Under the pieces are notes generated by a model. That model made no database searches and had not been told where the DNA came from. It saw only the letters and a list, made by a program, of their open reading frames with translations. Shown here one piece after another: positions 1 to 64,000 of a DNA stretch of 64,000 nt; position 1 is the first letter of the stretch; each line of letters begins with the position of its first letter. Location: positions 1 through 64,000 of the forward strand of contig JAJTHN010000036.1 in the NCBI GenBank assembly GCA_021297895.1, read 5' to 3'. Made by a program: the position numbers and the translations under genes. This DNA comes from Phycisphaeraceae bacterium. Lineage in GTDB: Bacteria; Planctomycetota; Phycisphaerae; Phycisphaerales; UBA1924.

Positions 1-497
1 AAGCCCGCTTCGGCCAGCAGGGCACGATGACGCGGATGTGGGCCCCGCGCGGCTCGCGGCCAACCGCGGTCAAGCAGACACGCTACGAGTGGGTGTACCT
101 GTACGCCGCGATCGAGCCGGCGACGGGGCTCAGTGTCGCGCTGCAGGCCCCGCTGGTGAACACGCAGACGATGAACGTATTCCTGAAGATGCTCAGCGTG
201 GAACTGGGGCAGACGGACCACTCGGTGCTGATCATGGACGGTGCGGGATGGCACAAGAGCAGAGAGCTGAATGTGCCGGAGAACATCACGATCCTGATCA
301 TGCCGCCGTACAGCCCGGAGCTCAACCCCGTCGAGCGGCTCTGGGCCTATCTGCGGAGCCACTACCTGCGCAACAGGGTCTTCGACGACTACCAACACCT
401 GCTGGACGCCGGCGCCGAGGCTTGGCAGCAGCTCACCCCCGAACTGCTCCGCTCCGTCTGTGCCTGCGACTACATCACGCACGACTTGGAGAGGTGA
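1..497 (+). CDS. IS630-family transposase, 3' part (5' end outside window)
   Basis: DDE-type transposase, C-terminal catalytic part. The frame is open from the first bases of the window, reading ARFGQQGTMTR upstream of the first ATG at 27. IS630 proteins normally have DEARFGQ here, so the true start and the first catalytic Asp lie left of the window. The second Asp sits in LIMDGAGWHKS and the catalytic Glu in SPELNPVERLW, both textbook for the IS630/Tc1-mariner DDE domain. The C-terminus looks complete. No terminal inverted repeat could be recognised with only one end present. The following 270 bases are visibly richer in A+T than the rest of the window, consistent with a mobile-element flank. 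It may be active or a remnant; this cannot be decided here. Confidence 0.85.
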   Translation, partial: ARFGQQGTMTRMWAPRGSRPTAVKQTRYEWVYLYAAIEPATGLSVALQAPLVNTQTMNVFLKMLSVELGQTDHSVLIMDGAGWHKSRELNVPENITILIMPPYSPELNPVERLWAYLRSHYLRNRVFDDYQHLLDAGAEAWQQLTPELLRSVCACDYITHDLER

Positions 498-769
498 TCC
501 GTATAAGAAGGCACTCGCGTGCGCAGAGTAGGAGAAAGTCAGCGGTCCGCAAATCTGCTTGCCTTTGTGCAAAGCTACCCAAGTTAACAAATCAGTCGCG
601 GATCGATGCGCGGCAATTGTGCCTTTTCGCATCGGATGGGAAATTGGGCAGTCTGCCAAAGGTTCCCGATGCCCGCTGGCATCTTCACATATTCGCCTAT
701 CTTGGTTACACAGATCCGAAGCGTGCCGCGCTCGCACTTTTCCGCCGATTATGTTGCCCGTTCCCCCAA
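498..769. other. A+T-richer intergenic flank of the transposase
   Basis: About 270 bases between the transposase stop and the convergent oxidoreductase. It contains runs such as CAAGTTAACAAATCAG and ATTGTGCCTTTTCGCATC that stand out against the GC-rich background. No convincing gene, RNA or inverted repeat was seen. It may hold the right end of the insertion sequence or decayed foreign DNA. Confidence 0.4.
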
Positions 770-1894
770 TCACCTGGCCGTTCGTGCCGCATCGAGAATC
801 TCTGCGACGATCACGTTGAACTCAAGGCTTGACAGCGGGTCGACTTCGCACTGGCCGCGGACGACCTGGCGAAGGTACGTCCATTCGTTGGCAAGGTGAC
901 CGGGCATCTCGGCGGGAGTGACTTTCGCCGGCGGCTGGTCGGGTGATCGGCGCGTCAGGTCGTTCCACTTGCCTGCGTGGAGCGAGCCGCGCTCGGCGTG
1001 GATGTCGGCATCCTTGTTGTCATGTGTCCAGGCCCAGGAGGCCTGGATGATCGCCGTCGCCGTGGGATAGGTCAGGACGATCGTCGCATCATCATCGACG
1101 CGCGGGTAGACATCGGGCTTGAGCGTGGTCAGGCGGGCGGTGATGCCGGTGGGGCGCTGGCCGTTCATGAGCCAGGTGCTGAGCACGGCCCCGTAGCAGC
1201 CGAAGTCGACGGCCGCGCCGCCGCCGTTGCGTGCAGGATCAGTGAGCCAGTCGAGGAACTCGGGCGAGCAGCCGATTTCTTTGGGGCCGCGGTGGCCGTG
1301 GCGGAAGATCATTTTGCGGATCGGTCCGAGTTCGCCGGAGTTGACCAGTCGGCCCGCCTCGCGCAGGCTGGCGTACCAGTTGGTTTCGTAGTTCGTCAGC
1401 ACGAGCACCTTGTGCTTGCGTGCGAGGTCGGCGATGGCGTGGGCATCGGCCCGAGAGAAGGCCAGCGGCTTTTCGAGCAGCGTGTGCACGCCGCGGGGTG
1501 CGCAGGCCTCCACGGCGGCGCGGTGCTCGCTGATCGGGCCCATGACACTGACGGCCTCGGGCTTGGCGCTGTCGAGCATCGCCTGAGCGGTCGCGTGATA
1601 GAGCGACGCATCGATGTTGTACTTCCTGGCGAGTCGGTCGAACAGCGCGCGGTCGGGCTCGCTGATGCCGACGATGACCAGATCCTTGCGCTGGCCCGCC
1701 TGCCAGAGCAGGCCTTCGACGTGGCCGTGAGACAGGCCGATGATGCCCAGGCGCAGGGGCACGACCGTCTCCGCTGCCGCGGCGGGCGCGGGTGCCGGGG
1801 CAGGCTGAGCGTTGGCGGGACGAGTCACCAGGACCAGAGCGATGATCGCCGCGGCGACGGTCACGGCCACGATGGAGATGAGCCAGTTGAGCAT
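770..1894 (-). CDS. Gfo/Idh/MocA family NAD(P)-dependent oxidoreductase, membrane-anchored
   Basis: 374-residue oxidoreductase of the Gfo/Idh/MocA family, which acts on sugars and cyclitols. An uncleaved-looking hydrophobic segment (about residues 4-24) is followed by a Pro/Ala linker and a Rossmann fold starting near 47 (LRLGIIGLSHGH). The nucleotide-binding turn reads GLSHGH rather than the usual GxGxxG. The family EKP motif is at 141-143 (LLEKPLAFS), with the C-terminal alpha/beta substrate domain after it. The N-terminal anchor suggests the enzyme faces the periplasm, as many planctomycete members do. Substrate cannot be told. There is no Shine-Dalgarno sequence; a TACGCT box ends 5 bases before the ATG. 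It is divergent from uvrB and converges on the IS element. Confidence 0.85.
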   Translation of the reverse strand: MLNWLISIVAVTVAAAIIALVLVTRPANAQPAPAPAPAAAAETVVPLRLGIIGLSHGHVEGLLWQAGQRKDLVIVGISEPDRALFDRLARKYNIDASLYHATAQAMLDSAKPEAVSVMGPISEHRAAVEACAPRGVHTLLEKPLAFSRADAHAIADLARKHKVLVLTNYETNWYASLREAGRLVNSGELGPIRKMIFRHGHRGPKEIGCSPEFLDWLTDPARNGGGAAVDFGCYGAVLSTWLMNGQRPTGITARLTTLKPDVYPRVDDDATIVLTYPTATAIIQASWAWTHDNKDADIHAERGSLHAGKWNDLTRRSPDQPPAKVTPAEMPGHLANEWTYLRQVVRGQCEVDPLSSLEFNVIVAEILDAARTAR

Positions 1895-1899
1895 GACCT

Positions 1900-1905
1900 A
1901 GCGTA
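1900..1905 (-). promoter_or_regulatory. -10-like box (TACGCT), leaderless arrangement, oxidoreductase gene
   Basis: On the minus strand TACGCT is followed by 5 bases and then the ATG at 1894, with no Shine-Dalgarno sequence. The spacing places transcription start at or next to the start codon. No good -35 is visible. Confidence 0.4.
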
Positions 1906-2039
1906 CAACGACGGGTGCGAGTGTGTCCGAAACGACACGAAACAGCCGCCGGACGTCGACACAAACCGCCTGGCAGGCCGATTTTGGCCAACGTGACGGC
2001 CAAGCACCCGAGACCCTTCCATTTCCCTGACAACCCGCC

Positions 2040-2045
2040 TATGCT
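2040..2045 (+). promoter_or_regulatory. -10-like box (TATGCT), leaderless arrangement, uvrB
   Basis: TATGCT, six bases (CGCCCC), then the uvrB ATG at 2052. No Shine-Dalgarno sequence precedes the start. No LexA-like palindrome was seen in the 150 bases between the divergent genes. Confidence 0.45.
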
Positions 2046-2051
2046 CGCCCC

Positions 2052-4280
2052 ATGCTCCTGCGTCAACGGCCATTCGAGGTCGTCTCGCCGTTCAAGCCGA
2101 TGGGCGATCAGCCCTCGGCCATCGATGCGCTGGAGAAGCGGATCACGTCGGGACAGAAGTTCTCGTGCCTGCTCGGGGCGACCGGTACGGGCAAGACCTT
2201 CACGATGGCCAACGTCATCGCCCGTACGCAGAAGCCCACGCTGATCCTCAGCCACAACAAGACGCTCGCGGCGCAGCTCTACGAAGAGATGAAGGAACTC
2301 TTTCCGCACAACGCGGTGAGCTACTTCGTGTCGTACTACGACTACTACCAGCCCGAGGCGTACATCCCCCAGCGCGACATCTACATCGAGAAGGACGCCA
2401 GCCGAAACGACGACCTGGACAAGCTGCGTCTATCGGCGACGAGCAACATCCTGGCGCGGCGTGACACGATCGTCGTCGCCAGCGTCTCGTGCATCTTCGG
2501 TCTCGGCTCGCCGGAGGCCTACGGCTCGAAGGTCATGACCATCGAGAAGGGCATGATCGTCGACCGCCGACGGTTCCTGCTCGGGCTGGCGAGCATGCAG
2601 TACAAGCGCGCCGAGATCGAGTTCAAGCGCGGCATGTTCCGTGTGCGGGGCGATGTGCTGGAGATCTACCCCGCGTACGAGCAATACGCGGTGCGCGTGG
2701 AGCTCGGCGGGGGCGATGGCGACGAGGTCGCGGGCATCAGCCTCATCGAGCCGATCAGCGGCGAACTGCTCGCGGACGAGCAGCGGGTGTTCATCTTCCC
2801 CGCGGTGCACTACGTCACCGATGAGGACCGCATGGCGGGCATCACGGCCCAGATCCGCGAGGACCTCAAGCAGCGCGTCGACCAGTTGCGCAACGAGGGC
2901 AAGCTGCTCGAGGCCCAGCGGCTGATGGCCCGGACCAAGTACGACCTTGAGATGCTCGAGGAGGTCGGCTTCTGCAACGGCGTGGAGAACTACTCGCGGT
3001 ACTTCGACGGGCGGGCGCCGGGCGAGCGGCCTTTTACGCTGATGGACTACTTCGATTACTCGCCGGGCGATGATGAGATCGAGCCCGAGGTGGACCCGGC
3101 CAGCGGCGTGCCGCTGTGGCGTGTGCGCAAGCGGCCCGAGCATGACTGGCTGCTGATCATCGATGAGAGCCACGTGACGCTGCCGCAGGTGCGGGCGATG
3201 TACAACGGCGACAAGATGCGCAAGCAGGTGCTGGTGGACCACGGCTTCCGGCTGCCGGCGGCGATGGACAATCGTCCGCTGCGGTTCGAGGAATTCGAGC
3301 AGATCGTGCCGCAGGTGCTGTTTGTCAGCGCGACGCCGGGACCATACGAACTCGAGCGCGTCGGCGGCGAGGTGGCCGAGCAGGTGATCCGTCCGACGGG
3401 CCTGCTGGACCCGGTGATCGAGGTCAAGCCGGCCAGCGGGCAGGTGCCGGACCTGCTGGAGCGCTGCAAGGAGCGGGTGGCCCGCGGCGAGCGCGTGCTG
3501 GTGACGGCGCTGACCAAGCGGCTGTGCGAGGATCTAACGCTGTACATCCACGAGAAGGGCCTTCGAGTGCGGTACCTTCACAGCGAGATCGAAACGCTCG
3601 AGCGCGTGGAGATTCTCAACGATCTTCGCAAGGGCGAGTTCGATGTGCTCGTCGGGGTGAATCTGCTGCGCGAGGGCCTGGACCTGCCCGAGGTCTCGCT
3701 CGTGTGCATCCTCGATGCGGACAAGGAGGGGTTCCTGCGGTCGCCCACGAGCCTGATCCAGCAGATCGGCCGCGCGGCCCGGAACGTCAACTCCAACGTG
3801 GTGATGTACGCGGACAAGATGACACCGGCGATGCAGAGCGCCATCGATGAGACCGAACGGCGCCGCCGCAAGCAGTTGGCGTACAACGAGCAGCACGGCA
3901 TCACGCCGACGACGATCATCAAGGCGCTGCGCGAAGGCCTGGCGCAGGAACTCCGCGCCGGGCGCACGGCGCGCGAGGCGGTGCGGGCCAAAGAGCCGGA
4001 GTTCGAGGTGGGCGAACTGGTGCGCGAGCTGGAGGGGGAGATGATCCAGGCCGCGGAGCAGCTCGACTTTGAGAAAGCCGCCCGCCTGCGCGACCAGGTC
4101 GCGGCACTGCGCACGGGAAAGATCAAGCCGTCGCAGGGCTCGAAGGTCCGGCGGAGCGATGTCGATCCGTCGCTGCGGGGCGGCGAGCGCGGCTCCTCGG
4201 GCAGCGGCGAGCGGAAGGCGGGCATGCCGGGTGTCCGCCCCAACAAGAAGGCTCGCAAACGCGGCAAGACCGGCCAATGA
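2052..4280 (+). CDS. uvrB: UvrABC system protein B (excinuclease subunit)
   Basis: UvrB, the helicase-like damage-verification subunit of nucleotide excision repair. It is loaded by UvrA and then recruits UvrC. Length of 742 residues is slightly above the usual ~670 because of a basic C-terminal tail. Walker A GATGTGKT is at 42-49, and the Tyr-rich beta-hairpin that clamps DNA (YYDYYQPEAYIP) is near 95-106. The DEAD-type box reads DESH at 371-374, and helicase motifs V and VI (VGVNLLREGLDLPE, QQIGRAARN) follow. A C-terminal UVR motif lies near 658-690. The tail after it ends KKARKRGKTGQ. It leads an apparent operon with a small membrane protein and uvrA. Confidence 0.98.
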   Translation: MLLRQRPFEVVSPFKPMGDQPSAIDALEKRITSGQKFSCLLGATGTGKTFTMANVIARTQKPTLILSHNKTLAAQLYEEMKELFPHNAVSYFVSYYDYYQPEAYIPQRDIYIEKDASRNDDLDKLRLSATSNILARRDTIVVASVSCIFGLGSPEAYGSKVMTIEKGMIVDRRRFLLGLASMQYKRAEIEFKRGMFRVRGDVLEIYPAYEQYAVRVELGGGDGDEVAGISLIEPISGELLADEQRVFIFPAVHYVTDEDRMAGITAQIREDLKQRVDQLRNEGKLLEAQRLMARTKYDLEMLEEVGFCNGVENYSRYFDGRAPGERPFTLMDYFDYSPGDDEIEPEVDPASGVPLWRVRKRPEHDWLLIIDESHVTLPQVRAMYNGDKMRKQVLVDHGFRLPAAMDNRPLRFEEFEQIVPQVLFVSATPGPYELERVGGEVAEQVIRPTGLLDPVIEVKPASGQVPDLLERCKERVARGERVLVTALTKRLCEDLTLYIHEKGLRVRYLHSEIETLERVEILNDLRKGEFDVLVGVNLLREGLDLPEVSLVCILDADKEGFLRSPTSLIQQIGRAARNVNSNVVMYADKMTPAMQSAIDETERRRRKQLAYNEQHGITPTTIIKALREGLAQELRAGRTAREAVRAKEPEFEVGELVRELEGEMIQAAEQLDFEKAARLRDQVAALRTGKIKPSQGSKVRRSDVDPSLRGGERGSSGSGERKAGMPGVRPNKKARKRGKTGQ

Positions 4281-4299
4281 ACACGCACGATCGGAGCGG

Positions 4300-4578
4300 A
4301 TGATGAGCAAACTCAGCGAACCGGCCCTTGCAGAATTCGAGCGGCGACAGAAGCAGCGCGAGTGGCGCTCGCGGCTGGGCTCGTACTTCATGGGTGTGGC
4401 GATCGGCTTTGTTCTGCTGGGGATCTTGTGGGTCGGGCGAAGTCGCGCGACCGGGGGTGGCGCGCCGTCGCCGAACCCAGGGCCGGCGGGCGTAACGGCC
4501 CCCACCGCCGGTGCGCAGACGCCGGTTGATGCGGCCCCCGCCGCGTCGCCGTCGGCTCTACCCTCCGGGACCAGATGA
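4300..4578 (+). CDS. small single-pass membrane protein between uvrB and uvrA
   Basis: 92-residue protein of unknown function. A charged N-terminus (EFERRQKQREWRSRLG) precedes one membrane helix (about residues 28-46) and a disordered Pro/Ala/Gly-rich tail, giving a likely N-in, tail-out topology. The start is ATG 4300 or the adjacent ATG 4303. CGGAGCGG just upstream serves as the ribosome binding site. It lies 19 bases after uvrB and about 90 bases before uvrA on the same strand, so it is probably co-transcribed with the repair genes. Nothing in it links it to DNA repair directly. Confidence 0.7.
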   Translation: MMSKLSEPALAEFERRQKQREWRSRLGSYFMGVAIGFVLLGILWVGRSRATGGGAPSPNPGPAGVTAPTAGAQTPVDAAPAASPSALPSGTR

Positions 4579-4671
4579 TTCCGATCTTTGTGTGCGTGCT
4601 CGCCGGCCGCGGACCGTGCCGGACGGGCTGACCTTCTTGTTGGACGGCGGTGTTCTCAGAAAGGCCTTCGC

Positions 4672-7980
<3,309 letters not shown>

Positions 7981-8076
7981 GCCGCTCCGGCGCGCACGCG
8001 CCGATCTGCTGTGCAAGTGACCGCGGGGCCGGGGCCGCCGTTGCGAACGCCCGGCAACCGCCCGGCGCGCCGGCAC

Positions 8077-8082
8077 TACCAT
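8077..8082 (+). promoter_or_regulatory. -10-like box (TACCAT), leaderless arrangement, permease gene
   Basis: TACCAT ends 5 bases before ATG 8088 (8 before ATG 8091). No Shine-Dalgarno sequence is present. Fits the TANNNT pattern seen before other genes in the window. Confidence 0.35.
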
Positions 8083-8087
8083 TGGCC

Positions 8088-9416
8088 ATGATGTTCCTGC
8101 TCGAGATCGTTCGGCTCGGTCTGGCGAATCTCCGCCGGCACAAGCTCCGCTCGTTCCTCACCGCACTGGGCATCATTCTGGGCGTCGCGGCGGTGATCAC
8201 CAACGCGAGCATCGGCGAGGGCTCCAAACGCGATGCGCTGCTGCAGCTCGAGCGCTTGGGCGCGACGAACATCATCATCCGCTCGACCAAGCCGCCGGAG
8301 TCGGCCAACGCGGGTTCCGGGCGTCGCTCGTGGACCTCGCGCTACGGCCTGACGCGCGATGACCTCGCCGTGCTCCGGGCGGAGTTCCCGGACATGTCCG
8401 CGATCGTGCCGCTCAAGAGCGTCGGCGGACAGATCCTCCGCAACGAACTGCGGCGCACGAGCCAGGCCTTCGGCACCACGCCGGAACTGGCCACGACGAT
8501 CAACCTTCGCCTCGCCCGCGGACGCTACCTCACGCAGGGCGATATCGATGAGCGCACCAAGGTCGCGGTCATCGGCGCGGAAGTCGCCCGCACGATGTTC
8601 CCCTTCGACGATCCGCTGGGCGAGACCATCCGCATCGATGCGCAGGCCTTCGAGATCGTCGGCGTGCTCGATCCCGTTGGCATCGCCGGCGGCGCGGGGG
8701 CCAAGCTCGTAGGGCGCGACCTGAACTTCGACCTGCACATCCCGCTGAGCACTGCCGAAGAGGTCTTCGGCGATACGACTTTCCGCGCCACCAGCGGCTC
8801 GCAGCAGAGCGAGTCCGTCCAGGTTTCGGAGTTGTACATGCTCAGCCCCTCGCGCGACGAGGTCATGTCCTACTCGGCACTGATCAGACGCGTGCTCGAG
8901 TCACGCCGACCGGGCCTGCCCGATGTGACGATGGTCATCCCGCTTGAACTGCTCGAAGAAGCCAAGCGCACCGCTCGCACCTGGAACCTGATCCTCACGA
9001 GCATCGCCGGCATCTCCCTGCTTGTCGGCGGAATCGGCATCATGAACATCATGCTCGCGAGCGTCACCGAGCGCACGCGTGAAATCGGCATCCGCCGCGC
9101 TCTGGGCGCGACGCGCAAGCACATCGTGTATCAGTTCGTCGTCGAGACCGGCGTGCTCTCGACCGTCGGAGGGCTTATCGGTGTCACGGTCGGTGTCGGC
9201 CTGAGCGTGAGCCTGGGGTACCTTGTCCCCGAGCTGCACAGGTTCTGGCTCATCGGCGAGTACTTCAGCGAGAACCTCAAGCTCCCAACCGCCGTCACGC
9301 CGTGGTCCATCTTCACCGCGTTCGCCGTCGCCACGCTCACGGGGCTGATCTTCGGCATCTACCCCGCGATTCGCGCCGCGGCACAGGATCCGATCGTGGC
9401 GCTGCGGCACGACTGA
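8088..9416 (+). CDS. MacB/FtsX-type ABC transporter permease
   Basis: 442-residue permease of the MacB (type VII ABC) superfamily, which uses cytoplasmic ATP hydrolysis to drive mechanical work on periplasmic partners. The N-terminus (NLRRHKLRSFLTALGIILG) is the classic first membrane segment. A large periplasmic core domain follows (about residues 45-280). Three C-terminal helices contain GGIGIMNIMLASVTERTREI and IRRALGATR, the signature FtsX-domain segment. No MacB ATPase or MacA adaptor is next to it, so partners must be encoded elsewhere. Start is ATG 8088 or 8091. It converges on the peptide-binding protein gene with a gap of only 15 bases. Confidence 0.9.
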   Translation: MMFLLEIVRLGLANLRRHKLRSFLTALGIILGVAAVITNASIGEGSKRDALLQLERLGATNIIIRSTKPPESANAGSGRRSWTSRYGLTRDDLAVLRAEFPDMSAIVPLKSVGGQILRNELRRTSQAFGTTPELATTINLRLARGRYLTQGDIDERTKVAVIGAEVARTMFPFDDPLGETIRIDAQAFEIVGVLDPVGIAGGAGAKLVGRDLNFDLHIPLSTAEEVFGDTTFRATSGSQQSESVQVSELYMLSPSRDEVMSYSALIRRVLESRRPGLPDVTMVIPLELLEEAKRTARTWNLILTSIAGISLLVGGIGIMNIMLASVTERTREIGIRRALGATRKHIVYQFVVETGVLSTVGGLIGVTVGVGLSVSLGYLVPELHRFWLIGEYFSENLKLPTAVTPWSIFTAFAVATLTGLIFGIYPAIRAAAQDPIVALRHD

Positions 9417-9431
9417 TCGCCCTCGCGGGCC

Positions 9432-11330
9432 TTACTTACTGGCCGGCGGGATCTCCATCGCCACAGGCGGCGCATCGGGGTTCGGGCGGTCGAGCCGGTG
9501 CATCAGGCCCACGCTCTGCTTCTGCCGCGGGTGCGGCGAAACGCCGCTGACGGTGTGCGGATCGAACATGTACACCATGTTGTAGTGGAACAGCGGGATC
9601 ATCGGCAGGTCCTGCTCGACCAGCAGCCGCTCGGCGGCGCTGAGGATCTTCAGCCGCTCGGCCGGGTCGGCTTCATCCGCGGCGCGGGCGAGCATCGCGT
9701 CGTACTCGGCGCTGTTGTACTTGCGGTCGTTGTTGCCGTCGAACGACAGGTTCAGATCGAGGAACGTCGTCGGGTCGCCGTAGTCGCCGAACCATCCGGA
9801 GCGCGAAATGATGAACTGCTGATTGCGGAGTTCCTCGCGGAAGACCTTGATCTCCTTCTGCGCGAGCGACACATTCACGCCCAGGTTCTGCTCCCAGTCC
9901 TTCTTCAGCGCCTGGGCGATGAGCCCGTGCCCGCCCTCGTGATTGAAGAGGATCTCGACGGTGATGAAACCGCGTCCGCCCGGATAACCAGCCTCCGCCA
10001 GCAGCCGGCGGGCCTCGGTGATCGCAGCCGGGTCCGGCGCGCTCGGCAGCCCCGCCGGCGACTCGTACCCCGGCAACGAGCCCGGAGGGATGATCGTCCG
10101 CGCCGGGCGCTCGCCGATGCGACGAACGTTGTCGGCGATGTTCTGCTTGTCCACGGCCATCGCGAACGCGCGGCGCACTCGCGGGTCGGCGAACGGGTTG
10201 TCGCGCCCGTCCTTGAGTTTCGGCAGGCAGTTGATGTTCATCCAGTACGTGCCGAAGGCCGGGAACGCGTGGATGTTCTGCCGCGGATCCCGCGGCATGC
10301 GCCGGTCGATCGCGACCGGATCGAGCCCCTGGGCCAGGAGCGATTCGTACAGCTCGCGATGCTCGGCGTAGTACTCCCGCTTGGCGCGGAGCAAGTCGGC
10401 GCGATAGTCGGGCACCACGTCGCTGAGCCAGTCGACGGTGCCGGTCTGCGTCGCGAGCACCGCCGCGTTCGGATCGCTCACGCTCGGGATGTCGATCGTC
10501 CTTGCGCGCTGGGCGCTTGTGTTCCAGTAGTGCGGGTTGGCCTCCAGGCGCATATCGCGCTTGAAGCGCCAAACGGCGACCTGATACGGGCCGTTGCTGA
10601 CCAGCGTGCCCGGCCGCGTCCAGCCGGACTGGAGCATCAGCCGCCCCGTTACCGGGTCGATTCGCTGGTACTGCTCGACCAGCGGCGCGTACAGCGGGCC
10701 CATGACCTCGTACGCGAAGACCTGCATCATGTACGCGACCGGTCGTTCCATTTCGACGATCAGCGTGCGATCATCGGGCGCGCGGAGGCCGACGGTCCGA
10801 TCGAAGTGCTCAAGGGTCTCCTTCCAAAGCGCTTCGGCCTCTTCCGGGCGGGCCTGACCGCCGCCGCGGGTCTCGAACTCCTTGAGCTTGCTCTCTCGCC
10901 ACTCGGTGAACGCCCGCCCGCCGCGGACGAGCTGGTACATTGTCACATAGTCGCCCTGCGTCTCCGGGAGCATTCCGCGTCGCCATGCGAAGATGAAGTC
11001 GCGCGCACGGACGGGCTCGCCGTTGTTCCACTTGGCGTTCTGTCGCAGGAAGAACGTATAGGTTCGACCGTCCGGCGACACCTCCCACCGCTCGGCGACC
11101 GCGGGCTTGATGTCGAAGTTCCGCGAGAACACGTCGGGCTTGACCAGCCCCTCATAGACCGCCGAGGCCACGCGCAAGTCCTGCATCCACGACATCTTGT
11201 TCAAGTCGAGCGTCGCGACGTCCGCCCGGTTGATGAGCACAAAGTCCGCCGGGGGCAGCGGCCGGTCGATCACCACCGCTCCGACAAGCATCCCGGCCAG
11301 CAGCAGGAACGGCACGAGGAGTTTCCACAT
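9432..11330 (-). CDS. peptide ABC transporter substrate-binding protein (SBP_bac_5/OppA-like)
   Basis: 632-residue extracytoplasmic solute-binding protein of the dipeptide/oligopeptide family, expected to capture peptides outside the membrane. A hydrophobic N-terminus (residues 4-20) acts as signal or anchor. It leads into the family core: a domain reading LINRADVATLDLNKMSW, SPDGRTYTFFLRQNAKW around the first lobe, LEANPHYWN, and AMAVDKQNIADNVRR in the second lobe. ATG 11330 was chosen; upstream in-frame sequence is Arg-rich and unlike a signal peptide. A TATCGT box ends 6 bases before this ATG, suggesting a leaderless message. No permease or ATPase genes for peptide import are adjacent. Confidence 0.9.
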   Translation of the reverse strand: MWKLLVPFLLLAGMLVGAVVIDRPLPPADFVLINRADVATLDLNKMSWMQDLRVASAVYEGLVKPDVFSRNFDIKPAVAERWEVSPDGRTYTFFLRQNAKWNNGEPVRARDFIFAWRRGMLPETQGDYVTMYQLVRGGRAFTEWRESKLKEFETRGGGQARPEEAEALWKETLEHFDRTVGLRAPDDRTLIVEMERPVAYMMQVFAYEVMGPLYAPLVEQYQRIDPVTGRLMLQSGWTRPGTLVSNGPYQVAVWRFKRDMRLEANPHYWNTSAQRARTIDIPSVSDPNAAVLATQTGTVDWLSDVVPDYRADLLRAKREYYAEHRELYESLLAQGLDPVAIDRRMPRDPRQNIHAFPAFGTYWMNINCLPKLKDGRDNPFADPRVRRAFAMAVDKQNIADNVRRIGERPARTIIPPGSLPGYESPAGLPSAPDPAAITEARRLLAEAGYPGGRGFITVEILFNHEGGHGLIAQALKKDWEQNLGVNVSLAQKEIKVFREELRNQQFIISRSGWFGDYGDPTTFLDLNLSFDGNNDRKYNSAEYDAMLARAADEADPAERLKILSAAERLLVEQDLPMIPLFHYNMVYMFDPHTVSGVSPHPRQKQSVGLMHRLDRPNPDAPPVAMEIPPASK

Positions 11331-11336
11331 GGTGGT

Positions 11337-11342
11337 ACGATA
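11337..11342 (-). promoter_or_regulatory. -10-like box (TATCGT), leaderless arrangement, peptide-binding protein gene
   Basis: On the minus strand TATCGT, then ACCACC, then the ATG at 11330; no Shine-Dalgarno sequence. Confidence 0.4.
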
Positions 11343-11407
11343 TCGCCGGCAGGGCACGTGCCGCCGACAGTTCCGTCGCGCGGCGACACGCTCGGGCGGG
11401 AGCCACA

Positions 11408-11662
11408 ATGACCAGACGAACACTCGGCGTGCTCTTCATTGTCCTGGGTGGAGCGATCGTGCTGACGTTCATGGTCCGCGCGCTGGCGGCCCTGGCGTCG
11501 ATCTACTCGTCGAACCTCGCCGACGCGATGAAGGACAACAACGAGATCGTGCGTGCCGACGAGGCGTTCAACAATGTGATGATCGCGCTGATCGGCGCAC
11601 CGCTGCTGATCGCCGGGAGCATCATGCTGTTCTGGCGGCTGGGGCGACGCCCGCGGAACTGA
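11408..11662 (+). CDS. small two-helix membrane protein
   Basis: 84-residue hypothetical protein. Two hydrophobic segments (about residues 6-28 and 57-76) flank a short polar loop (SSNLADAMKDNNEIVRADEA), and the C-terminus is basic (RLGRRPRN). GGGAG lies about 6 bases before the ATG at 11408. It is divergent from the peptide-binding protein and converges on nuoN. No function can be proposed. Confidence 0.7.
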   Translation: MTRRTLGVLFIVLGGAIVLTFMVRALAALASIYSSNLADAMKDNNEIVRADEAFNNVMIALIGAPLLIAGSIMLFWRLGRRPRN

Positions 11663-11691
11663 CCCATTGGTCCGCCAAGGGCGGCTGACCG

Positions 11692-13362
11692 TCAGCGGGC
11701 GATGGTCGGGGGCACTGTCGCGTCGGCCACCGGTCCGGTCGGGGCATCCGCCGTTGCCGGCTCAGCCGAGCCGACCGGCGCGGGGAGCGTCTGAGCAGGC
11801 GAGTTGGTCACGCCGCTGCGGCTGTGCCGGAACGTGCCGCCGTCGATCGCCAGAGACGAGATCGGGATGATGGCCAGCACCACGGTGCCCAGACCGGCGA
11901 TGATGCCGGCAAACTGCCGCGCCGGGACCGCCGCATCGCGGATCTCTTCGCCAGCAGGGCGGACCGGCGACTGTTCCAGAATCGCGTTCTTGGCGATCCG
12001 GATGTAGTAGTACGCCGCGATCGCCGAGTTCAGACCCAGGATAACGACCAGCACGATCTCCCCCGCGGCAAGGCCGGTCGAGAAGATCGGCAGCTTGCCC
12101 ATGAAGCCCAGCAGCGGCGGCAGGCCGAGCAGCGAAAGCGAGCAGACCGCCATCACCCATGCGAGCAGCGGACGCGTGCTGATCAAGCCGCGGATGTCAT
12201 CGATGTGATCGATCTCCTCGCTCTTGCCATCGCTGGAGGTCTTCTCAAGGCAGCCGAGCACCGCGAAGCAGCCGAGGTTCGCCACGGCATACACGATCAG
12301 GTAGAACAGCACCGCCGACAGGCCGTTCCGCGTCAGGCTCGCGCCCTCCGGCCCGGGGCCGGCCAGCAGGGCCACGAGCATGTAGCCCGAGTGCGCCACC
12401 GACGAGTAGCCCAGCATGCGCTTGATGGAATTCTGCATCACCGCCAGCACGTTGCCGACGGTCATCGTCAGCGCGGCCATGATCCACAGGAGGCTGTGCA
12501 GCGGCTCGGGCAACTGACCGTGCGTCGCCGGAGAGGTCGAGACCCAGCCAACCGTGGCCAGCACGAGGATCAGCGCGACGAAGCCCGCCGTCTTGGGCAC
12601 GAACGCCAGCATCGACGCCACACCCGAGCTCGAGCCCTGATAGACGTCCGGCGTGTAGAAGTGCATCGGGACCGCCGCGATCTTGAACGCGATGCCGATG
12701 ACCGAGAGCACCAGGCCCGCCATCGCGATCGAGTTGATCCCGCCCGTGGCCATCTGCTGGCTGAGCGCCGCGTGAATGCCCTGCAGGTCGGTCGTGCCCG
12801 TGCCGCCGTAGATCAGCGCAAAGCCGTACAGGAACGTCGCCGCACCGAGCGCACCGAGGAAGAAGTACTTGACCGCGGCCTCCTTCGCGCTGTTGCGATC
12901 GGCGCTGATGGCGACCATGACGTACGTCGGAAGGCTCGTCAGTTCCAGCGCCAGAAAGAGCCAGATCAGGTCCGACGCGTTGCCGCAGAGCATCAGGCCG
13001 GTGAGCGAAAAGAGGAAGAAGGCGTAGAACTCGGCGCGGGTCGAGCGCAGCGGGTCGAAGGCCTCGCCGCGGGCCACGCGGGTTTCGTACCCGCGGTCGG
13101 CCGTACCGGCCAGTTGAAGCAGCAGCACGAGCCCGACGGCGCACGTGAGCACCTTGACGAACAGGGGCAGGTGAGGCAGAGCGCCCTTGGCGTCGGGCGT
13201 CGTCGTCAGCGCGAGCACGCCGGCGATCGCCAGCGCCGCGGCCGACAGCGGCGCGCAGAGCCGACGGACCGACAGGCTGCGCGACAGGCCCAGGATCATC
13301 ACCACACAGGTGAACACGAAGAGCGTGATTTCTGGCCAGAGGGTGAAAATCTTCTCGATCAT
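11692..13362 (-). CDS. nuoN: NADH-quinone oxidoreductase subunit N
   Basis: NuoN, one of three antiporter-like proton-pumping subunits in the membrane arm of complex I. About 556 residues with roughly 14 membrane helices. Family segments include VKYFFLGALGAATFLYGFAL, the loop KIAAVPMHFYTPDVYQGSS and NSIKRMLGYSSVAHSGYML. The C-terminal 60 residues are a Pro/Ala/Thr-rich tail not typical of NuoN. ATG 13362 (MIEKIFTLWPEI) was chosen over a more upstream frame start that would add a Pro-rich segment. It is the last gene of nuoJKLMN, with about 110 bases after nuoM. Confidence 0.96.
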   Translation of the reverse strand: MIEKIFTLWPEITLFVFTCVVMILGLSRSLSVRRLCAPLSAAALAIAGVLALTTTPDAKGALPHLPLFVKVLTCAVGLVLLLQLAGTADRGYETRVARGEAFDPLRSTRAEFYAFFLFSLTGLMLCGNASDLIWLFLALELTSLPTYVMVAISADRNSAKEAAVKYFFLGALGAATFLYGFALIYGGTGTTDLQGIHAALSQQMATGGINSIAMAGLVLSVIGIAFKIAAVPMHFYTPDVYQGSSSGVASMLAFVPKTAGFVALILVLATVGWVSTSPATHGQLPEPLHSLLWIMAALTMTVGNVLAVMQNSIKRMLGYSSVAHSGYMLVALLAGPGPEGASLTRNGLSAVLFYLIVYAVANLGCFAVLGCLEKTSSDGKSEEIDHIDDIRGLISTRPLLAWVMAVCSLSLLGLPPLLGFMGKLPIFSTGLAAGEIVLVVILGLNSAIAAYYYIRIAKNAILEQSPVRPAGEEIRDAAVPARQFAGIIAGLGTVVLAIIPISSLAIDGGTFRHSRSGVTNSPAQTLPAPVGSAEPATADAPTGPVADATVPPTIAR

Positions 13363-13473
13363 GGTGGCAGCCGGGGGCAGAGGAAGGGGCACAGGGAAGG
13401 ACATCAGGACTGGTCGCTCAGGCTCGGGCAGGGCACCGGTGCGATCATCGCCGGGCGATGTCGCGAATGGTCG

Positions 13474-15153
13474 TTATCGTGCGGTCAGGGCCGAGGTGTT
13501 GTCGTCGGCGGCCGCGGCCGTCGCCTTGGCCTGCGTGCGGGCCTTCTCGACGATCGCGACCGTGTCCTTGACCGCGGGGTCGACGAGGTTCATCAGCGGC
13601 GCGGGGCGAAGGCCCAGGAACAGGCACAGCGCCGCCAGCGGCAGCAGCACGCCGATTTCGCGAGCGGAAAGGTCCGTGGGCAGCGAGCCGTGGTCATCGC
13701 CCGCGTGGGAGCCGTGGCCGCCACCGTGAGCGCTGCCGTGGCCATGGTCGGCATGGCCGGCGGGCTCCTTCAGCGGACCGAAGCAGATCGCCCCGACCAT
13801 GTACAGGGTGTAGATCGCCGCGATGATCATGCCCGTGCCGGCGACGGCGGCGAAGTACGGGCCGAGATTCCCGGCGGTTCCGCCCGGCAGGCCCTGCGCG
13901 GCCCAAAGGTCACCGGCCTGGAACGCGCCCATGACGCAGAGGAACTCGCTGATGAACCCGTTGAGACCGGGCAGGCCGACGCTGGCCATCGCGAAGAAGA
14001 CCATGAAGCAGGCCCAGATGGGCATCTTGGCGGCGAGCCCGCCGACTTCCTTGAGCGAGCGGGTGTGGTAGCGCTCGTACATCATGCCGATGCAGAAGAA
14101 CAGCGCGCCGGTCGACAGACCGTGGTTGATCATGTACAGCACCGAGCCCTGCACACCGGCGACGTTCATCGCGAACATGCCCAGCATGCAGAAACCAAGG
14201 TGCGCAACAGATGAGTACGCGACGAGCTTCTTGATGTCCGTCTGCGTCCAGCAGATGAGCCCCGCGATGAGGATGCCGCAGATGCTCAGCACCGCCAGCC
14301 ACGGCGCAAAGGCGATGGCCGCCAACGGAGCGAAGGGGATCGCGACGACCAGGATGCCGTACGTGCCCAGCTTCAGCAGCACGCCGGCCAGGATCACAGA
14401 TCCCGCGGTCGGCGCCTCGGTGTGAGCCAGTGGCAGCCACGTGTGCAGCGGGAACAGCGGCACCTTGACCGCGAAGCCCAGCAGCAACGCCGCGAAGATC
14501 CACGCCTGCGTGCCCGCGGGCAGCCGCTGGGATGCCTGGGTGAGGGTGTCCAGTGCGAAGGTCCACTCGCCGGTGCCCTTGGCATTCACGAACGCGACAT
14601 AGACCAGGCCGGCCAGCGCGATGACCGAGCCGGTGAACGTGTACAGGAAGAACTTGATCGCCGCGGCCTTGCGGTTTGTCGAGCCGTACAGGCTGATGAG
14701 CACGAACATCGGCACGAGCGTGAACTCGAAGAAGATGTAGAACAGGATGACATCGCGGGCGCAGAACACGCCGAGCATCGCCGACTGGAGGACCAGCAGC
14801 CAGCCGTAGTACGTCCGCACGCGCGTGGTAATGGCCGTATGGCTGCCGATCACGCACAGCGGGCCGAGCAGGGCGGTGAGCGCGACCAGCGCGACCGACA
14901 CGCCCGAGTTGAGGTCCAGAACGAGCTTGAGCCCGATGTCCGGGAACCAGTTGAGCGAGACGGCCAGCTCCGTCGCCCTGCCGCTTGAAGCCGTCGTGCC
15001 CGACCACGACGAGTAGTTCAGCAGCAAGTACGACACGATGGCGAGCGGCAGCAGCATGCCCGCAAGGGCGATGTGCTTGACCTGCGACTTCCGCGGCGCG
15101 AAAACCACGCCGAGGAGCGCCAGCAGCGGGCTGAAGATGAGGGCAAGGAGCAT
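13474..15153 (-). CDS. nuoM: NADH-quinone oxidoreductase subunit M
   Basis: NuoM, antiporter-like proton-pumping subunit of complex I. About 559 residues. Diagnostic segments are FYIFFEFTLVPMFVLISLYG (the conserved glutamate of helix 5), PLFPLHTWLPLAHTEAPTAG and KKLVAYSSVAHLGFCMLG. Near residues 465-488 a soluble loop is His/Gly-rich (HADHGHGSAHGGGHGSH), which is unusual. The ATG at 15153 is preferred; a TTG four codons upstream (15165) is possible. No clear Shine-Dalgarno sequence. Lies between nuoL and nuoN. Confidence 0.96.
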   Translation of the reverse strand: MLLALIFSPLLALLGVVFAPRKSQVKHIALAGMLLPLAIVSYLLLNYSSWSGTTASSGRATELAVSLNWFPDIGLKLVLDLNSGVSVALVALTALLGPLCVIGSHTAITTRVRTYYGWLLVLQSAMLGVFCARDVILFYIFFEFTLVPMFVLISLYGSTNRKAAAIKFFLYTFTGSVIALAGLVYVAFVNAKGTGEWTFALDTLTQASQRLPAGTQAWIFAALLLGFAVKVPLFPLHTWLPLAHTEAPTAGSVILAGVLLKLGTYGILVVAIPFAPLAAIAFAPWLAVLSICGILIAGLICWTQTDIKKLVAYSSVAHLGFCMLGMFAMNVAGVQGSVLYMINHGLSTGALFFCIGMMYERYHTRSLKEVGGLAAKMPIWACFMVFFAMASVGLPGLNGFISEFLCVMGAFQAGDLWAAQGLPGGTAGNLGPYFAAVAGTGMIIAAIYTLYMVGAICFGPLKEPAGHADHGHGSAHGGGHGSHAGDDHGSLPTDLSAREIGVLLPLAALCLFLGLRPAPLMNLVDPAVKDTVAIVEKARTQAKATAAAADDNTSALTAR

Positions 15154-15242
15154 GGTCGTGTGCAATCCGGAAGGGGGATGGGGACGATCAGGTCAGGTCG
15201 CGGCAATCGGCAGGAACTTCGGCAAGCGCTGGTCAAGGCCCG

Positions 15243-17597
15243 TCACGTTGAGGCAAGAAGGGCGATCATCGCCAGCACCGCGATGCCCGCGGCCATGCTC
15301 AGCGCGTATCCGTTCAGAACGCCGCGCTGGCCGGTCTGGAACGCCCGACCCAGCCCTCGCGGGATCTGCCCCGCGAGATTCACCAGCCCGTCGACGCCCA
15401 GCTTGTCGGCAAAGTGCAGGATGTGGCCGAGCACCAGCAGCGGCGTGCGGATGGTCCAGTCGTAAATCTCATCGACATACCACTTGTTCCGCGCGGCCGT
15501 CGTGATCGGTCCGAACAGCGTCACGAACGCGTCGGCGCGGCTCTTCTCGGCCTGCGTCCTGCTGCCGACAAACAGGCCCTGCCAGCCGCGCGGGCCGTGC
15601 AGCACCGCGGCGATCAGGATGCCGATAAAGCCGACGATCGCCGAGACGTAGTACATGACCTTGTGCGGGTCGAAGCCGAAGAACGTGCCGTGGGCGTGAT
15701 CCCCTCCGGCGTGCGTCGCGACGCTCTCGGGCAGCGCGGCGGAGGACTGGGCGATCATGCCCGCGACCCAGCCGCCCTTTGGCCCGATGAAGTACAGGCT
15801 CGCCGCGGCGATGGCCAGAACCATCGCGACGGCGATGGCGATCTTCATGGCCGCGCCCGGCGGGTGCGGATCGAACTCCTCGGTCGTCGGGTCGAAGTCC
15901 ACGCGCTGGGTCGCGGTCTTGTCCGCGCCGTGCCCATGATCGTGACCATGGCCGTGATCATGTCCGTGGCCATGACCATGACTGTGCCCATGACCGTGCC
16001 CGTGCCCGTGCTGCTTGTGCCACTCCTCGATGCTCACGCCCTTGGGATGTCGCCCCAGTTCGAGCAACTCGGCGTCATCACCGGGCACGAACTCCTTCGG
16101 GCCGGCGTACACGCGGAAGTACGTGCGGAAGGTGTAGTACGCCGTCATACCCGCCGTGATCAGCAAGATCCACGCGACCGCCGTCGAGCCCCAGATCTGC
16201 CCGTGCGGCAGCGCGAAGGCGTCGGCGAGGATGATGTCCTTGGAGAAGTACCCGGCCGTGAACGGCACGCCCGAAAGGTTGATCGACCCGATCAGCATCG
16301 CGATGCCGACCAGCCCGAACCCGCGCATCCACGCCACACCCGAGAGACGGCGCAGGTCCAGCTGGCCGCCGAAACCGTGCATGACGGCGCCGACGCCGAG
16401 GAACAGCGTCGCCTTGAAGAACGCGTGCGTGAAGGTGTGGAAGCTCGCACCGACCGGCGAGAGGATGCCCAGCCCCGCGAACATGAACCCCAGCTGCGAG
16501 ATGGTCGAGTAACCCATCACGCGCTTGATATCGAAGATCGCCATCTCGATCGTCGCGGCCCAGATCGCCGTGATCGCCCCGGCCCACGCCACGACCGACA
16601 GCACGATCAGGTGCGGGTCGCTCACGAACAGCGGGTACATCCGGGCGATCAGGAATACGCCCGCAGTGACCATCGTCGCCGCATGGATCAGCGCCGACAC
16701 CGGTGTCGGGCCTTCCATCGCGTCGGGCAGCCAGACGTAGAAGAACAACTGGGCCGACTTGCCGAACGCGCCGCAGGTCAGCAGCGCGGGGATGACCCAG
16801 TTCGCCCAGTGCTCGGCGAGCTTCTGACCGTTGGGCAGCACGCCCGACTCGATGATCGCAAAGATCTTCGTGTACTCGATGGTTCCGAACACCGCGAAAG
16901 TGCTCAGGATGCCCAGCAGCAGGCCAAGGTCGCCGATGCGGTTGACGATGAAGGCCTTCTTCGCGGCGGCGACCGCGGCGGGCTTGCGATAGAAGTACCC
17001 GATCAGCAGGTACGAGCAAAGCCCCACGCCCTCCCAGCCCAGGAACAGAAGCAGCAGGTTGTCGCCCATGACCAGGCAGGCCATGCTGAACACGAACAGG
17101 TTGAACGCGAAGAAGAAGCGGCAGTACCCCGGCCCGACATCATGGCTCATGTACTCGCTGGCGTACAGGGCGATGATCGCCGAGAGACCGGTGACAAAGA
17201 GCATCCACAGCAGGGTCAGGTGATCGAAGTCGAACCCGAAGCTCGCCGTGAACGTCTGCCCTGCGCCGGAGCCCCAGGACAGGCTGATCCAGTCGTACAG
17301 CTTCAGACCCGCCGCGGGCCCGCCCTGCAACTGCAGGAAGAGCGCGAGCGTGGTCACGAAACTCGCGGCCAGAAGCCCGACGGTCATGAGGGCGGGCAAC
17401 TTGGTCCGCACACCCATGACGGCCATGAGAGTCGAGAGCACCGCGCCGAGCAGGGGCAGGGCGACGATCAGCGACGCCCACATGGGTGCCGCGATCACGC
17501 CGCCGCCGGCCGCGGGGGCCGACGCCAGCGCCGCATCGGTGCTGGCCAGCGTTGTGGCCAGGGCGGATGAACCGAGAAGTTCGAGCAGGTGGAGCAT
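15243..17597 (-). CDS. nuoL: NADH-quinone oxidoreductase subunit L, with histidine-rich insert
   Basis: NuoL, the distal antiporter-like subunit of complex I that carries the long lateral helix. 784 residues against the usual 610-680. Core motifs include FLGWEGVGLCSYLLIGYFY, KAFIVNRIGDLGLLLG, WLPDAMEGPTPVSALIHAAT and KRVMGYSTISQLGFMFAG. The extra length is a soluble insert at about residues 500-580, in which residues ~524-556 are an almost pure His/Gly run with a few Asp, encoded by hexanucleotide-like repeats. After it come two more helices and the lateral-helix region. An insert of this type could bind Zn, Ni or Cu, but that is inference. The gene lies between nuoK and nuoM. Confidence 0.96.
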   Translation of the reverse strand: MLHLLELLGSSALATTLASTDAALASAPAAGGGVIAAPMWASLIVALPLLGAVLSTLMAVMGVRTKLPALMTVGLLAASFVTTLALFLQLQGGPAAGLKLYDWISLSWGSGAGQTFTASFGFDFDHLTLLWMLFVTGLSAIIALYASEYMSHDVGPGYCRFFFAFNLFVFSMACLVMGDNLLLLFLGWEGVGLCSYLLIGYFYRKPAAVAAAKKAFIVNRIGDLGLLLGILSTFAVFGTIEYTKIFAIIESGVLPNGQKLAEHWANWVIPALLTCGAFGKSAQLFFYVWLPDAMEGPTPVSALIHAATMVTAGVFLIARMYPLFVSDPHLIVLSVVAWAGAITAIWAATIEMAIFDIKRVMGYSTISQLGFMFAGLGILSPVGASFHTFTHAFFKATLFLGVGAVMHGFGGQLDLRRLSGVAWMRGFGLVGIAMLIGSINLSGVPFTAGYFSKDIILADAFALPHGQIWGSTAVAWILLITAGMTAYYTFRTYFRVYAGPKEFVPGDDAELLELGRHPKGVSIEEWHKQHGHGHGHGHSHGHGHGHDHGHGHDHGHGADKTATQRVDFDPTTEEFDPHPPGAAMKIAIAVAMVLAIAAASLYFIGPKGGWVAGMIAQSSAALPESVATHAGGDHAHGTFFGFDPHKVMYYVSAIVGFIGILIAAVLHGPRGWQGLFVGSRTQAEKSRADAFVTLFGPITTAARNKWYVDEIYDWTIRTPLLVLGHILHFADKLGVDGLVNLAGQIPRGLGRAFQTGQRGVLNGYALSMAAGIAVLAMIALLAST
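15929..16022 (-). repeat. short-period repeat encoding the NuoL His/Gly run
   Basis: Imperfect hexanucleotide repetition (CCATGG/CCGTGA/CCGTGC units on the plus strand) inside nuoL, translating to alternating Gly-His. Such arrays can expand or contract by slippage in steps that keep the frame. Confidence 0.7.
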
Positions 17598-17708
17598 GGG
17601 GGAGGCACTCAGAGGCCGGGGAAAACTCGGACGGGTGAATCAACCGCAGAACACGACGCACAACCGGCATCGGCGACCGCCGAGGCCGTGACCAACCTCG
17701 CGGGCGGA

Positions 17709-18071
17709 TCAGCCCTTGAGGTCCTGCCAACTGCTCGCGTCGAGTGTTTCCTTCCGCCGGAACAGCAGCACGACAAGGGCGAGCGCCAGCGCCGCCTCGG
17801 CCGCCGCGACGGTCAGCACGAAGATCACGAACGTCTCGCCCGTGTGGTTCAGGTGGAAGCGGCTGAAGGCGATCAGGGCGATGCCCGCGGCCTGGAACAT
17901 CAGCTCGGTGCACAGGAACATGATGATCAGGTTCCGCCGGGTCACGAACCCGATCAGCCCCAGACCGAACATGATCGCCGAGACGAGCAGATAGTGGAAC
18001 AGCGTCGCCCCGCCCATTTCCGTGGGCATCGGGCCTTGAGCAAGGGTCGGAGCGATCGAGAGCAGGTTCAT
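17709..18071 (-). CDS. nuoK: NADH-quinone oxidoreductase subunit K
   Basis: NuoK, a three-helix subunit at the centre of the complex I membrane arm. About 120 residues. Helix II carries the conserved glutamate in IIMFLCTELMFQAAGIALI, and helix III has the second one in TVAAAEAALALALVVLLFRR. The ATG at 18071 overlaps the nuoJ stop (TGATG), so translation is probably coupled. A GTG one codon upstream (18074) would give a four-base overlap. GGGAGG inside the end of nuoJ is the ribosome binding site. Confidence 0.97.
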   Translation of the reverse strand: MNLLSIAPTLAQGPMPTEMGGATLFHYLLVSAIMFGLGLIGFVTRRNLIIMFLCTELMFQAAGIALIAFSRFHLNHTGETFVIFVLTVAAAEAALALALVVLLFRRKETLDASSWQDLKG

Positions 18072-19102
18072 CACGCCGCACCTCCCTGGCCGACGCCGGG
18101 CGTCGCGTACGGGCCCTCGATACCGAGTTCGTCGCCGCGCTCGGCCGACCGCTCACGCGCGATGGCCTGCCGCAGGGCTTCCTCATCCATCTCCACCTTC
18201 TTGCGCGAGAGGATCACCGCGCCGAGCATGCTCATGAGCAGGATCACGCCCGCGATCTCGATCGCGCCGGGGTGCGCATCGATCAGGCTGAAGGCCACGC
18301 CCTCGGTGTTGCTCAGCGAAAGGCCCTTGGGCCAGTCCTTCTGCGCGATGAGCTGACGCTCACCCGTGCCGTTGTTGCTGGCGATCGTCAGCGAGCCCTG
18401 GCCGTCGAGGCGAGGATTGATGTCGTACCGACCGTTCGTGCCGTTGATCGCCAGACCCCACGAATCGTCCGGCAGCAGCTTGGCCTCCCGCAACTCGGCC
18501 AGAACGCGCTTGGGCATCACATCAAGGTGCCGGTCGGCCACGGCCAGTTCCGGATTCAACTTCAGATTGCTCGAGCCCGCGGCGAACATCGTGCTCAGGG
18601 CCGCGATCAGCACGAACCCCGCGATGCTCGCCGTCCACGGCTCCCGCGCCACGCGGTCGTACTCCCCCATCGCCTCGGCCACTTCTTCGGTCGGCCCTTC
18701 GCTGGCGAGCATGATCACGAACAGGTACGTGATCAGAATCGCGCCCGCATACACGATGATCAGCGCAAAGGCCATGAACTCCGCGGCCAGGATGAGGTAC
18801 AACCCCGTCGACGCGAGGATCGTCAGGACGAAGTACAACGCCGAATAGATCGGTCGTGCGTGCGTGATGCACCGCAGCGCCGCGCCGAGCGCAATCGCCG
18901 AGAAGATGTAGAAGTGGAAGTTCGGCAACGCGTCGGGCTTGGCGACCGCCAGGCCGATCAGCGCAAGCCCCAACGCCGCGGCACCCACAATCGCGCCGAT
19001 GAGGTACGGGCTCACGGCCCGCCGAGGCATCGCCAGCGCGACGCCGAGGGCACCAATCGCACACGCGGCGTAAAACAAGATCGGGCTCATCATCGAATGC
19101 AC
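18071..19102 (-). CDS. nuoJ: NADH-quinone oxidoreductase subunit J, greatly enlarged
   Basis: NuoJ, five-helix membrane subunit of complex I. The recognisable core starts near residue 62 (FHFYIFSAIALGAALRCITH) and includes the pi-bulge helix region (FMAFALIIVYAGAILITYLF, 109-128). At 343 residues the protein is about twice the usual 165-200. About 60 N-terminal residues add two predicted helices. A soluble insert of about 90 residues (178-268) separates the fourth and fifth helices, and a charged tail follows the last helix. GTG 19102 with GGGAG just upstream was chosen; ATG 19093 is an alternative. First gene of the nuoJKLMN operon, and nuoA-I are not upstream. Confidence 0.93.
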   Translation of the reverse strand: MHSMMSPILFYAACAIGALGVALAMPRRAVSPYLIGAIVGAAALGLALIGLAVAKPDALPNFHFYIFSAIALGAALRCITHARPIYSALYFVLTILASTGLYLILAAEFMAFALIIVYAGAILITYLFVIMLASEGPTEEVAEAMGEYDRVAREPWTASIAGFVLIAALSTMFAAGSSNLKLNPELAVADRHLDVMPKRVLAELREAKLLPDDSWGLAINGTNGRYDINPRLDGQGSLTIASNNGTGERQLIAQKDWPKGLSLSNTEGVAFSLIDAHPGAIEIAGVILLMSMLGAVILSRKKVEMDEEALRQAIARERSAERGDELGIEGPYATPGVGQGGAA

Positions 19103-19177
19103 GGGGGCTCCCGGGAAGAAGAATCATCGCGACGCAGGCCTTCGCACCGAAGCCCGACGCCGCCCACCACCGTTCAC

Positions 19178-19209
19178 GGCGAGATACGGGAAAACCCGCA
19201 AGTCTCGCC
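19178..19209 (-). other. two-part hairpin in the nuoJ leader
   Basis: GGCGAGA pairs with TCTCGCC, with an inner CGGG-AAAA-CCCG stem. It lies 76-107 bases before the nuoJ start, downstream of the candidate promoter, so it would sit in the 5' leader. It may be regulatory or a stabiliser; no known riboswitch was recognised. Confidence 0.35.
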
Positions 19210-19257
19210 ATTACCCACCGCGAGCGCACCGCCTTCGGCACGTTCGGGAAGGGTCTG

Positions 19258-19286
19258 AGGATAGTGACCGCCAACCCACCATTCAA
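19258..19286 (-). promoter_or_regulatory. candidate sigma70-type promoter of nuoJKLMN
   Basis: Minus strand: TTGAAT (19281-19286), 17-base spacer, TATCCT (19258-19263). Predicted transcription start near 19251, giving a leader of about 150 bases. Confidence 0.5.
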
Positions 19287-19483
19287 CCGGCGCACGTTGC
19301 ACACCCCGCACTTGCTCCGGCGCCAAGATGCTCGTACCGACGACACCGGCAGTAAAGAAGTGGATCCGCGGCTCTTCGAACGATCGGGTGACTCCCGGAC
19401 GTGCGCAACCCAAACGAACTACGAAAAATGAAGGCCGTTGAGTGTCGTTCGCAACCGCGCGATGATTGACCCGAAATTTGAGG

Positions 19484-19489
19484 TACTCT
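19484..19489 (+). promoter_or_regulatory. -10 box (TACTCT) of the GH13 gene
   Basis: TACTCT about 45 bases before the GTG start, leaving room for a leader with GGAG at 19522-19525. A TTGACC at 19466 is too close (12-base spacer) to be a good -35. Confidence 0.35.
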
Positions 19490-19534
19490 CTCCGACCTTT
19501 TTCCCGCTCTCGGCTTGTTTCTGGAGTCCCCGGC

Positions 19535-21934
19535 GTGATCAACTCCCGATCTGTTTACGCAAGGCCGTCGTCATCGGCGCGCCTGGTAGCGACTTGCGCT
19601 GGACTTTCGTGCTCTCTGTTCGTAGTTTGTTCTGCATCTGCGATGCAGAACAACGACATCCAGTGGTCGCTTGCCAGCCATGCCGGTCCGGCCGACCGCC
19701 GCCCGATGTGCCCGATGCAGGGCCAGCCGTTCGACATCATCTTTCAGAGCGGCCGGCTCGACCTGACCGCCGCGCGGGTCGGCGTGGATGAAGGTGCCGA
19801 TGGCGTTGGCATTGTCTGGATCGACGCCCAGTGGCAGGCGGGCGTCGGGCCGTCGGACGTGTGGCGCGCGAACATCCCCGGCAGTGCGGGGACGCGTTTG
19901 GCCTACGTGATCGAACTCATCGACGGCACCGATCGCGACTACATCAGCGCCAGCGGCGTCAGCGATGCACAACCCGCCGTCGGACAGTGGTGGACGCTCG
20001 ATTTTTCCACACTCGCCCACGCCCCGCACGGGGCGACGCCCGTCCCCGGCGGCACGGTCTTCCGCGTCTGGGCCCCGGGCGCGAGCACGGCGCACGTCCG
20101 CGGCGACTTCTCGAACTGGAACGCCACGCCGCCGATGACGCGGCTCGGAGAGGACTTCATCGCCTTCATCCCCGGCGCGAGCGTCGGGCAGGAGTACAAG
20201 TTCGTCTTCAACAACACGCTCTTCAAGCCCGACCCGCGCGCACGCGCCCTGAACGGCAGCAACTACAACTCACGCATCGTCGATCCGCACGCGTTCGCTT
20301 GGCGCAACCCGTGGTTTACGCCAAAGCCGCCGGAGGAGTGGGTCGTGTACCAGTTGCACGTCGGCACCTTCGCCGGGCGGAACGACCCCGCTGGCGCAAC
20401 GCCGACGATCTCGGGCTTCCGTGATGTCGCCGCGCGTGTCGGGCATCTTCAGAGCCTGGGTGTCAACGCGGTGATGCTCAACCCGATCAACGAGTTCCCG
20501 GGCTCGCAGTCGGGCGGGTACAACCCGATCTCGATGTTCGCCTTCGAGAGCACGTACGGATCGCCGGACGACCTGCGCACCATGATCGATGCGCTCCACG
20601 GCGTCGGCATCGCGGTGCTGCTGGATACGACGTGGAACCACTTCTCCAGCAGCGACAACTATCTCTGGAACTTCGATGGCACGCAGATCTTCTACGACAC
20701 GCCCGTGGTCAACACCCCCTGGGGCCCGCAGGCGGACGTCGATCGCGCGCCGGTGACCTCCTACTTCCTGGACAGTTTCGAGACCGTTCTGGGCGAGTTC
20801 AAGATGGACGGCTATCGCCACGATGCGATCTACGAACTCGTCGGCAAGACGCAGGCCGTCGCCGGGCAGAACCTGATCCGCCAGTCGCAGCAGACCCTCC
20901 GCCGTCGCTTCCCCGATGCGCACGTTCTTGGAGAGATCTACGACAACAGCGCCTGGAACACCAGCCCCGGCGGCATTGATCTCGACGGTCAGTACCACGA
21001 GGCGTTCAAGAACGCGATCTACGACGCGGTGGAAGCCGCCGCGGCGGGGGATCCGAACATCTCGCGCCTCGCGGCGACGATCGACGGCTCCGGCCCCTGG
21101 GTCGAGGGCACGCGGGTCTTCAACTACTACGAACTCCACGATGAGGCGTGGCCTCTCTCCGGAGCGGGGCGAACCCGGGCCGTGCGCCGCATCGACACCA
21201 CGTTCCCGCACGATGACCGTTTCGCGCTCGGCCGCACGAAGCTTGCCAACGGCATCACACTGCTGGCTCAGGGCATGCCCGCGATGCTCATGGGCAACGA
21301 GTGGGCCGAGGACGCGTCGTTCGAGACCGAGCGGCTCGACTGGTCCAAGAAGACGACGAACGCGGGCGTGCTGGCCTTCTACCGCGATCTGATCGGCCTG
21401 CGCACCACGCGGCGCGCACTGTTTGCCAACAGCCCCGCGCGTGTGTTCCACACCAACGAAGCGGGCAACGTCTTCGCCTTCGAGCGCTGGGGCAGCGACG
21501 GGCGCTCGTACGTCGTCGTCGCGAACTTCTCCAACAACGACTTCCCCGAGTACATCCTCGGCGTGCCCCGGTCGGGCTCGTGGGGTGTGGTCATCAACAG
21601 CGAAGCCGCGGCGTATCGCGGGCGCGACACGGGCTCTCCCGTCGGCGCGGTGCCGGTCTCCGCGGCCGCCCGCGACGGCTTTGCGCAGAGCGCTCGCCTG
21701 GCGCTGCCCGCGCACGGGTTCCTGCTTCTGCAGCACAACCCGGAGTACATCGAGAGCTTCGACATCATGGACCGCGACCGAGACGGACGCGTCACCGTCG
21801 ACGATCTGCACGAACTGCTGCAGCGCGCGTGGGATGTCAACAATGACAGCAGGCTCGATGTTGGCGACACCAACGCGATGATCAACCGCCTGCGTCGCAA
21901 CGAGTCACGGACCGCCGCGGGCTCGCAGCGCTGA
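19535..21934 (+). CDS. secreted GH13 alpha-amylase/branching-enzyme-like protein with dockerin-like tail
   Basis: Exported glycoside hydrolase family 13 enzyme, about 799 residues, acting on alpha-glucans. A signal peptide (ARLVATCAGLSCSLFVVCSASA) is followed by a beta-sandwich, then a CBM48-like domain (about 170-235, VFRVWAPGAS, RGDFSNWN). The catalytic barrel has all four GH13 regions: DTTWNHF near 362, DGYRHDAIYE near 425 (nucleophile Asp), LGEIYD near 464 (acid/base Glu) and YELHDEAW near 532. CBM48 plus these motifs resembles branching and debranching enzymes, but the exact reaction is open. The C-terminus (about 742-785) has two dockerin-like Ca-binding units (DRDRDGRVTVDD, NNDSRLDVGD). 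GTG 19535 is chosen because GGAG precedes it and a signal peptide follows. Confidence 0.88.
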   Translation: MINSRSVYARPSSSARLVATCAGLSCSLFVVCSASAMQNNDIQWSLASHAGPADRRPMCPMQGQPFDIIFQSGRLDLTAARVGVDEGADGVGIVWIDAQWQAGVGPSDVWRANIPGSAGTRLAYVIELIDGTDRDYISASGVSDAQPAVGQWWTLDFSTLAHAPHGATPVPGGTVFRVWAPGASTAHVRGDFSNWNATPPMTRLGEDFIAFIPGASVGQEYKFVFNNTLFKPDPRARALNGSNYNSRIVDPHAFAWRNPWFTPKPPEEWVVYQLHVGTFAGRNDPAGATPTISGFRDVAARVGHLQSLGVNAVMLNPINEFPGSQSGGYNPISMFAFESTYGSPDDLRTMIDALHGVGIAVLLDTTWNHFSSSDNYLWNFDGTQIFYDTPVVNTPWGPQADVDRAPVTSYFLDSFETVLGEFKMDGYRHDAIYELVGKTQAVAGQNLIRQSQQTLRRRFPDAHVLGEIYDNSAWNTSPGGIDLDGQYHEAFKNAIYDAVEAAAAGDPNISRLAATIDGSGPWVEGTRVFNYYELHDEAWPLSGAGRTRAVRRIDTTFPHDDRFALGRTKLANGITLLAQGMPAMLMGNEWAEDASFETERLDWSKKTTNAGVLAFYRDLIGLRTTRRALFANSPARVFHTNEAGNVFAFERWGSDGRSYVVVANFSNNDFPEYILGVPRSGSWGVVINSEAAAYRGRDTGSPVGAVPVSAAARDGFAQSARLALPAHGFLLLQHNPEYIESFDIMDRDRDGRVTVDDLHELLQRAWDVNNDSRLDVGDTNAMINRLRRNESRTAAGSQR

Positions 21935-21985
21935 CCCGCCCCGGTGTACCGGGATCACACCTTGCCTCGGGCGTCGGATGCGACC

Positions 21986-22795
21986 ATGAGCACCCACCGC
22001 GAACGATCGGGCCCGGCGGACTCACTGGCGGATCGGATCGATGACGTTCTCGCCGCACGGTACCGCGAGGCGCTGACGCTCGCGACGATCGCGCGGAGCG
22101 TCGGACGCAACGCCAGCTACGTGTCGGCGATGTACCGACGCGCCCGCGGCATGACCATCACGGCGAGACTGACCCACCTGCGTGTCGATCACGCGCGATC
22201 GATGCTCGCATGGAGCGGCATGAGCGTGCTCGAGGTCGCCACCGCCAGCGGATTCGGATCGCTCAGTCAGTTCTATGAGGCGTTTTCGAGACTCAACGGC
22301 GGGCCGCCCAGACGACCCGGCGGGAGCCGCAGTGCTCAGAAGCCCGCCGCCGCGCTCGCGGAGACCGGCGCACTTCGGGGCGCGGCACGTGCGCCGATGA
22401 TCCTCGCGGCGTGGGTCGATGACGCACCGGAGAACAACATCCGCGAGCGTCGGGAACTGCTGGCGCGAGGCGTGGCTGTCGACAGCTTCGCGACCGGGGA
22501 GCAGGGCTTGGCGGCGCTCGAGTACGGCGGATACTCGCTGCTGGTGAGCGACATCCGCCGGCCGGATACGGAGCGCTCGCGCATCACCGACTCGGGCTGG
22601 ACACTCGCCGAAACGGTGCGCCAGCGCTGGCCGGATCTGCCGATCGTCTTCTACTGCGGCTACGCCGATCCGGCCCGCCGCAAACGGGCCCGCGAGATCG
22701 GCGCACTCGGAGTGCACACGCACCCGGCGGACCTGATCAACGCGGTGATGCGAGCGCTGGCTTCGCGCGGACGCGCGAACATGAAGACTCGATGA
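21986..22795 (+). CDS. N-terminal AraC-type HTH with C-terminal receiver-like domain
   Basis: 269-residue putative regulator. Residues ~14-115 form an AraC/XylS double helix-turn-helix: LTLATIARSVGRNASYVSAM, then VLEVATASGFGSLSQFYEAF. Residues ~137-258 look like a response-regulator receiver, with the acidic pair in WVDDAPENN (145-146), the phospho-acceptor candidate Asp189 in LLVSDIRRP, and FYCG at 222-225. The essential Lys near the end is missing (THP at 245-247), so phosphotransfer chemistry may be lost. The domain order is reversed compared with normal response regulators. ATG 21986 is preferred; GTG 21944 is possible. It follows the GH13 gene by about 50 bases, so it may regulate or be co-transcribed with it. 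Confidence 0.75.
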   Translation: MSTHRERSGPADSLADRIDDVLAARYREALTLATIARSVGRNASYVSAMYRRARGMTITARLTHLRVDHARSMLAWSGMSVLEVATASGFGSLSQFYEAFSRLNGGPPRRPGGSRSAQKPAAALAETGALRGAARAPMILAAWVDDAPENNIRERRELLARGVAVDSFATGEQGLAALEYGGYSLLVSDIRRPDTERSRITDSGWTLAETVRQRWPDLPIVFYCGYADPARRKRAREIGALGVHTHPADLINAVMRALASRGRANMKTR

Positions 22796-22909
22796 CGCGC
22801 AAACACGCCGGATCATCGCGCAAATCCACCGGACACGCTTTGTGGTGAATCCTCCGCACACTCTCTCAGGGGCGAGGCCTTTTCAGTGCCCCCGAGGAGT
22901 TCCGCCGAG

Positions 22910-25900
22910 ATGACACCCAGTTCTGTGCTTGCCCGTTCGACGTCTGGAGCTATGCGCACGCTGCTCCGCCCCGCGCTCGCGTTGGCGTCGCTGCTCGCCG
23001 CGGCGAGCGTCGCCGCCGCGCAATCATGCCCGCAGGGGGCGTTCTATCCGCTCGACGGCGCGTTCGTCGCCGGCAACGGAACCTTCGGCTTCGTCCCCGA
23101 GAACAACTCCACACAGATCCGCGTGGACAACAACGGCAACGGCACGATCGCGCCCAACGAGCCGGTCTACGACCTGCCCGCGCCGATCAGCGGTGAGAAC
23201 TTCGCCGGCGCCTCTTTGTCGCTCTCGCCGACGCGGCGTGTGCTCATGGCCGTCGGCGGGCAGTCGCTCCCTGGCTGCGCGGGAACATCGCTGCGCTTCT
23301 ATCGCCTGACGCCCGGCAACGCGACGCCCGCCGTGCTGCACGAGGTGTGCGTGGGCACGGTGCTGCAGAACCGCGTCTTCTTCGATCGCGCGCTCCGATA
23401 CTCCTCCAGAGCACCGCTGTCGACACTCGGGAGCAGCATCGCCGCGGTGCTGCACGCGCCGAGCGTCACCAGCCCGACGGCGACTCTCAGCCTGTTCGAC
23501 CTGGAGGCGCCCGGGTCGCGGCGAGTCGACATCACGAACCTGCGCTCCGGCATCGGTGACATCCGCATCGCCGGCGGCGGCCAGGCGATGTACGTTCAGC
23601 ACGATCTCAGCCCCACGAATCCCGATGGCACGGACTACACGCTCATCTCTCTCTGCTCGCAGACCTTCGGCCAGCAGGCCAACCCCGACGGCGGCTTCCC
23701 GCTGCGCAACGTCTCGGGCGGACCGCTGGACGCGTTCATCGGTCCATCGGCCAACAGCCTCACCCGGGTGAGCTTCACGCAGTCCGGCGGGGTCTTTGCG
23801 CAGCTCAATGTGCGAGACTGCTGCGCGCAGGTCGATCCCCCAGGCGTCGCGCAGCTCAGCCTCACGCAGAGTGTCTCTCCAGCCGCCGGCGATATCCCGC
23901 CCGGATCGAGCATCACCTACACGGCGAGCGTCGCGAACATCGGCACCGCCGCGGCGACGAATGTGGTCGTGCAGATGCTCCTGCCATCGAACACGACGCT
24001 GCTGAGCGTCTCGAACCAGGGTGGGCCGCTCGCGCCGGGATCGACCGTCATTCAGTGGACGATCCCGTCGCTGGCAACACTGGCCGACGGCGGAACGGTG
24101 ACCGACCTTTCCTTCACGGTTCGGGCCGAGTGCGCGACGAGCGACTACTCCCCCCGCCCGCTGAACGCGACGGCGGTTGCCGCCAACGCGCCGCAGGTCA
24201 GCTCTTCGCTCAACAGCGGGCCGAGGGTCGTCATGCCCCCGACCACGCCGCTGATCTTCAGCGTGAGCACCACGCCCGATACCCCCGCACCGCTGCGCCG
24301 GGGCGACACCCTGACCATGACGCTCTCGATCACCAATCCCGATGCCCGCGACCAGCAGGGCCTTCGCACGGTACCGATGATTCGATTCCTCGGCGGGGGG
24401 ATCGTGCTGGACTCGATCATCGCAGCCAGCACCGGAACCGCCACGCTGGCTCAGACCGAGGTCGACTGGCTGCTGGACCTGCCAGCGGGTGCAACGGCGA
24501 GCCTGGCGCTGCGTCTGCGCGTTGACACGTGCCTCCCGCCGGAGACCCTCGCGGTCGCGGCCAACGGGTCCATCATCATGTCCAACGCGTGCGGCGTTGC
24601 GGTGCTCTCGACACTGTTCTCATCGCCGGCCTATCTGATGGCACAGGACTATCGCCTTTCGGTCGTCGCGGGGCCGCTCGCTCCCGGGCAGATCGGCGCT
24701 CTCGTTGAGGATCATCAGCCCGTGCGCGCGGGCGCACGCGGCGTGATCGAGGTTCGGGTGCAGAACAACGGCCCCGCTTCGGGCGCGACGGGATTCTGGT
24801 CACTGCACGTGCCGACACAGACGACGATCGGCACGCCGGCGCTGCTTCCCGGCACTTCCCCCGGCGTGGTGTATGACGCCGCGACGCGGACGCTGGGCTT
24901 CGCCGGCAGCCTGAGCACGGGTCAGGAAGTCATCGCGCTGCTGAACGCCGATCTTCTTGCTGACTCGCCGCGATCGACACTGGTGCTCGCCGCGGGACAG
25001 AACGGCTGCGCGTGGGCACGCACGACCGTGCACCTGTGCCCGGTGCCGACGCTGCCGACGTCGGCGCTGCTGGGGCTCGACACGCGCGAGGGCGTCTGGG
25101 TGTTCGACCCGGCGGTCGACACGCAGCCGCGGACGTTCTTCTCGCCGATCTTCGGCGTGCAGACGCCGTTCGAGGGCTTCGACATCGGGCCCGATGGGCG
25201 GCTGGCGATCGTTGGGCCGCGGATCGTTCGCCTTGACACGCAGACCCTGGAGTTATCCATGGCAACCACGCCGAGCACGCCCGAGGGGCCGCTTCTGCCA
25301 AGGGACGCGGCGTTCGACCGCGTAACGGGGCAACTCGTCATCTCGGGCACGCTCCGCTCGGGCTTCGGCGCGGCGCTCGGGACGATCCAGTCCGGCGGCA
25401 CAACCTCGCTGCTGGCGGATCTGAACACCGTGACCATACTCGCCGGTGTCGCGCCACTGGCGTCGGGAGGCGCACGCGTCGTTTCCATGCCCGCGGCGTT
25501 CTCCATCAGCGATCAGGGCCGCGGCGTGATCGGCACGGACACGGTGACACCCATCGCGAGCCTGAACTCCGCGACCGCGATCCCCATGCCGGCGACTCCG
25601 TTCACCTTCACGCCCGCCGGCTCGACACTCGGGCCGTACCCGGTGGCGATCTCGCCGACGAGCAGCATCGGCGCAGGATCGGATGACACGTGGGCACTGG
25701 TGATGCACCGGTGGATCGACGGACCGACCTTCTTGCCGACATCGCGCACCAGCGCCGTATCGCTGCTGCGGATCGCCGCGGCGGGCGCGACCAGCATCGC
25801 GGTCGACCTGGTCGCGGGCGATCTGAGGACGAACGCAGGTCTGGCTCCGTGGCCGTTCGACGCACCGCTCACGCCGCTGGAACTGAGCACGGGCAACGGA

Positions 25901-26353
25901 GAGAACCGCGGCGCGAGCATCGCCCCGGGTCCCGGCGGGTCGGTGTACGTCGCTTCGCGGACAACGCTCTACCGGCTCGACAACGCGGCGAGCGGCTCGG
26001 GGCCGATCACGCCGACGCTGGTCTTCTCTCTGCCCACGGACCTCTCGCGGTGCATCGACCTGGCCAGCGTGGGCATGGGCGCGACGCTCACCGGATGCTC
26101 ACCGGCCGACATCGCCAACACCGATGGCTCGACACGCGCCACCGGCGGCGGGCCCGACGGCGCCATCGACAACGGCGACTTTACCGGCTTCTTCGCTGCG
26201 TTCTTCGCCAGCCCGGGGAGCATCGAGAATCTCGATGCGGACATCGCCAACACCGATGGCGACACGGTGCTGACCGGCGCCGGGCCGGACGGGACGGTGG
26301 ACAATGGCGACTTCAGCGCGTTCTTTTTGCTGTTCTTCGCCGGGTGTCCATAG
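22910..26353 (+). CDS. large secreted protein with DUF11-type repeat and GC-type dockerin tail
   Basis: About 1,147-residue extracellular protein. A signal peptide (LLRPALALASLLAAASVAAA) is followed by a beta-rich region and a DUF11-like Ig-fold repeat at about 313-423 (PPGSSITYTASVANIGTAAA). A second similar domain follows near 440-545. A later beta-propeller-like region has many short strands. Residues ~1062-1147 are the duplicated tail CSPADIANTDG ... DNGDFTGFFAAFF, then DADIANTDG ... DNGDFSAFFLLFFAGCP. The tail spacing of Asp/Asn resembles EF-hand or dockerin loops. ATG 22910 with AGGAG about 10 bases upstream was chosen among GTG 22886, 22910 and ATG 22952. Its role is unknown; a surface or matrix protein is likely. 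Confidence 0.8.
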   Translation: MTPSSVLARSTSGAMRTLLRPALALASLLAAASVAAAQSCPQGAFYPLDGAFVAGNGTFGFVPENNSTQIRVDNNGNGTIAPNEPVYDLPAPISGENFAGASLSLSPTRRVLMAVGGQSLPGCAGTSLRFYRLTPGNATPAVLHEVCVGTVLQNRVFFDRALRYSSRAPLSTLGSSIAAVLHAPSVTSPTATLSLFDLEAPGSRRVDITNLRSGIGDIRIAGGGQAMYVQHDLSPTNPDGTDYTLISLCSQTFGQQANPDGGFPLRNVSGGPLDAFIGPSANSLTRVSFTQSGGVFAQLNVRDCCAQVDPPGVAQLSLTQSVSPAAGDIPPGSSITYTASVANIGTAAATNVVVQMLLPSNTTLLSVSNQGGPLAPGSTVIQWTIPSLATLADGGTVTDLSFTVRAECATSDYSPRPLNATAVAANAPQVSSSLNSGPRVVMPPTTPLIFSVSTTPDTPAPLRRGDTLTMTLSITNPDARDQQGLRTVPMIRFLGGGIVLDSIIAASTGTATLAQTEVDWLLDLPAGATASLALRLRVDTCLPPETLAVAANGSIIMSNACGVAVLSTLFSSPAYLMAQDYRLSVVAGPLAPGQIGALVEDHQPVRAGARGVIEVRVQNNGPASGATGFWSLHVPTQTTIGTPALLPGTSPGVVYDAATRTLGFAGSLSTGQEVIALLNADLLADSPRSTLVLAAGQNGCAWARTTVHLCPVPTLPTSALLGLDTREGVWVFDPAVDTQPRTFFSPIFGVQTPFEGFDIGPDGRLAIVGPRIVRLDTQTLELSMATTPSTPEGPLLPRDAAFDRVTGQLVISGTLRSGFGAALGTIQSGGTTSLLADLNTVTILAGVAPLASGGARVVSMPAAFSISDQGRGVIGTDTVTPIASLNSATAIPMPATPFTFTPAGSTLGPYPVAISPTSSIGAGSDDTWALVMHRWIDGPTFLPTSRTSAVSLLRIAAAGATSIAVDLVAGDLRTNAGLAPWPFDAPLTPLELSTGNGENRGASIAPGPGGSVYVASRTTLYRLDNAASGSGPITPTLVFSLPTDLSRCIDLASVGMGATLTGCSPADIANTDGSTRATGGGPDGAIDNGDFTGFFAAFFASPGSIENLDADIANTDGDTVLTGAGPDGTVDNGDFSAFFLLFFAGCP

Positions 26354-26404
26354 CGATCCACCGATCGGTCCATCGCCCGTTGTCCGCCGCGCATCGGCGC
26401 GTGC

Positions 26405-27964
26405 TCAGCCCTGCCCGCATCCCTGGAAGAAGAACAGGAAGAATGCTGAGAAGTCACCGTTATCGACGATTCCATCCGGGCCCGCACCGTCGAGCGTCGT
26501 CTGCCCGTCGGTGTTGGCGATGTCGGCCAGCAGCGCGCCGGGTTGATCCGCCGGAAGGAAAAACGCCTCGAAGAACGCGGAGAAGTCCCCGTTGTCCACC
26601 TCGCCGTCGGGCGTAGGCAGGCCATCGGTGTCGGCGATGTCCGCGGGTGAGCACGCGGGCGGTCGGACAACGAGCGTCGCGGCCGCGCTGGTCGATGAGC
26701 CGCACGCGTTGGAGAAGAACCCGTCGGCGTACACATCGCCGGAAGGCGTCGCGGCAAGGGCGTGGACCTCATCGTTCACGCCGGAGCCGAGCGGACGCCA
26801 TGTCGCGCCGTCGAATCGACCCACGCGCGAAATGGGGCCGGATGGCGTGCTGGTAAAGCGACCTCCCGCAACGATCGAGCCATCCGGCAGCGGGGTCATC
26901 GCCTGAATGCGGTCATTGAAGCCCGTGGCCAGCGGCAACCAAGTGCCCTCGCGAAAGCGCGCGACGTAGTTGGCCGGGAGCCCTCCCGCGACCGTGAACA
27001 AGCCACCGACGATGAGATCACCATTGGCAAGCTCGGTGACGGTTCGGCTGCCGCCGATCGTCCCCGAACCGAGCGTGGACCACTGGTTGCCGTTCCATCG
27101 TGCGATGCGGTTGGCCGGCTGCCCGCCGGCGGTGAAGAAGATGCCCCCGGCGATCACATCACCGTTCGACAAGACCGTGACGCTATTGACCTGATCGCCA
27201 ACGCCCGAGCCGAGCCCGCTCCAGAGCAGCCCGTCGAAGACGCCGACGAAGCCGACCGGGATCGAGCCCGAATTCACGAAGTCCCCGCCGGCGTAGATCA
27301 GATCACCCGGACCAACGGCCAGGGATCGCACGCGGTTGTTGAGCCCCGCGGCCAATGCGGACCACGATGATCCGTTCCAGCGCGCCACGCGAGAAGCGGG
27401 GGCACCTCCGGCACTGGTGAAGATGCCGCCGGCGATGATGTCGCCGTTGGAGAGCCGCGCCAGCGCCTGAACGCTATCACCGAGCCCCGTGCCAAAGCCC
27501 GACCACGCCGTCCCGTTCCATCGCGCCACACCGGTGACCGACGTGCCGCCGGCAAGCGAGAAGCTGCCGATCGCGATCAGATTGGTCGTGCCGTTGGGCC
27601 CGGCGATGGGGAGCAGGCCGAGGACCTGGCTGTTGGTCCCTCCGCCAACGGCCTGCCAGGTCGAGCCGTTCCAAAGGGCGATGTTGTTGATGGCCTGACC
27701 ATCGATGGTGTTGAACGTGCCGCCGACGACCAACTGGGCTGGCAGCGGCCCTTCGCCATCACGGTCCCAAAGGAGTGAGGTGGCGATGTTGGCCGAGGTG
27801 CCGTTGGTCCGTGTCGCACCGGGATTGCCGAAGGTCGCGGGCCAGAGTCCGTCGCACTGCGCCATCGCGGTCCCGGTGCCGGCGAGGGTCACCAACATCC
27901 CTGCGGAAGCCAACAGCGCGACGCGTCCTGCACGACGGCTCCTGATTACGAACTCGCTCAACAT
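26405..27964 (-). CDS. secreted seven-repeat beta-propeller protein with GC-type dockerin tail
   Basis: 519-residue exported protein. A signal peptide (VALLASAGMLVTLAGTGTAMA) is followed by seven tandem repeats, each with a motif like RWNGSSWSALAAGLNNRV and NGDIIAGGIFTSAGG, spanning about residues 75-420. Seven such repeats fit one closed seven-bladed propeller. Residues ~435-519 are the duplicated acidic tail (CSPADIADTDG ... DNGDFSAFFEAFF; LLADIANTDG ... FFQGCGQG). ATG 27964 follows AGGAG by 8 bases. It is convergent with the DUF11-type protein, with only about 50 bases between stops. Ligand or partner is unknown. Confidence 0.82.
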   Translation of the reverse strand: MLSEFVIRSRRAGRVALLASAGMLVTLAGTGTAMAQCDGLWPATFGNPGATRTNGTSANIATSLLWDRDGEGPLPAQLVVGGTFNTIDGQAINNIALWNGSTWQAVGGGTNSQVLGLLPIAGPNGTTNLIAIGSFSLAGGTSVTGVARWNGTAWSGFGTGLGDSVQALARLSNGDIIAGGIFTSAGGAPASRVARWNGSSWSALAAGLNNRVRSLAVGPGDLIYAGGDFVNSGSIPVGFVGVFDGLLWSGLGSGVGDQVNSVTVLSNGDVIAGGIFFTAGGQPANRIARWNGNQWSTLGSGTIGGSRTVTELANGDLIVGGLFTVAGGLPANYVARFREGTWLPLATGFNDRIQAMTPLPDGSIVAGGRFTSTPSGPISRVGRFDGATWRPLGSGVNDEVHALAATPSGDVYADGFFSNACGSSTSAAATLVVRPPACSPADIADTDGLPTPDGEVDNGDFSAFFEAFFLPADQPGALLADIANTDGQTTLDGAGPDGIVDNGDFSAFFLFFFQGCGQG

Positions 27965-28090
27965 GCTGCTCACTCCTGTTCTGCTGACGTGACGAAGGCT
28001 GAAAGCCGGGGCTGCCGATCTCGGCCTCGATGGCCGCTTTTCTCGGCCTCCACCCAGAGGAACGACGAAAATCACCCTTGCCGACTTGTT

Positions 28091-28106
28091 GTTCTTAGAA
28101 CGTTCT
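28091..28106. promoter_or_regulatory. overlapping inverted repeats GTTCT-T-AGAAC-GTTCT (candidate operator)
   Basis: The 16 bases contain three half-sites, GTTCT, AGAAC and GTTCT. They make one perfect palindrome GTTCTTAGAAC and a second, AGAACGTTCT, sharing the middle half-site. The site lies between the divergent genes at 27964 (minus) and 28222 (plus). It abuts the expected -35 position of the plus-strand promoter whose -10 is TATCCT at 28129. Confidence 0.45.
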
Positions 28107-28128
28107 CATACACATGACACTCTTCTCG

Positions 28129-28134
28129 TATCCT
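28129..28134 (+). promoter_or_regulatory. -10 box (TATCCT) of the gene at 28222
   Basis: TATCCT about 90 bases before ATG 28222 and 22 bases after the GTTCT inverted repeats. No consensus -35; activator or operator control by the repeats is possible. Confidence 0.35.
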
Positions 28135-28221
28135 CTGCAAGCAAACTTTCCGACAATTCGCGAAGATGGCACTTGGCGAGTCTTGTCGCCCTGGCCGTAC
28201 GCTCCTGAGACTCCCTCCACG

Positions 28222-29490
28222 ATGAGCACGCAACTCCGCACAGCCGCAGACCTTGACTCGCGTTCGGGGCAACTCGCTCACCTGCGTCAGGTGGGCGTTC
28301 GGATGCGATCCCAACTCGCCGCCGCGCTGGCCGCCGTGCCACCCGAGTACCGCCCGACGACCAAGCTCGCAAACTGGCTCGGCGTCAACCGCTCGATCTG
28401 TCACTGGGTCCGGACCGCTGCCACATTCGACGGCGATGATGCGCTCGTGCTCAAGACGCTCCCGGGTGTCGAGGGGCTGGAGTCCATGCTCCTGGCCCTG
28501 AACCACAAGCTGCCCGAGACCTCACTCACAGAGAGCGCGCTGGCGTCCGTGCAGGCGTATCGCGAGGCCATCGGCATTGCCGGCGGAAGCAAGGCCAAGC
28601 TCGATCGGCTCGTTGCGGACCTGATCGCGACTGAGCAGGCCTCGGCCAACCAGGGAACAGATCTCTCGGGGCGAACGCGTTTCTTCGAGGCGGCGTCGGC
28701 GATCGTCGGCGCAGCATCGGAGACGCTCTCGATGAGTTTCATCGCGCAGCCCGACGGGGCGGGAGGCGTGATGTGCATGGCCGCGCTCGGACACGTGCAG
28801 GTGCGCCATCAGCGCGAGCACATGCCGCTGGTGCTGCTGCGACGAAGATCGGACGCCGCGGCACCTTCGACGGATCGCACGCTTCAGGGCGACCGCGCGG
28901 CGGGATTCACGCCCGGCGCGGTGATCGGCCGCTTCAGCACCGTGCCCCTGCCGATCGTCACGACGCAGACGCGCGAGCGCGCGCTCGTTCAGGTGCTCGA
29001 CCCGCAGGCCGATGCTCCGAACCCGTTTACCGTGTACATCGGGCAGCAGTTCCCTCTGCCCCCGTTGCCGCCCGAAGGCCCTGCGGAGCAGGTGTTCTCT
29101 GCCGTGCCGCGTGTGCCGACGCGCAGGCTGCTCCTGGATGTGCACATGCACCGCTCGATGCCGATCCCGGGAATGCCCACGGCGTTCTCGCAGTTCACGG
29201 GCTCGGACGCCGGCGCGGGCGCACGCCCCGAGCGGCGATGGTTCGATCAGGTCGGCTCCACGCCCACGCCGACGTTGCTCGAGCCAGGACGACGCGCCGG
29301 GGCCGGCGCAGCGCTTGCGACGCACGAAGAAGTCACCTCCTGGCTGCTCGAGGAGGCAGGGCTGTCACCATCGGACGTGCGCACGTTCCGGCTGGATGTG
29401 GAGTACCCGCTGTGGAGCGTGCGGTACGTGATGTGGTTCCGGCTGCCGACCGACGCGGCATCGCCCGGGATCGAGGCGGAGGTTGACTGA
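28222..29490 (+). CDS. unknown protein with an N-terminal HTH-like segment
   Basis: About 422 residues; not assigned to any family. Residues ~46-64 (KLANWLGVNRSICHWVRTA) look like a helix-turn-helix, so the N-terminus may bind DNA. The middle is alpha-helical (about 70-170), and the C-terminal half is mixed with Pro-rich loops and an ending rich in aromatic residues (VEYPLWSVRYVMWFRLP). There are no membrane helices and no signal peptide. The ATG at 28222 is favoured; an upstream TTG/ATG extension to 28114 is possible but starts before the -10 box. The inverted repeats upstream suggest it could be autoregulated or controlled together with the propeller gene. Confidence 0.6.
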   Translation: MSTQLRTAADLDSRSGQLAHLRQVGVRMRSQLAAALAAVPPEYRPTTKLANWLGVNRSICHWVRTAATFDGDDALVLKTLPGVEGLESMLLALNHKLPETSLTESALASVQAYREAIGIAGGSKAKLDRLVADLIATEQASANQGTDLSGRTRFFEAASAIVGAASETLSMSFIAQPDGAGGVMCMAALGHVQVRHQREHMPLVLLRRRSDAAAPSTDRTLQGDRAAGFTPGAVIGRFSTVPLPIVTTQTRERALVQVLDPQADAPNPFTVYIGQQFPLPPLPPEGPAEQVFSAVPRVPTRRLLLDVHMHRSMPIPGMPTAFSQFTGSDAGAGARPERRWFDQVGSTPTPTLLEPGRRAGAGAALATHEEVTSWLLEEAGLSPSDVRTFRLDVEYPLWSVRYVMWFRLPTDAASPGIEAEVD

Positions 29491-29591
29491 GCGGTCGGTT
29501 CAGCCGCCGGAGCGCCGATCAATCAATCACGCGCGACCGCACTTTGTCGAACTCACGTGCGGCACAGACACGCTCAGGTGGTCGCCGACAT

Positions 29592-29948
29592 TCACGGCAG
29601 AATCGCGTGCCACGGGATCGCCGCGAAGATGAACGCCAGCAGCACCGCGACGACGGTGAGGATCACCCACATCGGCACGCCCTTGGCCGGCTTGGTGATC
29701 GCCATGTCGCAGTGATAGCAGATCGCCACGTCGTCGAAGACCTCTTTGCCGCAGTGCGGGCATCGTGTCGTTGCGTGGCTGAACCGCTCGATGTCCGTCT
29801 GGCTCGGGCCTTCGTAATCGCCCTCATCGTCATCATCGCGCGGCCTGGGGGCGGGCCGGCGTGAGATCACCTCGCCGTCGCGCGGCGCGGGGATGAGCCG
29901 CAGCCTGCGCGCTCGCTCCTGCTCGGATTCACCGTGCTCATCGGGCAT
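29592..29948 (-). CDS. zinc-ribbon protein with C-terminal membrane helix
   Basis: 118 residues. A charged N-terminus (EQERARRLRLIPAPRDGE) and an acidic stretch (DDDDEGDYEG) precede a two-CxxC zinc ribbon (CPHCGKEVFDDVAICYHC, about 62-80). A single membrane helix (WVILTVVAVLLAFIFAAIPW) ends the protein. It lies about 50 bases after motB on the same strand but has its own TAGAAT box 9 bases before the start codon. Function unknown; tail-anchored zinc ribbons are common in planctomycetes. Confidence 0.75.
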   Translation of the reverse strand: MPDEHGESEQERARRLRLIPAPRDGEVISRRPAPRPRDDDDEGDYEGPSQTDIERFSHATTRCPHCGKEVFDDVAICYHCDMAITKPAKGVPMWVILTVVAVLLAFIFAAIPWHAILP

Positions 29949-29957
29949 GATCGCGGC

Positions 29958-29963
29958 ATTCTA
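29958..29963 (-). promoter_or_regulatory. -10-like box (TAGAAT), leaderless-like arrangement, zinc-ribbon gene
   Basis: Minus strand TAGAAT, 9 bases, ATG at 29948, no Shine-Dalgarno sequence. Lies between motB and the zinc-ribbon gene and would allow separate expression. Confidence 0.35.
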
Positions 29964-29995
29964 CTCGCACGCCGACGCGGCACGCCGTCGACCGA

Positions 29996-30841
29996 TCACC
30001 GGCCCGGCTCACGCATGTGCGGGTCGCTGGCGATGGTGTCGGCGGTCACGACGATCTCGGCACGCTGGTTGGAGCGGTGACTGGGCGTGTCGTACGCGGT
30101 GGGATTGATGCGGTCGTTATCCGCGCACGCGACCAGGCGCAACTGGTTCCACGCCATGCCGTTCTCGACCAGCACGCTGGCGACGGCCTGCGCGCGCTTG
30201 TAGCTCAGGCTCATCGCCGCGTCGACACCCGCCGCGGCCTCGAGCGCCGAGACGTGCCCGCGGATCTCGATGACGTACTTGGTCCCGCGCAGTTCCTTGG
30301 CGACCTGCCTGCATGTGGTGCGTCCGGCCTGGCCGACATCCGTCGATCCCTGCTCGAACGCGACGGTGCCGTTGATGTTCGTCAGCGTGCCGCGGTCGAT
30401 CCCCTGGAGGTTCGGCTTGTCGCCGGTGGGGCCGACCTGATTGGCATCGCCCTCGGCGAGTTTCTGCTTGATTCGCTGCACGAGGATCTGCTCGCTGGGG
30501 TTGTCGCTGAACGGCGACACCGGCGAGTTGAACGCCTCGCGGATGGCGATCATCATGTCGAGCATCCCCGCGGGCGTGCCGGCCTGATTGCCGTTCTGGT
30601 CCGACTCGCTCGTGGCCTTGGCGCCGACGTTCATGGCGAACATGATGACGAAGAAGCCCATCTGCAGCAGCGCGTTGTCGGCGAAGGACACGACCCACTC
30701 GGGCACGCCTTCTTCGTGCTCCTCGTGCTTGGCGTGGCCGTGGCCGTGCTTCTTGTGCCCGTGACCTTTCTTCTTGTCGTGCTCGTCGTGGCCGCCGCCT
30801 CCCTTTCCTGCAGCGCCGCCCTTGGCCTCGTGCTCGCTCAT
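29996..30841 (-). CDS. motB: MotB-like flagellar stator protein with His/Lys-rich N-terminus
   Basis: 281 residues. Cytoplasmic N-terminus of about 45 residues rich in His, Lys and Gly (GHGHKKHGHGHAKHEEHEE). One membrane helix follows with the essential proton-binding Asp55 in WVVSFADNALLQMGFFVIMF. A plug/linker region and a C-terminal OmpA-like peptidoglycan-binding domain come next (YVIEIRGHVSALEAA, LSYKRAQAVASVLVENGM, SNQRAEIVV). MotB pairs with MotA to form the ion-driven stator anchored to the cell wall. AGGAG lies 6 bases before the ATG. The 23-base gap to motA shows an operon. The long His-rich cytoplasmic segment is not usual. Confidence 0.88.
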   Translation of the reverse strand: MSEHEAKGGAAGKGGGGHDEHDKKKGHGHKKHGHGHAKHEEHEEGVPEWVVSFADNALLQMGFFVIMFAMNVGAKATSESDQNGNQAGTPAGMLDMMIAIREAFNSPVSPFSDNPSEQILVQRIKQKLAEGDANQVGPTGDKPNLQGIDRGTLTNINGTVAFEQGSTDVGQAGRTTCRQVAKELRGTKYVIEIRGHVSALEAAAGVDAAMSLSYKRAQAVASVLVENGMAWNQLRLVACADNDRINPTAYDTPSHRSNQRAEIVVTADTIASDPHMREPGR

Positions 30842-30864
30842 GCGTGGCTCCTGTCAGCGCGTCC

Positions 30865-31644
30865 TTACGCGGCCTTGTTGAACTGCCCACGCTGCGGCCC
30901 GGGGACAAAGGCCAGCATGCGGTCCATGGTCACGCGCGGGTTGTCGCCCGCCTGGATGCTCAGCACGCCCTGGAGCGTCATCTCACGGATGAGCATCTCT
31001 TCGGCACTGCGCATCGCCAGTTTGTCGCCCATCGGGCCGGCGATACAGTTGGCCATGACGGTGCCGTACATCGTGGCCACGACGGCCACCGCGAGCATCT
31101 TTCCCATCACCTCGATCGAACCACCGAGCGCACCGAACATACCGATCTGGCCGATCAGCGTCGCCGTCAGCGCGATGCCCGGGCCGTAGACCTTGATCAG
31201 GTCGAAGAACTTCTTGCCCGCCTTATGCCGCTCGGCCATCGCCATGAGTTCCATGCGCATCGTGCTCTCGATCGAGTCCGGCGAAACGCCGTCGATCGCC
31301 ATCTTCAGCCCCGCGGCCATGAACGGGTCGGGCAGCTTGCTCACCTCGCCCTCCAGCGACAGGATGCCCTCGCGACGCGCCTTCTCCGACAGGTCATTGA
31401 TCTGCTTGACCACTTCCACCGGCGTCATGCCCTTGTGAAGGAAGTAGCGCTTGATGTACCCCATCGCGCCCGTGACCTTCTCCATGGGTAGAGCCATGAG
31501 AAGCACGGCCAGCGTCCCGCCCACAACCATGATCGCGCCTTTGTCCGACCACAACGCGATCAGGTTGCCGCCCGTCGCCTTGTAGCACACCACAAAGCAG
31601 ATGACGAACATCAGGATGGAGCCGATCAGGCTGGACTTGTCCAT
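30865..31644 (-). CDS. motA: MotA-like flagellar stator ion-channel subunit
   Basis: 259 residues with four membrane helices, two at the N-terminus (SLIGSILMFVICFVVCYKAT; GAIMVVGGTLAVLLMALPM) and two near 160-225. The large cytoplasmic loop (LSEKARREGILSLEGEV, MELMAMAERHKAGKKFF) is the family hallmark that contacts the rotor. The third-helix proline is kept (YGPGIALTATLIGQIGMF), but the usual GMIGT-type motif is altered. GGAAG lies about 9 bases before the ATG. It is co-transcribed with motB. No flagellar structural genes are next to the pair. Confidence 0.9.
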   Translation of the reverse strand: MDKSSLIGSILMFVICFVVCYKATGGNLIALWSDKGAIMVVGGTLAVLLMALPMEKVTGAMGYIKRYFLHKGMTPVEVVKQINDLSEKARREGILSLEGEVSKLPDPFMAAGLKMAIDGVSPDSIESTMRMELMAMAERHKAGKKFFDLIKVYGPGIALTATLIGQIGMFGALGGSIEVMGKMLAVAVVATMYGTVMANCIAGPMGDKLAMRSAEEMLIREMTLQGVLSIQAGDNPRVTMDRMLAFVPGPQRGQFNKAA

Positions 31645-32061
31645 AACGAGATCTTCCAGTCGCCCGCTCGCGTGCGCATCCGGCGCTGCCGGAGACCAAC
31701 GGGTCTTGTCATGTCATGAGCCGCTCGCGCATCAGCGCGTGCCTCTGTGAATCGACCCGCCACCAGCCGCCCTTGACGATCACCCCCAACCGCCCAACTT
31801 CGCGCAGCCCGCGAACGCGCTCGCCTCGGCGCAGTCGGCATAGCCCACACCCCTTGCCACGGTTCTCGGCCCAGCCCGGGCCCTCGGTTGATCGCCGCCT
31901 CGGGCGTTACACCCCCGAACACCTTCCAACTCCTCACCACCACCCATGGCAGTCTGCCGATCGCCCTCGTGTTCCTCGGGCCATCCGGCCACTTTCCTGA
32001 ATCGACCTCCTTCATCATCACGTATTCTCGGACAAGACCTCGTGCAGAAACGGAGATCCCC
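31645..32061. other. divergent intergenic region motA / Pro-Arg-rich protein
   Basis: 417 bases with no convincing gene. A -10 box (TATTCT, 32023-32028) and GGAG near 32051 serve the plus-strand gene. No clear minus-strand promoter was found for motA. An in-frame extension of the downstream protein to 31888 exists but lies before the -10 box. Confidence 0.4.
32023..32028 (+). promoter_or_regulatory. -10 box (TATTCT) of the Pro/Arg-rich protein gene
   Basis: TATTCT about 34 bases before ATG 32062; the short leader contains CGGAGA as ribosome binding site. Confidence 0.4.
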
Positions 32062-34401
32062 ATGGCAGGCCTGGAGTCGTTGCGACATCGGCTGGCTGGC
32101 TCACGCGCCGCTCGTTCTTCAATCATGCTTCTGGCTCTCGCCGGCACGCTGGGCGTCGCCCCGGATGCGAACGCGGGCGTGAGCATCTCCATCAACGTCG
32201 GCAGTTCCTGGTCGCGCGGCTGCGGCTGGTATGACACCTTCCCCGTCTGGACCGGCCCGGTGTACCACCGCGGCTGGAATCATGGCTGGGCCCCCGCTCC
32301 GTGCTACTCGTACGTGCCGCCGGCCGTGTGCTTCACGCCCATCTATACCCCGGTCATCATCGCCACGCCCGTGCGTCCGCTCTGGTGGCACGATGATGAT
32401 CTGTGGTGCTCTTCGACATGGGCACCGGTGTACATCACGCGCCCGCGGTGGGGTTGGCGACCGGTCCGTCGCTGGCATCACGCCTGGGACGACGCGTACT
32501 GCGCACCGGTCCCCGCGGCGGTCGCGATCCTGCAGCCAGCGCCTGTGATCATCACGCGCACCGTCGCATACTCCTCCGCCTTCTCGCCGTGGGGCACATA
32601 CACCGAAACGACCTGGTACACACCCCCGGCGATCTATGTCCCGGCCGCGACCTGGTGCGCACCCCGACCGGTGTGCTTCGTCCCGCCCATCTACACCCCG
32701 CCGAGCTGCTCGCTGTACTCGGGCTGGTCGGTCTCCATCAACATCAACGATCATCGACCGTATCGCCATCGCTTGAGCCACGAGACCGCACCGGTCGCCG
32801 CGATCCCCGCGGCGGTCGCACCGCTCGCACCACCCGTCGCGGCCATCCCGCCGACGGTGCCGCTCGCGCCGATTCCGACGACACCAACCGTTGCGGAGAG
32901 CCGCCCGCCGACACCATCGCGCGAGATCGCCGCGATCGATCGCTCGAGGCTGGATGGTCGTCGTCCGACGATCGGCGATCGTCCGACCGCAGACGATCGC
33001 CCCGCCGGCACGATCGCCGCCGCACCGATCGGGCCAGCGGCCCCGGTCTCCCCGGACGCGACGCCGTCGCGAACCTGGAACACCGCCACGCCCGCCAGCA
33101 CGCCGAGCATGACCGATGGTCGTCGCCCGAGCGTTGATCGCTGGCCCACGCCCGATCGCACACGCGGGATCGCCGCGAGCGTGCCCGATGCGGCGTCGAG
33201 CGAGCCGAGCGAGCAAACGCCCGTCAAGCCTTCGCGCACCGTGGCCCGCGCCAACGAGTGGCCCGCCGACACGCGCCGCCCCGCCGTGACCCCGGCGCGA
33301 CCGGCAGTCGCGCAGTCGCCGAGCATCAACGATCGCACGTCGCCGCAAGACCGGGCCATCCCGATCGACCGTACCGACCGCAGTGACCGTACCGACCGCA
33401 CTGGCCGCACCGTCACCTCGCGCCCGACCGCGGTGCCAACGCGAGCGGTCACTACGCCGACTCGTCCGCTCGATCAGCCGCCAATGGCCGATGCGCCGCA
33501 GGCGATCAACCCCGACGCCAAGCCTGCACGCATATCGCGTCCTGCCGATCCGATGTCGGGCCCGCGTCTGACCCGCCGCGATGCCCCGGCACTGCCCGCA
33601 CGCGAAACACCCGCACGCGAAACGCCCATCGCCACACGCTCGCCCGCGAACACACCCCGCGGCACCGCTCCGGAAGCGCCCATCGACGCGCCCGCCAAGG
33701 CGCCGAGATTCACACCAACGCCGCAGGTCGCGCGTCCCGCGCCCGCCGATGTCCCGATCCGCGGCCTGGAGTCGCCCGGCACCTCGCGCACATCGCGCTC
33801 GCGATCAATCGATGTGCCCGCCAACACCCGCACCCGCGGCACCGTGCCCGGACCGCAAGCACCCAGCGAGCCCGGCTCGCTCCGTCAGCCCCCGACAACC
33901 CTCGACACACCGCGCGCGCTCGAGCAGCCCTCTCGCTCATCGCGCCCGGCCCCCGCGCCTTCCATCGGCACGGGCCCGAGCTTCACGCGTCCGGCTCCAT
34001 CGAATGTGCCCTCTCGTGTGCCTTCGCGCACACCCGCGGCCGCGCCCGAGCCCGTTCCCGCTCTGACACCGCCAACGCCCGCGCCCTCACGCGTGATGCC
34101 AAGCGAGCCGACCAAGCGCGTTCAGTCCTCTCGCGGCCGGAGCGACCGCCTCGCCGATGATCGCCGCGTGCGGGGCCTGATCGCCACCGAGCGGGGCATC
34201 GCGCCCCCGGGAACGCCGCCGGTCATTCCCGCCGCCAGACCCGCGACACCCTCCACGCGACCCTCACCCCCCCCACCCCCCACGCCTCTCGCCCCGCCCG
34301 CAGCCCCCGCGCCGAGCCGCGTCGCACCGTCACCGGCGCCGGAAAAGTCCGCACCCGCCGCGCCTGCCCCGGCTCCCGCCAAGGGCGGCGGCGAGGAGTG
34401 A
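32062..34401 (+). CDS. secreted low-complexity Pro/Arg/Thr-rich protein with Trp/Tyr-rich head
   Basis: About 779 residues. A signal peptide (IMLLALAGTLGVAPDANA) is followed by a head of about 200 residues very rich in Trp, Tyr, Cys and Pro (CGWYDTFPVWTGPVYHRGW). The rest, about 500 residues, is disordered and dominated by Pro, Ala, Thr, Arg and Ser, with short repeats. Examples are DRTDRSDRTDRTGRT near residue 435 and ARETPARETP near 515. The tail is a near-pure Pro/Ala/Ser run. Basic Pro-rich tails on secreted proteins may bind acidic polysaccharide or peptidoglycan, but nothing proves this. ATG 32062 with CGGAG upstream and a following signal peptide decides the start. Confidence 0.72.
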   Translation: MAGLESLRHRLAGSRAARSSIMLLALAGTLGVAPDANAGVSISINVGSSWSRGCGWYDTFPVWTGPVYHRGWNHGWAPAPCYSYVPPAVCFTPIYTPVIIATPVRPLWWHDDDLWCSSTWAPVYITRPRWGWRPVRRWHHAWDDAYCAPVPAAVAILQPAPVIITRTVAYSSAFSPWGTYTETTWYTPPAIYVPAATWCAPRPVCFVPPIYTPPSCSLYSGWSVSININDHRPYRHRLSHETAPVAAIPAAVAPLAPPVAAIPPTVPLAPIPTTPTVAESRPPTPSREIAAIDRSRLDGRRPTIGDRPTADDRPAGTIAAAPIGPAAPVSPDATPSRTWNTATPASTPSMTDGRRPSVDRWPTPDRTRGIAASVPDAASSEPSEQTPVKPSRTVARANEWPADTRRPAVTPARPAVAQSPSINDRTSPQDRAIPIDRTDRSDRTDRTGRTVTSRPTAVPTRAVTTPTRPLDQPPMADAPQAINPDAKPARISRPADPMSGPRLTRRDAPALPARETPARETPIATRSPANTPRGTAPEAPIDAPAKAPRFTPTPQVARPAPADVPIRGLESPGTSRTSRSRSIDVPANTRTRGTVPGPQAPSEPGSLRQPPTTLDTPRALEQPSRSSRPAPAPSIGTGPSFTRPAPSNVPSRVPSRTPAAAPEPVPALTPPTPAPSRVMPSEPTKRVQSSRGRSDRLADDRRVRGLIATERGIAPPGTPPVIPAARPATPSTRPSPPPPPTPLAPPAAPAPSRVAPSPAPEKSAPAAPAPAPAKGGGEE
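33361..33411 (+). repeat. 12-base tandem repeat in the Pro/Arg-rich gene
   Basis: Units like GACCGTACCGACCGCAGT repeat about four times in frame and encode alternating Asp-Arg with Thr or Ser. A second short duplication at about 33598-33627 encodes ARETP twice. Confidence 0.6.
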
Positions 34402-34411
34402 CGCGGCCGCG

Positions 34412-34431
34412 ACCGGTGCTTGCGCACCGGT
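34412..34431 (+). terminator. hairpin after the Pro/Arg-rich gene
   Basis: ACCGGTGC, TTGC loop, GCACCGGT: a perfect 8-base stem 10 bases after the stop. There is no T-run, so it is a weak or factor-assisted terminator at best. Confidence 0.35.
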
Positions 34432-34470
34432 TCACCCAGCGCAGATTTACCCGCAAACTCCGCGCGCGTG

Positions 34471-34476
34471 TACGCT
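34471..34476 (+). promoter_or_regulatory. -10-like box (TACGCT), leaderless arrangement, DUF486 gene
   Basis: TACGCT, CGCGGC, ATG at 34483; no Shine-Dalgarno sequence. Confidence 0.45.
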
Positions 34477-34482
34477 CGCGGC

Positions 34483-34896
34483 ATGATCCCAATCTGGCTC
34501 GCCACACTGCTTCTGCTGGTCGCCTCGAACGTCTTCATGACCTTCGCGTGGTACTACCACCTCAAGCATCAGGGCTGGGCGCTCTGGCAGGCGATCCTCA
34601 TCTCGTGGCTCATCGCGTTCGTCGAGTACTGCCTCATGGTCCCCGCCAACCGGATGGGCCACGTCAGCGCCGGCGGCCCGTTCACCGCGCCGCAACTGAA
34701 GATCATTCAGGAAGCCGTCACGCTCACGGTCTTCGGGTTCTTCTCCTGGCTGGTGCTCAAGGAGAAACTCCAGTGGACCGACTACGTCGCCTTCACGCTC
34801 ATCTTCGCGGGCGCCGCCGTCGGGCTCTTCGGCAAGCACTTCACGCAGGCCGCGACCGCCACCAGCACCGCCGCGTCGAGCACCGGCGCGGGTTGA
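34483..34896 (+). CDS. DMT-superfamily DUF486 membrane protein
   Basis: 137 residues, four predicted membrane helices. The sequence fits DUF486, a small family in the drug/metabolite transporter superfamily. Segments include LLLLVASNVFMTFAWYYHLK, a conserved VEYCLMVPANRMGH loop and TLTVFGFFSWLVLKEKLQWT. The last ~15 residues are an Ala/Thr/Ser tail. Members are thought to work as dimers of four-helix units; substrate is unknown. The ATG at 34483 is preferred over an earlier TTG because the promoter-like box sits directly before it. It converges on the amidohydrolase locus. Confidence 0.85.
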   Translation: MIPIWLATLLLLVASNVFMTFAWYYHLKHQGWALWQAILISWLIAFVEYCLMVPANRMGHVSAGGPFTAPQLKIIQEAVTLTVFGFFSWLVLKEKLQWTDYVAFTLIFAGAAVGLFGKHFTQAATATSTAASSTGAG

Positions 34897-34926
34897 GCCG
34901 TCGTGCTTCGCTGCTTGTGGAGCCGA

Positions 34927-36300
34927 TCAGCGGGCCGGCGCAGCGCCCGGAGCCTGCCGGCTCTTCTGCTCGTTCTGCTGGCGGTACTTTTCGCGATATC
35001 GCTCGGCGAGGATCGTCTGCTTATTGCTCAGGTCCACCTCGCGCCCGGCGATGAACGCCCGAACTGTTCGCGTCTTGACCTCTAGCACATCGCCGTCGGT
35101 CAGGATCAGCGTCGCGTCCTTGCCCGGCTCGATCGAGCCCAGCCGGTCCTGCACGCCCAGCAACTGCGCCGGTGCCAGCGTGATCGCCCGGACCGCGTCC
35201 TCCCGCTTCATGCCGTGGGCCACGCAAATCGCCGCGGCGTACGGCAGGTTCCGCTCGTGCGGAGTCTCCTCTCCGCTGGCGATCGCCACGGGCACGCCCG
35301 CCTCCACCAGCAGCCGCGGGGCATCGAAGCCCTCGGTCACCGGTGAGTCGTCGCGCTTGGGCATGGTCAGCGGGCTGTTGAAGATCACCCCTGCGCGCGC
35401 GTCCTTGATCTGCTCAAGGCAGAGCGGCGCATCGCGCCCGCCCACGATCACCACGCGCACGCCGGCCTTTCTGCTCCAGGCAAGCGCCGCCAGAATCTGA
35501 TCCACGTCCTGCGCCTCGATGAACACCGGATTCTCCGCCGGCTTCTCGGCTGTGCCCAGCACGCTCCGCATCGCCTCCCACCGGATATCCGTCGGCGTCA
35601 TCGGCTCCGCGTCCTTGCGCGCGATGTACGCCCGCGCCGTTTCGAACGCCTTCTCCACCCGCTCCTGCCCCTGACGGATCCGCTTGAGCTGCTCCTCCTC
35701 GCTCTGATCCATCCACCACGCCCGCACCACCCGCATGAACGGCCACGACACGACCATGCCCGCGTCACGACGGACCGTCATGTCCTCCCACGTCCACCCG
35801 TCGGCGTGCGTCACGCTCACGCGACCGGCGATCACACCACCCTGCGGGAACACGCCAAAGGCCAGCACGCCGTTGCTCCGGGCCACCGGCATGAGCCACG
35901 AATCCGGGTTCACGCTCACCGCGGCGAAGACCTCCGGCGTCACATCGCCCACCTCGTTGAAGTCCCGCGACGCACGCACCGCGCCCATCTCCGTCAGGCC
36001 CATCTGTGTGTACGCGCTGATCAGCCCCGGATACAGCGTCAGGCCCTTGGCATCGATCACACTTCGCCTCGGGTCCGACGGCAGATCGCCCGCACCCATC
36101 GACGCGATCTTGCCCTGATCCATGATCACCCAGCCCCGATCGATCGGCTCGCGCGACACCGGCACGATGCGCGCATTGACGATCGCCACCGCGCCCGCCG
36201 GCGCCGGCAGTCGCGGCGTGAGATCCTGCGCGATCGCTCCGCCGGACGCGGCCAGCGCAATCAACCCTACGACCGAGAACACCCTGCTCGAAACGTTCAT
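34927..36300 (-). CDS. amidohydrolase-fold protein lacking the HxH metal motif (predicted inactive)
   Basis: 457-residue exported protein of the imidazolonepropionase-like amidohydrolase group. A signal peptide (VFSVVGLIALAASGGAIA) precedes the composite beta-sandwich/TIM-barrel fold. The usual PG(L/I)IDxHxH reads PGLISAYTQ at 91-99, so both first-strand metal ligands are gone. The late GxD that normally supplies the catalytic Asp reads ASGEE. The C-terminal family end is intact (LGSIEPGKDATLILTDGD), so the fold is kept. It follows the double-module gene by 45 bases on the same strand. A structural or partner subunit of the active module next door is the likeliest role; this is inference. Confidence 0.8.
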   Translation of the reverse strand: MNVSSRVFSVVGLIALAASGGAIAQDLTPRLPAPAGAVAIVNARIVPVSREPIDRGWVIMDQGKIASMGAGDLPSDPRRSVIDAKGLTLYPGLISAYTQMGLTEMGAVRASRDFNEVGDVTPEVFAAVSVNPDSWLMPVARSNGVLAFGVFPQGGVIAGRVSVTHADGWTWEDMTVRRDAGMVVSWPFMRVVRAWWMDQSEEEQLKRIRQGQERVEKAFETARAYIARKDAEPMTPTDIRWEAMRSVLGTAEKPAENPVFIEAQDVDQILAALAWSRKAGVRVVIVGGRDAPLCLEQIKDARAGVIFNSPLTMPKRDDSPVTEGFDAPRLLVEAGVPVAIASGEETPHERNLPYAAAICVAHGMKREDAVRAITLAPAQLLGVQDRLGSIEPGKDATLILTDGDVLEVKTRTVRAFIAGREVDLSNKQTILAERYREKYRQQNEQKSRQAPGAAPAR

Positions 36301-36345
36301 GCATGATCCGATCCGGCGCGCACGCCGATGAAGGTCACCGATCTC

Positions 36346-39300
36346 TCACCGTCCCATGTGCTCGTCGCAGCCGCAGACCCCGGCCCGATGATCCGCCGGG
36401 TTGATCCCGCGACGCATCATGTCCAGGAACAGTTCACGCCGCAGCCGCGTCGAGTCATCGACCATCGCCGCGATGAGTCCCCGCCGATCGCCCGTCCGCG
36501 GCGGCTTGTCCGACGGCGTATCCACCACTTCCTTCTTGACGGTCTCGCCTGCCCTATCGGGCGTCTTTGCTCCACCGGCTTCGCCGGCCTTGTCGCCCTT
36601 GTCGGTCTTCTGGCCGTCCTTGGGCTTCTTGTCACCGGCCAGCAGACGCTGAACGATCCGCGCTCGCTCTCGCGCGTTCTGCTCACGCAACTCCTTGTCC
36701 TTCTCCAGCGAGAACAGAAGCCTGCCATCGACGAACGTCGCCTCGCATCGGCTCGTGCTGCTCAGGGGCGAGCCTGACCAGATCACCACATCCGCGTCCT
36801 TGCCCGTTTCCAGCGACCCAACGCGCGACTCGACTCTCAGCTGCTTCGCGGGGTTGAGCGTCACGAACTTGAGCGCCTCTTCCTCGCTGACGCTGAACGT
36901 GCCATCCTTCTGCCAGCTGTACTTGTGGGCCTTGGCCGCCTCCACGTGCATCCGCCGCGCCAGTTCGTCGCTGTCGCTGTTGTACGACACCACCACACCC
37001 TGCTCGTGCATGATCGGCCCGGCGTACGGAATCCCGTCCTGCACCTCGACCTTGAAGCCCCACCAGTCGCTGAACAGCGATGCGCCGATCGCCTGCTGCC
37101 TGACGAACTCCGCGACCTTGTACCCCTCGAGGTTGTGCTGATACGTCCCGATCCGAATGCCGAACTCCGCGCAGAGCTGCGCGAGCATCTGCACCTCATC
37201 CTGACGATAACTGTGGCAGTGAATCAGCCGCGTGCCCGCGAGAATCTCCGCCATCGCCTCCAGTTCCAGGTCGCGCCGCGGCGGCACGCCCTGACGCCCG
37301 CCATCCTCGAACCGCTTCCACATCGCGGCGTATTCGCGCCCGGCGACAAAGCGATCCCGAATGATCGCCTCGACACCCATGCGCGTCTGCGGATACCGCG
37401 TGACGTTCCGGTCGCCCCAGTTGCTCTGCTTGGGGTTCTCGCCCAGCGCGAACTTCACGCCGGGCTTCGCGGCCTCCATGTGCATGTCATCCGGCCGCAC
37501 CGCGCCCCAGCGGACTTTGTTCGTCTGGCTCTGCCCGCCGATCGCGTTGGCCGAGCCGTGCAGGTTGTTCACGCTCGTCACGCCGCCGGCCAACTGGCGG
37601 TACCAGTTGATCGCATCGGGATTGGTCACATCCGCGATCCGAACCTCGCACGTGACCGCCTGCCCGGACTCGTTCACGCCCTTGCTGATCCCGGTGTGGC
37701 TGTGGCAATCGATGATCCCCGGCGTGACATGCTTGCCCTGCGCATCGATCACCCGATACTCGCTCCCGAACCGCGGCATGCTCGCACCCGGGCCGACATA
37801 CGCGATCACGCCGTCGCTCAAAAGCACCGCGCCATCGCGGATGATCCCCGCGGGGCCGCTGGTCCAGACCGTCGCGTTGATGATCGCCACACGCTCGGCC
37901 TTCGGATACTCCTTGATCGCATACGCGCCCAGCGGCAGACCCGGAAGCACTTCGGCGACCTGCGGCTTGACTTCATCGTCTTCCTTCTCCGCCGCCCGTG
38001 CGCGCGCCCGCAGCACCGACTCGCGCTTGGTCGGCGTCGCCCCCTCCACCCCCGCCGCCGCCGGCTCCTCCCACGTCTCGCGGATCACCAGCACATCCCC
38101 CTCGCGCAGCACCACCGCGCTGCGCCGCGGCGCTCCCTCGACCGCGCGCTCGAACGAACCGGCATTCGGCTCGCCCTTGGGCGAGACGCGCACCTTCTCG
38201 CCCTTGCTCTCGCTCTTCTTGCCCTCAGCGTCCTCGCTGACCAGCGTCACGCCGTCCCGCGTCACGATGATCGTCGTTCCCGCCTTCTCCTCCGGGTTGA
38301 TCGCGACACCATCGCGCTCGAACACCCGCCACGTTCCGACCAGCCCCGAGGCGGGCCGACGGACACCCGACACGGCCGCACGCTGGCCATCGGCCCGGAC
38401 GATCATCCCGCGCAGCGTCGCCGCCGTCGTGTCGAAGGTCACCAGACCGGTCAGCGTGAACACTCCCGGCTGCGCCTCGTCGAGTTTCTCGTGATCGAAC
38501 GCCAGCGACAGCCGCGTGCCCAGCACGCTCACCTCGGTCGCCTTGACCTGCTTCTCGCCGCGCGTCACGGTGATCGCGTTGCCCTCATCGACGATCAGCA
38601 GTCGCTCGGCCTCCGGCGCACCGGCCACCGTCAGGTCCCACGTTCCCTCCAGTTTCGTCGGCGCGGGCGTCACCTCATGCCGAAGCCCATCGATCCAGGT
38701 CTCGCGGACCTTCGTCTTCTTCTCGAGCATCGGCCCGTCGTACACCACAAAGCTCGCCCGCTTGCCCGCGTCGAGCGTGCCCAGTTGATCCTCCACCCCC
38801 AGCAGCCGCGCCGGCTCAACGGTCAGGCTCGCCAGCGCCTGTTCGTTCGTCAGCCCGTGCCGGATCGCCGTGCGGAGCCGATCCGGGAACTGCCCGCGAT
38901 CCTTGATCTTCGATGTCGTGATCGCGAACGACACCCCCGCCTGCGCAAGCCGCCGCGCGTTTGTCGGCGACTGCTCCCACATCATCAACTCGCGCAGGTC
39001 CACCGCCTCGGCATCTCCAAGGCTCGCCACCCGCGGCTTCTCGACGTAGTTCAACGGCACAACCAGCCCGATCCCCTTCCCACCCGCGTGCGCCTCGCTG
39101 ATCGCCTCCAGGCGACGAAAGTCCGTCCCGCCCGTCACCACCACCGCCGGACGCGCAAACTCCCGCGCGATCTTCGCCGCACGCAGAACCTCCAGTTCAT
39201 CCTCGACCGTGAACATCAGGCCCGCAACGCTCCCGTCGCGCTTGCCCAGAGGCGCCAGCGCGTTGACCCCGAGGTCCACCGTCGTTCGCGCCGCATCCAC

Positions 39301-40068
39301 CGCGCCGCCGGCACCGAGCCCGGCGACATAATCCGCATCGCTCAGCGTCTGGCGGATCAGCGCGATCGCCCCCATCTGCGAATCCGGATACCCGCCCCAT
39401 CGCGAAACATCGCCATCGCCCCCGACCGTCTCGAACGCCACCGTCTGCATCCCCGAGGCCTTGTACACCGCGGGCTTGCGCTCGCTCGAATCCTCCGACT
39501 CCTGCGCCAGGCTCACCACCGCCGACGACCCGCGGAACACGCCACCCTTCGGCACGATCCCCGCCGCGACAAACCCCATTCCGCGCAACTGTCTGGCCGT
39601 GCCCTCATCTACACCCCGTCCGTCGGTCGCGTTGCGTTGCGGCATGACCCGTGCGCTCCAGTGCGCACCGGCGCGCTCGCCATCAACACGCGGCGACTCA
39701 ACCTCCAAATATGCCTCGATCAACCCCGGATAAATGTGCAGCCCCGCAGCGTCGCGCGTCAGCGCCCCGGCGGGCACCGGCGTGCTTGCCGAAGGCCCCA
39801 CGGCCACGATCACGCCGTCGCGCACGACCAATGTCGCATTCTCGATGACGAGTCCGGGCCCGACATGCACCGTCGCGTTGACCAGCGCCTCAAACCCGCG
39901 TCGCTCGGCTCCCGGGCGGTTCGCCGGCGGCAACAGCGGATCGGGCCGAACCTCCGGCTCCTGAGCGAACGCCGCACCCGGCCAGCCCAGCCCGCCCGCA
40001 CCAAGAACCACCGCCGCGGCGAGAATCCGGAGCACCCCCGCGCTCACGCACACATCTGCATTCATCAT
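36346..40068 (-). CDS. exported double-module amidohydrolase: degenerate module fused to an HxH-containing module
   Basis: About 1,240 residues. A signal peptide (LRILAAAVVLGAGGLGWPGAAFA) precedes module 1 (about 60-500), where the HxH site reads PGLIEAYLE (114-122) and metal ligands are absent. Its family end is kept (LGTLDAGKRASFVVYDG). A middle beta-rich linker with repeated strands (about 500-720) carries Lys/Glu-rich patches. Module 2 (about 740-1150) has HxH in PGIIDCHSHTG near 788, IHCHSYR near 951 and YQHNLEGYK, so metal binding is plausible. The end is Lys/Asp-rich and disordered. ATG 40068 is chosen: a TAGGCT box ends 7 bases before it and the signal peptide follows. Substrate unknown; peptidase-like or cyclic-amide hydrolysis are possible for this group. 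Confidence 0.8.
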   Translation of the reverse strand: MMNADVCVSAGVLRILAAAVVLGAGGLGWPGAAFAQEPEVRPDPLLPPANRPGAERRGFEALVNATVHVGPGLVIENATLVVRDGVIVAVGPSASTPVPAGALTRDAAGLHIYPGLIEAYLEVESPRVDGERAGAHWSARVMPQRNATDGRGVDEGTARQLRGMGFVAAGIVPKGGVFRGSSAVVSLAQESEDSSERKPAVYKASGMQTVAFETVGGDGDVSRWGGYPDSQMGAIALIRQTLSDADYVAGLGAGGAVDAARTTVDLGVNALAPLGKRDGSVAGLMFTVEDELEVLRAAKIAREFARPAVVVTGGTDFRRLEAISEAHAGGKGIGLVVPLNYVEKPRVASLGDAEAVDLRELMMWEQSPTNARRLAQAGVSFAITTSKIKDRGQFPDRLRTAIRHGLTNEQALASLTVEPARLLGVEDQLGTLDAGKRASFVVYDGPMLEKKTKVRETWIDGLRHEVTPAPTKLEGTWDLTVAGAPEAERLLIVDEGNAITVTRGEKQVKATEVSVLGTRLSLAFDHEKLDEAQPGVFTLTGLVTFDTTAATLRGMIVRADGQRAAVSGVRRPASGLVGTWRVFERDGVAINPEEKAGTTIIVTRDGVTLVSEDAEGKKSESKGEKVRVSPKGEPNAGSFERAVEGAPRRSAVVLREGDVLVIRETWEEPAAAGVEGATPTKRESVLRARARAAEKEDDEVKPQVAEVLPGLPLGAYAIKEYPKAERVAIINATVWTSGPAGIIRDGAVLLSDGVIAYVGPGASMPRFGSEYRVIDAQGKHVTPGIIDCHSHTGISKGVNESGQAVTCEVRIADVTNPDAINWYRQLAGGVTSVNNLHGSANAIGGQSQTNKVRWGAVRPDDMHMEAAKPGVKFALGENPKQSNWGDRNVTRYPQTRMGVEAIIRDRFVAGREYAAMWKRFEDGGRQGVPPRRDLELEAMAEILAGTRLIHCHSYRQDEVQMLAQLCAEFGIRIGTYQHNLEGYKVAEFVRQQAIGASLFSDWWGFKVEVQDGIPYAGPIMHEQGVVVSYNSDSDELARRMHVEAAKAHKYSWQKDGTFSVSEEEALKFVTLNPAKQLRVESRVGSLETGKDADVVIWSGSPLSSTSRCEATFVDGRLLFSLEKDKELREQNARERARIVQRLLAGDKKPKDGQKTDKGDKAGEAGGAKTPDRAGETVKKEVVDTPSDKPPRTGDRRGLIAAMVDDSTRLRRELFLDMMRRGINPADHRAGVCGCDEHMGR

Positions 40069-40075
40069 GTTCCCG

Positions 40076-40081
40076 AGCCTA
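40076..40081 (-). promoter_or_regulatory. -10-like box (TAGGCT), leaderless arrangement, double amidohydrolase gene
   Basis: Minus strand TAGGCT, CGGGAAC, then ATG ATG at 40068. Only a weak GGGA could act as ribosome binding site, and it is too close. Confidence 0.4.
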
Positions 40082-40264
40082 CAGACTCTCGACCCATCCG
40101 ACCATCCCCCTACATCGGGCCCCCCGGTGCTCATCCCCGCCTCGCGGCACCCGCACCCCCGGCCAACAGATCGCACCAATCAGGGCCCCTGAATTCAGCA
40201 CCGGGCTCTCCACCCGCTGCCCACGATCCCGGCCGTGATCCCGCAGCCCCGCCAGCGCAGCGGA

Positions 40265-40270
40265 TATGCT
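40265..40270 (+). promoter_or_regulatory. -10 box (TATGCT) of the phosphofructokinase gene
   Basis: TATGCT about 48 bases before ATG 40319. The leader contains GGAG about 9 bases before the ATG, so here the same box drives a normal leadered message. Confidence 0.4.
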
Positions 40271-40318
40271 GATCCTGCTGTCTTGAACACTCTCGCTCGA
40301 TCACGGAGACGCTCGCTC

Positions 40319-41527
40319 ATGCCATCCAAACTCATCGAAGGCGCCGCCATCATCGGTCAATCCGGTGGCCCCACCGCCGTCATCAACCAGTCCCTCGTCG
40401 GCGTCGTCGAGGGCCTCAAGGGCAAACTGCCGGTCAAGAAGATCTACGGCATGCGCCACGGCGTCGACGGTCTGATCAAGGGCTTGCCCCTTGTCGACCT
40501 GACCAGCCTCAGCCAGGACACCCTTGAGCGCATCGCCAAGACCCCAAGCGCCGCGCTGGGCTCCAGCCGCGCCAAGCCCACCGAGGCCGACGGCCCCAAG
40601 ATCTTCGAGGCCTGCAGGGCCAACGACATCCGCTACTTCTTCTACATCGGCGGCAACGACTCTTCCGACACCTGCCGAATCGTCCATGACCTGGGCCTCA
40701 AGCACAACTACGAACTCCGCTGCTTCCACGTGCCCAAGACCGTCGACAACGACCTGATGGGCAACGACCACACCCCGGGCTATGCCAGCGCCGCCCGCTA
40801 CGTCGCCATGGCCTTCATGAGCGACGACCGCGACAACGCCAGCCTTCCCGGCATCAAGATCAACGTGATCATGGGTCGCCACGCCGGCTTCCTCACCGCG
40901 GCCAGCGCACTGGCCCGCCGCGAAGACGGCGACGGCCCGCACCTGATCTACCTCCCCGAAGTCCCCTTCGACACCGACAAGTTCATCGACGACATCCGCG
41001 CCGTGGTCGCCAAGCACAACCGCTGCCAGATCGCCGTCAGCGAAGGCATCAAGGACAAAGACGGTGTCGAAATCGGCGCCAAACTCATCGCCGGCGACAA
41101 GGACGCGCACGGCAACGTCCAACTCTCAGGCTCCGGCGCGCTGGGCGACATGCTCGCCAACCTCGTCAAGGACAAGCTCAAGAGCCCCAGCGGCAAGCCG
41201 CCGCGCGTCCGCGCCGACACGCTCGGATACCTCCAGCGATGCTGGCCCGAGCCCAGCTCCGTCGATGCCCACGAGGCGCGGCAGGTCGGCATCAAGGCCG
41301 CTCAGGAAGCCATGACCGGTGCCCAGTCCGGCTCGGTCGCCATCATCCGGATGAGCAACCACCCCTATCGCATCGAGAAGCGGCTCATTCCCCTGACCGA
41401 TGTCGCCGCCAAGACCCGTCACCTTCCGCCCGAGTACATCAAGGGCCACGCCGACGTTTCGCCCGCGTTCATCGAGTACGCCCGCCCGCTCGTCGGCGAA
41501 CTGCCCCAGATGGCCAAACTGATCTGA
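40319..41527 (+). CDS. 6-phosphofructokinase, probably pyrophosphate-dependent
   Basis: 402 residues, phosphofructokinase family. It phosphorylates fructose 6-phosphate to the 1,6-bisphosphate in glycolysis; the PPi form is reversible. The substrate loop reads GGNDSSDTCR near 110: the Asp after GGN (instead of Gly in ATP enzymes) favours pyrophosphate use. PKTVDNDLMGNDHTPGYASA near 139 and MGRHAGFLTAASALA near 184 are the conserved catalytic and sugar-binding motifs. The N-terminal GQSGGPTAVINQSL binds the phosphoryl donor. ATG 40319 has CGGAGA about 9 bases upstream. It is monocistronic, between a divergent amidohydrolase and a convergent lipoprotein gene. Confidence 0.93.
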   Translation: MPSKLIEGAAIIGQSGGPTAVINQSLVGVVEGLKGKLPVKKIYGMRHGVDGLIKGLPLVDLTSLSQDTLERIAKTPSAALGSSRAKPTEADGPKIFEACRANDIRYFFYIGGNDSSDTCRIVHDLGLKHNYELRCFHVPKTVDNDLMGNDHTPGYASAARYVAMAFMSDDRDNASLPGIKINVIMGRHAGFLTAASALARREDGDGPHLIYLPEVPFDTDKFIDDIRAVVAKHNRCQIAVSEGIKDKDGVEIGAKLIAGDKDAHGNVQLSGSGALGDMLANLVKDKLKSPSGKPPRVRADTLGYLQRCWPEPSSVDAHEARQVGIKAAQEAMTGAQSGSVAIIRMSNHPYRIEKRLIPLTDVAAKTRHLPPEYIKGHADVSPAFIEYARPLVGELPQMAKLI

Positions 41528-41577
41528 TCCCCGCGGCGCAACCCTGGCGCACGATCCCACCCCGACCCTTCTTCCCC

Positions 41578-41606
41578 AACGACCCTCGCGAGCCGCGAGG
41601 GTCGTT
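41578..41606. terminator. bidirectional terminator-like hairpin
   Basis: AACGACCCTCGCG, AGC loop, CGCGAGGGTCGTT: a perfect 13-base stem between the convergent phosphofructokinase and FlgI-like genes. It starts 50 bases after the first stop and ends 49 bases after the other. Only two T residues border it. Confidence 0.6.
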
Positions 41607-41654
41607 GTCCATTCGCGCAGCGCCTTTTCCGGCCTCAGGTCGAGTGGCCAGTGC

Positions 41655-43685
41655 TCACTTCTTGCCGCCATCTCCGGTCCGCGGCGGGATCGGCACCACG
41701 AAACTCGACGGACGATCTGTCGCGGGTCCCGGCGTGCCGGCCGCGGGCCGGGGGTTGTCTTCAAGCAGACGGACCCGCTCGTTTTCCTCCCCGCGCGTGC
41801 TCTCGCTCTCGGGCCGGTCCGCCACCGCTCCCGCCGCGGCGACCTCCGTCAGGCGTGCCAGCAGCCGATCGCGTTCGGTCGCGAACGCCGCGTTGATCCC
41901 GCGGGCCTTCTGCACCTGATACAGCGCCCCGACCACCTCGGAGTACGTCATCGAAAGACCCGGCTCGGGCTCATCGGCACGCGAGCTCGAGCCCAGGAAT
42001 CTGGCGAGTTTCCAGACCGTTTCGGGCACGACGGTCTGCACCGTGCGGGTCGAGCGGATGTCGCGGTAGAACAGTCGGACGCCCTGAGAGTCCGGCGTGC
42101 CCTCGGGTGTATCAAGATCCGCGGTGAGCATGAACCGGTCGCGCCAGGCCGAGACCAGCAGCGGCCGCTGCAACGCCATGTCCCGTCCGAAGATCACGAT
42201 CCGCGACTCGCCCTGCTGCGTGATGTAGATCAGCGGGTCGGTGCTGTCGACGATATCGATCGCGAAGCGACCGTCCACGTCGATCCGCGCGATTCCCGGA
42301 TCGCGACGCTCGACCAGAGCCTCGTACGCCGCGACGCGGATCTCCAGTTCGGGCGAACTGACAAGCCGGCGCAAGGCCTCATCGACGCGCGGATCGGTCC
42401 CCAGCCGTCCCAGCAGCGTGATCGCCTCCGTGCGCATCGCGATGCTCGGCCGCTCCCCCGCCGCCGTGCCCAGCGCCATCGCCGTCAGGTGCGGCACCGT
42501 CCGCGGGTCACCAAGTTCCGCGCCGACACGCAACGCCGCCATCCGCGGCAGGAATTCCGGATACTCATACAACGGCGCGACAAACGGGATCGACTCCTTG
42601 CCCAGCGCCACCAGACACGCCGAGAGTTCCTCCGCCATCGCGGGCATGGCCTTGAGTTCATCCGTGTACCGCTTGGCGTACTCCTGCGGGAACGCCAGGT
42701 CCGTCTGCGTATACGCCAGCAGCCGGACGAACTCGTCCGTCCGCGTGCGCCAGCGCCGCGGCACGCTGATGGTCAGCAGCGTGTCGTCGCGACCGGTCGC
42801 GGTCTTCTCCCGATCCTCCGGCCCCGCGGGCAGCCGGGAGTTGATCGCCGAAGCGATCGCGGCCACCCGCCCGTGGCTCGGGTTGTCAACGACGATCGTC
42901 ATCTCCAGCGCGTTGGTCACCTTGCCCCCGCCCAGCACGCGCCCCACCGTGCGCGTCACGCCGTCGTCGCCGCGGATCGCTCCCGCCGGGTCCGCAAAGG
43001 GGTTGATGAACACGGGGCCGTACGCCTCGGCGACCTTGCGCGTCCGCATCGATCCGAACGGCGAAGGCGGCCCCAGGTGCAGATCCGTCGTCCACAGCAT
43101 CCCGCCCTCAAGGCTCGTCGTGCTGCTTCCCGGCAGCGATCGCACACGAACATCGAACGTGGTCGACTCCGGGCTGCCCGGCGAAATCACCGCCTCGACC
43201 ACGACCACCGCGACGCGATTGTCGGCGAGGAATTGCTTGGGCGTCACGCCCGCCAGATCCCCGCCCTCCATCGCCGAACCCTTGCCGATGCCCCGCCGCG
43301 AGAGTTCCCGCTCCATCGTCGCCTGAATCGCCTCGGGATACGGCCCGCCCCCGGTCTCGGCCAGCCCGACAACCACGCCGAAGCCCGACACGAGCGTCGG
43401 CTCTCGCCCCTGAATCGACGCCATCGATGAGATCGTCCCGCGCAGAACCGCCGGCACGTCGCGGATGATCGGATCCGCCTCGCGGGCGGTCTTCGGAGCC
43501 TTGACCGTGTTGTTGCACGACGGCAGCAGCACGCCCAGAGCCAGCAGGCCAGCCAGCCCGATCCCCTGCATCGCCAGCAGCGTGCCCCGCGTCAGCCCCT
43601 GGCCCTTCGCAAACACCCGGACATCCGCGCACCCGCCGATGTTCTGTGAGGTCGCCGACCGATCCTGCTTCGTCGCGCTGCGCAT
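41655..43685 (-). CDS. lipoprotein: FlgI (P-ring)-like domain joined to HEAT-like repeats
   Basis: About 676 residues. After a 40-residue basic N-terminus, a lipoprotein signal ends in a lipobox LLPSC (Cys57). Residues ~75-350 match flagellar P-ring protein FlgI in pattern: SGFGVVVGLAETGGG (like GYGLVVGLNGTGD), VVVVEAVISPGSPESTTFDV and LPGSSTTSLEGGMLWTTDL. Around 375-462 is an alpha-helical HEAT-like segment (LRRLVSSPELEIRVAAYEAL), then a beta-rich domain and a Pro-rich tail. True FlgI is ~370 residues with a cleaved Sec signal, so this is a lineage-specific relative. AGGAG lies 6 bases before ATG 43685. No flagellar genes adjoin; motAB is 10 kb away. Confidence 0.72.
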   Translation of the reverse strand: MRSATKQDRSATSQNIGGCADVRVFAKGQGLTRGTLLAMQGIGLAGLLALGVLLPSCNNTVKAPKTAREADPIIRDVPAVLRGTISSMASIQGREPTLVSGFGVVVGLAETGGGPYPEAIQATMERELSRRGIGKGSAMEGGDLAGVTPKQFLADNRVAVVVVEAVISPGSPESTTFDVRVRSLPGSSTTSLEGGMLWTTDLHLGPPSPFGSMRTRKVAEAYGPVFINPFADPAGAIRGDDGVTRTVGRVLGGGKVTNALEMTIVVDNPSHGRVAAIASAINSRLPAGPEDREKTATGRDDTLLTISVPRRWRTRTDEFVRLLAYTQTDLAFPQEYAKRYTDELKAMPAMAEELSACLVALGKESIPFVAPLYEYPEFLPRMAALRVGAELGDPRTVPHLTAMALGTAAGERPSIAMRTEAITLLGRLGTDPRVDEALRRLVSSPELEIRVAAYEALVERRDPGIARIDVDGRFAIDIVDSTDPLIYITQQGESRIVIFGRDMALQRPLLVSAWRDRFMLTADLDTPEGTPDSQGVRLFYRDIRSTRTVQTVVPETVWKLARFLGSSSRADEPEPGLSMTYSEVVGALYQVQKARGINAAFATERDRLLARLTEVAAAGAVADRPESESTRGEENERVRLLEDNPRPAAGTPGPATDRPSSFVVPIPPRTGDGGKK

Positions 43686-43979
43686 GGACAACTCCTGCCC
43701 GCCACCCGATAGGCCCACGCCGGATTGTTGCACACCCGTCGCCCCGCCGACGACATGCCTCCCGGCCCCATTCCGCCGCGGATCGGAAGGGCGCGGAGTC
43801 GGCGATGAAGATCCGGATCGGCGGACGCCCTCCCGCCGCGCCCCACCCTACTCCCGAGCATCACGGGAGTTCGTCGGTCCGGTCCGGCTGAACACCCGCC
43901 GAGACCCGCGCGCCGTGGGTTTTCATCCCTGCTCAGCACTGCGCGATGTCGTGCGGATCGCGCATCGGGCGCGTGCCGC
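43686..43979. other. gap between the zinc-ribbon gene and the FlgI-like lipoprotein gene
   Basis: About 290 bases with no convincing gene. AGGAG for the lipoprotein start is at its left edge. No clear promoter or hairpin was found. Confidence 0.35.
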
Positions 43980-45017
43980 TCAGCCGCCGCTTCGCCGCGT
44001 CAGGATCGGAAGAAACTCCTCCGCCAGCCCCCGTCGCCACATCGCCGAGTCCGCACCTTGCTGTTCCCATCGACGCAGAACCTCGATCATCGCACCATGA
44101 TCAGCCCGCACCTGCGCCGACATCTTCAGCGTCCGCCGAGCCTGCTCCTCGGTCATCGCATCCAGCCGCCCGGCCCAGACCGCGAACACCGGGACCTCCG
44201 CCGTCGTGCTCCACAAGGATGAAACCACGAGCCCGGACGCGACGCTGAACTCATCATCGCTCAGGCCCAGCAGCCAATCCTGCAACCGCGCTGCGCGGGC
44301 CACCGTCGCCGCGCCGGTCTGCCCGAGCACCTGAGCAGCCTGTTCGACATCGTTCGACGCGCCCAGCACCGACACGGTCGACAGTGTCCGCATCGCCGCC
44401 TCGGCCGCGCGGTCCAGTGCCCGCGCCCTGTCCTCAGGGGTGACCGACTTCTCGTCGCCGAGCACGTCCAACCACGTTGCCAGAATCCCGAGATTGTCCC
44501 CGTCGGCATTGCCGAACGCCTGCACGTACCGCGACTCGCTGTTGATCCACATCGTCAGGTCGCTCTTGTGGCGCGATCGGAGTTCATCCACCGCCGACCG
44601 CGCCGCGCCCTGCCCCGCGTACGGCACCATCCAGTACAACACCGGTCCCGGCACCGCCGATGCCCACCCCTCCCGATACACGCGCGGCGCAAGCACGATC
44701 CCCGCCCCCGCGAGCGCCAGCACCGCCGCGAGCGCCAGCCCGCGCACGCGCCGACGTGTGCGCCCGAGCATCGCCTCGCTCCGCGCGACAAACCCGCACT
44801 CCGAGCACCGCCGCGAGCTGTCGCCAGGCGGCCCGCCCTCGCCGGGGCTCCCCGTATCGCTCTGCCTGCCCAACTCGTACCAGCACCTCGGGCACCGACG
44901 ACGCCCCCGCGCCCGATCGCCCCTCACGAACCGCATCAACACCCATGCACTCAGCGCGATGATGCTCCATCCCACGATTCGGGCTACCCACACGCCGATG
45001 AGTTCGCTCATGGTCAT
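43980..45017 (-). CDS. membrane-anchored zinc-ribbon protein of unknown function
   Basis: About 345 residues. A first membrane helix (WVARIVGWSIIALSAWVLMR) is followed by a zinc-ribbon pair: CPRCWYEL and, after a Gly/Ser linker, CSECGFVA. A second helix comes next (RVRGLALAAVLALAGAGIVL). The remaining ~230 residues are mainly alpha-helical and extracytoplasmic. The split zinc ribbon between two helices is common in planctomycete hypothetical proteins. ATG 45017 (MTMSELIGVW) was chosen; an upstream frame extension is Arg-rich and unlikely. It is divergent from the P1-nuclease-like gene and in line with, but about 300 bases before, the FlgI-like gene. Confidence 0.65.
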   Translation of the reverse strand: MTMSELIGVWVARIVGWSIIALSAWVLMRFVRGDRARGRRRCPRCWYELGRQSDTGSPGEGGPPGDSSRRCSECGFVARSEAMLGRTRRRVRGLALAAVLALAGAGIVLAPRVYREGWASAVPGPVLYWMVPYAGQGAARSAVDELRSRHKSDLTMWINSESRYVQAFGNADGDNLGILATWLDVLGDEKSVTPEDRARALDRAAEAAMRTLSTVSVLGASNDVEQAAQVLGQTGAATVARAARLQDWLLGLSDDEFSVASGLVVSSLWSTTAEVPVFAVWAGRLDAMTEEQARRTLKMSAQVRADHGAMIEVLRRWEQQGADSAMWRRGLAEEFLPILTRRSGG

Positions 45018-45077
45018 GGTGCATCGCCCCGTGCGCATCGCTCGAACGCAGAATCGCCAATCCGCGGCCCGATCCTG

Positions 45078-45083
45078 TATCCT
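45078..45083 (+). promoter_or_regulatory. -10 box (TATCCT) of the P1-nuclease-like gene
   Basis: TATCCT about 70 bases before ATG 45155, with GGAG 7 bases before the ATG in the leader. Confidence 0.35.
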
Positions 45084-45154
45084 TGCCCGTTCCCGACACC
45101 CCCGCCCCAAGTTCCCCCAGTCCCCGCCTTCTCGCACATCGCCCGGAGCCGACC

Positions 45155-46258
45155 ATGTCCGCCGTACCAACACGTTCACCGCTCGCCGCCTCCCGATGCG
45201 CGCTGGCCGCACTTTCCGTCATCATTTCCGCCGCTGCCGCGCAGGCCTGGGACGCGCCGGGTCACCGCGCCATCACCTTCCTTGCGCTCGACGGGCTCCA
45301 GCAACTCGCGCCGGAGGCGCCCGCATTCATCTTCGACCCCGACCAGCGACACGCCATCGCCTGGCAGGCCAGCGAGGCCGACCGTTGGCGCGGCACGCGC
45401 TCGGCCTACCTGACCCATGAAAACGCGATGGAGCACTTCATCGACATCGAGGATCTCGATGAGTTCGGCCTGACTCTGCGCACCATCAACCCGCTGCGCG
45501 CACGCTTCATCCGCGACATGAGCGTCGCCCGATACGCCCACCGCGAGGGCGACTCACCCCGCACCGACGGCGCTCCCGAGCGTCCGCCCTACAACGAAAG
45601 ACTCGACCCCACGGGCCAGAAGGAGTTCCCCGGCTTCCTGCCGCACGCCATCGTCGAGCACCATGCCAAACTCACCAGCAGCCTCAAGACCTGGCGCATC
45701 CTCACCAGACTCAATGAACCCGCCCGCGCCCCGCAGTTGCTCATGGCCCAGAGCAACATCCGCGTGACGATGGGCATGCTCTCCCACTTCGTCGGCGATG
45801 CCGCCCAACCGCTGCACACGACCAAGCACTTCAACGGCTTTGTCGGCCCCAACCCCCAGCAGTTCACCACCGCCAACACCTTCCACGCCAAGATCGACGG
45901 CGGCATCCTGACCCACCACGCCCTGAACTACCACACCGTCAAGCCCACACAGACCTTCACGACCATCGTCGATCCACTCGACCCGTGGCAGGACCTCATG
46001 ACGTACATCGAGCGCTCGCACGAGAAGGTCATTCCCCTCTACGTGATGGAGAAGGACGGCTCGCTCATGGCCGAGCCGGGCAAGATCTTCATCACCGAGC
46101 GGCTCAACGATGCCGCGTCGATGCTCGCGGCTCTTTACGCCAGCGCCTGGGCCAACAGCGCGATCACGGACAAGGACGTGTCGGACTTTGTCCGCTACGA
46201 CGGCTTTGACATCAAGTCGCTGCCGAATCCGACCGAGCAAGACAAGCCGAATCCGTAA
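45155..46258 (+). CDS. secreted S1/P1 nuclease-like zinc enzyme
   Basis: 367 residues. A signal peptide (ALAALSVIISAAAAQA) is cleaved just before WDAPGH, so the N-terminal Trp can act as a zinc ligand as in the P1 nuclease/phospholipase C fold. Further ligands are visible: Asp in SEADRWRG, His in ENAMEHFIDIE, SHFVGDAAQPLHTTKHFNG (His, Asp and His ligands), and FHAKID with HxxxD. These are all the three-zinc positions. It probably cleaves single-stranded nucleic acids or phospholipids outside the cell. GGAG lies 7 bases before ATG 45155. A strong terminator directly follows the stop. Confidence 0.85.
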   Translation: MSAVPTRSPLAASRCALAALSVIISAAAAQAWDAPGHRAITFLALDGLQQLAPEAPAFIFDPDQRHAIAWQASEADRWRGTRSAYLTHENAMEHFIDIEDLDEFGLTLRTINPLRARFIRDMSVARYAHREGDSPRTDGAPERPPYNERLDPTGQKEFPGFLPHAIVEHHAKLTSSLKTWRILTRLNEPARAPQLLMAQSNIRVTMGMLSHFVGDAAQPLHTTKHFNGFVGPNPQQFTTANTFHAKIDGGILTHHALNYHTVKPTQTFTTIVDPLDPWQDLMTYIERSHEKVIPLYVMEKDGSLMAEPGKIFITERLNDAASMLAALYASAWANSAITDKDVSDFVRYDGFDIKSLPNPTEQDKPNP

Positions 46259-46286
46259 AAACAAACCGACTGTCGGTTTGTTTTTT
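46259..46286 (+). terminator. rho-independent terminator after the P1-nuclease-like gene
   Basis: AAACAAACCGA, CTG loop, TCGGTTTGTTT, then more T residues (TTTTTT run). An 11-base stem beginning directly after the TAA. The clearest intrinsic terminator in the window. Confidence 0.9.
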
Positions 46287-46391
46287 CTGGGCCTACCCAC
46301 CCGTTCGGGCGAAACATCGCTCAGCATGGCCGTGCGGCGATGAGTTGGCCTTGCTTTGCGCGCGCCGGTCGGCGTTCGCGCAGGCGTGTTG

Positions 46392-46397
46392 TATTCT
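46392..46397 (+). promoter_or_regulatory. -10 box (TATTCT) of the HAF-like exoprotein gene
   Basis: TATTCT 34 bases before ATG 46431, with CAGGAG in the leader as ribosome binding site. Confidence 0.4.
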
Positions 46398-46430
46398 CAC
46401 CTTCCGCCCAACCGTACAGGAGATGTCCCC

Positions 46431-49235
46431 ATGCACCCGACCAAGATCGCGGCCAACATTCGTTTGCGCCGTGTAGCGGCCTTGGCTCTGCTCGCTCTCG
46501 CGGGGACGGTATCGACCTCATCGGTCGCGTCGGCATCGCCGTCGGCGTTCGCGCTGATCCAGTCCGACCTGACGGAACTCGGCGGCATTTCCGCCGACGG
46601 TTCGACCGTTGTCGGAGCGCTCGGAATTGAGTCCGGTTTTCAGTTCACCTTTCGCCCATTCCGCTGGAGTTACGAGACCGGCCTCTCGCTGCTGACACCC
46701 ATCCCGTCGTCCGGCCAGACTGTCGCACAGGCGATCTCGAGCAACGGCTCGGTCATTGCCGGCCGCAACCCATCGGGCGGCTTCATCTGGAACACCCCCG
46801 GGCCGATGCAGAACTTCGCGTTCGGCGAGATCCTCGATCTCTCGGCAAACGGTTCGATCTACATCACCGATGACGGACGCGGCACGTTCCCCAACCCGCC
46901 CGCCGCGCTGCCCACGCTCCCCGAAGCCAGCATCGGTCGTCCGGTCGCCCTTTCCGGCGATGGCCAGACCGTCGCCGGCAACGACACGGTTCAGGTCGAA
47001 GATCCCGGCGGGGGTGGTTACGGCTACGGCGGGCCTTCGCTGATCAACGTCTCGCGTGCCGTGCGAATCACGCCGTCGAACGTGGTTCAGCCGCTGGGCC
47101 TGCTCGGCGGTGATGAGTCGTTCGCGCTGGGCATTTCCTCCGACGGCGCGGTTGTTGTGGGCTTTGCCGAGCGGGCACCAGCCTCCGGCGGCACGAACCG
47201 CGCCTTCAGCAGCACGGGCGGCGCACCGATGGTCGAACTGCCAACTCCGGCGGGCACGGAGGACGCGCCCAGCGAGGCCCGCGATGCCTCCGGCGATGGC
47301 TCGGTCATCGTCGGCGCGGTCGATGGGCGTGCGGTGTTCTGGTCCGGCGGCGAGCCGCAGTTCATCCGCGAGTACATGCTCTCACGCGGGATCGACCTCT
47401 CGGCCCATGAGTTCCTCACCGCCGAGGGCGTCTCGGACGATGGCCGCTACGTTGTGGGCCAGTCCTTCCGCACCGGGACGGGGACGGTCGACGCATATCG
47501 CATCGATCTTCAGGCCTTCTGCTTCGCGCCATCGCCCGCGCCGATCTTCGCGCCGACGTTCTCGCTTCACGAGGTTGGCCAGCCCATGCCCGGGATCGCG
47601 GGCGAGACGATCCTCGGGCTGTCGAACGCGGATCTGGCCACAGGAGGAGCCAGCGCCACGCTCGCTCAATCGACCGGTGACCGGGCCATCGGCGGGCCGC
47701 TCGGTGCGCCGATTGCCTATTCCGGCGCGCCGCGGATGGTCTCGGCCTTTGCCGATACCCAGGGCCGCGTTGTGGTCTCGGGCGGTGTGCTGGTGAGCGT
47801 TCCCAACCCCAATCCGTTCGAGCCGCCGCTGCTCGCTTTGCGCGGCCAGATCGATCACTTCAGCCCCGGGCTGAGCGAGCCGCTGGTCCGAGAGGGCGAC
47901 GCCGCGCCGGGAACGGGCGGGGGAACGATGAACACGACGGACATCGATCTCAAAGCGATGGTGAACAATGCCGGTGATGTCGCGTTCACCACGCGGGTCA
48001 GCGGCGGCAACAGCGGTCTGGCGCTGTTCGTCCGCTCGGCTTCGGGCACGAGCCGCGCGTTCTTCAGCGCCCCGGCGATCACGAATCTCGAGTCGCTCCA
48101 GTCGCCGACGGTTCACGCCTTCAGCGACACCGGCGTGATCGCGCGATCGGGCACGGTCCTGGTCACCGGCGGCGTGCCGATCGGGCAGGGGTTCTTCGTC
48201 GGCGGGCCGTCGACACACACCCTTCGCCTGCGCACCGGCGCTCCCGCGCCCGATGCGTTGCCGGGGAGCGTTCTCTCGGACATCGAGACGACCCGCGTGC
48301 GACAGTTGCCAAGCGGGCTCACGACGGTCCGTGCGACGATTCAGAATCCCGACAGCACCAGCCGTCGCGTGATCTACTCGATGGACCCGGCCCCCGATGC
48401 GCAAGCCCGGATCGTGCTCAGCGCGGGCGACGGCATCACGGGGCTTGGCGGCGTGACGATCTCGGACATCGGCGAGTACACGCTGCGGGCGAACAACACC
48501 GCGATCGTGCAGGTGTACCTGAGCGGGCCGGGCATCAACTCGGACAACGACATCGCGCTGGTCAGCGTTGACCTGGCCGCGGCGCAGCCGGCGAGCATGA
48601 TCACGCAGCGCGGCACGCTCACGCCCGGCGCGGCGCCGTGCCAGTGGTACTCGCTCGAGGTCACGCATCTTTCCAGCGCGGGCGAGTGGACGATCCTTCA
48701 CACCACCTCCATCAGCAGGAGCGTCACGGTTCCGATCGTGCTCGCGATCAATCAGGATGGCTTCGTGCAGCCGCTTGTCCGGGCCGGCCAGTCGCTGAAT
48801 CTCGGCGGCGGGCCCTCGGTCTTCATCCGCTCGTTCAGCCCCGCCACCATCGAACGTGGCACGACCGGCGGCGATGGTCGCCGGTCCGACATCGCCTCAA
48901 CCGGCCAGTACCTTCTGCGTGCGCAGGTCAGCGACACCGAGAGCGGGCCGCAAAGCTCGGCGCTGCTGCGCATCGACCTGCCGGTCACGCCGGGGTCGAT
49001 CGCGTGCTCGGTCGCGGACATCGCCAACACCGACGGCGACCCCGGTGCCGACGGTGCCATCGACAACGGCGACTTCCAGCTCTTCTTCATCGCGTTCTTC
49101 GCCGATGTGAGCGACCCGCTGCACCTGCTGGCCGACATCGCCAACACCGACGGCGACCCCGGTGCCGACGGCGTGGTGGACAACGGCGACTTCAGCACCT
49201 TCTTCAACTTCTTCTTTATCGGTTGCGGATCCTGA
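46431..49235 (+). CDS. secreted beta-rich protein with GC-type dockerin tail
   Basis: 934-residue exported protein. A signal peptide (VAALALLALAGTVSTSSVASA) is followed by repeats of HAF type near 45-350 (ISADGSTVVGA, ISSDGAVVVGF, GDGSVIVGA, VSDDGRYVVGQS). These would form a beta-propeller-like structure. A second half (about 370-850) has repeats such as MVNNAGDVAFTTRVSGG, reminiscent of choice-of-anchor tandem-repeat proteins. The end (about 856-934) is the duplicated acidic tail CSVADIANTDGDPGADGAID ... LLADIANTDG ... FFIGCGS. ATG 46431 follows CAGGAG. Function unknown; third member of the GC-dockerin set in this window. Confidence 0.82.
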   Translation: MHPTKIAANIRLRRVAALALLALAGTVSTSSVASASPSAFALIQSDLTELGGISADGSTVVGALGIESGFQFTFRPFRWSYETGLSLLTPIPSSGQTVAQAISSNGSVIAGRNPSGGFIWNTPGPMQNFAFGEILDLSANGSIYITDDGRGTFPNPPAALPTLPEASIGRPVALSGDGQTVAGNDTVQVEDPGGGGYGYGGPSLINVSRAVRITPSNVVQPLGLLGGDESFALGISSDGAVVVGFAERAPASGGTNRAFSSTGGAPMVELPTPAGTEDAPSEARDASGDGSVIVGAVDGRAVFWSGGEPQFIREYMLSRGIDLSAHEFLTAEGVSDDGRYVVGQSFRTGTGTVDAYRIDLQAFCFAPSPAPIFAPTFSLHEVGQPMPGIAGETILGLSNADLATGGASATLAQSTGDRAIGGPLGAPIAYSGAPRMVSAFADTQGRVVVSGGVLVSVPNPNPFEPPLLALRGQIDHFSPGLSEPLVREGDAAPGTGGGTMNTTDIDLKAMVNNAGDVAFTTRVSGGNSGLALFVRSASGTSRAFFSAPAITNLESLQSPTVHAFSDTGVIARSGTVLVTGGVPIGQGFFVGGPSTHTLRLRTGAPAPDALPGSVLSDIETTRVRQLPSGLTTVRATIQNPDSTSRRVIYSMDPAPDAQARIVLSAGDGITGLGGVTISDIGEYTLRANNTAIVQVYLSGPGINSDNDIALVSVDLAAAQPASMITQRGTLTPGAAPCQWYSLEVTHLSSAGEWTILHTTSISRSVTVPIVLAINQDGFVQPLVRAGQSLNLGGGPSVFIRSFSPATIERGTTGGDGRRSDIASTGQYLLRAQVSDTESGPQSSALLRIDLPVTPGSIACSVADIANTDGDPGADGAIDNGDFQLFFIAFFADVSDPLHLLADIANTDGDPGADGVVDNGDFSTFFNFFFIGCGS

Positions 49236-49274
49236 GACCGGGGCGCTCGCACAGCCGGGACGGTTGGCGTTAGA

Positions 49275-49997
49275 ATGCCGTCATCGGCGGATCGCCGCGG
49301 GGCGACGGCCGGTGTTGTGTGCGCTGACGGGCAGAACTCTGGCGGGGGGATCGAGGGCGTGGCCCCGGCGGCCGCCGCGCGGTCGCCCCGGCGTGCGCCG
49401 CCCACGGAGCGGACCGGCAGCGTCGCCAAGGCGCAGGTCTGGCACGAGGTGCTCGGCATCATCGGGATCGTGTTGGGCTCGGTCGGCGTGCTCATGGCGC
49501 TGTGGCAGCTCGTCTGGCCCGGGATCGCGGCGCTGATCGGTGGCCCGTTCGCGGCCGCGATGCGGATGCCCGAAGGATCCACGCTGCCGACGCACAACAT
49601 GATCTATGGCGTGGTCAAGCTCGCGATCGAGGCGGCGCTGATCGTGCTGTGCGCGATGCTCGTGCGTCGGCACCGCGCGAGCGTTTGGGGGCTGAGGATC
49701 TGGGCGATCGCGGAGATCATCGTGCTTCCGTACAAGCTCTGCGTAACGGCGTGGAGCATGGAAGCGGGCTTTGAGCAGCAGGCGGCGGGGCCGCGAGCCG
49801 GCGGCCCGGCACCGGAGATCATCGAGCAACTCTCGCTGGTCATGGGCGTTGGTTTCTCGGCCCTTTGGACGCTTGCGCTGCCGATCTTTCTCCTGTGGTG
49901 GTTCGGGCGTCGCACGATCATCGCCAGCGCCGCGCGGTGGCCCGGCGCAGCTCGACCCGGCGCAACTCGGCCCGGCGCACCTCGGGAAGGAGCCTGA
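49275..49997 (+). CDS. multi-pass membrane protein of unknown function
   Basis: 240 residues. A disordered N-terminus of about 50 residues precedes four predicted membrane helices: ~57-80 (LGIIGIVLGSVGVLMALWQL), ~108-128, ~136-158 and ~190-215. The tail consists of repeated Pro-Gly-Ala-Arg units. The upstream ATG at 49275 overlaps a TAGAAT box, so the real start could lie further in. It ends 4 bases before the next gene, which is clearly translated from the same message. No function can be assigned. Confidence 0.6.
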   Translation: MPSSADRRGATAGVVCADGQNSGGGIEGVAPAAAARSPRRAPPTERTGSVAKAQVWHEVLGIIGIVLGSVGVLMALWQLVWPGIAALIGGPFAAAMRMPEGSTLPTHNMIYGVVKLAIEAALIVLCAMLVRRHRASVWGLRIWAIAEIIVLPYKLCVTAWSMEAGFEQQAAGPRAGGPAPEIIEQLSLVMGVGFSALWTLALPIFLLWWFGRRTIIASAARWPGAARPGATRPGAPREGA

Positions 49998-50001
49998 GCG
50001 C

Positions 50002-51978
50002 GTGAAGTGCAAGACCTGCTCGTACTCCCTGTGGAACATCCGCTCGCGGACGTGCCCCGAGTGCGGCACGGGCTTCAAGCCGTCGGACTTTGCGTTCATC
50101 CCGCAGAACGTGCGGTTCTGCTGCCCCCACTGCTCGCAGGCGTACTACGGGACCGATGCGAACGGCCTCCTGGAGCCGCGCGAGTTTGACTGCGTGCGTT
50201 GCGCCGAAGCGATCACGCTCGATGAAATGGTGCTCATGCCCGCCGAGGGGGTGCGGGATGAGGACGTCGAGCCGGTGGTCAATCCGTGGCTGGCTCAGCC
50301 GCGGAGCGGCTGGTTCAAGCCGCTGCTCTCGACAGCGGGGCGCGGGATGATCGCGCCGCGGCTGCTGCTGAAGCGCAAGCCGGTGACGGGCGACACGCGA
50401 AGGGCGTGGAGCTTCATGCTGCTGCTGACGGTGCTGGGCGTCTTTGCGCTCGCGATCACGTTTCTCGTGCCGATGCTGGCGGTCGCGCTCGGCGCGGCGT
50501 TCTCGACTGCGGGACAGGCGGGTGCGGCGGCGAGCGCGGGTGGGGCGCTGCCCACGACGCGAGCCGGGCTGGTCTGGATTGTTCTGGCATCGGTCACGGG
50601 GCTTTCCGGCGGGGCGTTTGTGCTGCTGGGCATCGCTCTGCTGATCTTCACGCTGGTCTGGACGCTGATCGCCCACGCGGTGTTGATGGTGACCGGACCA
50701 CGGAGCGGGTCGCTCGGCGTGACGCAGCAGGCGATCCTTTTCACGTCGGGTGCGATGCTGCCGGTGCTCGTGCCGTGCGTCGGCGTGAACCTGGTGCCGG
50801 TGCTGCTGATCTGGTGGATGATCTCCGCGAGCATGGCGATCGGGGTCGCGCAGGGCGTGCGCTGGTGGCGTGCGTTTCTGGCCGGGGTGGTCGCGCCCTT
50901 GCTCACGGTGGTGGCGCTGGTCGTCTCGCTGGTTCTCGCGGCGGTTCCGCTGATCACGCTTGCGAGCGCGGCGATCGCGCGGCAGACAAACGCGGCGCTT
51001 TCTTTGGCGCAGTCCTCGGTGCCGATCAGCACGCGGCTGCCCGAACTGACCCGCACGCTGCTGGACAACCCGCCCGCGCACGGCGTGGAACTCATGGGCA
51101 TCCGTCGCACGATGCCCGGTGCCGCGTCGCTGCGGATCGGGACGGCGGCGACGATCGGTGAAGGGGCTGATCCGACCATGACTCGCGGCGACGATCAGAA
51201 GGCCGGCAAGGCTGGTGACGGCGTCTCGGAGGGCGGCGTGCAGATCGAGATCGAAAGCGGTCCCGCGGGCCCCGGCAACGGGACGAATGGGACGAACGGG
51301 CGTTCGTACTTTTCTTTCGCGCGGGCGGCGGGAGACTACTTCGCACCCGAGAGCACACTGAAGTCACGCATGATCACTGTGGCGGGCAGGAGCCTTGACG
51401 ACATCGTCGAGGGCTTGAGCGATGGCCGGCCCGATGCGCTGCCGACGGACGCGACGCATCCGGATCTGCTCGCGGGCGCGGATGTGGCGCACCGCGTGGG
51501 CGACCTGGTGTTCACGTATCGCGGCGTGAACGCGGTGTCGATGCCGAGCCGCGATGGGCTGTGGCTGGTGATCTGCTGGCCGCTGCACCCGATCGCGGCG
51601 CACCTGTCGCCCGAGCCGGACGCGGTGAGCGAGCCGCTTTCGGGCGATGCGGATCGGAAGATGCGTTGTGACGTCGCGCGGGCACGGGCGATTCAGGCGG
51701 GAGTTGATCCGGCGGCGCTCGGCACCGCTGACGAGCAGGGCAAGATCGCGGTGCTGCGTGCCGATGGCACGACGGTGATGATCCCGCGGGGCGAGTTTGA
51801 TGAGAAACTCAGGGAGCAGAACGAGGCGCGGGCGCGGGCGGGGCTGGCGGAGCTGCCGCACCCGCGGAGCGTGACCAAGGGCTGCGTGATCACGCCGCCG
51901 ATTGCGCCACCAGTTGCGCCAGCAGCGGCACCGACGGCAGCGCCGACGGGCGCACCCACGGTTCCGAGCCAGCCTTGA
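50002..51978 (+). CDS. double zinc-ribbon multi-pass membrane protein
   Basis: About 658 residues. The N-terminus carries two zinc ribbons: CKTCSYSLWNIRSRTCPECG (3-22) and CPHC ... CVRC (about 37-70). Membrane helices follow at ~140-165, ~190-225, ~245-285 and ~290-325, and then a soluble C-terminal domain of about 330 residues with a Pro/Ala tail. GTG 50002 is chosen: AAGGAG lies about 10 bases upstream and the first zinc ribbon starts at once. An ATG-type extension would overlap the upstream gene heavily. Part of a two-gene unit with the preceding membrane protein. Unknown function. Confidence 0.7.
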   Translation: MKCKTCSYSLWNIRSRTCPECGTGFKPSDFAFIPQNVRFCCPHCSQAYYGTDANGLLEPREFDCVRCAEAITLDEMVLMPAEGVRDEDVEPVVNPWLAQPRSGWFKPLLSTAGRGMIAPRLLLKRKPVTGDTRRAWSFMLLLTVLGVFALAITFLVPMLAVALGAAFSTAGQAGAAASAGGALPTTRAGLVWIVLASVTGLSGGAFVLLGIALLIFTLVWTLIAHAVLMVTGPRSGSLGVTQQAILFTSGAMLPVLVPCVGVNLVPVLLIWWMISASMAIGVAQGVRWWRAFLAGVVAPLLTVVALVVSLVLAAVPLITLASAAIARQTNAALSLAQSSVPISTRLPELTRTLLDNPPAHGVELMGIRRTMPGAASLRIGTAATIGEGADPTMTRGDDQKAGKAGDGVSEGGVQIEIESGPAGPGNGTNGTNGRSYFSFARAAGDYFAPESTLKSRMITVAGRSLDDIVEGLSDGRPDALPTDATHPDLLAGADVAHRVGDLVFTYRGVNAVSMPSRDGLWLVICWPLHPIAAHLSPEPDAVSEPLSGDADRKMRCDVARARAIQAGVDPAALGTADEQGKIAVLRADGTTVMIPRGEFDEKLREQNEARARAGLAELPHPRSVTKGCVITPPIAPPVAPAAAPTAAPTGAPTVPSQP

Positions 51979-52030
51979 TCGGCGGAGGACGTTGCGGGCG
52001 TGCTCCGAGTGCGCGTGTCGCTCCGCTGTC

Positions 52031-52036
52031 TATGCT
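52031..52036 (+). promoter_or_regulatory. -10-like box (TATGCT), leaderless arrangement, glycosyltransferase gene
   Basis: TATGCT, 8 bases, ATG at 52045; no Shine-Dalgarno sequence. Confidence 0.45.
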
Positions 52037-52044
52037 GCGCTGCG

Positions 52045-53397
52045 ATGAGCGATGCACGCGAGAGACAGAGCGCCGGACCGGACCGCTTCGACGTGCTCTT
52101 CTGCACTTTCGGCTCGCGCGGGGACGTGCATCCGTACATCGCGGTGGCGCTGGCGCTCCGGGAGATCGGCATCACCAGCGCGATCGCCACGGGCAAGGAA
52201 CACGAGACGACTGTTCGTCGCGCGGCGGGGCCCGACGGACGTGCGGGGGTCATCGGGTTCGTGAGCGTGCCGCCATCGCGCGAGGAGTTCGATCGTGATG
52301 GCGGGATGATGGAGCGTGTGCTCGACCCGGTGCGCGGGGCGGAGTTCATCTTCGGGCAGATCGTCTGTCCCTTTCTCGAGCGGACGCACGGCGCGACGCT
52401 GGCGGCCGCGCGCGCGGGCGGGTGCCGGCTCATCGTGGGGCATCCGCTGGCGGTGACCGCGCCCATGGTCGCCGAGCAGCTGGGGTTGGCGTACGTGTAC
52501 ACGTTCCTGCAACCCATGAGCATCTTCAGCGCGACGGATCCGCCGGTGATCCCCGCCGCGCCGTGGCTGCACGGGCTGCGGCGGCTCGGGCCATGGGCGC
52601 ACCGGGCGTTGTATCGGCTGATGGCACGCCGACTGCGGACGCTCGGTGAGCCGATCGAGCGGTTCGCACGCGGGCTTGGGCTTGAGCCCGAACCGGGGCG
52701 GACGCTGCTGCAGCGGCTGGAGTCGAAGGTGCTGAACATCGCGATGTTCTCACCGGTTGTCGCCCCGCCGCAAAGCGACTGGCCCGCGAACACGCGCGCG
52801 GTGGGCGCGTGTCTGTGGGACGACCCCGGGGCGGAAGACGCGGCCGAGTCGGCAGCGCTGGAGGCGTTCCTACGCAGCGGTGAGAAGCCGGTCGTGGTGA
52901 CGCTGGGCTCGGCGGCGGTGGAGATCGGGCAGCACGTCTACGAGCATGCGCTGGAGGGTGCGCTGCGCGCCGGACGGCGCTGCGTGCTGCTGACCGGGCC
53001 GATGGATGCGCCCCTGGCGGCGCGCGGACGGTCGGATGTGCTGGCGGTTCGGTACGGGGCGTTCTCGCGGATTCTGCACGCATCGTGCGTGGTGGTGCAC
53101 TCGTGCGGCGCGGGGACGATGGCGCAGGTGATGCGTGCGGGGGTGCCGCAGGTGTGCGTGCCGTTTGCGCATGATCAGCCGGACAACGCGATGCGCGTGC
53201 GGCGGCTGCGCGCGGGGGTGATGATGGGTCGATCGGCGACGAGCGCCGAGAGGATGCGCCGGGCGATCGAGCGGGTGCTGGATGATGGCGAGGGGTTCAT
53301 CGCCGGGGCGCGGGCGGCGGCGGAGCGGGTTCGGGGCGAGAACGGGGCGCGAGCGGCGGCGGGTTTGATTCGCGATGTGCTGGCGCGGCGGGGCTGA
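52045..53397 (+). CDS. UGT-like (GT1-type) glycosyltransferase
   Basis: 450 residues, GT-B fold. The N-terminal domain begins with the nucleotide-sugar transferase motif FGSRGDVHPYIAVALAL, as in rhamnosyl- and sterol-glucosyltransferases. The C-terminal donor-binding signature is VVHSCGAGTMAQVMRAGVPQ followed by VPFAHDQPDNA near 350-380, where the His and the DQ pair contact the UDP-sugar. It likely glycosylates a lipid or small hydrophobic acceptor. ATG 52045 is chosen over GTG 52000 because of the promoter-like box directly before it. No neighbouring biosynthetic genes suggest the acceptor. Confidence 0.85.
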   Translation: MSDARERQSAGPDRFDVLFCTFGSRGDVHPYIAVALALREIGITSAIATGKEHETTVRRAAGPDGRAGVIGFVSVPPSREEFDRDGGMMERVLDPVRGAEFIFGQIVCPFLERTHGATLAAARAGGCRLIVGHPLAVTAPMVAEQLGLAYVYTFLQPMSIFSATDPPVIPAAPWLHGLRRLGPWAHRALYRLMARRLRTLGEPIERFARGLGLEPEPGRTLLQRLESKVLNIAMFSPVVAPPQSDWPANTRAVGACLWDDPGAEDAAESAALEAFLRSGEKPVVVTLGSAAVEIGQHVYEHALEGALRAGRRCVLLTGPMDAPLAARGRSDVLAVRYGAFSRILHASCVVVHSCGAGTMAQVMRAGVPQVCVPFAHDQPDNAMRVRRLRAGVMMGRSATSAERMRRAIERVLDDGEGFIAGARAAAERVRGENGARAAAGLIRDVLARRG

Positions 53398-53476
53398 ATA
53401 GCATCCGAACGGGCACGAACGGCGTACGAGAAGATCGCACACACCGGCGGAACAGAGGGGCGGGCAGGAGCGACGC

Positions 53477-54925
53477 ATGACGCACGGATCATCACCGGTC
53501 GGGGCTGAGCGGGGCATGGCCATGGGCGGGCGCGGTGCGCGGATTCTGGCCGCGGCGCTGATGATCGGCGCGCTGGTGCCGCTCACGATGGCGACGAGTG
53601 CTCTTGCGCAGGCGGCCGGACAGGCCGCGGCGCAGGGCGGGAAGGCGGCAGATGGCCCGGTGGTGAGCATGCCGCTCAAGGACGCGTTGGCCAGGGCCCG
53701 CGCGGAGAATCGGCTGTTGCTGGTGTACATCGCATCGGGCAAGCGGCGACAGCAGGAGATCGATGCGTTCTGGAGCCTTCCCGGGCCGCGGCAGTGGGCT
53801 TTGCGGCACGCGCTGGTGGTAAAGGTCAGCGACTCGGCGACGATCCGCGATCTGGCCAAGAGCGAGGTCAAGCCCGGCCAGCGAGCCGACCCGCTGGTGT
53901 TTGTTGACGGGAAGTTGCGGCAGGTCTTCTCGTGCGGCTGGCCGGCGCACGAGCCGCGGATGCGCGATGGGAACGACACCAAGCGCACGAGCGTGGGGCC
54001 GCTGGTGAGACTGGACTGGACGCTGCGGTCGATTCCGGGGCACTTTGCGGGGCACCAGGTGCCGCCGATGGTCATCGCGCCGAGCAGCGGTGTTGGAGAA
54101 CTCAAGAGCGTGACGGAGTGGCTCGCGCTGCTGGAGCGTGCGCGGGCGACGGCGAACGCGGGGCAGTTGGGCGATGCCGCGGGGTTGTATGTGGGGCTCT
54201 GGGAGTCGGCGGAGGGGCTTGTCACGCCGGGGCTGGAGGCGGCGCGGACCGCGATGCTGACGAGCGTGGCCGGAGAGATGTACAGCGTGGCGATCCGCGA
54301 TGAGTCGGCCAAGGCACGCGTGGATGTCCTGCGGACGACGCGGCTGGATGCGATGGACTGGGCCGATGGGAAGCGGGTCTGGGCGTACCTGCTGCTGTGC
54401 AGGGCGGCCAACGACCACCTGCCGACGATGGAGTTCCTTGATAAGTCGCTCAACGACCCGGATGCGGAGCGAGCGATCCCGGCGGGCGATCGGGCGATGC
54501 TGGAGGTCGTTCTGCCGCGGTCGCACTGGAGCAACCCGCTTCGCGGCGGGGATGCCGCGGCATCATTGCGGCGGATCGTTGAGGGGCGTGGCGCCGAGCG
54601 GCCCGAGGGGCTGAGCGAGGCGGACTGGGAGCGGCTGCGGTCGCTGCGCGCGTGGACGCTGGGTGTCGAGGGATGCAGGCAGTACGCGGCGCTGTTGCGG
54701 CAGGGCAAGGACGAGCAGGCGGTGGCCGCGGCCAAGACGCTGCTGGACCTGACCGGCGAGGATCAGCGCGCTGCGCGCCGGCTGGAACTGGTCGTCACGG
54801 CGCTGGCCGATCGGCAGGGGCGTGAGCATCAGCGGGCGTGGATCGCCGAGAGCGGGCTCGCGGAGCCGGCGCGGGCGGCGCTGCTGAAGCTGCTCGATGA
54901 GCAGCTCGCGGCCGCGCGGAAGTGA
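53477..54925 (+). CDS. exported protein with thioredoxin-like N-terminal domain
   Basis: 482 residues. A signal peptide (ILAAALMIGALVPLTMATSALA) precedes a domain at about 60-170 with the pattern of thioredoxin-like proteins (LKDALARARAENRLLLVYIA, ALVVKVSDSATIRDLAKS, DPLVFVDGKL). The CxxC site is absent, so redox activity is unlikely. The remaining ~300 residues are mainly helical, possibly TPR-like (LEEQ-type helix pairs are suggestive only). AGGAG lies about 7 bases before ATG 53477. It is separated from the convergent ribosomal-protein operon by a terminator. Confidence 0.68.
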   Translation: MTHGSSPVGAERGMAMGGRGARILAAALMIGALVPLTMATSALAQAAGQAAAQGGKAADGPVVSMPLKDALARARAENRLLLVYIASGKRRQQEIDAFWSLPGPRQWALRHALVVKVSDSATIRDLAKSEVKPGQRADPLVFVDGKLRQVFSCGWPAHEPRMRDGNDTKRTSVGPLVRLDWTLRSIPGHFAGHQVPPMVIAPSSGVGELKSVTEWLALLERARATANAGQLGDAAGLYVGLWESAEGLVTPGLEAARTAMLTSVAGEMYSVAIRDESAKARVDVLRTTRLDAMDWADGKRVWAYLLLCRAANDHLPTMEFLDKSLNDPDAERAIPAGDRAMLEVVLPRSHWSNPLRGGDAAASLRRIVEGRGAERPEGLSEADWERLRSLRAWTLGVEGCRQYAALLRQGKDEQAVAAAKTLLDLTGEDQRAARRLELVVTALADRQGREHQRAWIAESGLAEPARAALLKLLDEQLAAARK

Positions 54926-55013
54926 TGCGGCCGCCCGGTGGCGGCGCGGCGGCGACGAAGCTGGATCGGGGCGCCGGCTGGGGACGTGGGTTGAGCGGCG
55001 GCTGAAATGAAAA

Positions 55014-55035
55014 AACCCCCGGATGGCCGGGGGTT
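55014..55035 (-). terminator. rho-independent terminator of rplM-rpsI
   Basis: Minus strand: AACCCCCGG, CCAT loop, CCGGGGGTT followed by TTTTT. It lies about 30 bases after the rpsI stop. Confidence 0.85.
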
Positions 55036-55064
55036 GTTCTTTGTGGTCAGCCGGCGAACCGGGA

Positions 55065-55589
55065 TCAACGCTTGGAGAACTGGAAGCGACGGCGGGCACC
55101 GGCCTGGCCGTACTTCTTACGCTCGACGTCGCGGGCATCGCGGGTGAGCATGCCGTGCTGGCGAAGGGTGGCCTCGACGTTGGGGTCGAAGTCCTTCAGG
55201 GCGCGGGCGAGGGCGAGCTTCATGGCCTGGGCCTGGCCCATGAAGCCGCCGCCATTGAGGCGGACGAAGACATCAACACGGCCGAGCATGCCGGTGGCCT
55301 TGAGGGCGGCGATCGCGTCGGTGCGGTCGCGGTCCTCGGCGAAGTACTCGTTGATGGCCTTGAAGGTCGCGCCCGACTTGCGGGTCACGGCGTGGATCTG
55401 GACCTTGCCCGACTCGCCCGAGGCGGGCTTGAGACGGACGCGGGCGACGGCGGTCTTGCGACGGCCGACGCCCCACCACCAGCCACCCTTGGCGGGCTTG
55501 GGCTTGGCGATGGGCTTCTCGATCGGAAGCGCGGCGGGGGCGGCGGTTGCGGCGGCAGCGGACGTCGGCTTGAGCACAGTCTCGGGCAT
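55065..55589 (-). CDS. rpsI: 30S ribosomal protein S9
   Basis: S9 of the small ribosomal subunit, which contacts P-site tRNA through its C-terminal tail. The C-terminus KYGQAGARRRFQFSKR is diagnostic, as are RKTAVARVRLKPASG and the central GGGFMGQAQAMKLALARAL. 174 residues against the usual ~130: the extra ~40 form an N-terminal Ala/Pro/Lys-rich extension (AAATAAPAALPIEKPIAKPK). It follows rplM with a 98-base gap on the same strand, the standard L13-S9 operon. Confidence 0.98.
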   Translation of the reverse strand: MPETVLKPTSAAAATAAPAALPIEKPIAKPKPAKGGWWWGVGRRKTAVARVRLKPASGESGKVQIHAVTRKSGATFKAINEYFAEDRDRTDAIAALKATGMLGRVDVFVRLNGGGFMGQAQAMKLALARALKDFDPNVEATLRQHGMLTRDARDVERKKYGQAGARRRFQFSKR

Positions 55590-55687
55590 GGGTGACTCTC
55601 GTGTGTCGCGTTCGTGTTCTTCGCGAGCGGAATCGTGTGTTCGGGATCAGGACGTGGTGAATGAACCGATGAATGAAACCTTGGAAC

Positions 55688-56122
55688 TCAGACCTTGAGC
55701 ACGGCCGGCTTGCGGTCGGCGTGAGGATGCGTCGCGTCGGGGTAGACCGACAGGTTCGAGAGCATCACGCGGGCCAGGCGGTTCTTGGGCAGCATGCGAC
55801 GGACGGCGTCGGAGATCAGACGCTCCGGCACGCGGTCACGGACGTCGCCGTAGGACTCGAGCTTGCGCCCGCCCGGGTAGCCGGTGTAGTGGGCCTTCAT
55901 GCGGGTCTCGGCCTTGCGGCCGGTGAGCAGCACCTTCTTGGCGTTGACGACGATGACCTTGTCGCCGCAATCAACGAAGGGGGTGTAGTCGGGGCGGTGC
56001 TTGCCCATGAGCACGACGGCGACCTCGGCCGCGAGGCGACCAAGGGCGATGCCCTCGGCGTCGATGATCTTCCAAGACTTCTGGACCTGACCGGTCTTGG
56101 CATAGGACGTTTGACGACGCAT
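55688..56122 (-). CDS. rplM: 50S ribosomal protein L13
   Basis: L13 of the large subunit, an early assembly protein. 144 residues, normal length. Family motifs: KSWKIIDAEGIALGRLA, LMGKHRPDYTPFVDCGDKVI, YTGYPGG and AVRRMLPKNRLARVMLSNL. AGGAG lies about 8 bases before the ATG. It is first gene of the rplM-rpsI operon. Confidence 0.98.
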   Translation of the reverse strand: MRRQTSYAKTGQVQKSWKIIDAEGIALGRLAAEVAVVLMGKHRPDYTPFVDCGDKVIVVNAKKVLLTGRKAETRMKAHYTGYPGGRKLESYGDVRDRVPERLISDAVRRMLPKNRLARVMLSNLSVYPDATHPHADRKPAVLKV

Positions 56123-57013
56123 GGTTCACTCCTGACCTGTCGGCGGACGGCGGAATGAATCCGACGCCGCGAAGTGCGTGCTGCTCGCCGCCTACCGGGC
56201 GGGGCGGGGCGATCGGTCGTCGATCGCCAGGGTTTCTCGAGCGAAGGAGGGCTTGTCGAGCCATCCGGCTGCATGTGTCGGCCGCGCCGACGGACGTGCA
56301 GGGAGAGGAGTATTGGCCAGTGGCGGAGTCGAGTCAAGCGGAGCCGATCTCGGGTACGGATGATGTTCGTGTGATGGGTAGTCGAAGCGGGCCGTTCCGG
56401 TGACCGGGACGGTTCCGACGGCTCCGTGGTGCTCCGGATGTGCGTGCGGGAACACGCGGGGTCCGACGGGCCGCGGCACGGTCCAATCCACTCCGGCGGC
56501 AGATCTCGATCAAGTCGCGGCATGCGGCGATGGGCGGCGCGACACGGGCCACATCGAGACCCGCGGCAGCACGGAGCACCGCAGCTGAGCACCAGATGTC
56601 AGGATGATGTAAGGCACTTTTCGTGGTTCGCATGAGTGATTCCGAGCCTCGCCATGATGTCACGTTGTGAATGCCCTCATGGGGTCGACACGCAAGGGGC
56701 GGAACGCGGCGGGTCGGTGCGGACGCAACGCCGAATGCCCGCCGGAGGTGTACGTGAAGCGGGACGCGAACTGATCATGGCGGGGTGAGGATCATCCCGC
56801 AGTATGAACACGGCATCGGGAATACGCACACGAATCGCGATGCAACTTTGAACTCGCGGTGCGGCGATCGCGGGCTGGATTTGCAGAATGCCAGATCGGC
56901 GCGGGCGGAAGTCGCGGGGACGGGTGAATTGAACGCGGGTCACGGGATTGATCGCATTGCAAAGCGGCCTTGGTACGGGAGAGTCCTAAGTTGAACTCTG
57001 CGCGGACTTGATT

Positions 57014-57042
57014 TTGACACATTTGTGTGCTTTGCTCATTGT
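57014..57042 (+). promoter_or_regulatory. candidate promoter with consensus -35 and overlapping palindrome
   Basis: TTGACA (57014-57019), 17-base spacer, CATTGT (57037-57042, weak). A perfect inverted repeat ACACA-TT-TGTGT (57017-57028) overlaps the -35 and could be an operator. Confidence 0.4.
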
Positions 57043-57067
57043 TCGTTTCGAAAGAAGTGATGGTCGT

Positions 57068-57080
57068 TGATACGGTATCA
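57068..57080 (+). promoter_or_regulatory. palindrome TGATAC-G-GTATCA containing a -10-like TACGGT
   Basis: A perfect 13-base inverted repeat 36-48 bases before the start codon. It includes TACGGT (57071-57076), which fits the TANNNT box. A protein bound here would block either transcription start or elongation. Confidence 0.4.
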
Positions 57081-57116
57081 CGAAGAGCATTTGTTCTTAC
57101 TTCAATGGAGATGGAC

Positions 57117-57551
57117 ATGGCAAGGTCTTCTGCTGGTGGTCTTGGAGCGTCGCTGAAGGGTCTTTCGCTCGCGGCGATTCAGGCCGAGATTTCCCGTCGT
57201 CAGCGTGGTGTGAAGAAGCTCGTGGCCAAGCGTGCGAAGCTCGCGGCAAAGATCGCGGCGCTGGATGCGCAGATCACGGAACTGGGCGGGGACAGCGCGG
57301 ATGGCGTTCGGTACGGCAAGGTCGGCGGTCGCCGCATGCCTCTGGGTCCGCGCCCGCGCAACACGATGAACCTGGTCGACGCGATGCACAAGGTTCTCGA
57401 GAAGCCCATGGGCGTGCTGGACATCATCCCGGCGGTCAAGAAGGCCGGGTACAAGACCAACGCCGCGAACTTCCGAACGATCGTCAATCAGACGCTCATC
57501 AACAGCGGCAAGTTCAAGCGCGTTTCCCGCGGCGTGTACGCCCGCGCCTGA
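57117..57551 (+). CDS. small protein: coiled coil plus HARE-HTH-like winged helix
   Basis: 144 residues. Residues ~14-57 form a basic amphipathic coiled coil (AAIQAEISRRQRGVKKLVAK). A Gly/Arg linker follows. Residues ~84-143 look like a HARE-HTH-type winged helix (NLVDAMHKVLEKPMGVLDII ... FRTIVNQTLINSGKFKRVSR), a fold that binds DNA in chromatin-linked proteins and RNA polymerase delta. I know similar proteins from planctomycetes, where they are multi-copy. ATG 57117 is chosen: GGAG lies 6 bases upstream, while earlier ATGs at 57105 and 57111 overlap it. The leader is A+T-rich with two palindromes, so tight regulation or autoregulation is likely. Confidence 0.75.
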   Translation: MARSSAGGLGASLKGLSLAAIQAEISRRQRGVKKLVAKRAKLAAKIAALDAQITELGGDSADGVRYGKVGGRRMPLGPRPRNTMNLVDAMHKVLEKPMGVLDIIPAVKKAGYKTNAANFRTIVNQTLINSGKFKRVSRGVYARA

Positions 57552-57636
57552 GCAGGCCCGATCGGGCTGCCAATCCCCCCGTGCGCGATCGCAACGGGGT
57601 GATCAGCCCATCATGGAACGCACGGACTCAACCCAG

Positions 57637-57662
57637 CGCCCGCCGACGCTTGTCGGCGGGCG
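57637..57662. terminator. terminator hairpin between convergent genes
   Basis: CGCCCGCCGAC, GCTT loop, GTCGGCGGGCG then TTGTGCTTT. An 11-base stem between the gene ending at 57551 (plus) and the one ending at 57701 (minus). Confidence 0.75.
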
Positions 57663-57700
57663 TTGTGCTTTGGAGGGAATCCGGCGTGGGACCGCTCGCG

Positions 57701-58822
57701 TCAGGGCTTGATCGGCGTTGAGGGCGGCGTGTCGGCGGGGGCCTTGGCGGGGCTTGTGGCCGCGGCTGAGCCCGCCGAGATCAGCGTGACGCGGGAGGTG
57801 CTGCGCATGATCTCGGTGATGGCGGTGGTGGCCGGCGCGCTGGCGGGCGCGCCCGGCGTTGCGGGCTTGGCCGGCGGCGCGGCAAGCTGGGTCTGGAACT
57901 CGACGGTGGCGGAGCACTCCAAGGAACGGACAACGCCACGATCGACCGCGAAGGTCTGGCTGCCGGTCAGGGCGCTGACGCCGAAGGCCGGGGCGTCGGG
58001 CGGAGCCTCCGGGCTTGGAGTAAAGGTCGTCTTCCACGACGCGATGACCTCCGTGCCGGCGTCCGTCGTTGCGATGGAGCGAACCGCCGCGGGAGATGAT
58101 GGGTCGGGCACGACCTCGAACTTTGAGAGCGAGTAGTCCCACGGCGGTGCGGACTGGCCGATGGAGCGTGCTCCGGGCACGGCCAGTCGTGTGATGACGC
58201 TGAGCATGTCGGCGATCGCGGCGGGCTCGGTGTTGCGCGTCACGCGGGCGACGCTGTCGCCCGGCGGCCGCTCGCCGAGCCGCTGAATGATCGCCGAACG
58301 AAGTGCGTCGGCACCCTGAACGTCGCTGACGATTCCGCTCGATGAGACCTGCGCGGTGATCGATCGCCCCGCAAAGCCTCGGAACTCGTTGATGCGGGCA
58401 TCGAATCCCGATCCGTTGGGTTCCGCATTCTTTTTCGTATCCGTTTCGGCGGCGACGTTGCCGTTGAAGAGCAGGCGGAACTCGACGCGATCGAAGGTCG
58501 CGCGGACACGCGCCGTGCCCGCATCGTCAACCGAGAGCACCAGCAGCGACATGTGGTACCGCTCGGTCTGATCGATGACCGAACCCGGGCGTGTGCGCTG
58601 GACCTGGAACTCCAGCGTGTACGAGAGCAGTTGTTCGGGAGCGAAAGACCACTTCAGCGGGGCGAACTGCGGGCTGGCGGGTGTCGGGGTTGAAGAGGGA
58701 TCGGGGGCGGCGGCGGGGACTCCGGGCGCGCCCGAGGCCGGGGGCTGGTCCGCCGCGGCGGCAACGAACGACGACGCGACCAAGGCGAGCGTTGCCGAAA
58801 GGACGTGGCGGGGAGCGATCAT
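57701..58822 (-). CDS. exported protein, possibly DUF6263-like
   Basis: 373 residues. A signal peptide (VLSATLALVASSFVAAAA) and Pro/Ala linker precede a beta-rich domain with long strands (LLSYTLEFQVQRTRPGS, YHMSLLVLSVDDAGTARVRA, ITAQVSSSGIVSDVQGADAL). The pattern recalls planctomycete DUF6263-type exported proteins, but this is from memory and not firm. The last ~60 residues are a Pro/Ala/Thr tail. ATG 58822 follows CAAGGAA by about 7 bases. An in-frame extension upstream to 59440 is Arg-rich and was rejected. Confidence 0.65.
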   Translation of the reverse strand: MIAPRHVLSATLALVASSFVAAAADQPPASGAPGVPAAAPDPSSTPTPASPQFAPLKWSFAPEQLLSYTLEFQVQRTRPGSVIDQTERYHMSLLVLSVDDAGTARVRATFDRVEFRLLFNGNVAAETDTKKNAEPNGSGFDARINEFRGFAGRSITAQVSSSGIVSDVQGADALRSAIIQRLGERPPGDSVARVTRNTEPAAIADMLSVITRLAVPGARSIGQSAPPWDYSLSKFEVVPDPSSPAAVRSIATTDAGTEVIASWKTTFTPSPEAPPDAPAFGVSALTGSQTFAVDRGVVRSLECSATVEFQTQLAAPPAKPATPGAPASAPATTAITEIMRSTSRVTLISAGSAAATSPAKAPADTPPSTPIKP

Positions 58823-59257
58823 GGTCTGTTCCTTGAGGCGTGATGAAGCGGGCGGGGCGAGCGGGCTGCGTCGGGTCGGGTCGGGACTGGTCGGGCGAAG
58901 AGCCAAGAGCCTCATCGGGCGAATTGCCACCGGGCATGAGCCCGCGGCGGCCCGGCACAGCACGGGCACGCGACCCAACGCTCCCGATCGGCCCGATGTC
59001 CGAATCGGAAATTCACTTCCAGAGGGTACGTGAGGCGGCGACCCGTTGGATTTCTCGGAGAACCGAGCAGCCGATGCAGCGCTCGCGACTCGCAGCGGCG
59101 AGATCAGGCGGCTCGACCGAGCGAATTTCGGCGGGACGGCCGGGAGGCATTCGGGAGAACCCGAAAATGCTCCTCGCGGGCGCGCGAGCGTTGACCGATG
59201 GTGTTTGGCGGCGCGGGGGCGCTTGCGAAGCGGCCGGAGTTCGGTACGATACAGGCG
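58823..59257. other. intergenic region between divergent genes
   Basis: About 435 bases without a convincing gene. Only the TACGAT box next to the plus-strand small gene was recognised. Confidence 0.4.
59223..59250 (+). promoter_or_regulatory. promoter TTGCGA-16-TACGAT, leaderless arrangement
   Basis: TTGCGA (59223-59228), 16-base spacer, TACGAT (59245-59250), then 7 bases to ATG 59258. This is one of the leaderless candidates with a recognisable -35. Confidence 0.5.
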
Positions 59258-59419
59258 ATGACCCCAGACTCTTCCAATACGCGTTCGCAGTCTCGCGAGG
59301 GTGAGCCCACCGGCCAGTTCGGCACGGCGCTCGTGTGGATCATCGGCGCACTGGTGTTCCTGACCGTGGTGGCCGCGGCGCTGGTGGTGATCATGCTCAA
59401 CAGCGCCCGCGGCACGTAA
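59258..59419 (+). CDS. small single-pass membrane protein (53 residues)
   Basis: 53 residues. A polar N-terminus (PDSSNTRSQSREGEPTG) precedes one strong membrane helix (ALVWIIGALVFLTVVAAALV) and the tail MLNSARGT. The start follows a good promoter by 7 bases, which supports it as a real gene on a leaderless message. Function unknown; small tail-type membrane peptides of this kind are often overlooked. Confidence 0.55.
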   Translation: MTPDSSNTRSQSREGEPTGQFGTALVWIIGALVFLTVVAAALVVIMLNSARGT

Positions 59420-59449
59420 GCCCCGCTGGGATCGATTCACGCGCAGGTT

Positions 59450-59704
59450 TCAGGTAACGGCCGACCGATGCGGCCGGAGCGATGGCATGGCGCGGCTGAG
59501 TGTTGCCAGCGTGCGGGCAAGGGTGCCGCGGCGGATCGGACGTTGGTTCTGTTCAGCCGCGGGCGGTGGAGACCACGCGGGCGTTGCCGGGCCCTCGGTG
59601 CGACTCGGGGCTTCCTGACGAACCTGCCAGGGGACTGCCTGCGGCTGGAGGCGGGCGAGTTCGCAGGCGCGGACGGTTTCGAGCGGGACTTCGGGCTGGA
59701 ACAT
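59450..59704 (-). CDS. possible small basic protein (84 residues)
   Basis: Arg/Pro-rich 84-residue frame starting MFQPEVPLETVRACELARL, with GGAG about 9 bases before the ATG and G/C-rich third codon positions. No domain is recognisable. It overlaps other open frames, so the call is uncertain. It converges on the 53-residue membrane protein gene. Confidence 0.3.
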   Translation of the reverse strand: MFQPEVPLETVRACELARLQPQAVPWQVRQEAPSRTEGPATPAWSPPPAAEQNQRPIRRGTLARTLATLSRAMPSLRPHRSAVT

Positions 59705-60195
59705 GGGACGGACTCCGGCGTTGGAACGGGGTGCGCGGGGGAGCGATCGCGGATTGAGGACTCGCGGCGGGACGCGGGGCGGGCGGTGCGGAAACCCGCC
59801 GCGGCGCTACGCACGCCGCGACGAGCGAGGACAGGAGTCGGAGGAGGTCACGTTGAGGCGAGGGACGATCACGCGCGCCCTTCACCGCCCCGGCGTCCCG
59901 TGAGGGCCCCGCCGTCGGTTCGTCGGGCGTCGCGCGTCGTCCGGACTGCTCGCCGAGTGCGTGCGCGGCGATCGCGCACGGCGCCGCGGAGGCCGCGAGC
60001 GCGCAGAGTGACCGGTGATATTGCGTCACAAAAGAGTCGAGATTGCATGCCGACGGAGGTCAGCGATGCGGCGTGGTGTTATCGATCATGGGTCACCTGC
60101 TTTCATGCGTGCGGCATCGGGGTGCCGCGGGAAGGGGTTCGGGGATCATGCCGCGGACGGCCCAGGGGCGGCGACGCGGCGGGGGAAAATGACAA
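59705..60195. other. region without a confident gene
   Basis: About 490 bases. A minus-strand frame starting with GTG at 60029 has a signal-peptide-like start (SLCALAASAAPCAIAAHALG) but turns into Pro/Arg low complexity, so it was not called. No repeats or RNA genes were seen. It is bounded on the right by the terminator of the 61-residue peptide gene. Confidence 0.35.
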
Positions 60196-60223
60196 CGGCC
60201 CCGGAGGAGTGCCTCCGGGGCCG
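60196..60223 (-). terminator. terminator of the 61-residue peptide gene
   Basis: A perfect 12-base stem CGGCCCCGGAGG / CCTCCGGGGCCG with an AGTG loop, followed on the minus strand by TTGTCATTTT. It begins about 40 bases after the peptide stop. Confidence 0.8.
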
Positions 60224-60265
60224 ACGAGGATCGGGTGATCGTCGAGCGGCTGCTCGACGAAGTGT

Positions 60266-60451
60266 TCAGACTTCGCGGAGCGGAGGCGGGGGCAACTGGT
60301 TGAAGGATTCATCACGACGGATCGGCAGGTCCATCAGGCCGAAGAGGCCCGAAAAACCGCTGATTTCCGTGCAATTTGTCGCCCGGGACGCACCAACGAG
60401 GTGGCTGGCCTGAGCGAAGGCGCTTTGCACGTTCAACGTCATGTCGATCAT
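60266..60451 (-). CDS. 61-residue peptide of unknown function with strong translation and transcription signals
   Basis: 61 residues, beginning MIDMTLNVQSAFAQASHLVG and ending with a Pro-rich NQLPPPPLREV. It has no membrane helix and no known domain; the middle GFSGLFGLMDLP is Gly/Phe-rich. AAAGGAG lies 6 bases before the ATG, the strongest Shine-Dalgarno sequence in the window. It has its own promoter (TTGACA-16-TAAAGT), a leader of about 160 bases with several stems, and its own terminator. A self-contained highly expressed small gene is therefore likely. It may encode a small secreted or regulatory peptide; this is not established. Confidence 0.7.
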   Translation of the reverse strand: MIDMTLNVQSAFAQASHLVGASRATNCTEISGFSGLFGLMDLPIRRDESFNQLPPPPLREV

Positions 60452-60613
60452 GTTCTGCTCCTTTGCCGGCTGACGCCTGCGTGCCGCCCTGCGCCTTGAG
60501 GCAACCGGCTTGGTTACCCGACGGGGATGGGCGAGTGAGGTGTGCGTTCGCTTCAAAGTCCCCGGGACAACCCCGGGGCAGCGACGGACCGCGGGCCGAC
60601 ATCGGCTTCGCGA
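60452..60613 (-). promoter_or_regulatory. structured 5' leader of the 61-residue peptide gene
   Basis: On the minus strand the leader has a stem CCCCGGG-GTTGT-CCCGGGG, a GCCT-CA-AGGC stem, and two GCCGG(C/T) elements about 45 bases apart, the second touching AAAGGAG. Pairing of the latter two would put the ribosome binding site next to a helix. No known riboswitch consensus fits. Confidence 0.45.
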
Positions 60614-60620
60614 CGGACAG

Positions 60621-60648
60621 ACTTTATCACAGAGCCGCGGGCTGTCAA
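60621..60648 (-). promoter_or_regulatory. sigma70-type promoter of the 61-residue peptide gene
   Basis: Minus strand TTGACA (60643-60648), 16-base spacer, TAAAGT (60621-60626). Perfect -35 and four of six bases in the -10, with predicted start near 60613. Confidence 0.7.
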
Positions 60649-60763
60649 GGCGCGATCGCGATTTTCTTGCGATGGCTGCTGATGGTGACGCCGGGAGAAC
60701 ATTGCATTGACACCGGAGCACGATCATCCTGCCGCAGGCCGCGAATCCCCGGCGGCCTGTGTC

Positions 60764-62065
60764 TCATCGGGGCTGATCGCTGACGATCTGGCCGTCGATC
60801 ACGACGCCGATGCATCGTGTGGTGTACTCAAACGGGTCGCCGGAGTACAGCGCCAGGTCCGCGTCCTTGCCGGGCTCGAGCGAGCCCACGCGGCTGTCGA
60901 TGCGGAGGATGCGTGCCGCGTCGATGGTGATCGTGGCCAGGGCATCCTGCTGGCTCATGCCGTTTGCCGCGGCGATCGCGGCCTCGAGAAGGATGATGCG
61001 GGCCTTGGGCACGTACGCCTCGTAGCCGCTCTGGATCGCGACGGTGATGCCCGCGGCCTTGAGTTTGGCGGCGGTCTCGAAACTGGCGTTCTCCGTCTCG
61101 CCGACGGCGCGCATCATCATCGGGTGCAGCACGACGGGCACGCCGGCCTGCTTGATCTGCTCGATCATCGTGCCGGCCTCGCACGCGCCATCGAGGATGA
61201 GGTCGAGCTCGAACTCCTCCTTCAGCCGCAGGGCCGAGGCGATGTCCTGCGCACGATGCGCGGTGATGGCGATCGGCAGCTCGCGCTCCAGCACGCGAAC
61301 GAACATCTCCGTGCGGAGGTTGCGCTCCGGGGGCTTTGGCGCATCCTCGGGCTTGGCGTCGGGCTTGGCCCGGTGTGCGGCGAGTTTGTCGGCGTGGCTC
61401 TTGAGCGCGCGGCGATGCTCCTGGGCCTTGATGAGTTCAGCCCGGAGCATGGCCATCTGCTTGGCCCGGGTGCCCGGTGACTTGCCGCCGTCCTTGAGCG
61501 CCTGCTGCGAGAGCGTGGCGGCGACCATCGAGGTGGGGCGGACGGTGGCGGCGTCGACGGTGTCGCCCCGGAGCTTGACGATGAGGGTCTGGCCCGAGAC
61601 CAGCTCGCCCGGGGCGTGGCCGGTGTTGACGGTGGTGATACCGAAGGAACGGGTGAAGGCGACCAGGGGCTCCTGCGGGTTGTAGGCGTCCAGGGCACGG
61701 AGTTCGGGCTGGACCGGGGCGGAGCGCTCGAGCTGATCCGAGTCATGTCGCGAGTTGGTGATGCCGGAAAGGCCGAGGGTTGAACGGGCGTCGACCAGAC
61801 CGGGGGTGACGACCTTCGCGTTGATGGTGCGCGTGCCGGCGGGGATGGTGGTGCTAGCCAGCGGGCCGACGAGCGCGATCTTGCCCTTGTCGTCGATGAG
61901 CACCACGGCGTTGTCGATGGTGCCCGCCGGGCCCATGGTGAACACTCGCTCGCCGATGATGGCCAGTTGGGCGAGCGCGCCGGTGGCGAGCGTGAGGCTG
62001 AGGGCCACGGCCAGCGCAGCGCGATGGGCAAGACCGGACGGGCGGCGGTTGGTGAGCGTGTTCAC
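60764..62065 (-). CDS. amidohydrolase-fold protein lacking the HxH motif (predicted inactive)
   Basis: 433 residues, exported (signal AALAVALSLTLATGALA). Amidohydrolase composite fold with the family end LGSLEPGKDADLALYSGDPF. The metal motif reads PGLVDARST at 88-96 in place of PG-DxHxH. The third-strand His is kept (ITAHRAQD), but the fourth reads LDGACE and the final Asp position QSGYEA. So most metal ligands are gone. An insert of Lys/Pro/Ala-rich sequence (about 190-230) is extra. GTG 62065 is the start, with a weak GGAAA upstream. It follows the active paralogue by 46 bases on the same strand, so the two are co-expressed and may form a heteromer. Confidence 0.82.
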   Translation of the reverse strand: MNTLTNRRPSGLAHRAALAVALSLTLATGALAQLAIIGERVFTMGPAGTIDNAVVLIDDKGKIALVGPLASTTIPAGTRTINAKVVTPGLVDARSTLGLSGITNSRHDSDQLERSAPVQPELRALDAYNPQEPLVAFTRSFGITTVNTGHAPGELVSGQTLIVKLRGDTVDAATVRPTSMVAATLSQQALKDGGKSPGTRAKQMAMLRAELIKAQEHRRALKSHADKLAAHRAKPDAKPEDAPKPPERNLRTEMFVRVLERELPIAITAHRAQDIASALRLKEEFELDLILDGACEAGTMIEQIKQAGVPVVLHPMMMRAVGETENASFETAAKLKAAGITVAIQSGYEAYVPKARIILLEAAIAAANGMSQQDALATITIDAARILRIDSRVGSLEPGKDADLALYSGDPFEYTTRCIGVVIDGQIVSDQPR

Positions 62066-62111
62066 GGGTGTGTTTCCGGGTCGGCGGGGAGAGGCGATGC
62101 GGACGAATGTG

Positions 62112-63572
62112 TTACTTGGCCTGTGTGTCGGCGGCATCGGTTGCAGCGGAGTTGCCGCCGCCGAATTGATACTGCTGGCCCTTGAACGCGAACGAGCCGG
62201 AGCCGAAGCAGCAGAAATACGGCTCCTGATCACGCCCCGCGCCCCAGCCGCCGACCGCGTGAAGGCGGTCGACGGGGCGAGAGCGGTCGAAGACCAGCGA
62301 GCCCTCGACCCATGTCTGCTCGACTTTGGTGTACACGCTGAACGGGTCGCCCGAGAGGATGACCAGGTCGGCATCCTTGCCGGGCGTGAGCGTGCCGATG
62401 CGGTCCTGAAGGTCCATCATGATCGCGCCGTTGATGGTCAGGGCCTTGATGGCGCTGTCGCGCTTCATGCCCGCGCGGACGGCCAGCGCGGCCATGCGCA
62501 GGAACAGGCGCGAGTCGGTGATCCAGTCATCCGTGTGGAAGCAGACGAGCACGCCGGCCTCATCGAGGATCCTGCCCGTGTCGTAGTTCAGATTGACGGC
62601 CTCGAGCTTTCCGCCGGGAGAGTCGATGAGAATGACCGAGCAGCCCAGCACGCGGCCCGCATCCTGGGCTTCCTTGATCTGAGCGGGAATGAGCGAGGCC
62701 TCGCTGACGTGCTGAAGCACCACGCGAAGATTGAACTCCTCGCTGATGCGAAGGACGGTGGCGATGTCATCGGCGCGGTGGGTGTGGTGGTGGATGATCG
62801 CGCTGCGGCTGAGCGCCTTGCCCAGCGCCTCCTTGCCGAGGTCGCGCGCGGGGACCTTCTCGGCGTTGACGGTGCCGTCGGGCGCGGTGGCCTCGGCGAG
62901 TTTGCGGGCGTATTGCTGGGCGTCGATGAACATCTGGCGGACGATCGCGGCGTGCTTGCCGCGGGTGCTGCTGAACGGCGCATCGCGCATCGGGTTGGTG
63001 CCGTTGGCCATCTTGATCCCGCCGGCGATGGTGCCGTCGGCGTTGCGGATGGCAAGATCCTCGATGCGGACAACCACGCCGTCGCGCGGCTCTGCGCCGG
63101 GCACGGCGCGAAGCTTGACGTAGACCGTCTGGCCCGAGAGCAGGTGGCCCGAGCCGGGCATGATGTTCAGGGTGGTCAGGCCTCCGGCGAGCGCGCGGCG
63201 GAAGCCGGAGTCGGCCGGGTTGATCGAGTCCATTACGCGCACATCGGGCTGAACGGTGCTCGAACCGTCGGCACCGGCGATGCCGCCGAGATGGCTGTGG
63301 GTATCGACGATGCCCGGCATGATGACCTTGCCGGCGCAATCGATACGCTTGGCGTCCACAGCAATCGCGGTCGTCGCGGCGGGGCCGACGGCCACGATCT
63401 TGCCCTTGTGCACGACGACGACGCCGGCGTCGATCTCCGGCGCATCGACCGGAATGACGCGGGCACCGGTGAAGGCGACCGGTGTCTCCTGAGCCTGTGC
63501 GCACTCAACGCCGTGCATGAGCGCGAACGCGACCATGACCGGCACGCATCGACGAATTGATCGGGGGTCCAT
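62112..63572 (-). CDS. exported metal-dependent amidohydrolase (HxH present)
   Basis: 486 residues, imidazolonepropionase-like amidohydrolase group. A signal peptide (PVMVAFALMHGVECAQA) precedes the composite domain. Metal ligands are all in place: DTHSHLGG (HxH at 92-94), HHHTHRADD, LQHVSEA and the final Asp in CFHTDD. The family end is LTPGKDADLVILSGDPF. The C-terminal ~45 residues are an unusual Gly/Phe/Gln-rich tail with a CC pair (YFCCFGSGSFAF). ATG 63572 has a TATGCT box ending 6 bases upstream and no Shine-Dalgarno sequence. Substrate unknown. It is first in a two-gene unit with the degenerate paralogue. Confidence 0.88.
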   Translation of the reverse strand: MDPRSIRRCVPVMVAFALMHGVECAQAQETPVAFTGARVIPVDAPEIDAGVVVVHKGKIVAVGPAATTAIAVDAKRIDCAGKVIMPGIVDTHSHLGGIAGADGSSTVQPDVRVMDSINPADSGFRRALAGGLTTLNIMPGSGHLLSGQTVYVKLRAVPGAEPRDGVVVRIEDLAIRNADGTIAGGIKMANGTNPMRDAPFSSTRGKHAAIVRQMFIDAQQYARKLAEATAPDGTVNAEKVPARDLGKEALGKALSRSAIIHHHTHRADDIATVLRISEEFNLRVVLQHVSEASLIPAQIKEAQDAGRVLGCSVILIDSPGGKLEAVNLNYDTGRILDEAGVLVCFHTDDWITDSRLFLRMAALAVRAGMKRDSAIKALTINGAIMMDLQDRIGTLTPGKDADLVILSGDPFSVYTKVEQTWVEGSLVFDRSRPVDRLHAVGGWGAGRDQEPYFCCFGSGSFAFKGQQYQFGGGNSAATDAADTQAK

Positions 63573-63578
63573 GATCCG

Positions 63579-63584
63579 AGCATA
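63579..63584 (-). promoter_or_regulatory. -10-like box (TATGCT), leaderless arrangement, active amidohydrolase gene
   Basis: Minus strand TATGCT, CGGATC, ATG at 63572; no Shine-Dalgarno sequence. Confidence 0.45.
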
Positions 63585-63689
63585 CCGAACGGAGCACCGG
63601 CGTGTGGTGCCTTCGTGCGATTGAGAACCAGACGCTTCTTGCGGAACCCGCTTGACGCATCGAGCCGCGTGTGCGAGGCTGGTGCGAGC

Positions 63690-64000
63690 ATGTCGCTGCT
63701 TGTGCTGACGATCATCGTGTCGATGGTGTTGATCGCGGGGTACTTCACCTACGGGCGATTCATCGCACGCCAATATGCGCTCGATGACGCGAACGTCACC
63801 CCCGCAACACGGGTGAATGACGGTGTGGACTTTGTGCCCACGCCGCGGTTTTACCTGCTGGGTCAACATCTCAGCGCGATCGCCGCGGCGGGGCCGATCG
63901 CCGGGCCGATACTGGCGTGCTCGCTGTTCGGCTGGGGTCCGTGCCTGCTGTGGATCGTGCTCGGGGTGATCTTCATCGGCGCGGTGCACGACCTTTCGGC
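63690..64000 (+). CDS. cstA: carbon starvation protein CstA, N-terminal part (runs off the window)
   Basis: First ~103 residues of a CstA-family peptide/pyruvate transporter. The first helix LLVLTIIVSMVLIAGYFTYG leads to the family motif VDFVPTPRFYLLGQHLSAIA, then AGPIAGPILACSLFGWGP and a third helix ending VHDLS. These are near-invariant in CstA. ATG 63690 is the first start after the upstream divergent gene; no clear Shine-Dalgarno sequence. The rest lies beyond the window. Confidence 0.92.
   Translation, partial: MSLLVLTIIVSMVLIAGYFTYGRFIARQYALDDANVTPATRVNDGVDFVPTPRFYLLGQHLSAIAAAGPIAGPILACSLFGWGPCLLWIVLGVIFIGAVHDLS

Follow-up and report, generated by a model that had tools for sequence, protein, structure and literature searches.

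The locus analysed here raises the question of why a bacterium should keep two amidohydrolase modules that have lost their metal ligands next to a single intact one. The locus (locus 1) lies in a window of 64,000 nucleotides from a Phycisphaeraceae bacterium, which is the whole stretch of DNA that we analysed. It consists of two genes on the same strand, with gene 2 located 45 bp downstream of gene 1, and the pair is flanked by genes of the PFK and DMT_6 families. Its features are as follows.

36346..40068, minus strand: gene 1, two-module protein A-B (ATG at 40068, 1240 aa)
38665..39894, minus strand: module A, degenerate amidohydrolase barrel, metal ligands absent
39703..39717, minus strand: EAYLE, the HxH place in module A, from column alignment with module B
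37924..38664, minus strand: middle region between A and B, delimited from AlphaFold2 secondary structure and pLDDT
36685..37923, minus strand: module B, amidohydrolase with a complete metal site
37690..37710, minus strand: DCHSHTG, HxH site of module B
36964..37224, minus strand: strand-5 His (IHCHSY), strand-6 His (YQHNLEG) and strand-8 Asp (YNSDSDE) of module B
34927..36300, minus strand: gene 2, module C, degenerate amidohydrolase (457 aa)
36004..36018, minus strand: SAYTQ, the HxH place in module C, from column alignment

The EAYLE, DCHSHTG and SAYTQ motifs all lie in the modules to which a sequence-only reading of the window had assigned them. The products of both genes begin with signal-like sequences, that of gene 1 ending in AFAQ, as judged by eye, and the same holds for both genes at all 11 loci inspected in this way. 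AlphaFold2 predicts that the middle region comprises a beta-strand domain of ~95 residues followed by ~100 residues of low-confidence sequence; the Pfam scan of the gene 1 protein lists no family for this region.

Both proteins pass the Pfam amidohydrolase cut-offs (PF01979/PF07969). The gene 1 protein scores 99.3 bits against a cut-off of 25, with its best stretch within module B, and the stretches corresponding to modules A (44.8 bits) and C (41.7 bits) are also above the cut-off. The closest solved relative of modules B and C by sequence is Thermotoga maritima 3ooq (E 4e-45 for B; E 2.3e-32 over 384 aligned residues for C), a crystal structure of presumably TM0814, for which a full-text literature search found no paper. 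It is also the closest solved relative of B by fold, with a Z score of 43.4 (rmsd 2.1, 375 aligned) for the predicted model. In contrast with locus 1, 3ooq is a single-module protein, and its aligned sequence retains HxH as well as the remaining His/Asp ligands. The AlphaFold2 model of module A, whose pLDDT is mostly >90, matches dihydroorotase 1xrt over model residues 8-419 with a Z score of 21.6 (rmsd 3.6, 290 aligned), a score tied with those of many other families, including prolidases, isoaspartyl dipeptidases and deaminases. Because the fold matches are tied over so many families, the substrate cannot be assigned from them. Module B belongs to the amidohydrolase superfamily by its sequence profile and by its (beta/alpha)8 barrel with a flanking beta sandwich. 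Modules A and C belong to it by homology and fold, as the sequence-only reading had proposed in stating that the degenerate modules keep their folds, but they lack the five metal ligands.

The five positions that we compared (HxH, strand-5 His, strand-6 His and strand-8 Asp) are those that we take to be the metal ligands of the superfamily. All five are present in module B of the window. At the four corresponding places, module A has EAYLE, LMFTVED, VVTGG and ITTSK, and module C has SAYTQ, IEAQD, IVGGR and ASGEE; the loss is thus larger than first noted for the HxH sites, as the other ligands are also missing in both modules. We then considered the relatives; the first ligand alignment covered modules that match at least 150 query residues. 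In the widest set, all five ligands are found in 148 of 150 B rows, the two deviating ones being a ligand-less 62-residue fragment from locus L230 and a cut sequence, and separate samples gave complete B sets in 32/32, 40/40 and 76/77 cases (the remaining one is cut). In contrast, no more than two of the five ligands occur in any of the 148 A rows or the 145 C rows, the latter including one distant cluster module of locus L239. The alignment of homologues that had been suggested as a check thus finds the degenerate sites conserved across species. As the same pattern holds throughout these rows of A, B and C, it cannot be due to chance or to faulty annotation.

Two observations qualify the absence of intact or alternative sites on which the sequence-only reading depended. 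No A or C row is complete, but a literal HxH is kept in two C modules, those of L179, which lacks the other ligands, and of L211, which ends before those positions. Similarly, neither a His-rich nor a complete substitute set of ligands is conserved among the near-invariant residues of A and C, but acids occupy two ligand places in 48 of the 148 A rows, and these may form an alternative cation site. The near-invariant residues of module A are found in an RQxxxDA helix and as the W/N of WExxPxN; those of module C are in an LGLxEIxAVRATxDxxE loop after strand 1 and an RNLP motif near strand 8.

The trio of one active and two inactive modules is present in at least eight phyla, a fused A-B with a separate C being found in Bacteroidota, Pseudomonadota, Zixibacteria, Ignavibacteriota, Acidobacteriota, Gemmatimonadota, Verrucomicrobiota and Planctomycetota. 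Cultured species such as Idiomarina baltica (L167) and Spirosoma utsteinense (L175) share this layout. Among 40 Planctomycetota loci, hand-picked from the matches to cover many families, 20 have a fused A-B with a separate C, 10 encode A-B-C in a single frame and 8 have a separate A next to a B-C fusion; of the other two, one is cut and one has no recognised A. A repeat count of the fusions again gave 10 A-B-C and 8 B-C. Some of the B-C assignments in metagenome-assembled genomes may conceal a frameshift. We also examined a collection of 80 loci, the best 80 of 583 confirmed, which were found and ranked with an A-module profile, so that a B without A is invisible among them. Module C adjoins the A-bearing locus in 64 of the 80, always on the same strand (64/64) and with frames <200 bp apart in 60/64. 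In the other 16 genomes it is encoded outside the locus (9/9 with room beside A-B and 7/7 with cut contigs), and thus all 80 genomes contain C. The trio is not universal, as a match to gene 1 (E 0.001) is absent from 7 of 41 genomes of the order and family of the window. Among the 14 largest neighbour clusters, none beyond the trio is widely shared across phyla: they are single-phylum clusters, with the exception of one made up of 13 Pseudomonadota loci and one Bacteroidota locus.

Are the degenerate modules maintained by selection? Ten of 36 close pairs, from three planctomycete lineages, have dS <1.2 in all three modules, and in these ten pairs dN/dS is 0.12-0.21 for A, 0.11-0.29 for C and 0.07-0.19 for B. 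All three modules are therefore under purifying selection in these pairs. Module A is the fastest-evolving of the three, at about twice the rate of B. The claim that the loss of ligands was selected and is not decay is supported by the same state in at least eight phyla together with the low dN/dS values, on which grounds decay or sequencing error was rejected. Mirror-tree correlations are 0.73-0.80, but shared species history is uncontrolled in them, and they are thus no evidence of contact. Modules of <330 residues were left out of the rate and mirror-tree comparisons.

In the phylogeny, A and C group together with a support of 93/86 without the ligand columns, and they probably share one degenerate ancestor, as far as these sequences indicate. 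Once the ligand columns and those beside them are taken out, AU tests reject topologies in which A, B and C form one group (p-AU 0.0016) and those in which A and B do (p-AU 0.0166); the groups to be tested were chosen with earlier trees already in view, and long branches may affect the outcome. These two values reject a recent origin of A or C as a copy of B. A lineage comprising A, C and module E of a second locus (see below) has an SH-aLRT support of 99.8 with the ligand columns; as support falls to 72/46 without them, we do not claim a single inactive lineage as established. The tree that includes the ligand columns lacks three outgroup rows, A_L140, E_L233, D_L233, two cluster rows and the A, B and C modules of six loci, and the later tree without these columns was cut further, to 55 rows. 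The L112 row was excluded as misread.

The explanation that we favour, and consider probable, is that locus 1 encodes an exported amidohydrolase assembly with one active module, B, and two inactive ones, A and C. Its signal-like N-termini suggest that the product would be exported, probably to the periplasm. Module B would be the only metal-dependent hydrolase of the assembly, splitting an amide or peptide-like bond of its substrate. Module A, on the same chain, and module C, from the next gene, would be old pseudoenzymes. Both would retain the barrel and pack onto B, giving a single particle of active and inactive modules. The structure predictions proposed with the sequence-only reading are confident: AlphaFold2 gives a pTM of 0.83 for the A-B chain of the window and of 0.85 (pLDDT 86.2) for the end-trimmed A-B-C fusion of L132, both values referring to single chains. 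From the fusions in other lineages, we infer that the separately encoded C binds A-B. The idea of a complex in which each active enzyme has two pseudo-enzymes thus gains support from fused and split layouts, from the presence of C in 80/80 genomes and from the predicted chains. As the trio recurs across phyla, sometimes as one protein, the data suggest that A and C are partners built into the enzyme. We are less sure of their role than of the assembly itself. By analogy with pseudo-dihydroorotase, A and C would most likely be structural and allosteric subunits that lend B stability and shape, or gate, access to its active site.

A complex would also be compatible with A and C having a new activity or a ligand of their own, be it a substrate, a different metal or a signal molecule, instead of a mainly structural role. 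Each has near-invariant residues of its own away from the dead ligand places, and the acids at two of those places in 48/148 A rows are in line with this possibility. We nevertheless consider it unlikely, since the acid pair is limited to a third of the A rows and the near-invariant residues offer neither a His-rich nor a full substitute ligand set. Somewhat doubtful is a neutral ratchet in which paralogues in a heteromer lost their sites and the assembly then came to need A and C without any regulatory gain. The probable common degenerate ancestor of A and C (93/86 without ligand columns) and the recurrence of active-inactive pairing at the second locus agree with it; the strongly conserved blocks in A and C argue against it, and it is hard to separate by sequence from the built-in-partner explanation. 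The two overlap and differ in what A and C add.

That C might be a separate protein of the same pathway without contact to A-B, linked to it by an operon effect, appears quite improbable. It is encoded away from A-B despite room in 9 of the 80 collection genomes, and ~130 kb off in genome G024, but single frames join B to C in 8 loci and A to B and C in 10, and the fusion is confidently predicted to pack. As for A and C being decaying duplicates of B, the lost ligands and the fast change of A are what one could cite for it. The same degenerate state across phyla, dN/dS well below 1 in ten pairs and the rejection of A+B+C trees (p-AU 0.0016) make it hardly credible.

Inactive relatives of amidohydrolases have precedents. 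Dihydropyrimidinase-related proteins (CRMP) are non-catalytic proteins of amidohydrolase fold kept by selection, like A and C; unlike them, they are eukaryotic and cytosolic, and no active module is fused to them. Human CRMP-5 (4b90) appears among the matches. In the ATCase-pDHO system, the pseudo-dihydroorotase is reported to be an inactive dihydroorotase homologue yet necessary for ATCase activity (PMC7053772). The arrangement resembles locus 1 in having an inactive amidohydrolase-type chain beside an active partner. The two systems differ in that the partner is ATCase there and another amidohydrolase, with two inactive modules, here. ATCase is an enzyme unrelated to its pDHO partner. No ATCase gene is present at locus 1 as a partner, the fused or adjacent partner being module B and the flanking genes those of the PFK and DMT_6 families. 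Module C is not a member of the dihydroorotase family, as it scores 20-22 bits with the NCBIfam dihydroorotase models against cut-offs of 279-728 (among the best 25 of 50 families), and no dihydroorotase is named among its 33 listed PDB sequences (E up to 1), the best of which is 3ooq. A full-text literature search, with most subscription journals outside its coverage, yielded no account of comparable tandem amidohydrolases or pseudo-amidohydrolases. Proteins like these match general amidohydrolase families only, and as two of the three modules of locus 1 cannot be usual metal hydrolases, transferred annotation would be misleading. The trio and its natural fusions lend themselves to studying why enzymes retain inactive copies of themselves, as the parts can be removed singly and natural one-chain forms can be set against split ones.

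The window also contains a related but separate system (locus 2), with two adjoining modules that are encoded in one frame in other genomes.

62112..63572, minus strand: module D, amidohydrolase with a complete ligand set
60764..62137, minus strand: module E, degenerate amidohydrolase, partner of D

As in locus 1, an active amidohydrolase is paired with a degenerate one. A set of 20 loci examined in addition was chosen among matches mostly lying in pairs. In contrast, there is one inactive partner rather than two, and D and E are on branches of their own; E as a direct copy of D is not rejected (p-AU 0.157). We tentatively propose, at somewhat less than even confidence, that active-inactive pairing is ancestral to an entire class of exported amidohydrolases, the active lineage (B, D) and the inactive one (A, C and perhaps E) having split before the present systems arose and their descendants having been kept together. 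If so, the 1:2 layout of A-B-C, the 1:1 layout of D-E and the larger clusters of L230 and L239 would descend from one ancestral pairing, and enzyme-pseudoenzyme heteromers would, across at least eight phyla, be the rule for this class rather than an exception. In those two larger clusters, of which distant or partial modules are included in the D and E ligand rows, several degenerate modules are found beside one with four of the five ligands.

Locus 1 consists of two genes that encode three amidohydrolase-superfamily modules, called here A, B and C, and locus 2 of the same window encodes a further pair, D and E:

36346-40068, minus strand: gene 1, which encodes modules A and B with a middle region between them
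34927-36300, minus strand: gene 2, with module C
60764-63572, minus strand: amidohydrolase pair of D, which has a complete ligand set, and E, which lacks one

The five positions that are metal ligands in this superfamily were compared in alignments to B. In sequences from the window and its order, all 32 B rows carry the complete set (HHHHD) and none of the 30 A and 31 C rows does; in A and C, single ligand letters are scattered, at most two per row. Two further residues are invariant in B, Lys 157 and Glu 162 (module numbering); Glu 162 is found in no A row and in 4 of 31 C rows, and at 157 the three commonest letters of A and of C do not include Lys. Thus, the HxH loss that the sequence-only reading had described for A and C is borne out, and it is larger than stated: as the other ligand positions have also changed, the whole metal site is missing.

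The same holds for all rows gathered. B keeps the five ligands in 148 of 150 rows, the exceptions being a cut sequence and a short fragment match. Of 148 A rows, 122 have no ligand, 23 have one and 3 have two; the corresponding numbers for 145 C rows are 67, 70 and 8. Neither module ever has a complete site in these rows, but a literal HxH (SHSHMG) in the C modules of two planctomycete loci counts against an entirely clean picture. In L179, from a record titled Kuenenia, the other ligands are lost, and in L211 the sequence is cut before them; both motifs may have been retained from an active ancestor. Since 48 of 148 A rows carry acidic residues at the positions of the second HxH His and of the strand-5 ligand, some A modules could conceivably hold an unusual cation site.

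We determined how widely this arrangement occurs. In the window's family and order, 34 of 41 genomes, its own included, have a match to gene 1 (E 0.001); as seven have none and two of the 34 matches are weak, the trio is not universal even there. Among 294 sampled genomes of the phylum, taken to be Planctomycetota, the C-module profile matched 139 (E 1e-20 or better) and the A-module profile 119, both counts including relatives such as locus 2. Of 40 loci chosen by hand from these matches, 20 have A and B in one frame and C in another, 10 have one continuous open frame for all three modules, and eight have a separate A and a B-C frame; of the other two, L129 is cut short, and in L144 B and C occupy different frames and no A was recognised. 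All 40 B modules are HHHHD, and no A or C row is complete. A scan of GTDB, one genome per species, with the A-module profile matched at least 594 stretches, 583 of which encode a relative. The best 80 of these 583 belong to Bacteroidota (38), Pseudomonadota (19), Planctomycetota (11) and Zixibacteria (5), with one locus each, from a single metagenome-assembled record, in Ignavibacteriota, Acidobacteriota, Gemmatimonadota and Verrucomicrobiota; the remaining three carry no phylum label. In these best 80 loci, 76 of 77 B modules are HHHHD, the last being cut, and complete ligands are found in 0 of 80 A and 0 of 64 C modules. The degenerate state is therefore conserved among homologues of several phyla.

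The partners are also kept together. In 64 of the best 80 of 583 loci, C adjoins A-B, always on the same strand and in 60 cases with under 200 bp between the frames. Whole-genome searches for the remaining 16 found C in all nine with room for a neighbour and in all seven on cut contigs, three of which hold A only; where these searches gave a readable C, it was likewise degenerate. Hence, the genomes of all 80 loci hold both A and C. Within the window's family, one genome (G024) has C on the A-B contig but ~130 kb away, and in three others (G008, G014 and G021) contigs break in the locus and C is present in each. Beyond the trio, the 14 largest clusters of conserved neighbours are confined to single phyla, with one exception (13 Pseudomonadota loci and one Bacteroidota locus).

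In the window, whose source assembly comprises 3.48 Mb in 84 contigs, the two genes lie 45 bp apart as an isolated pair on the minus strand, flanked on the opposite strand by a phosphofructokinase gene upstream and a DMT-family gene downstream. Read by eye, both proteins have signal-like N-termini, ending FAQ (gene 1) and IAQ (gene 2), as do the proteins of the 11 loci compared in this respect; both products are thus likely to be exported. The region between A and B (37924-38664, minus strand) is modelled in part as a beta domain without Pfam match, and its length varies among lineages. Elsewhere in the window, a FlgI (flagellar P-ring) homologue runs on into a HEAT-repeat match (41655-43733, minus strand).

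Ten of 36 close pairs had dS <1.2 in all modules and gave dN/dS of 0.12-0.21 for A, 0.07-0.19 for B and 0.11-0.29 for C; the ten represent three planctomycete lineages, not ten independent comparisons, and the remaining 26 pairs had high or saturated dS. B is the least divergent module (mean distance 0.70 in 123 loci, against 1.35 for A and 1.14 for C), yet A and C each have their own conserved blocks. In trees, all of which may be affected by long branches, A, B and C each fall on one side of a branch (SH-aLRT 100, 100 and 99), and the splits persist after removal of the ligand columns and their neighbours (100/100, 100/100 and 100/99), with A and C then grouped against the rest at 93/86. Because trees holding A, B and C together (p-AU 0.0016) or A and B together (p-AU 0.0166) were rejected, A and C do not appear to have been copied recently from the active B that they accompany. 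The nearest group of B is D, with modest support (90/72). E may belong to the inactive lineage of A and C (72/46), and a tree holding D and E together was not rejected.

AlphaFold2 modelled the window's A-B protein (1080 residues, 54 sequences) with a pLDDT of 83.9 and a pTM of 0.83, both barrels being mostly above 90 and ~100 middle residues below 50. For L132, a natural A-B-C fusion trimmed at both ends to 1200 residues, the values were 86.2 and 0.85; with three modules of 400 residues each in the chain, we infer from so high a pTM that their mutual placement is predicted with confidence. B matches 3ooq in both models (window, Z 43.4, rmsd 2.1, 375 aligned; L132, Z 48.0, rmsd 2.0, 368 aligned), and A matches the dihydroorotase 1xrt (Z 21.6, rmsd 3.6, 290 aligned).

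The working model that we consider most likely is a complex in which B would hydrolyse an amide-type bond of a substrate outside the cytoplasm, and A and C would pack on it as pseudoenzyme subunits, stabilising B and shaping access to its site. A precedent is the inactive pDHO chain of Pseudomonas, which is necessary for the activity of its ATCase partner (PMC7053772). ATCase is an enzyme unrelated to pDHO, whereas here an amidohydrolase stands with two degenerate amidohydrolases. Partnerships of enzymes and pseudoenzymes are of a known kind, and this trio is a new variant, unusually old and widespread; no description of such an arrangement was found in the full-text articles searched.

Other Planctomycetota genomes also have the D/E pair of locus 2, either side by side or fused in a single open frame. 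Of 20 loci chosen for D/E-type matches, 13 have D next to E, four have both in the same open frame (L234, L235, L243 and L244), and one has D only. None of 28 E rows has more than one of the five ligands. The remaining two loci contain runs of consecutive matching frames, seven in L230 (G013:C28) and eight in L239 (G027:C21); in these clusters one module retains four of the five ligands, and the other readable modules are degenerate.
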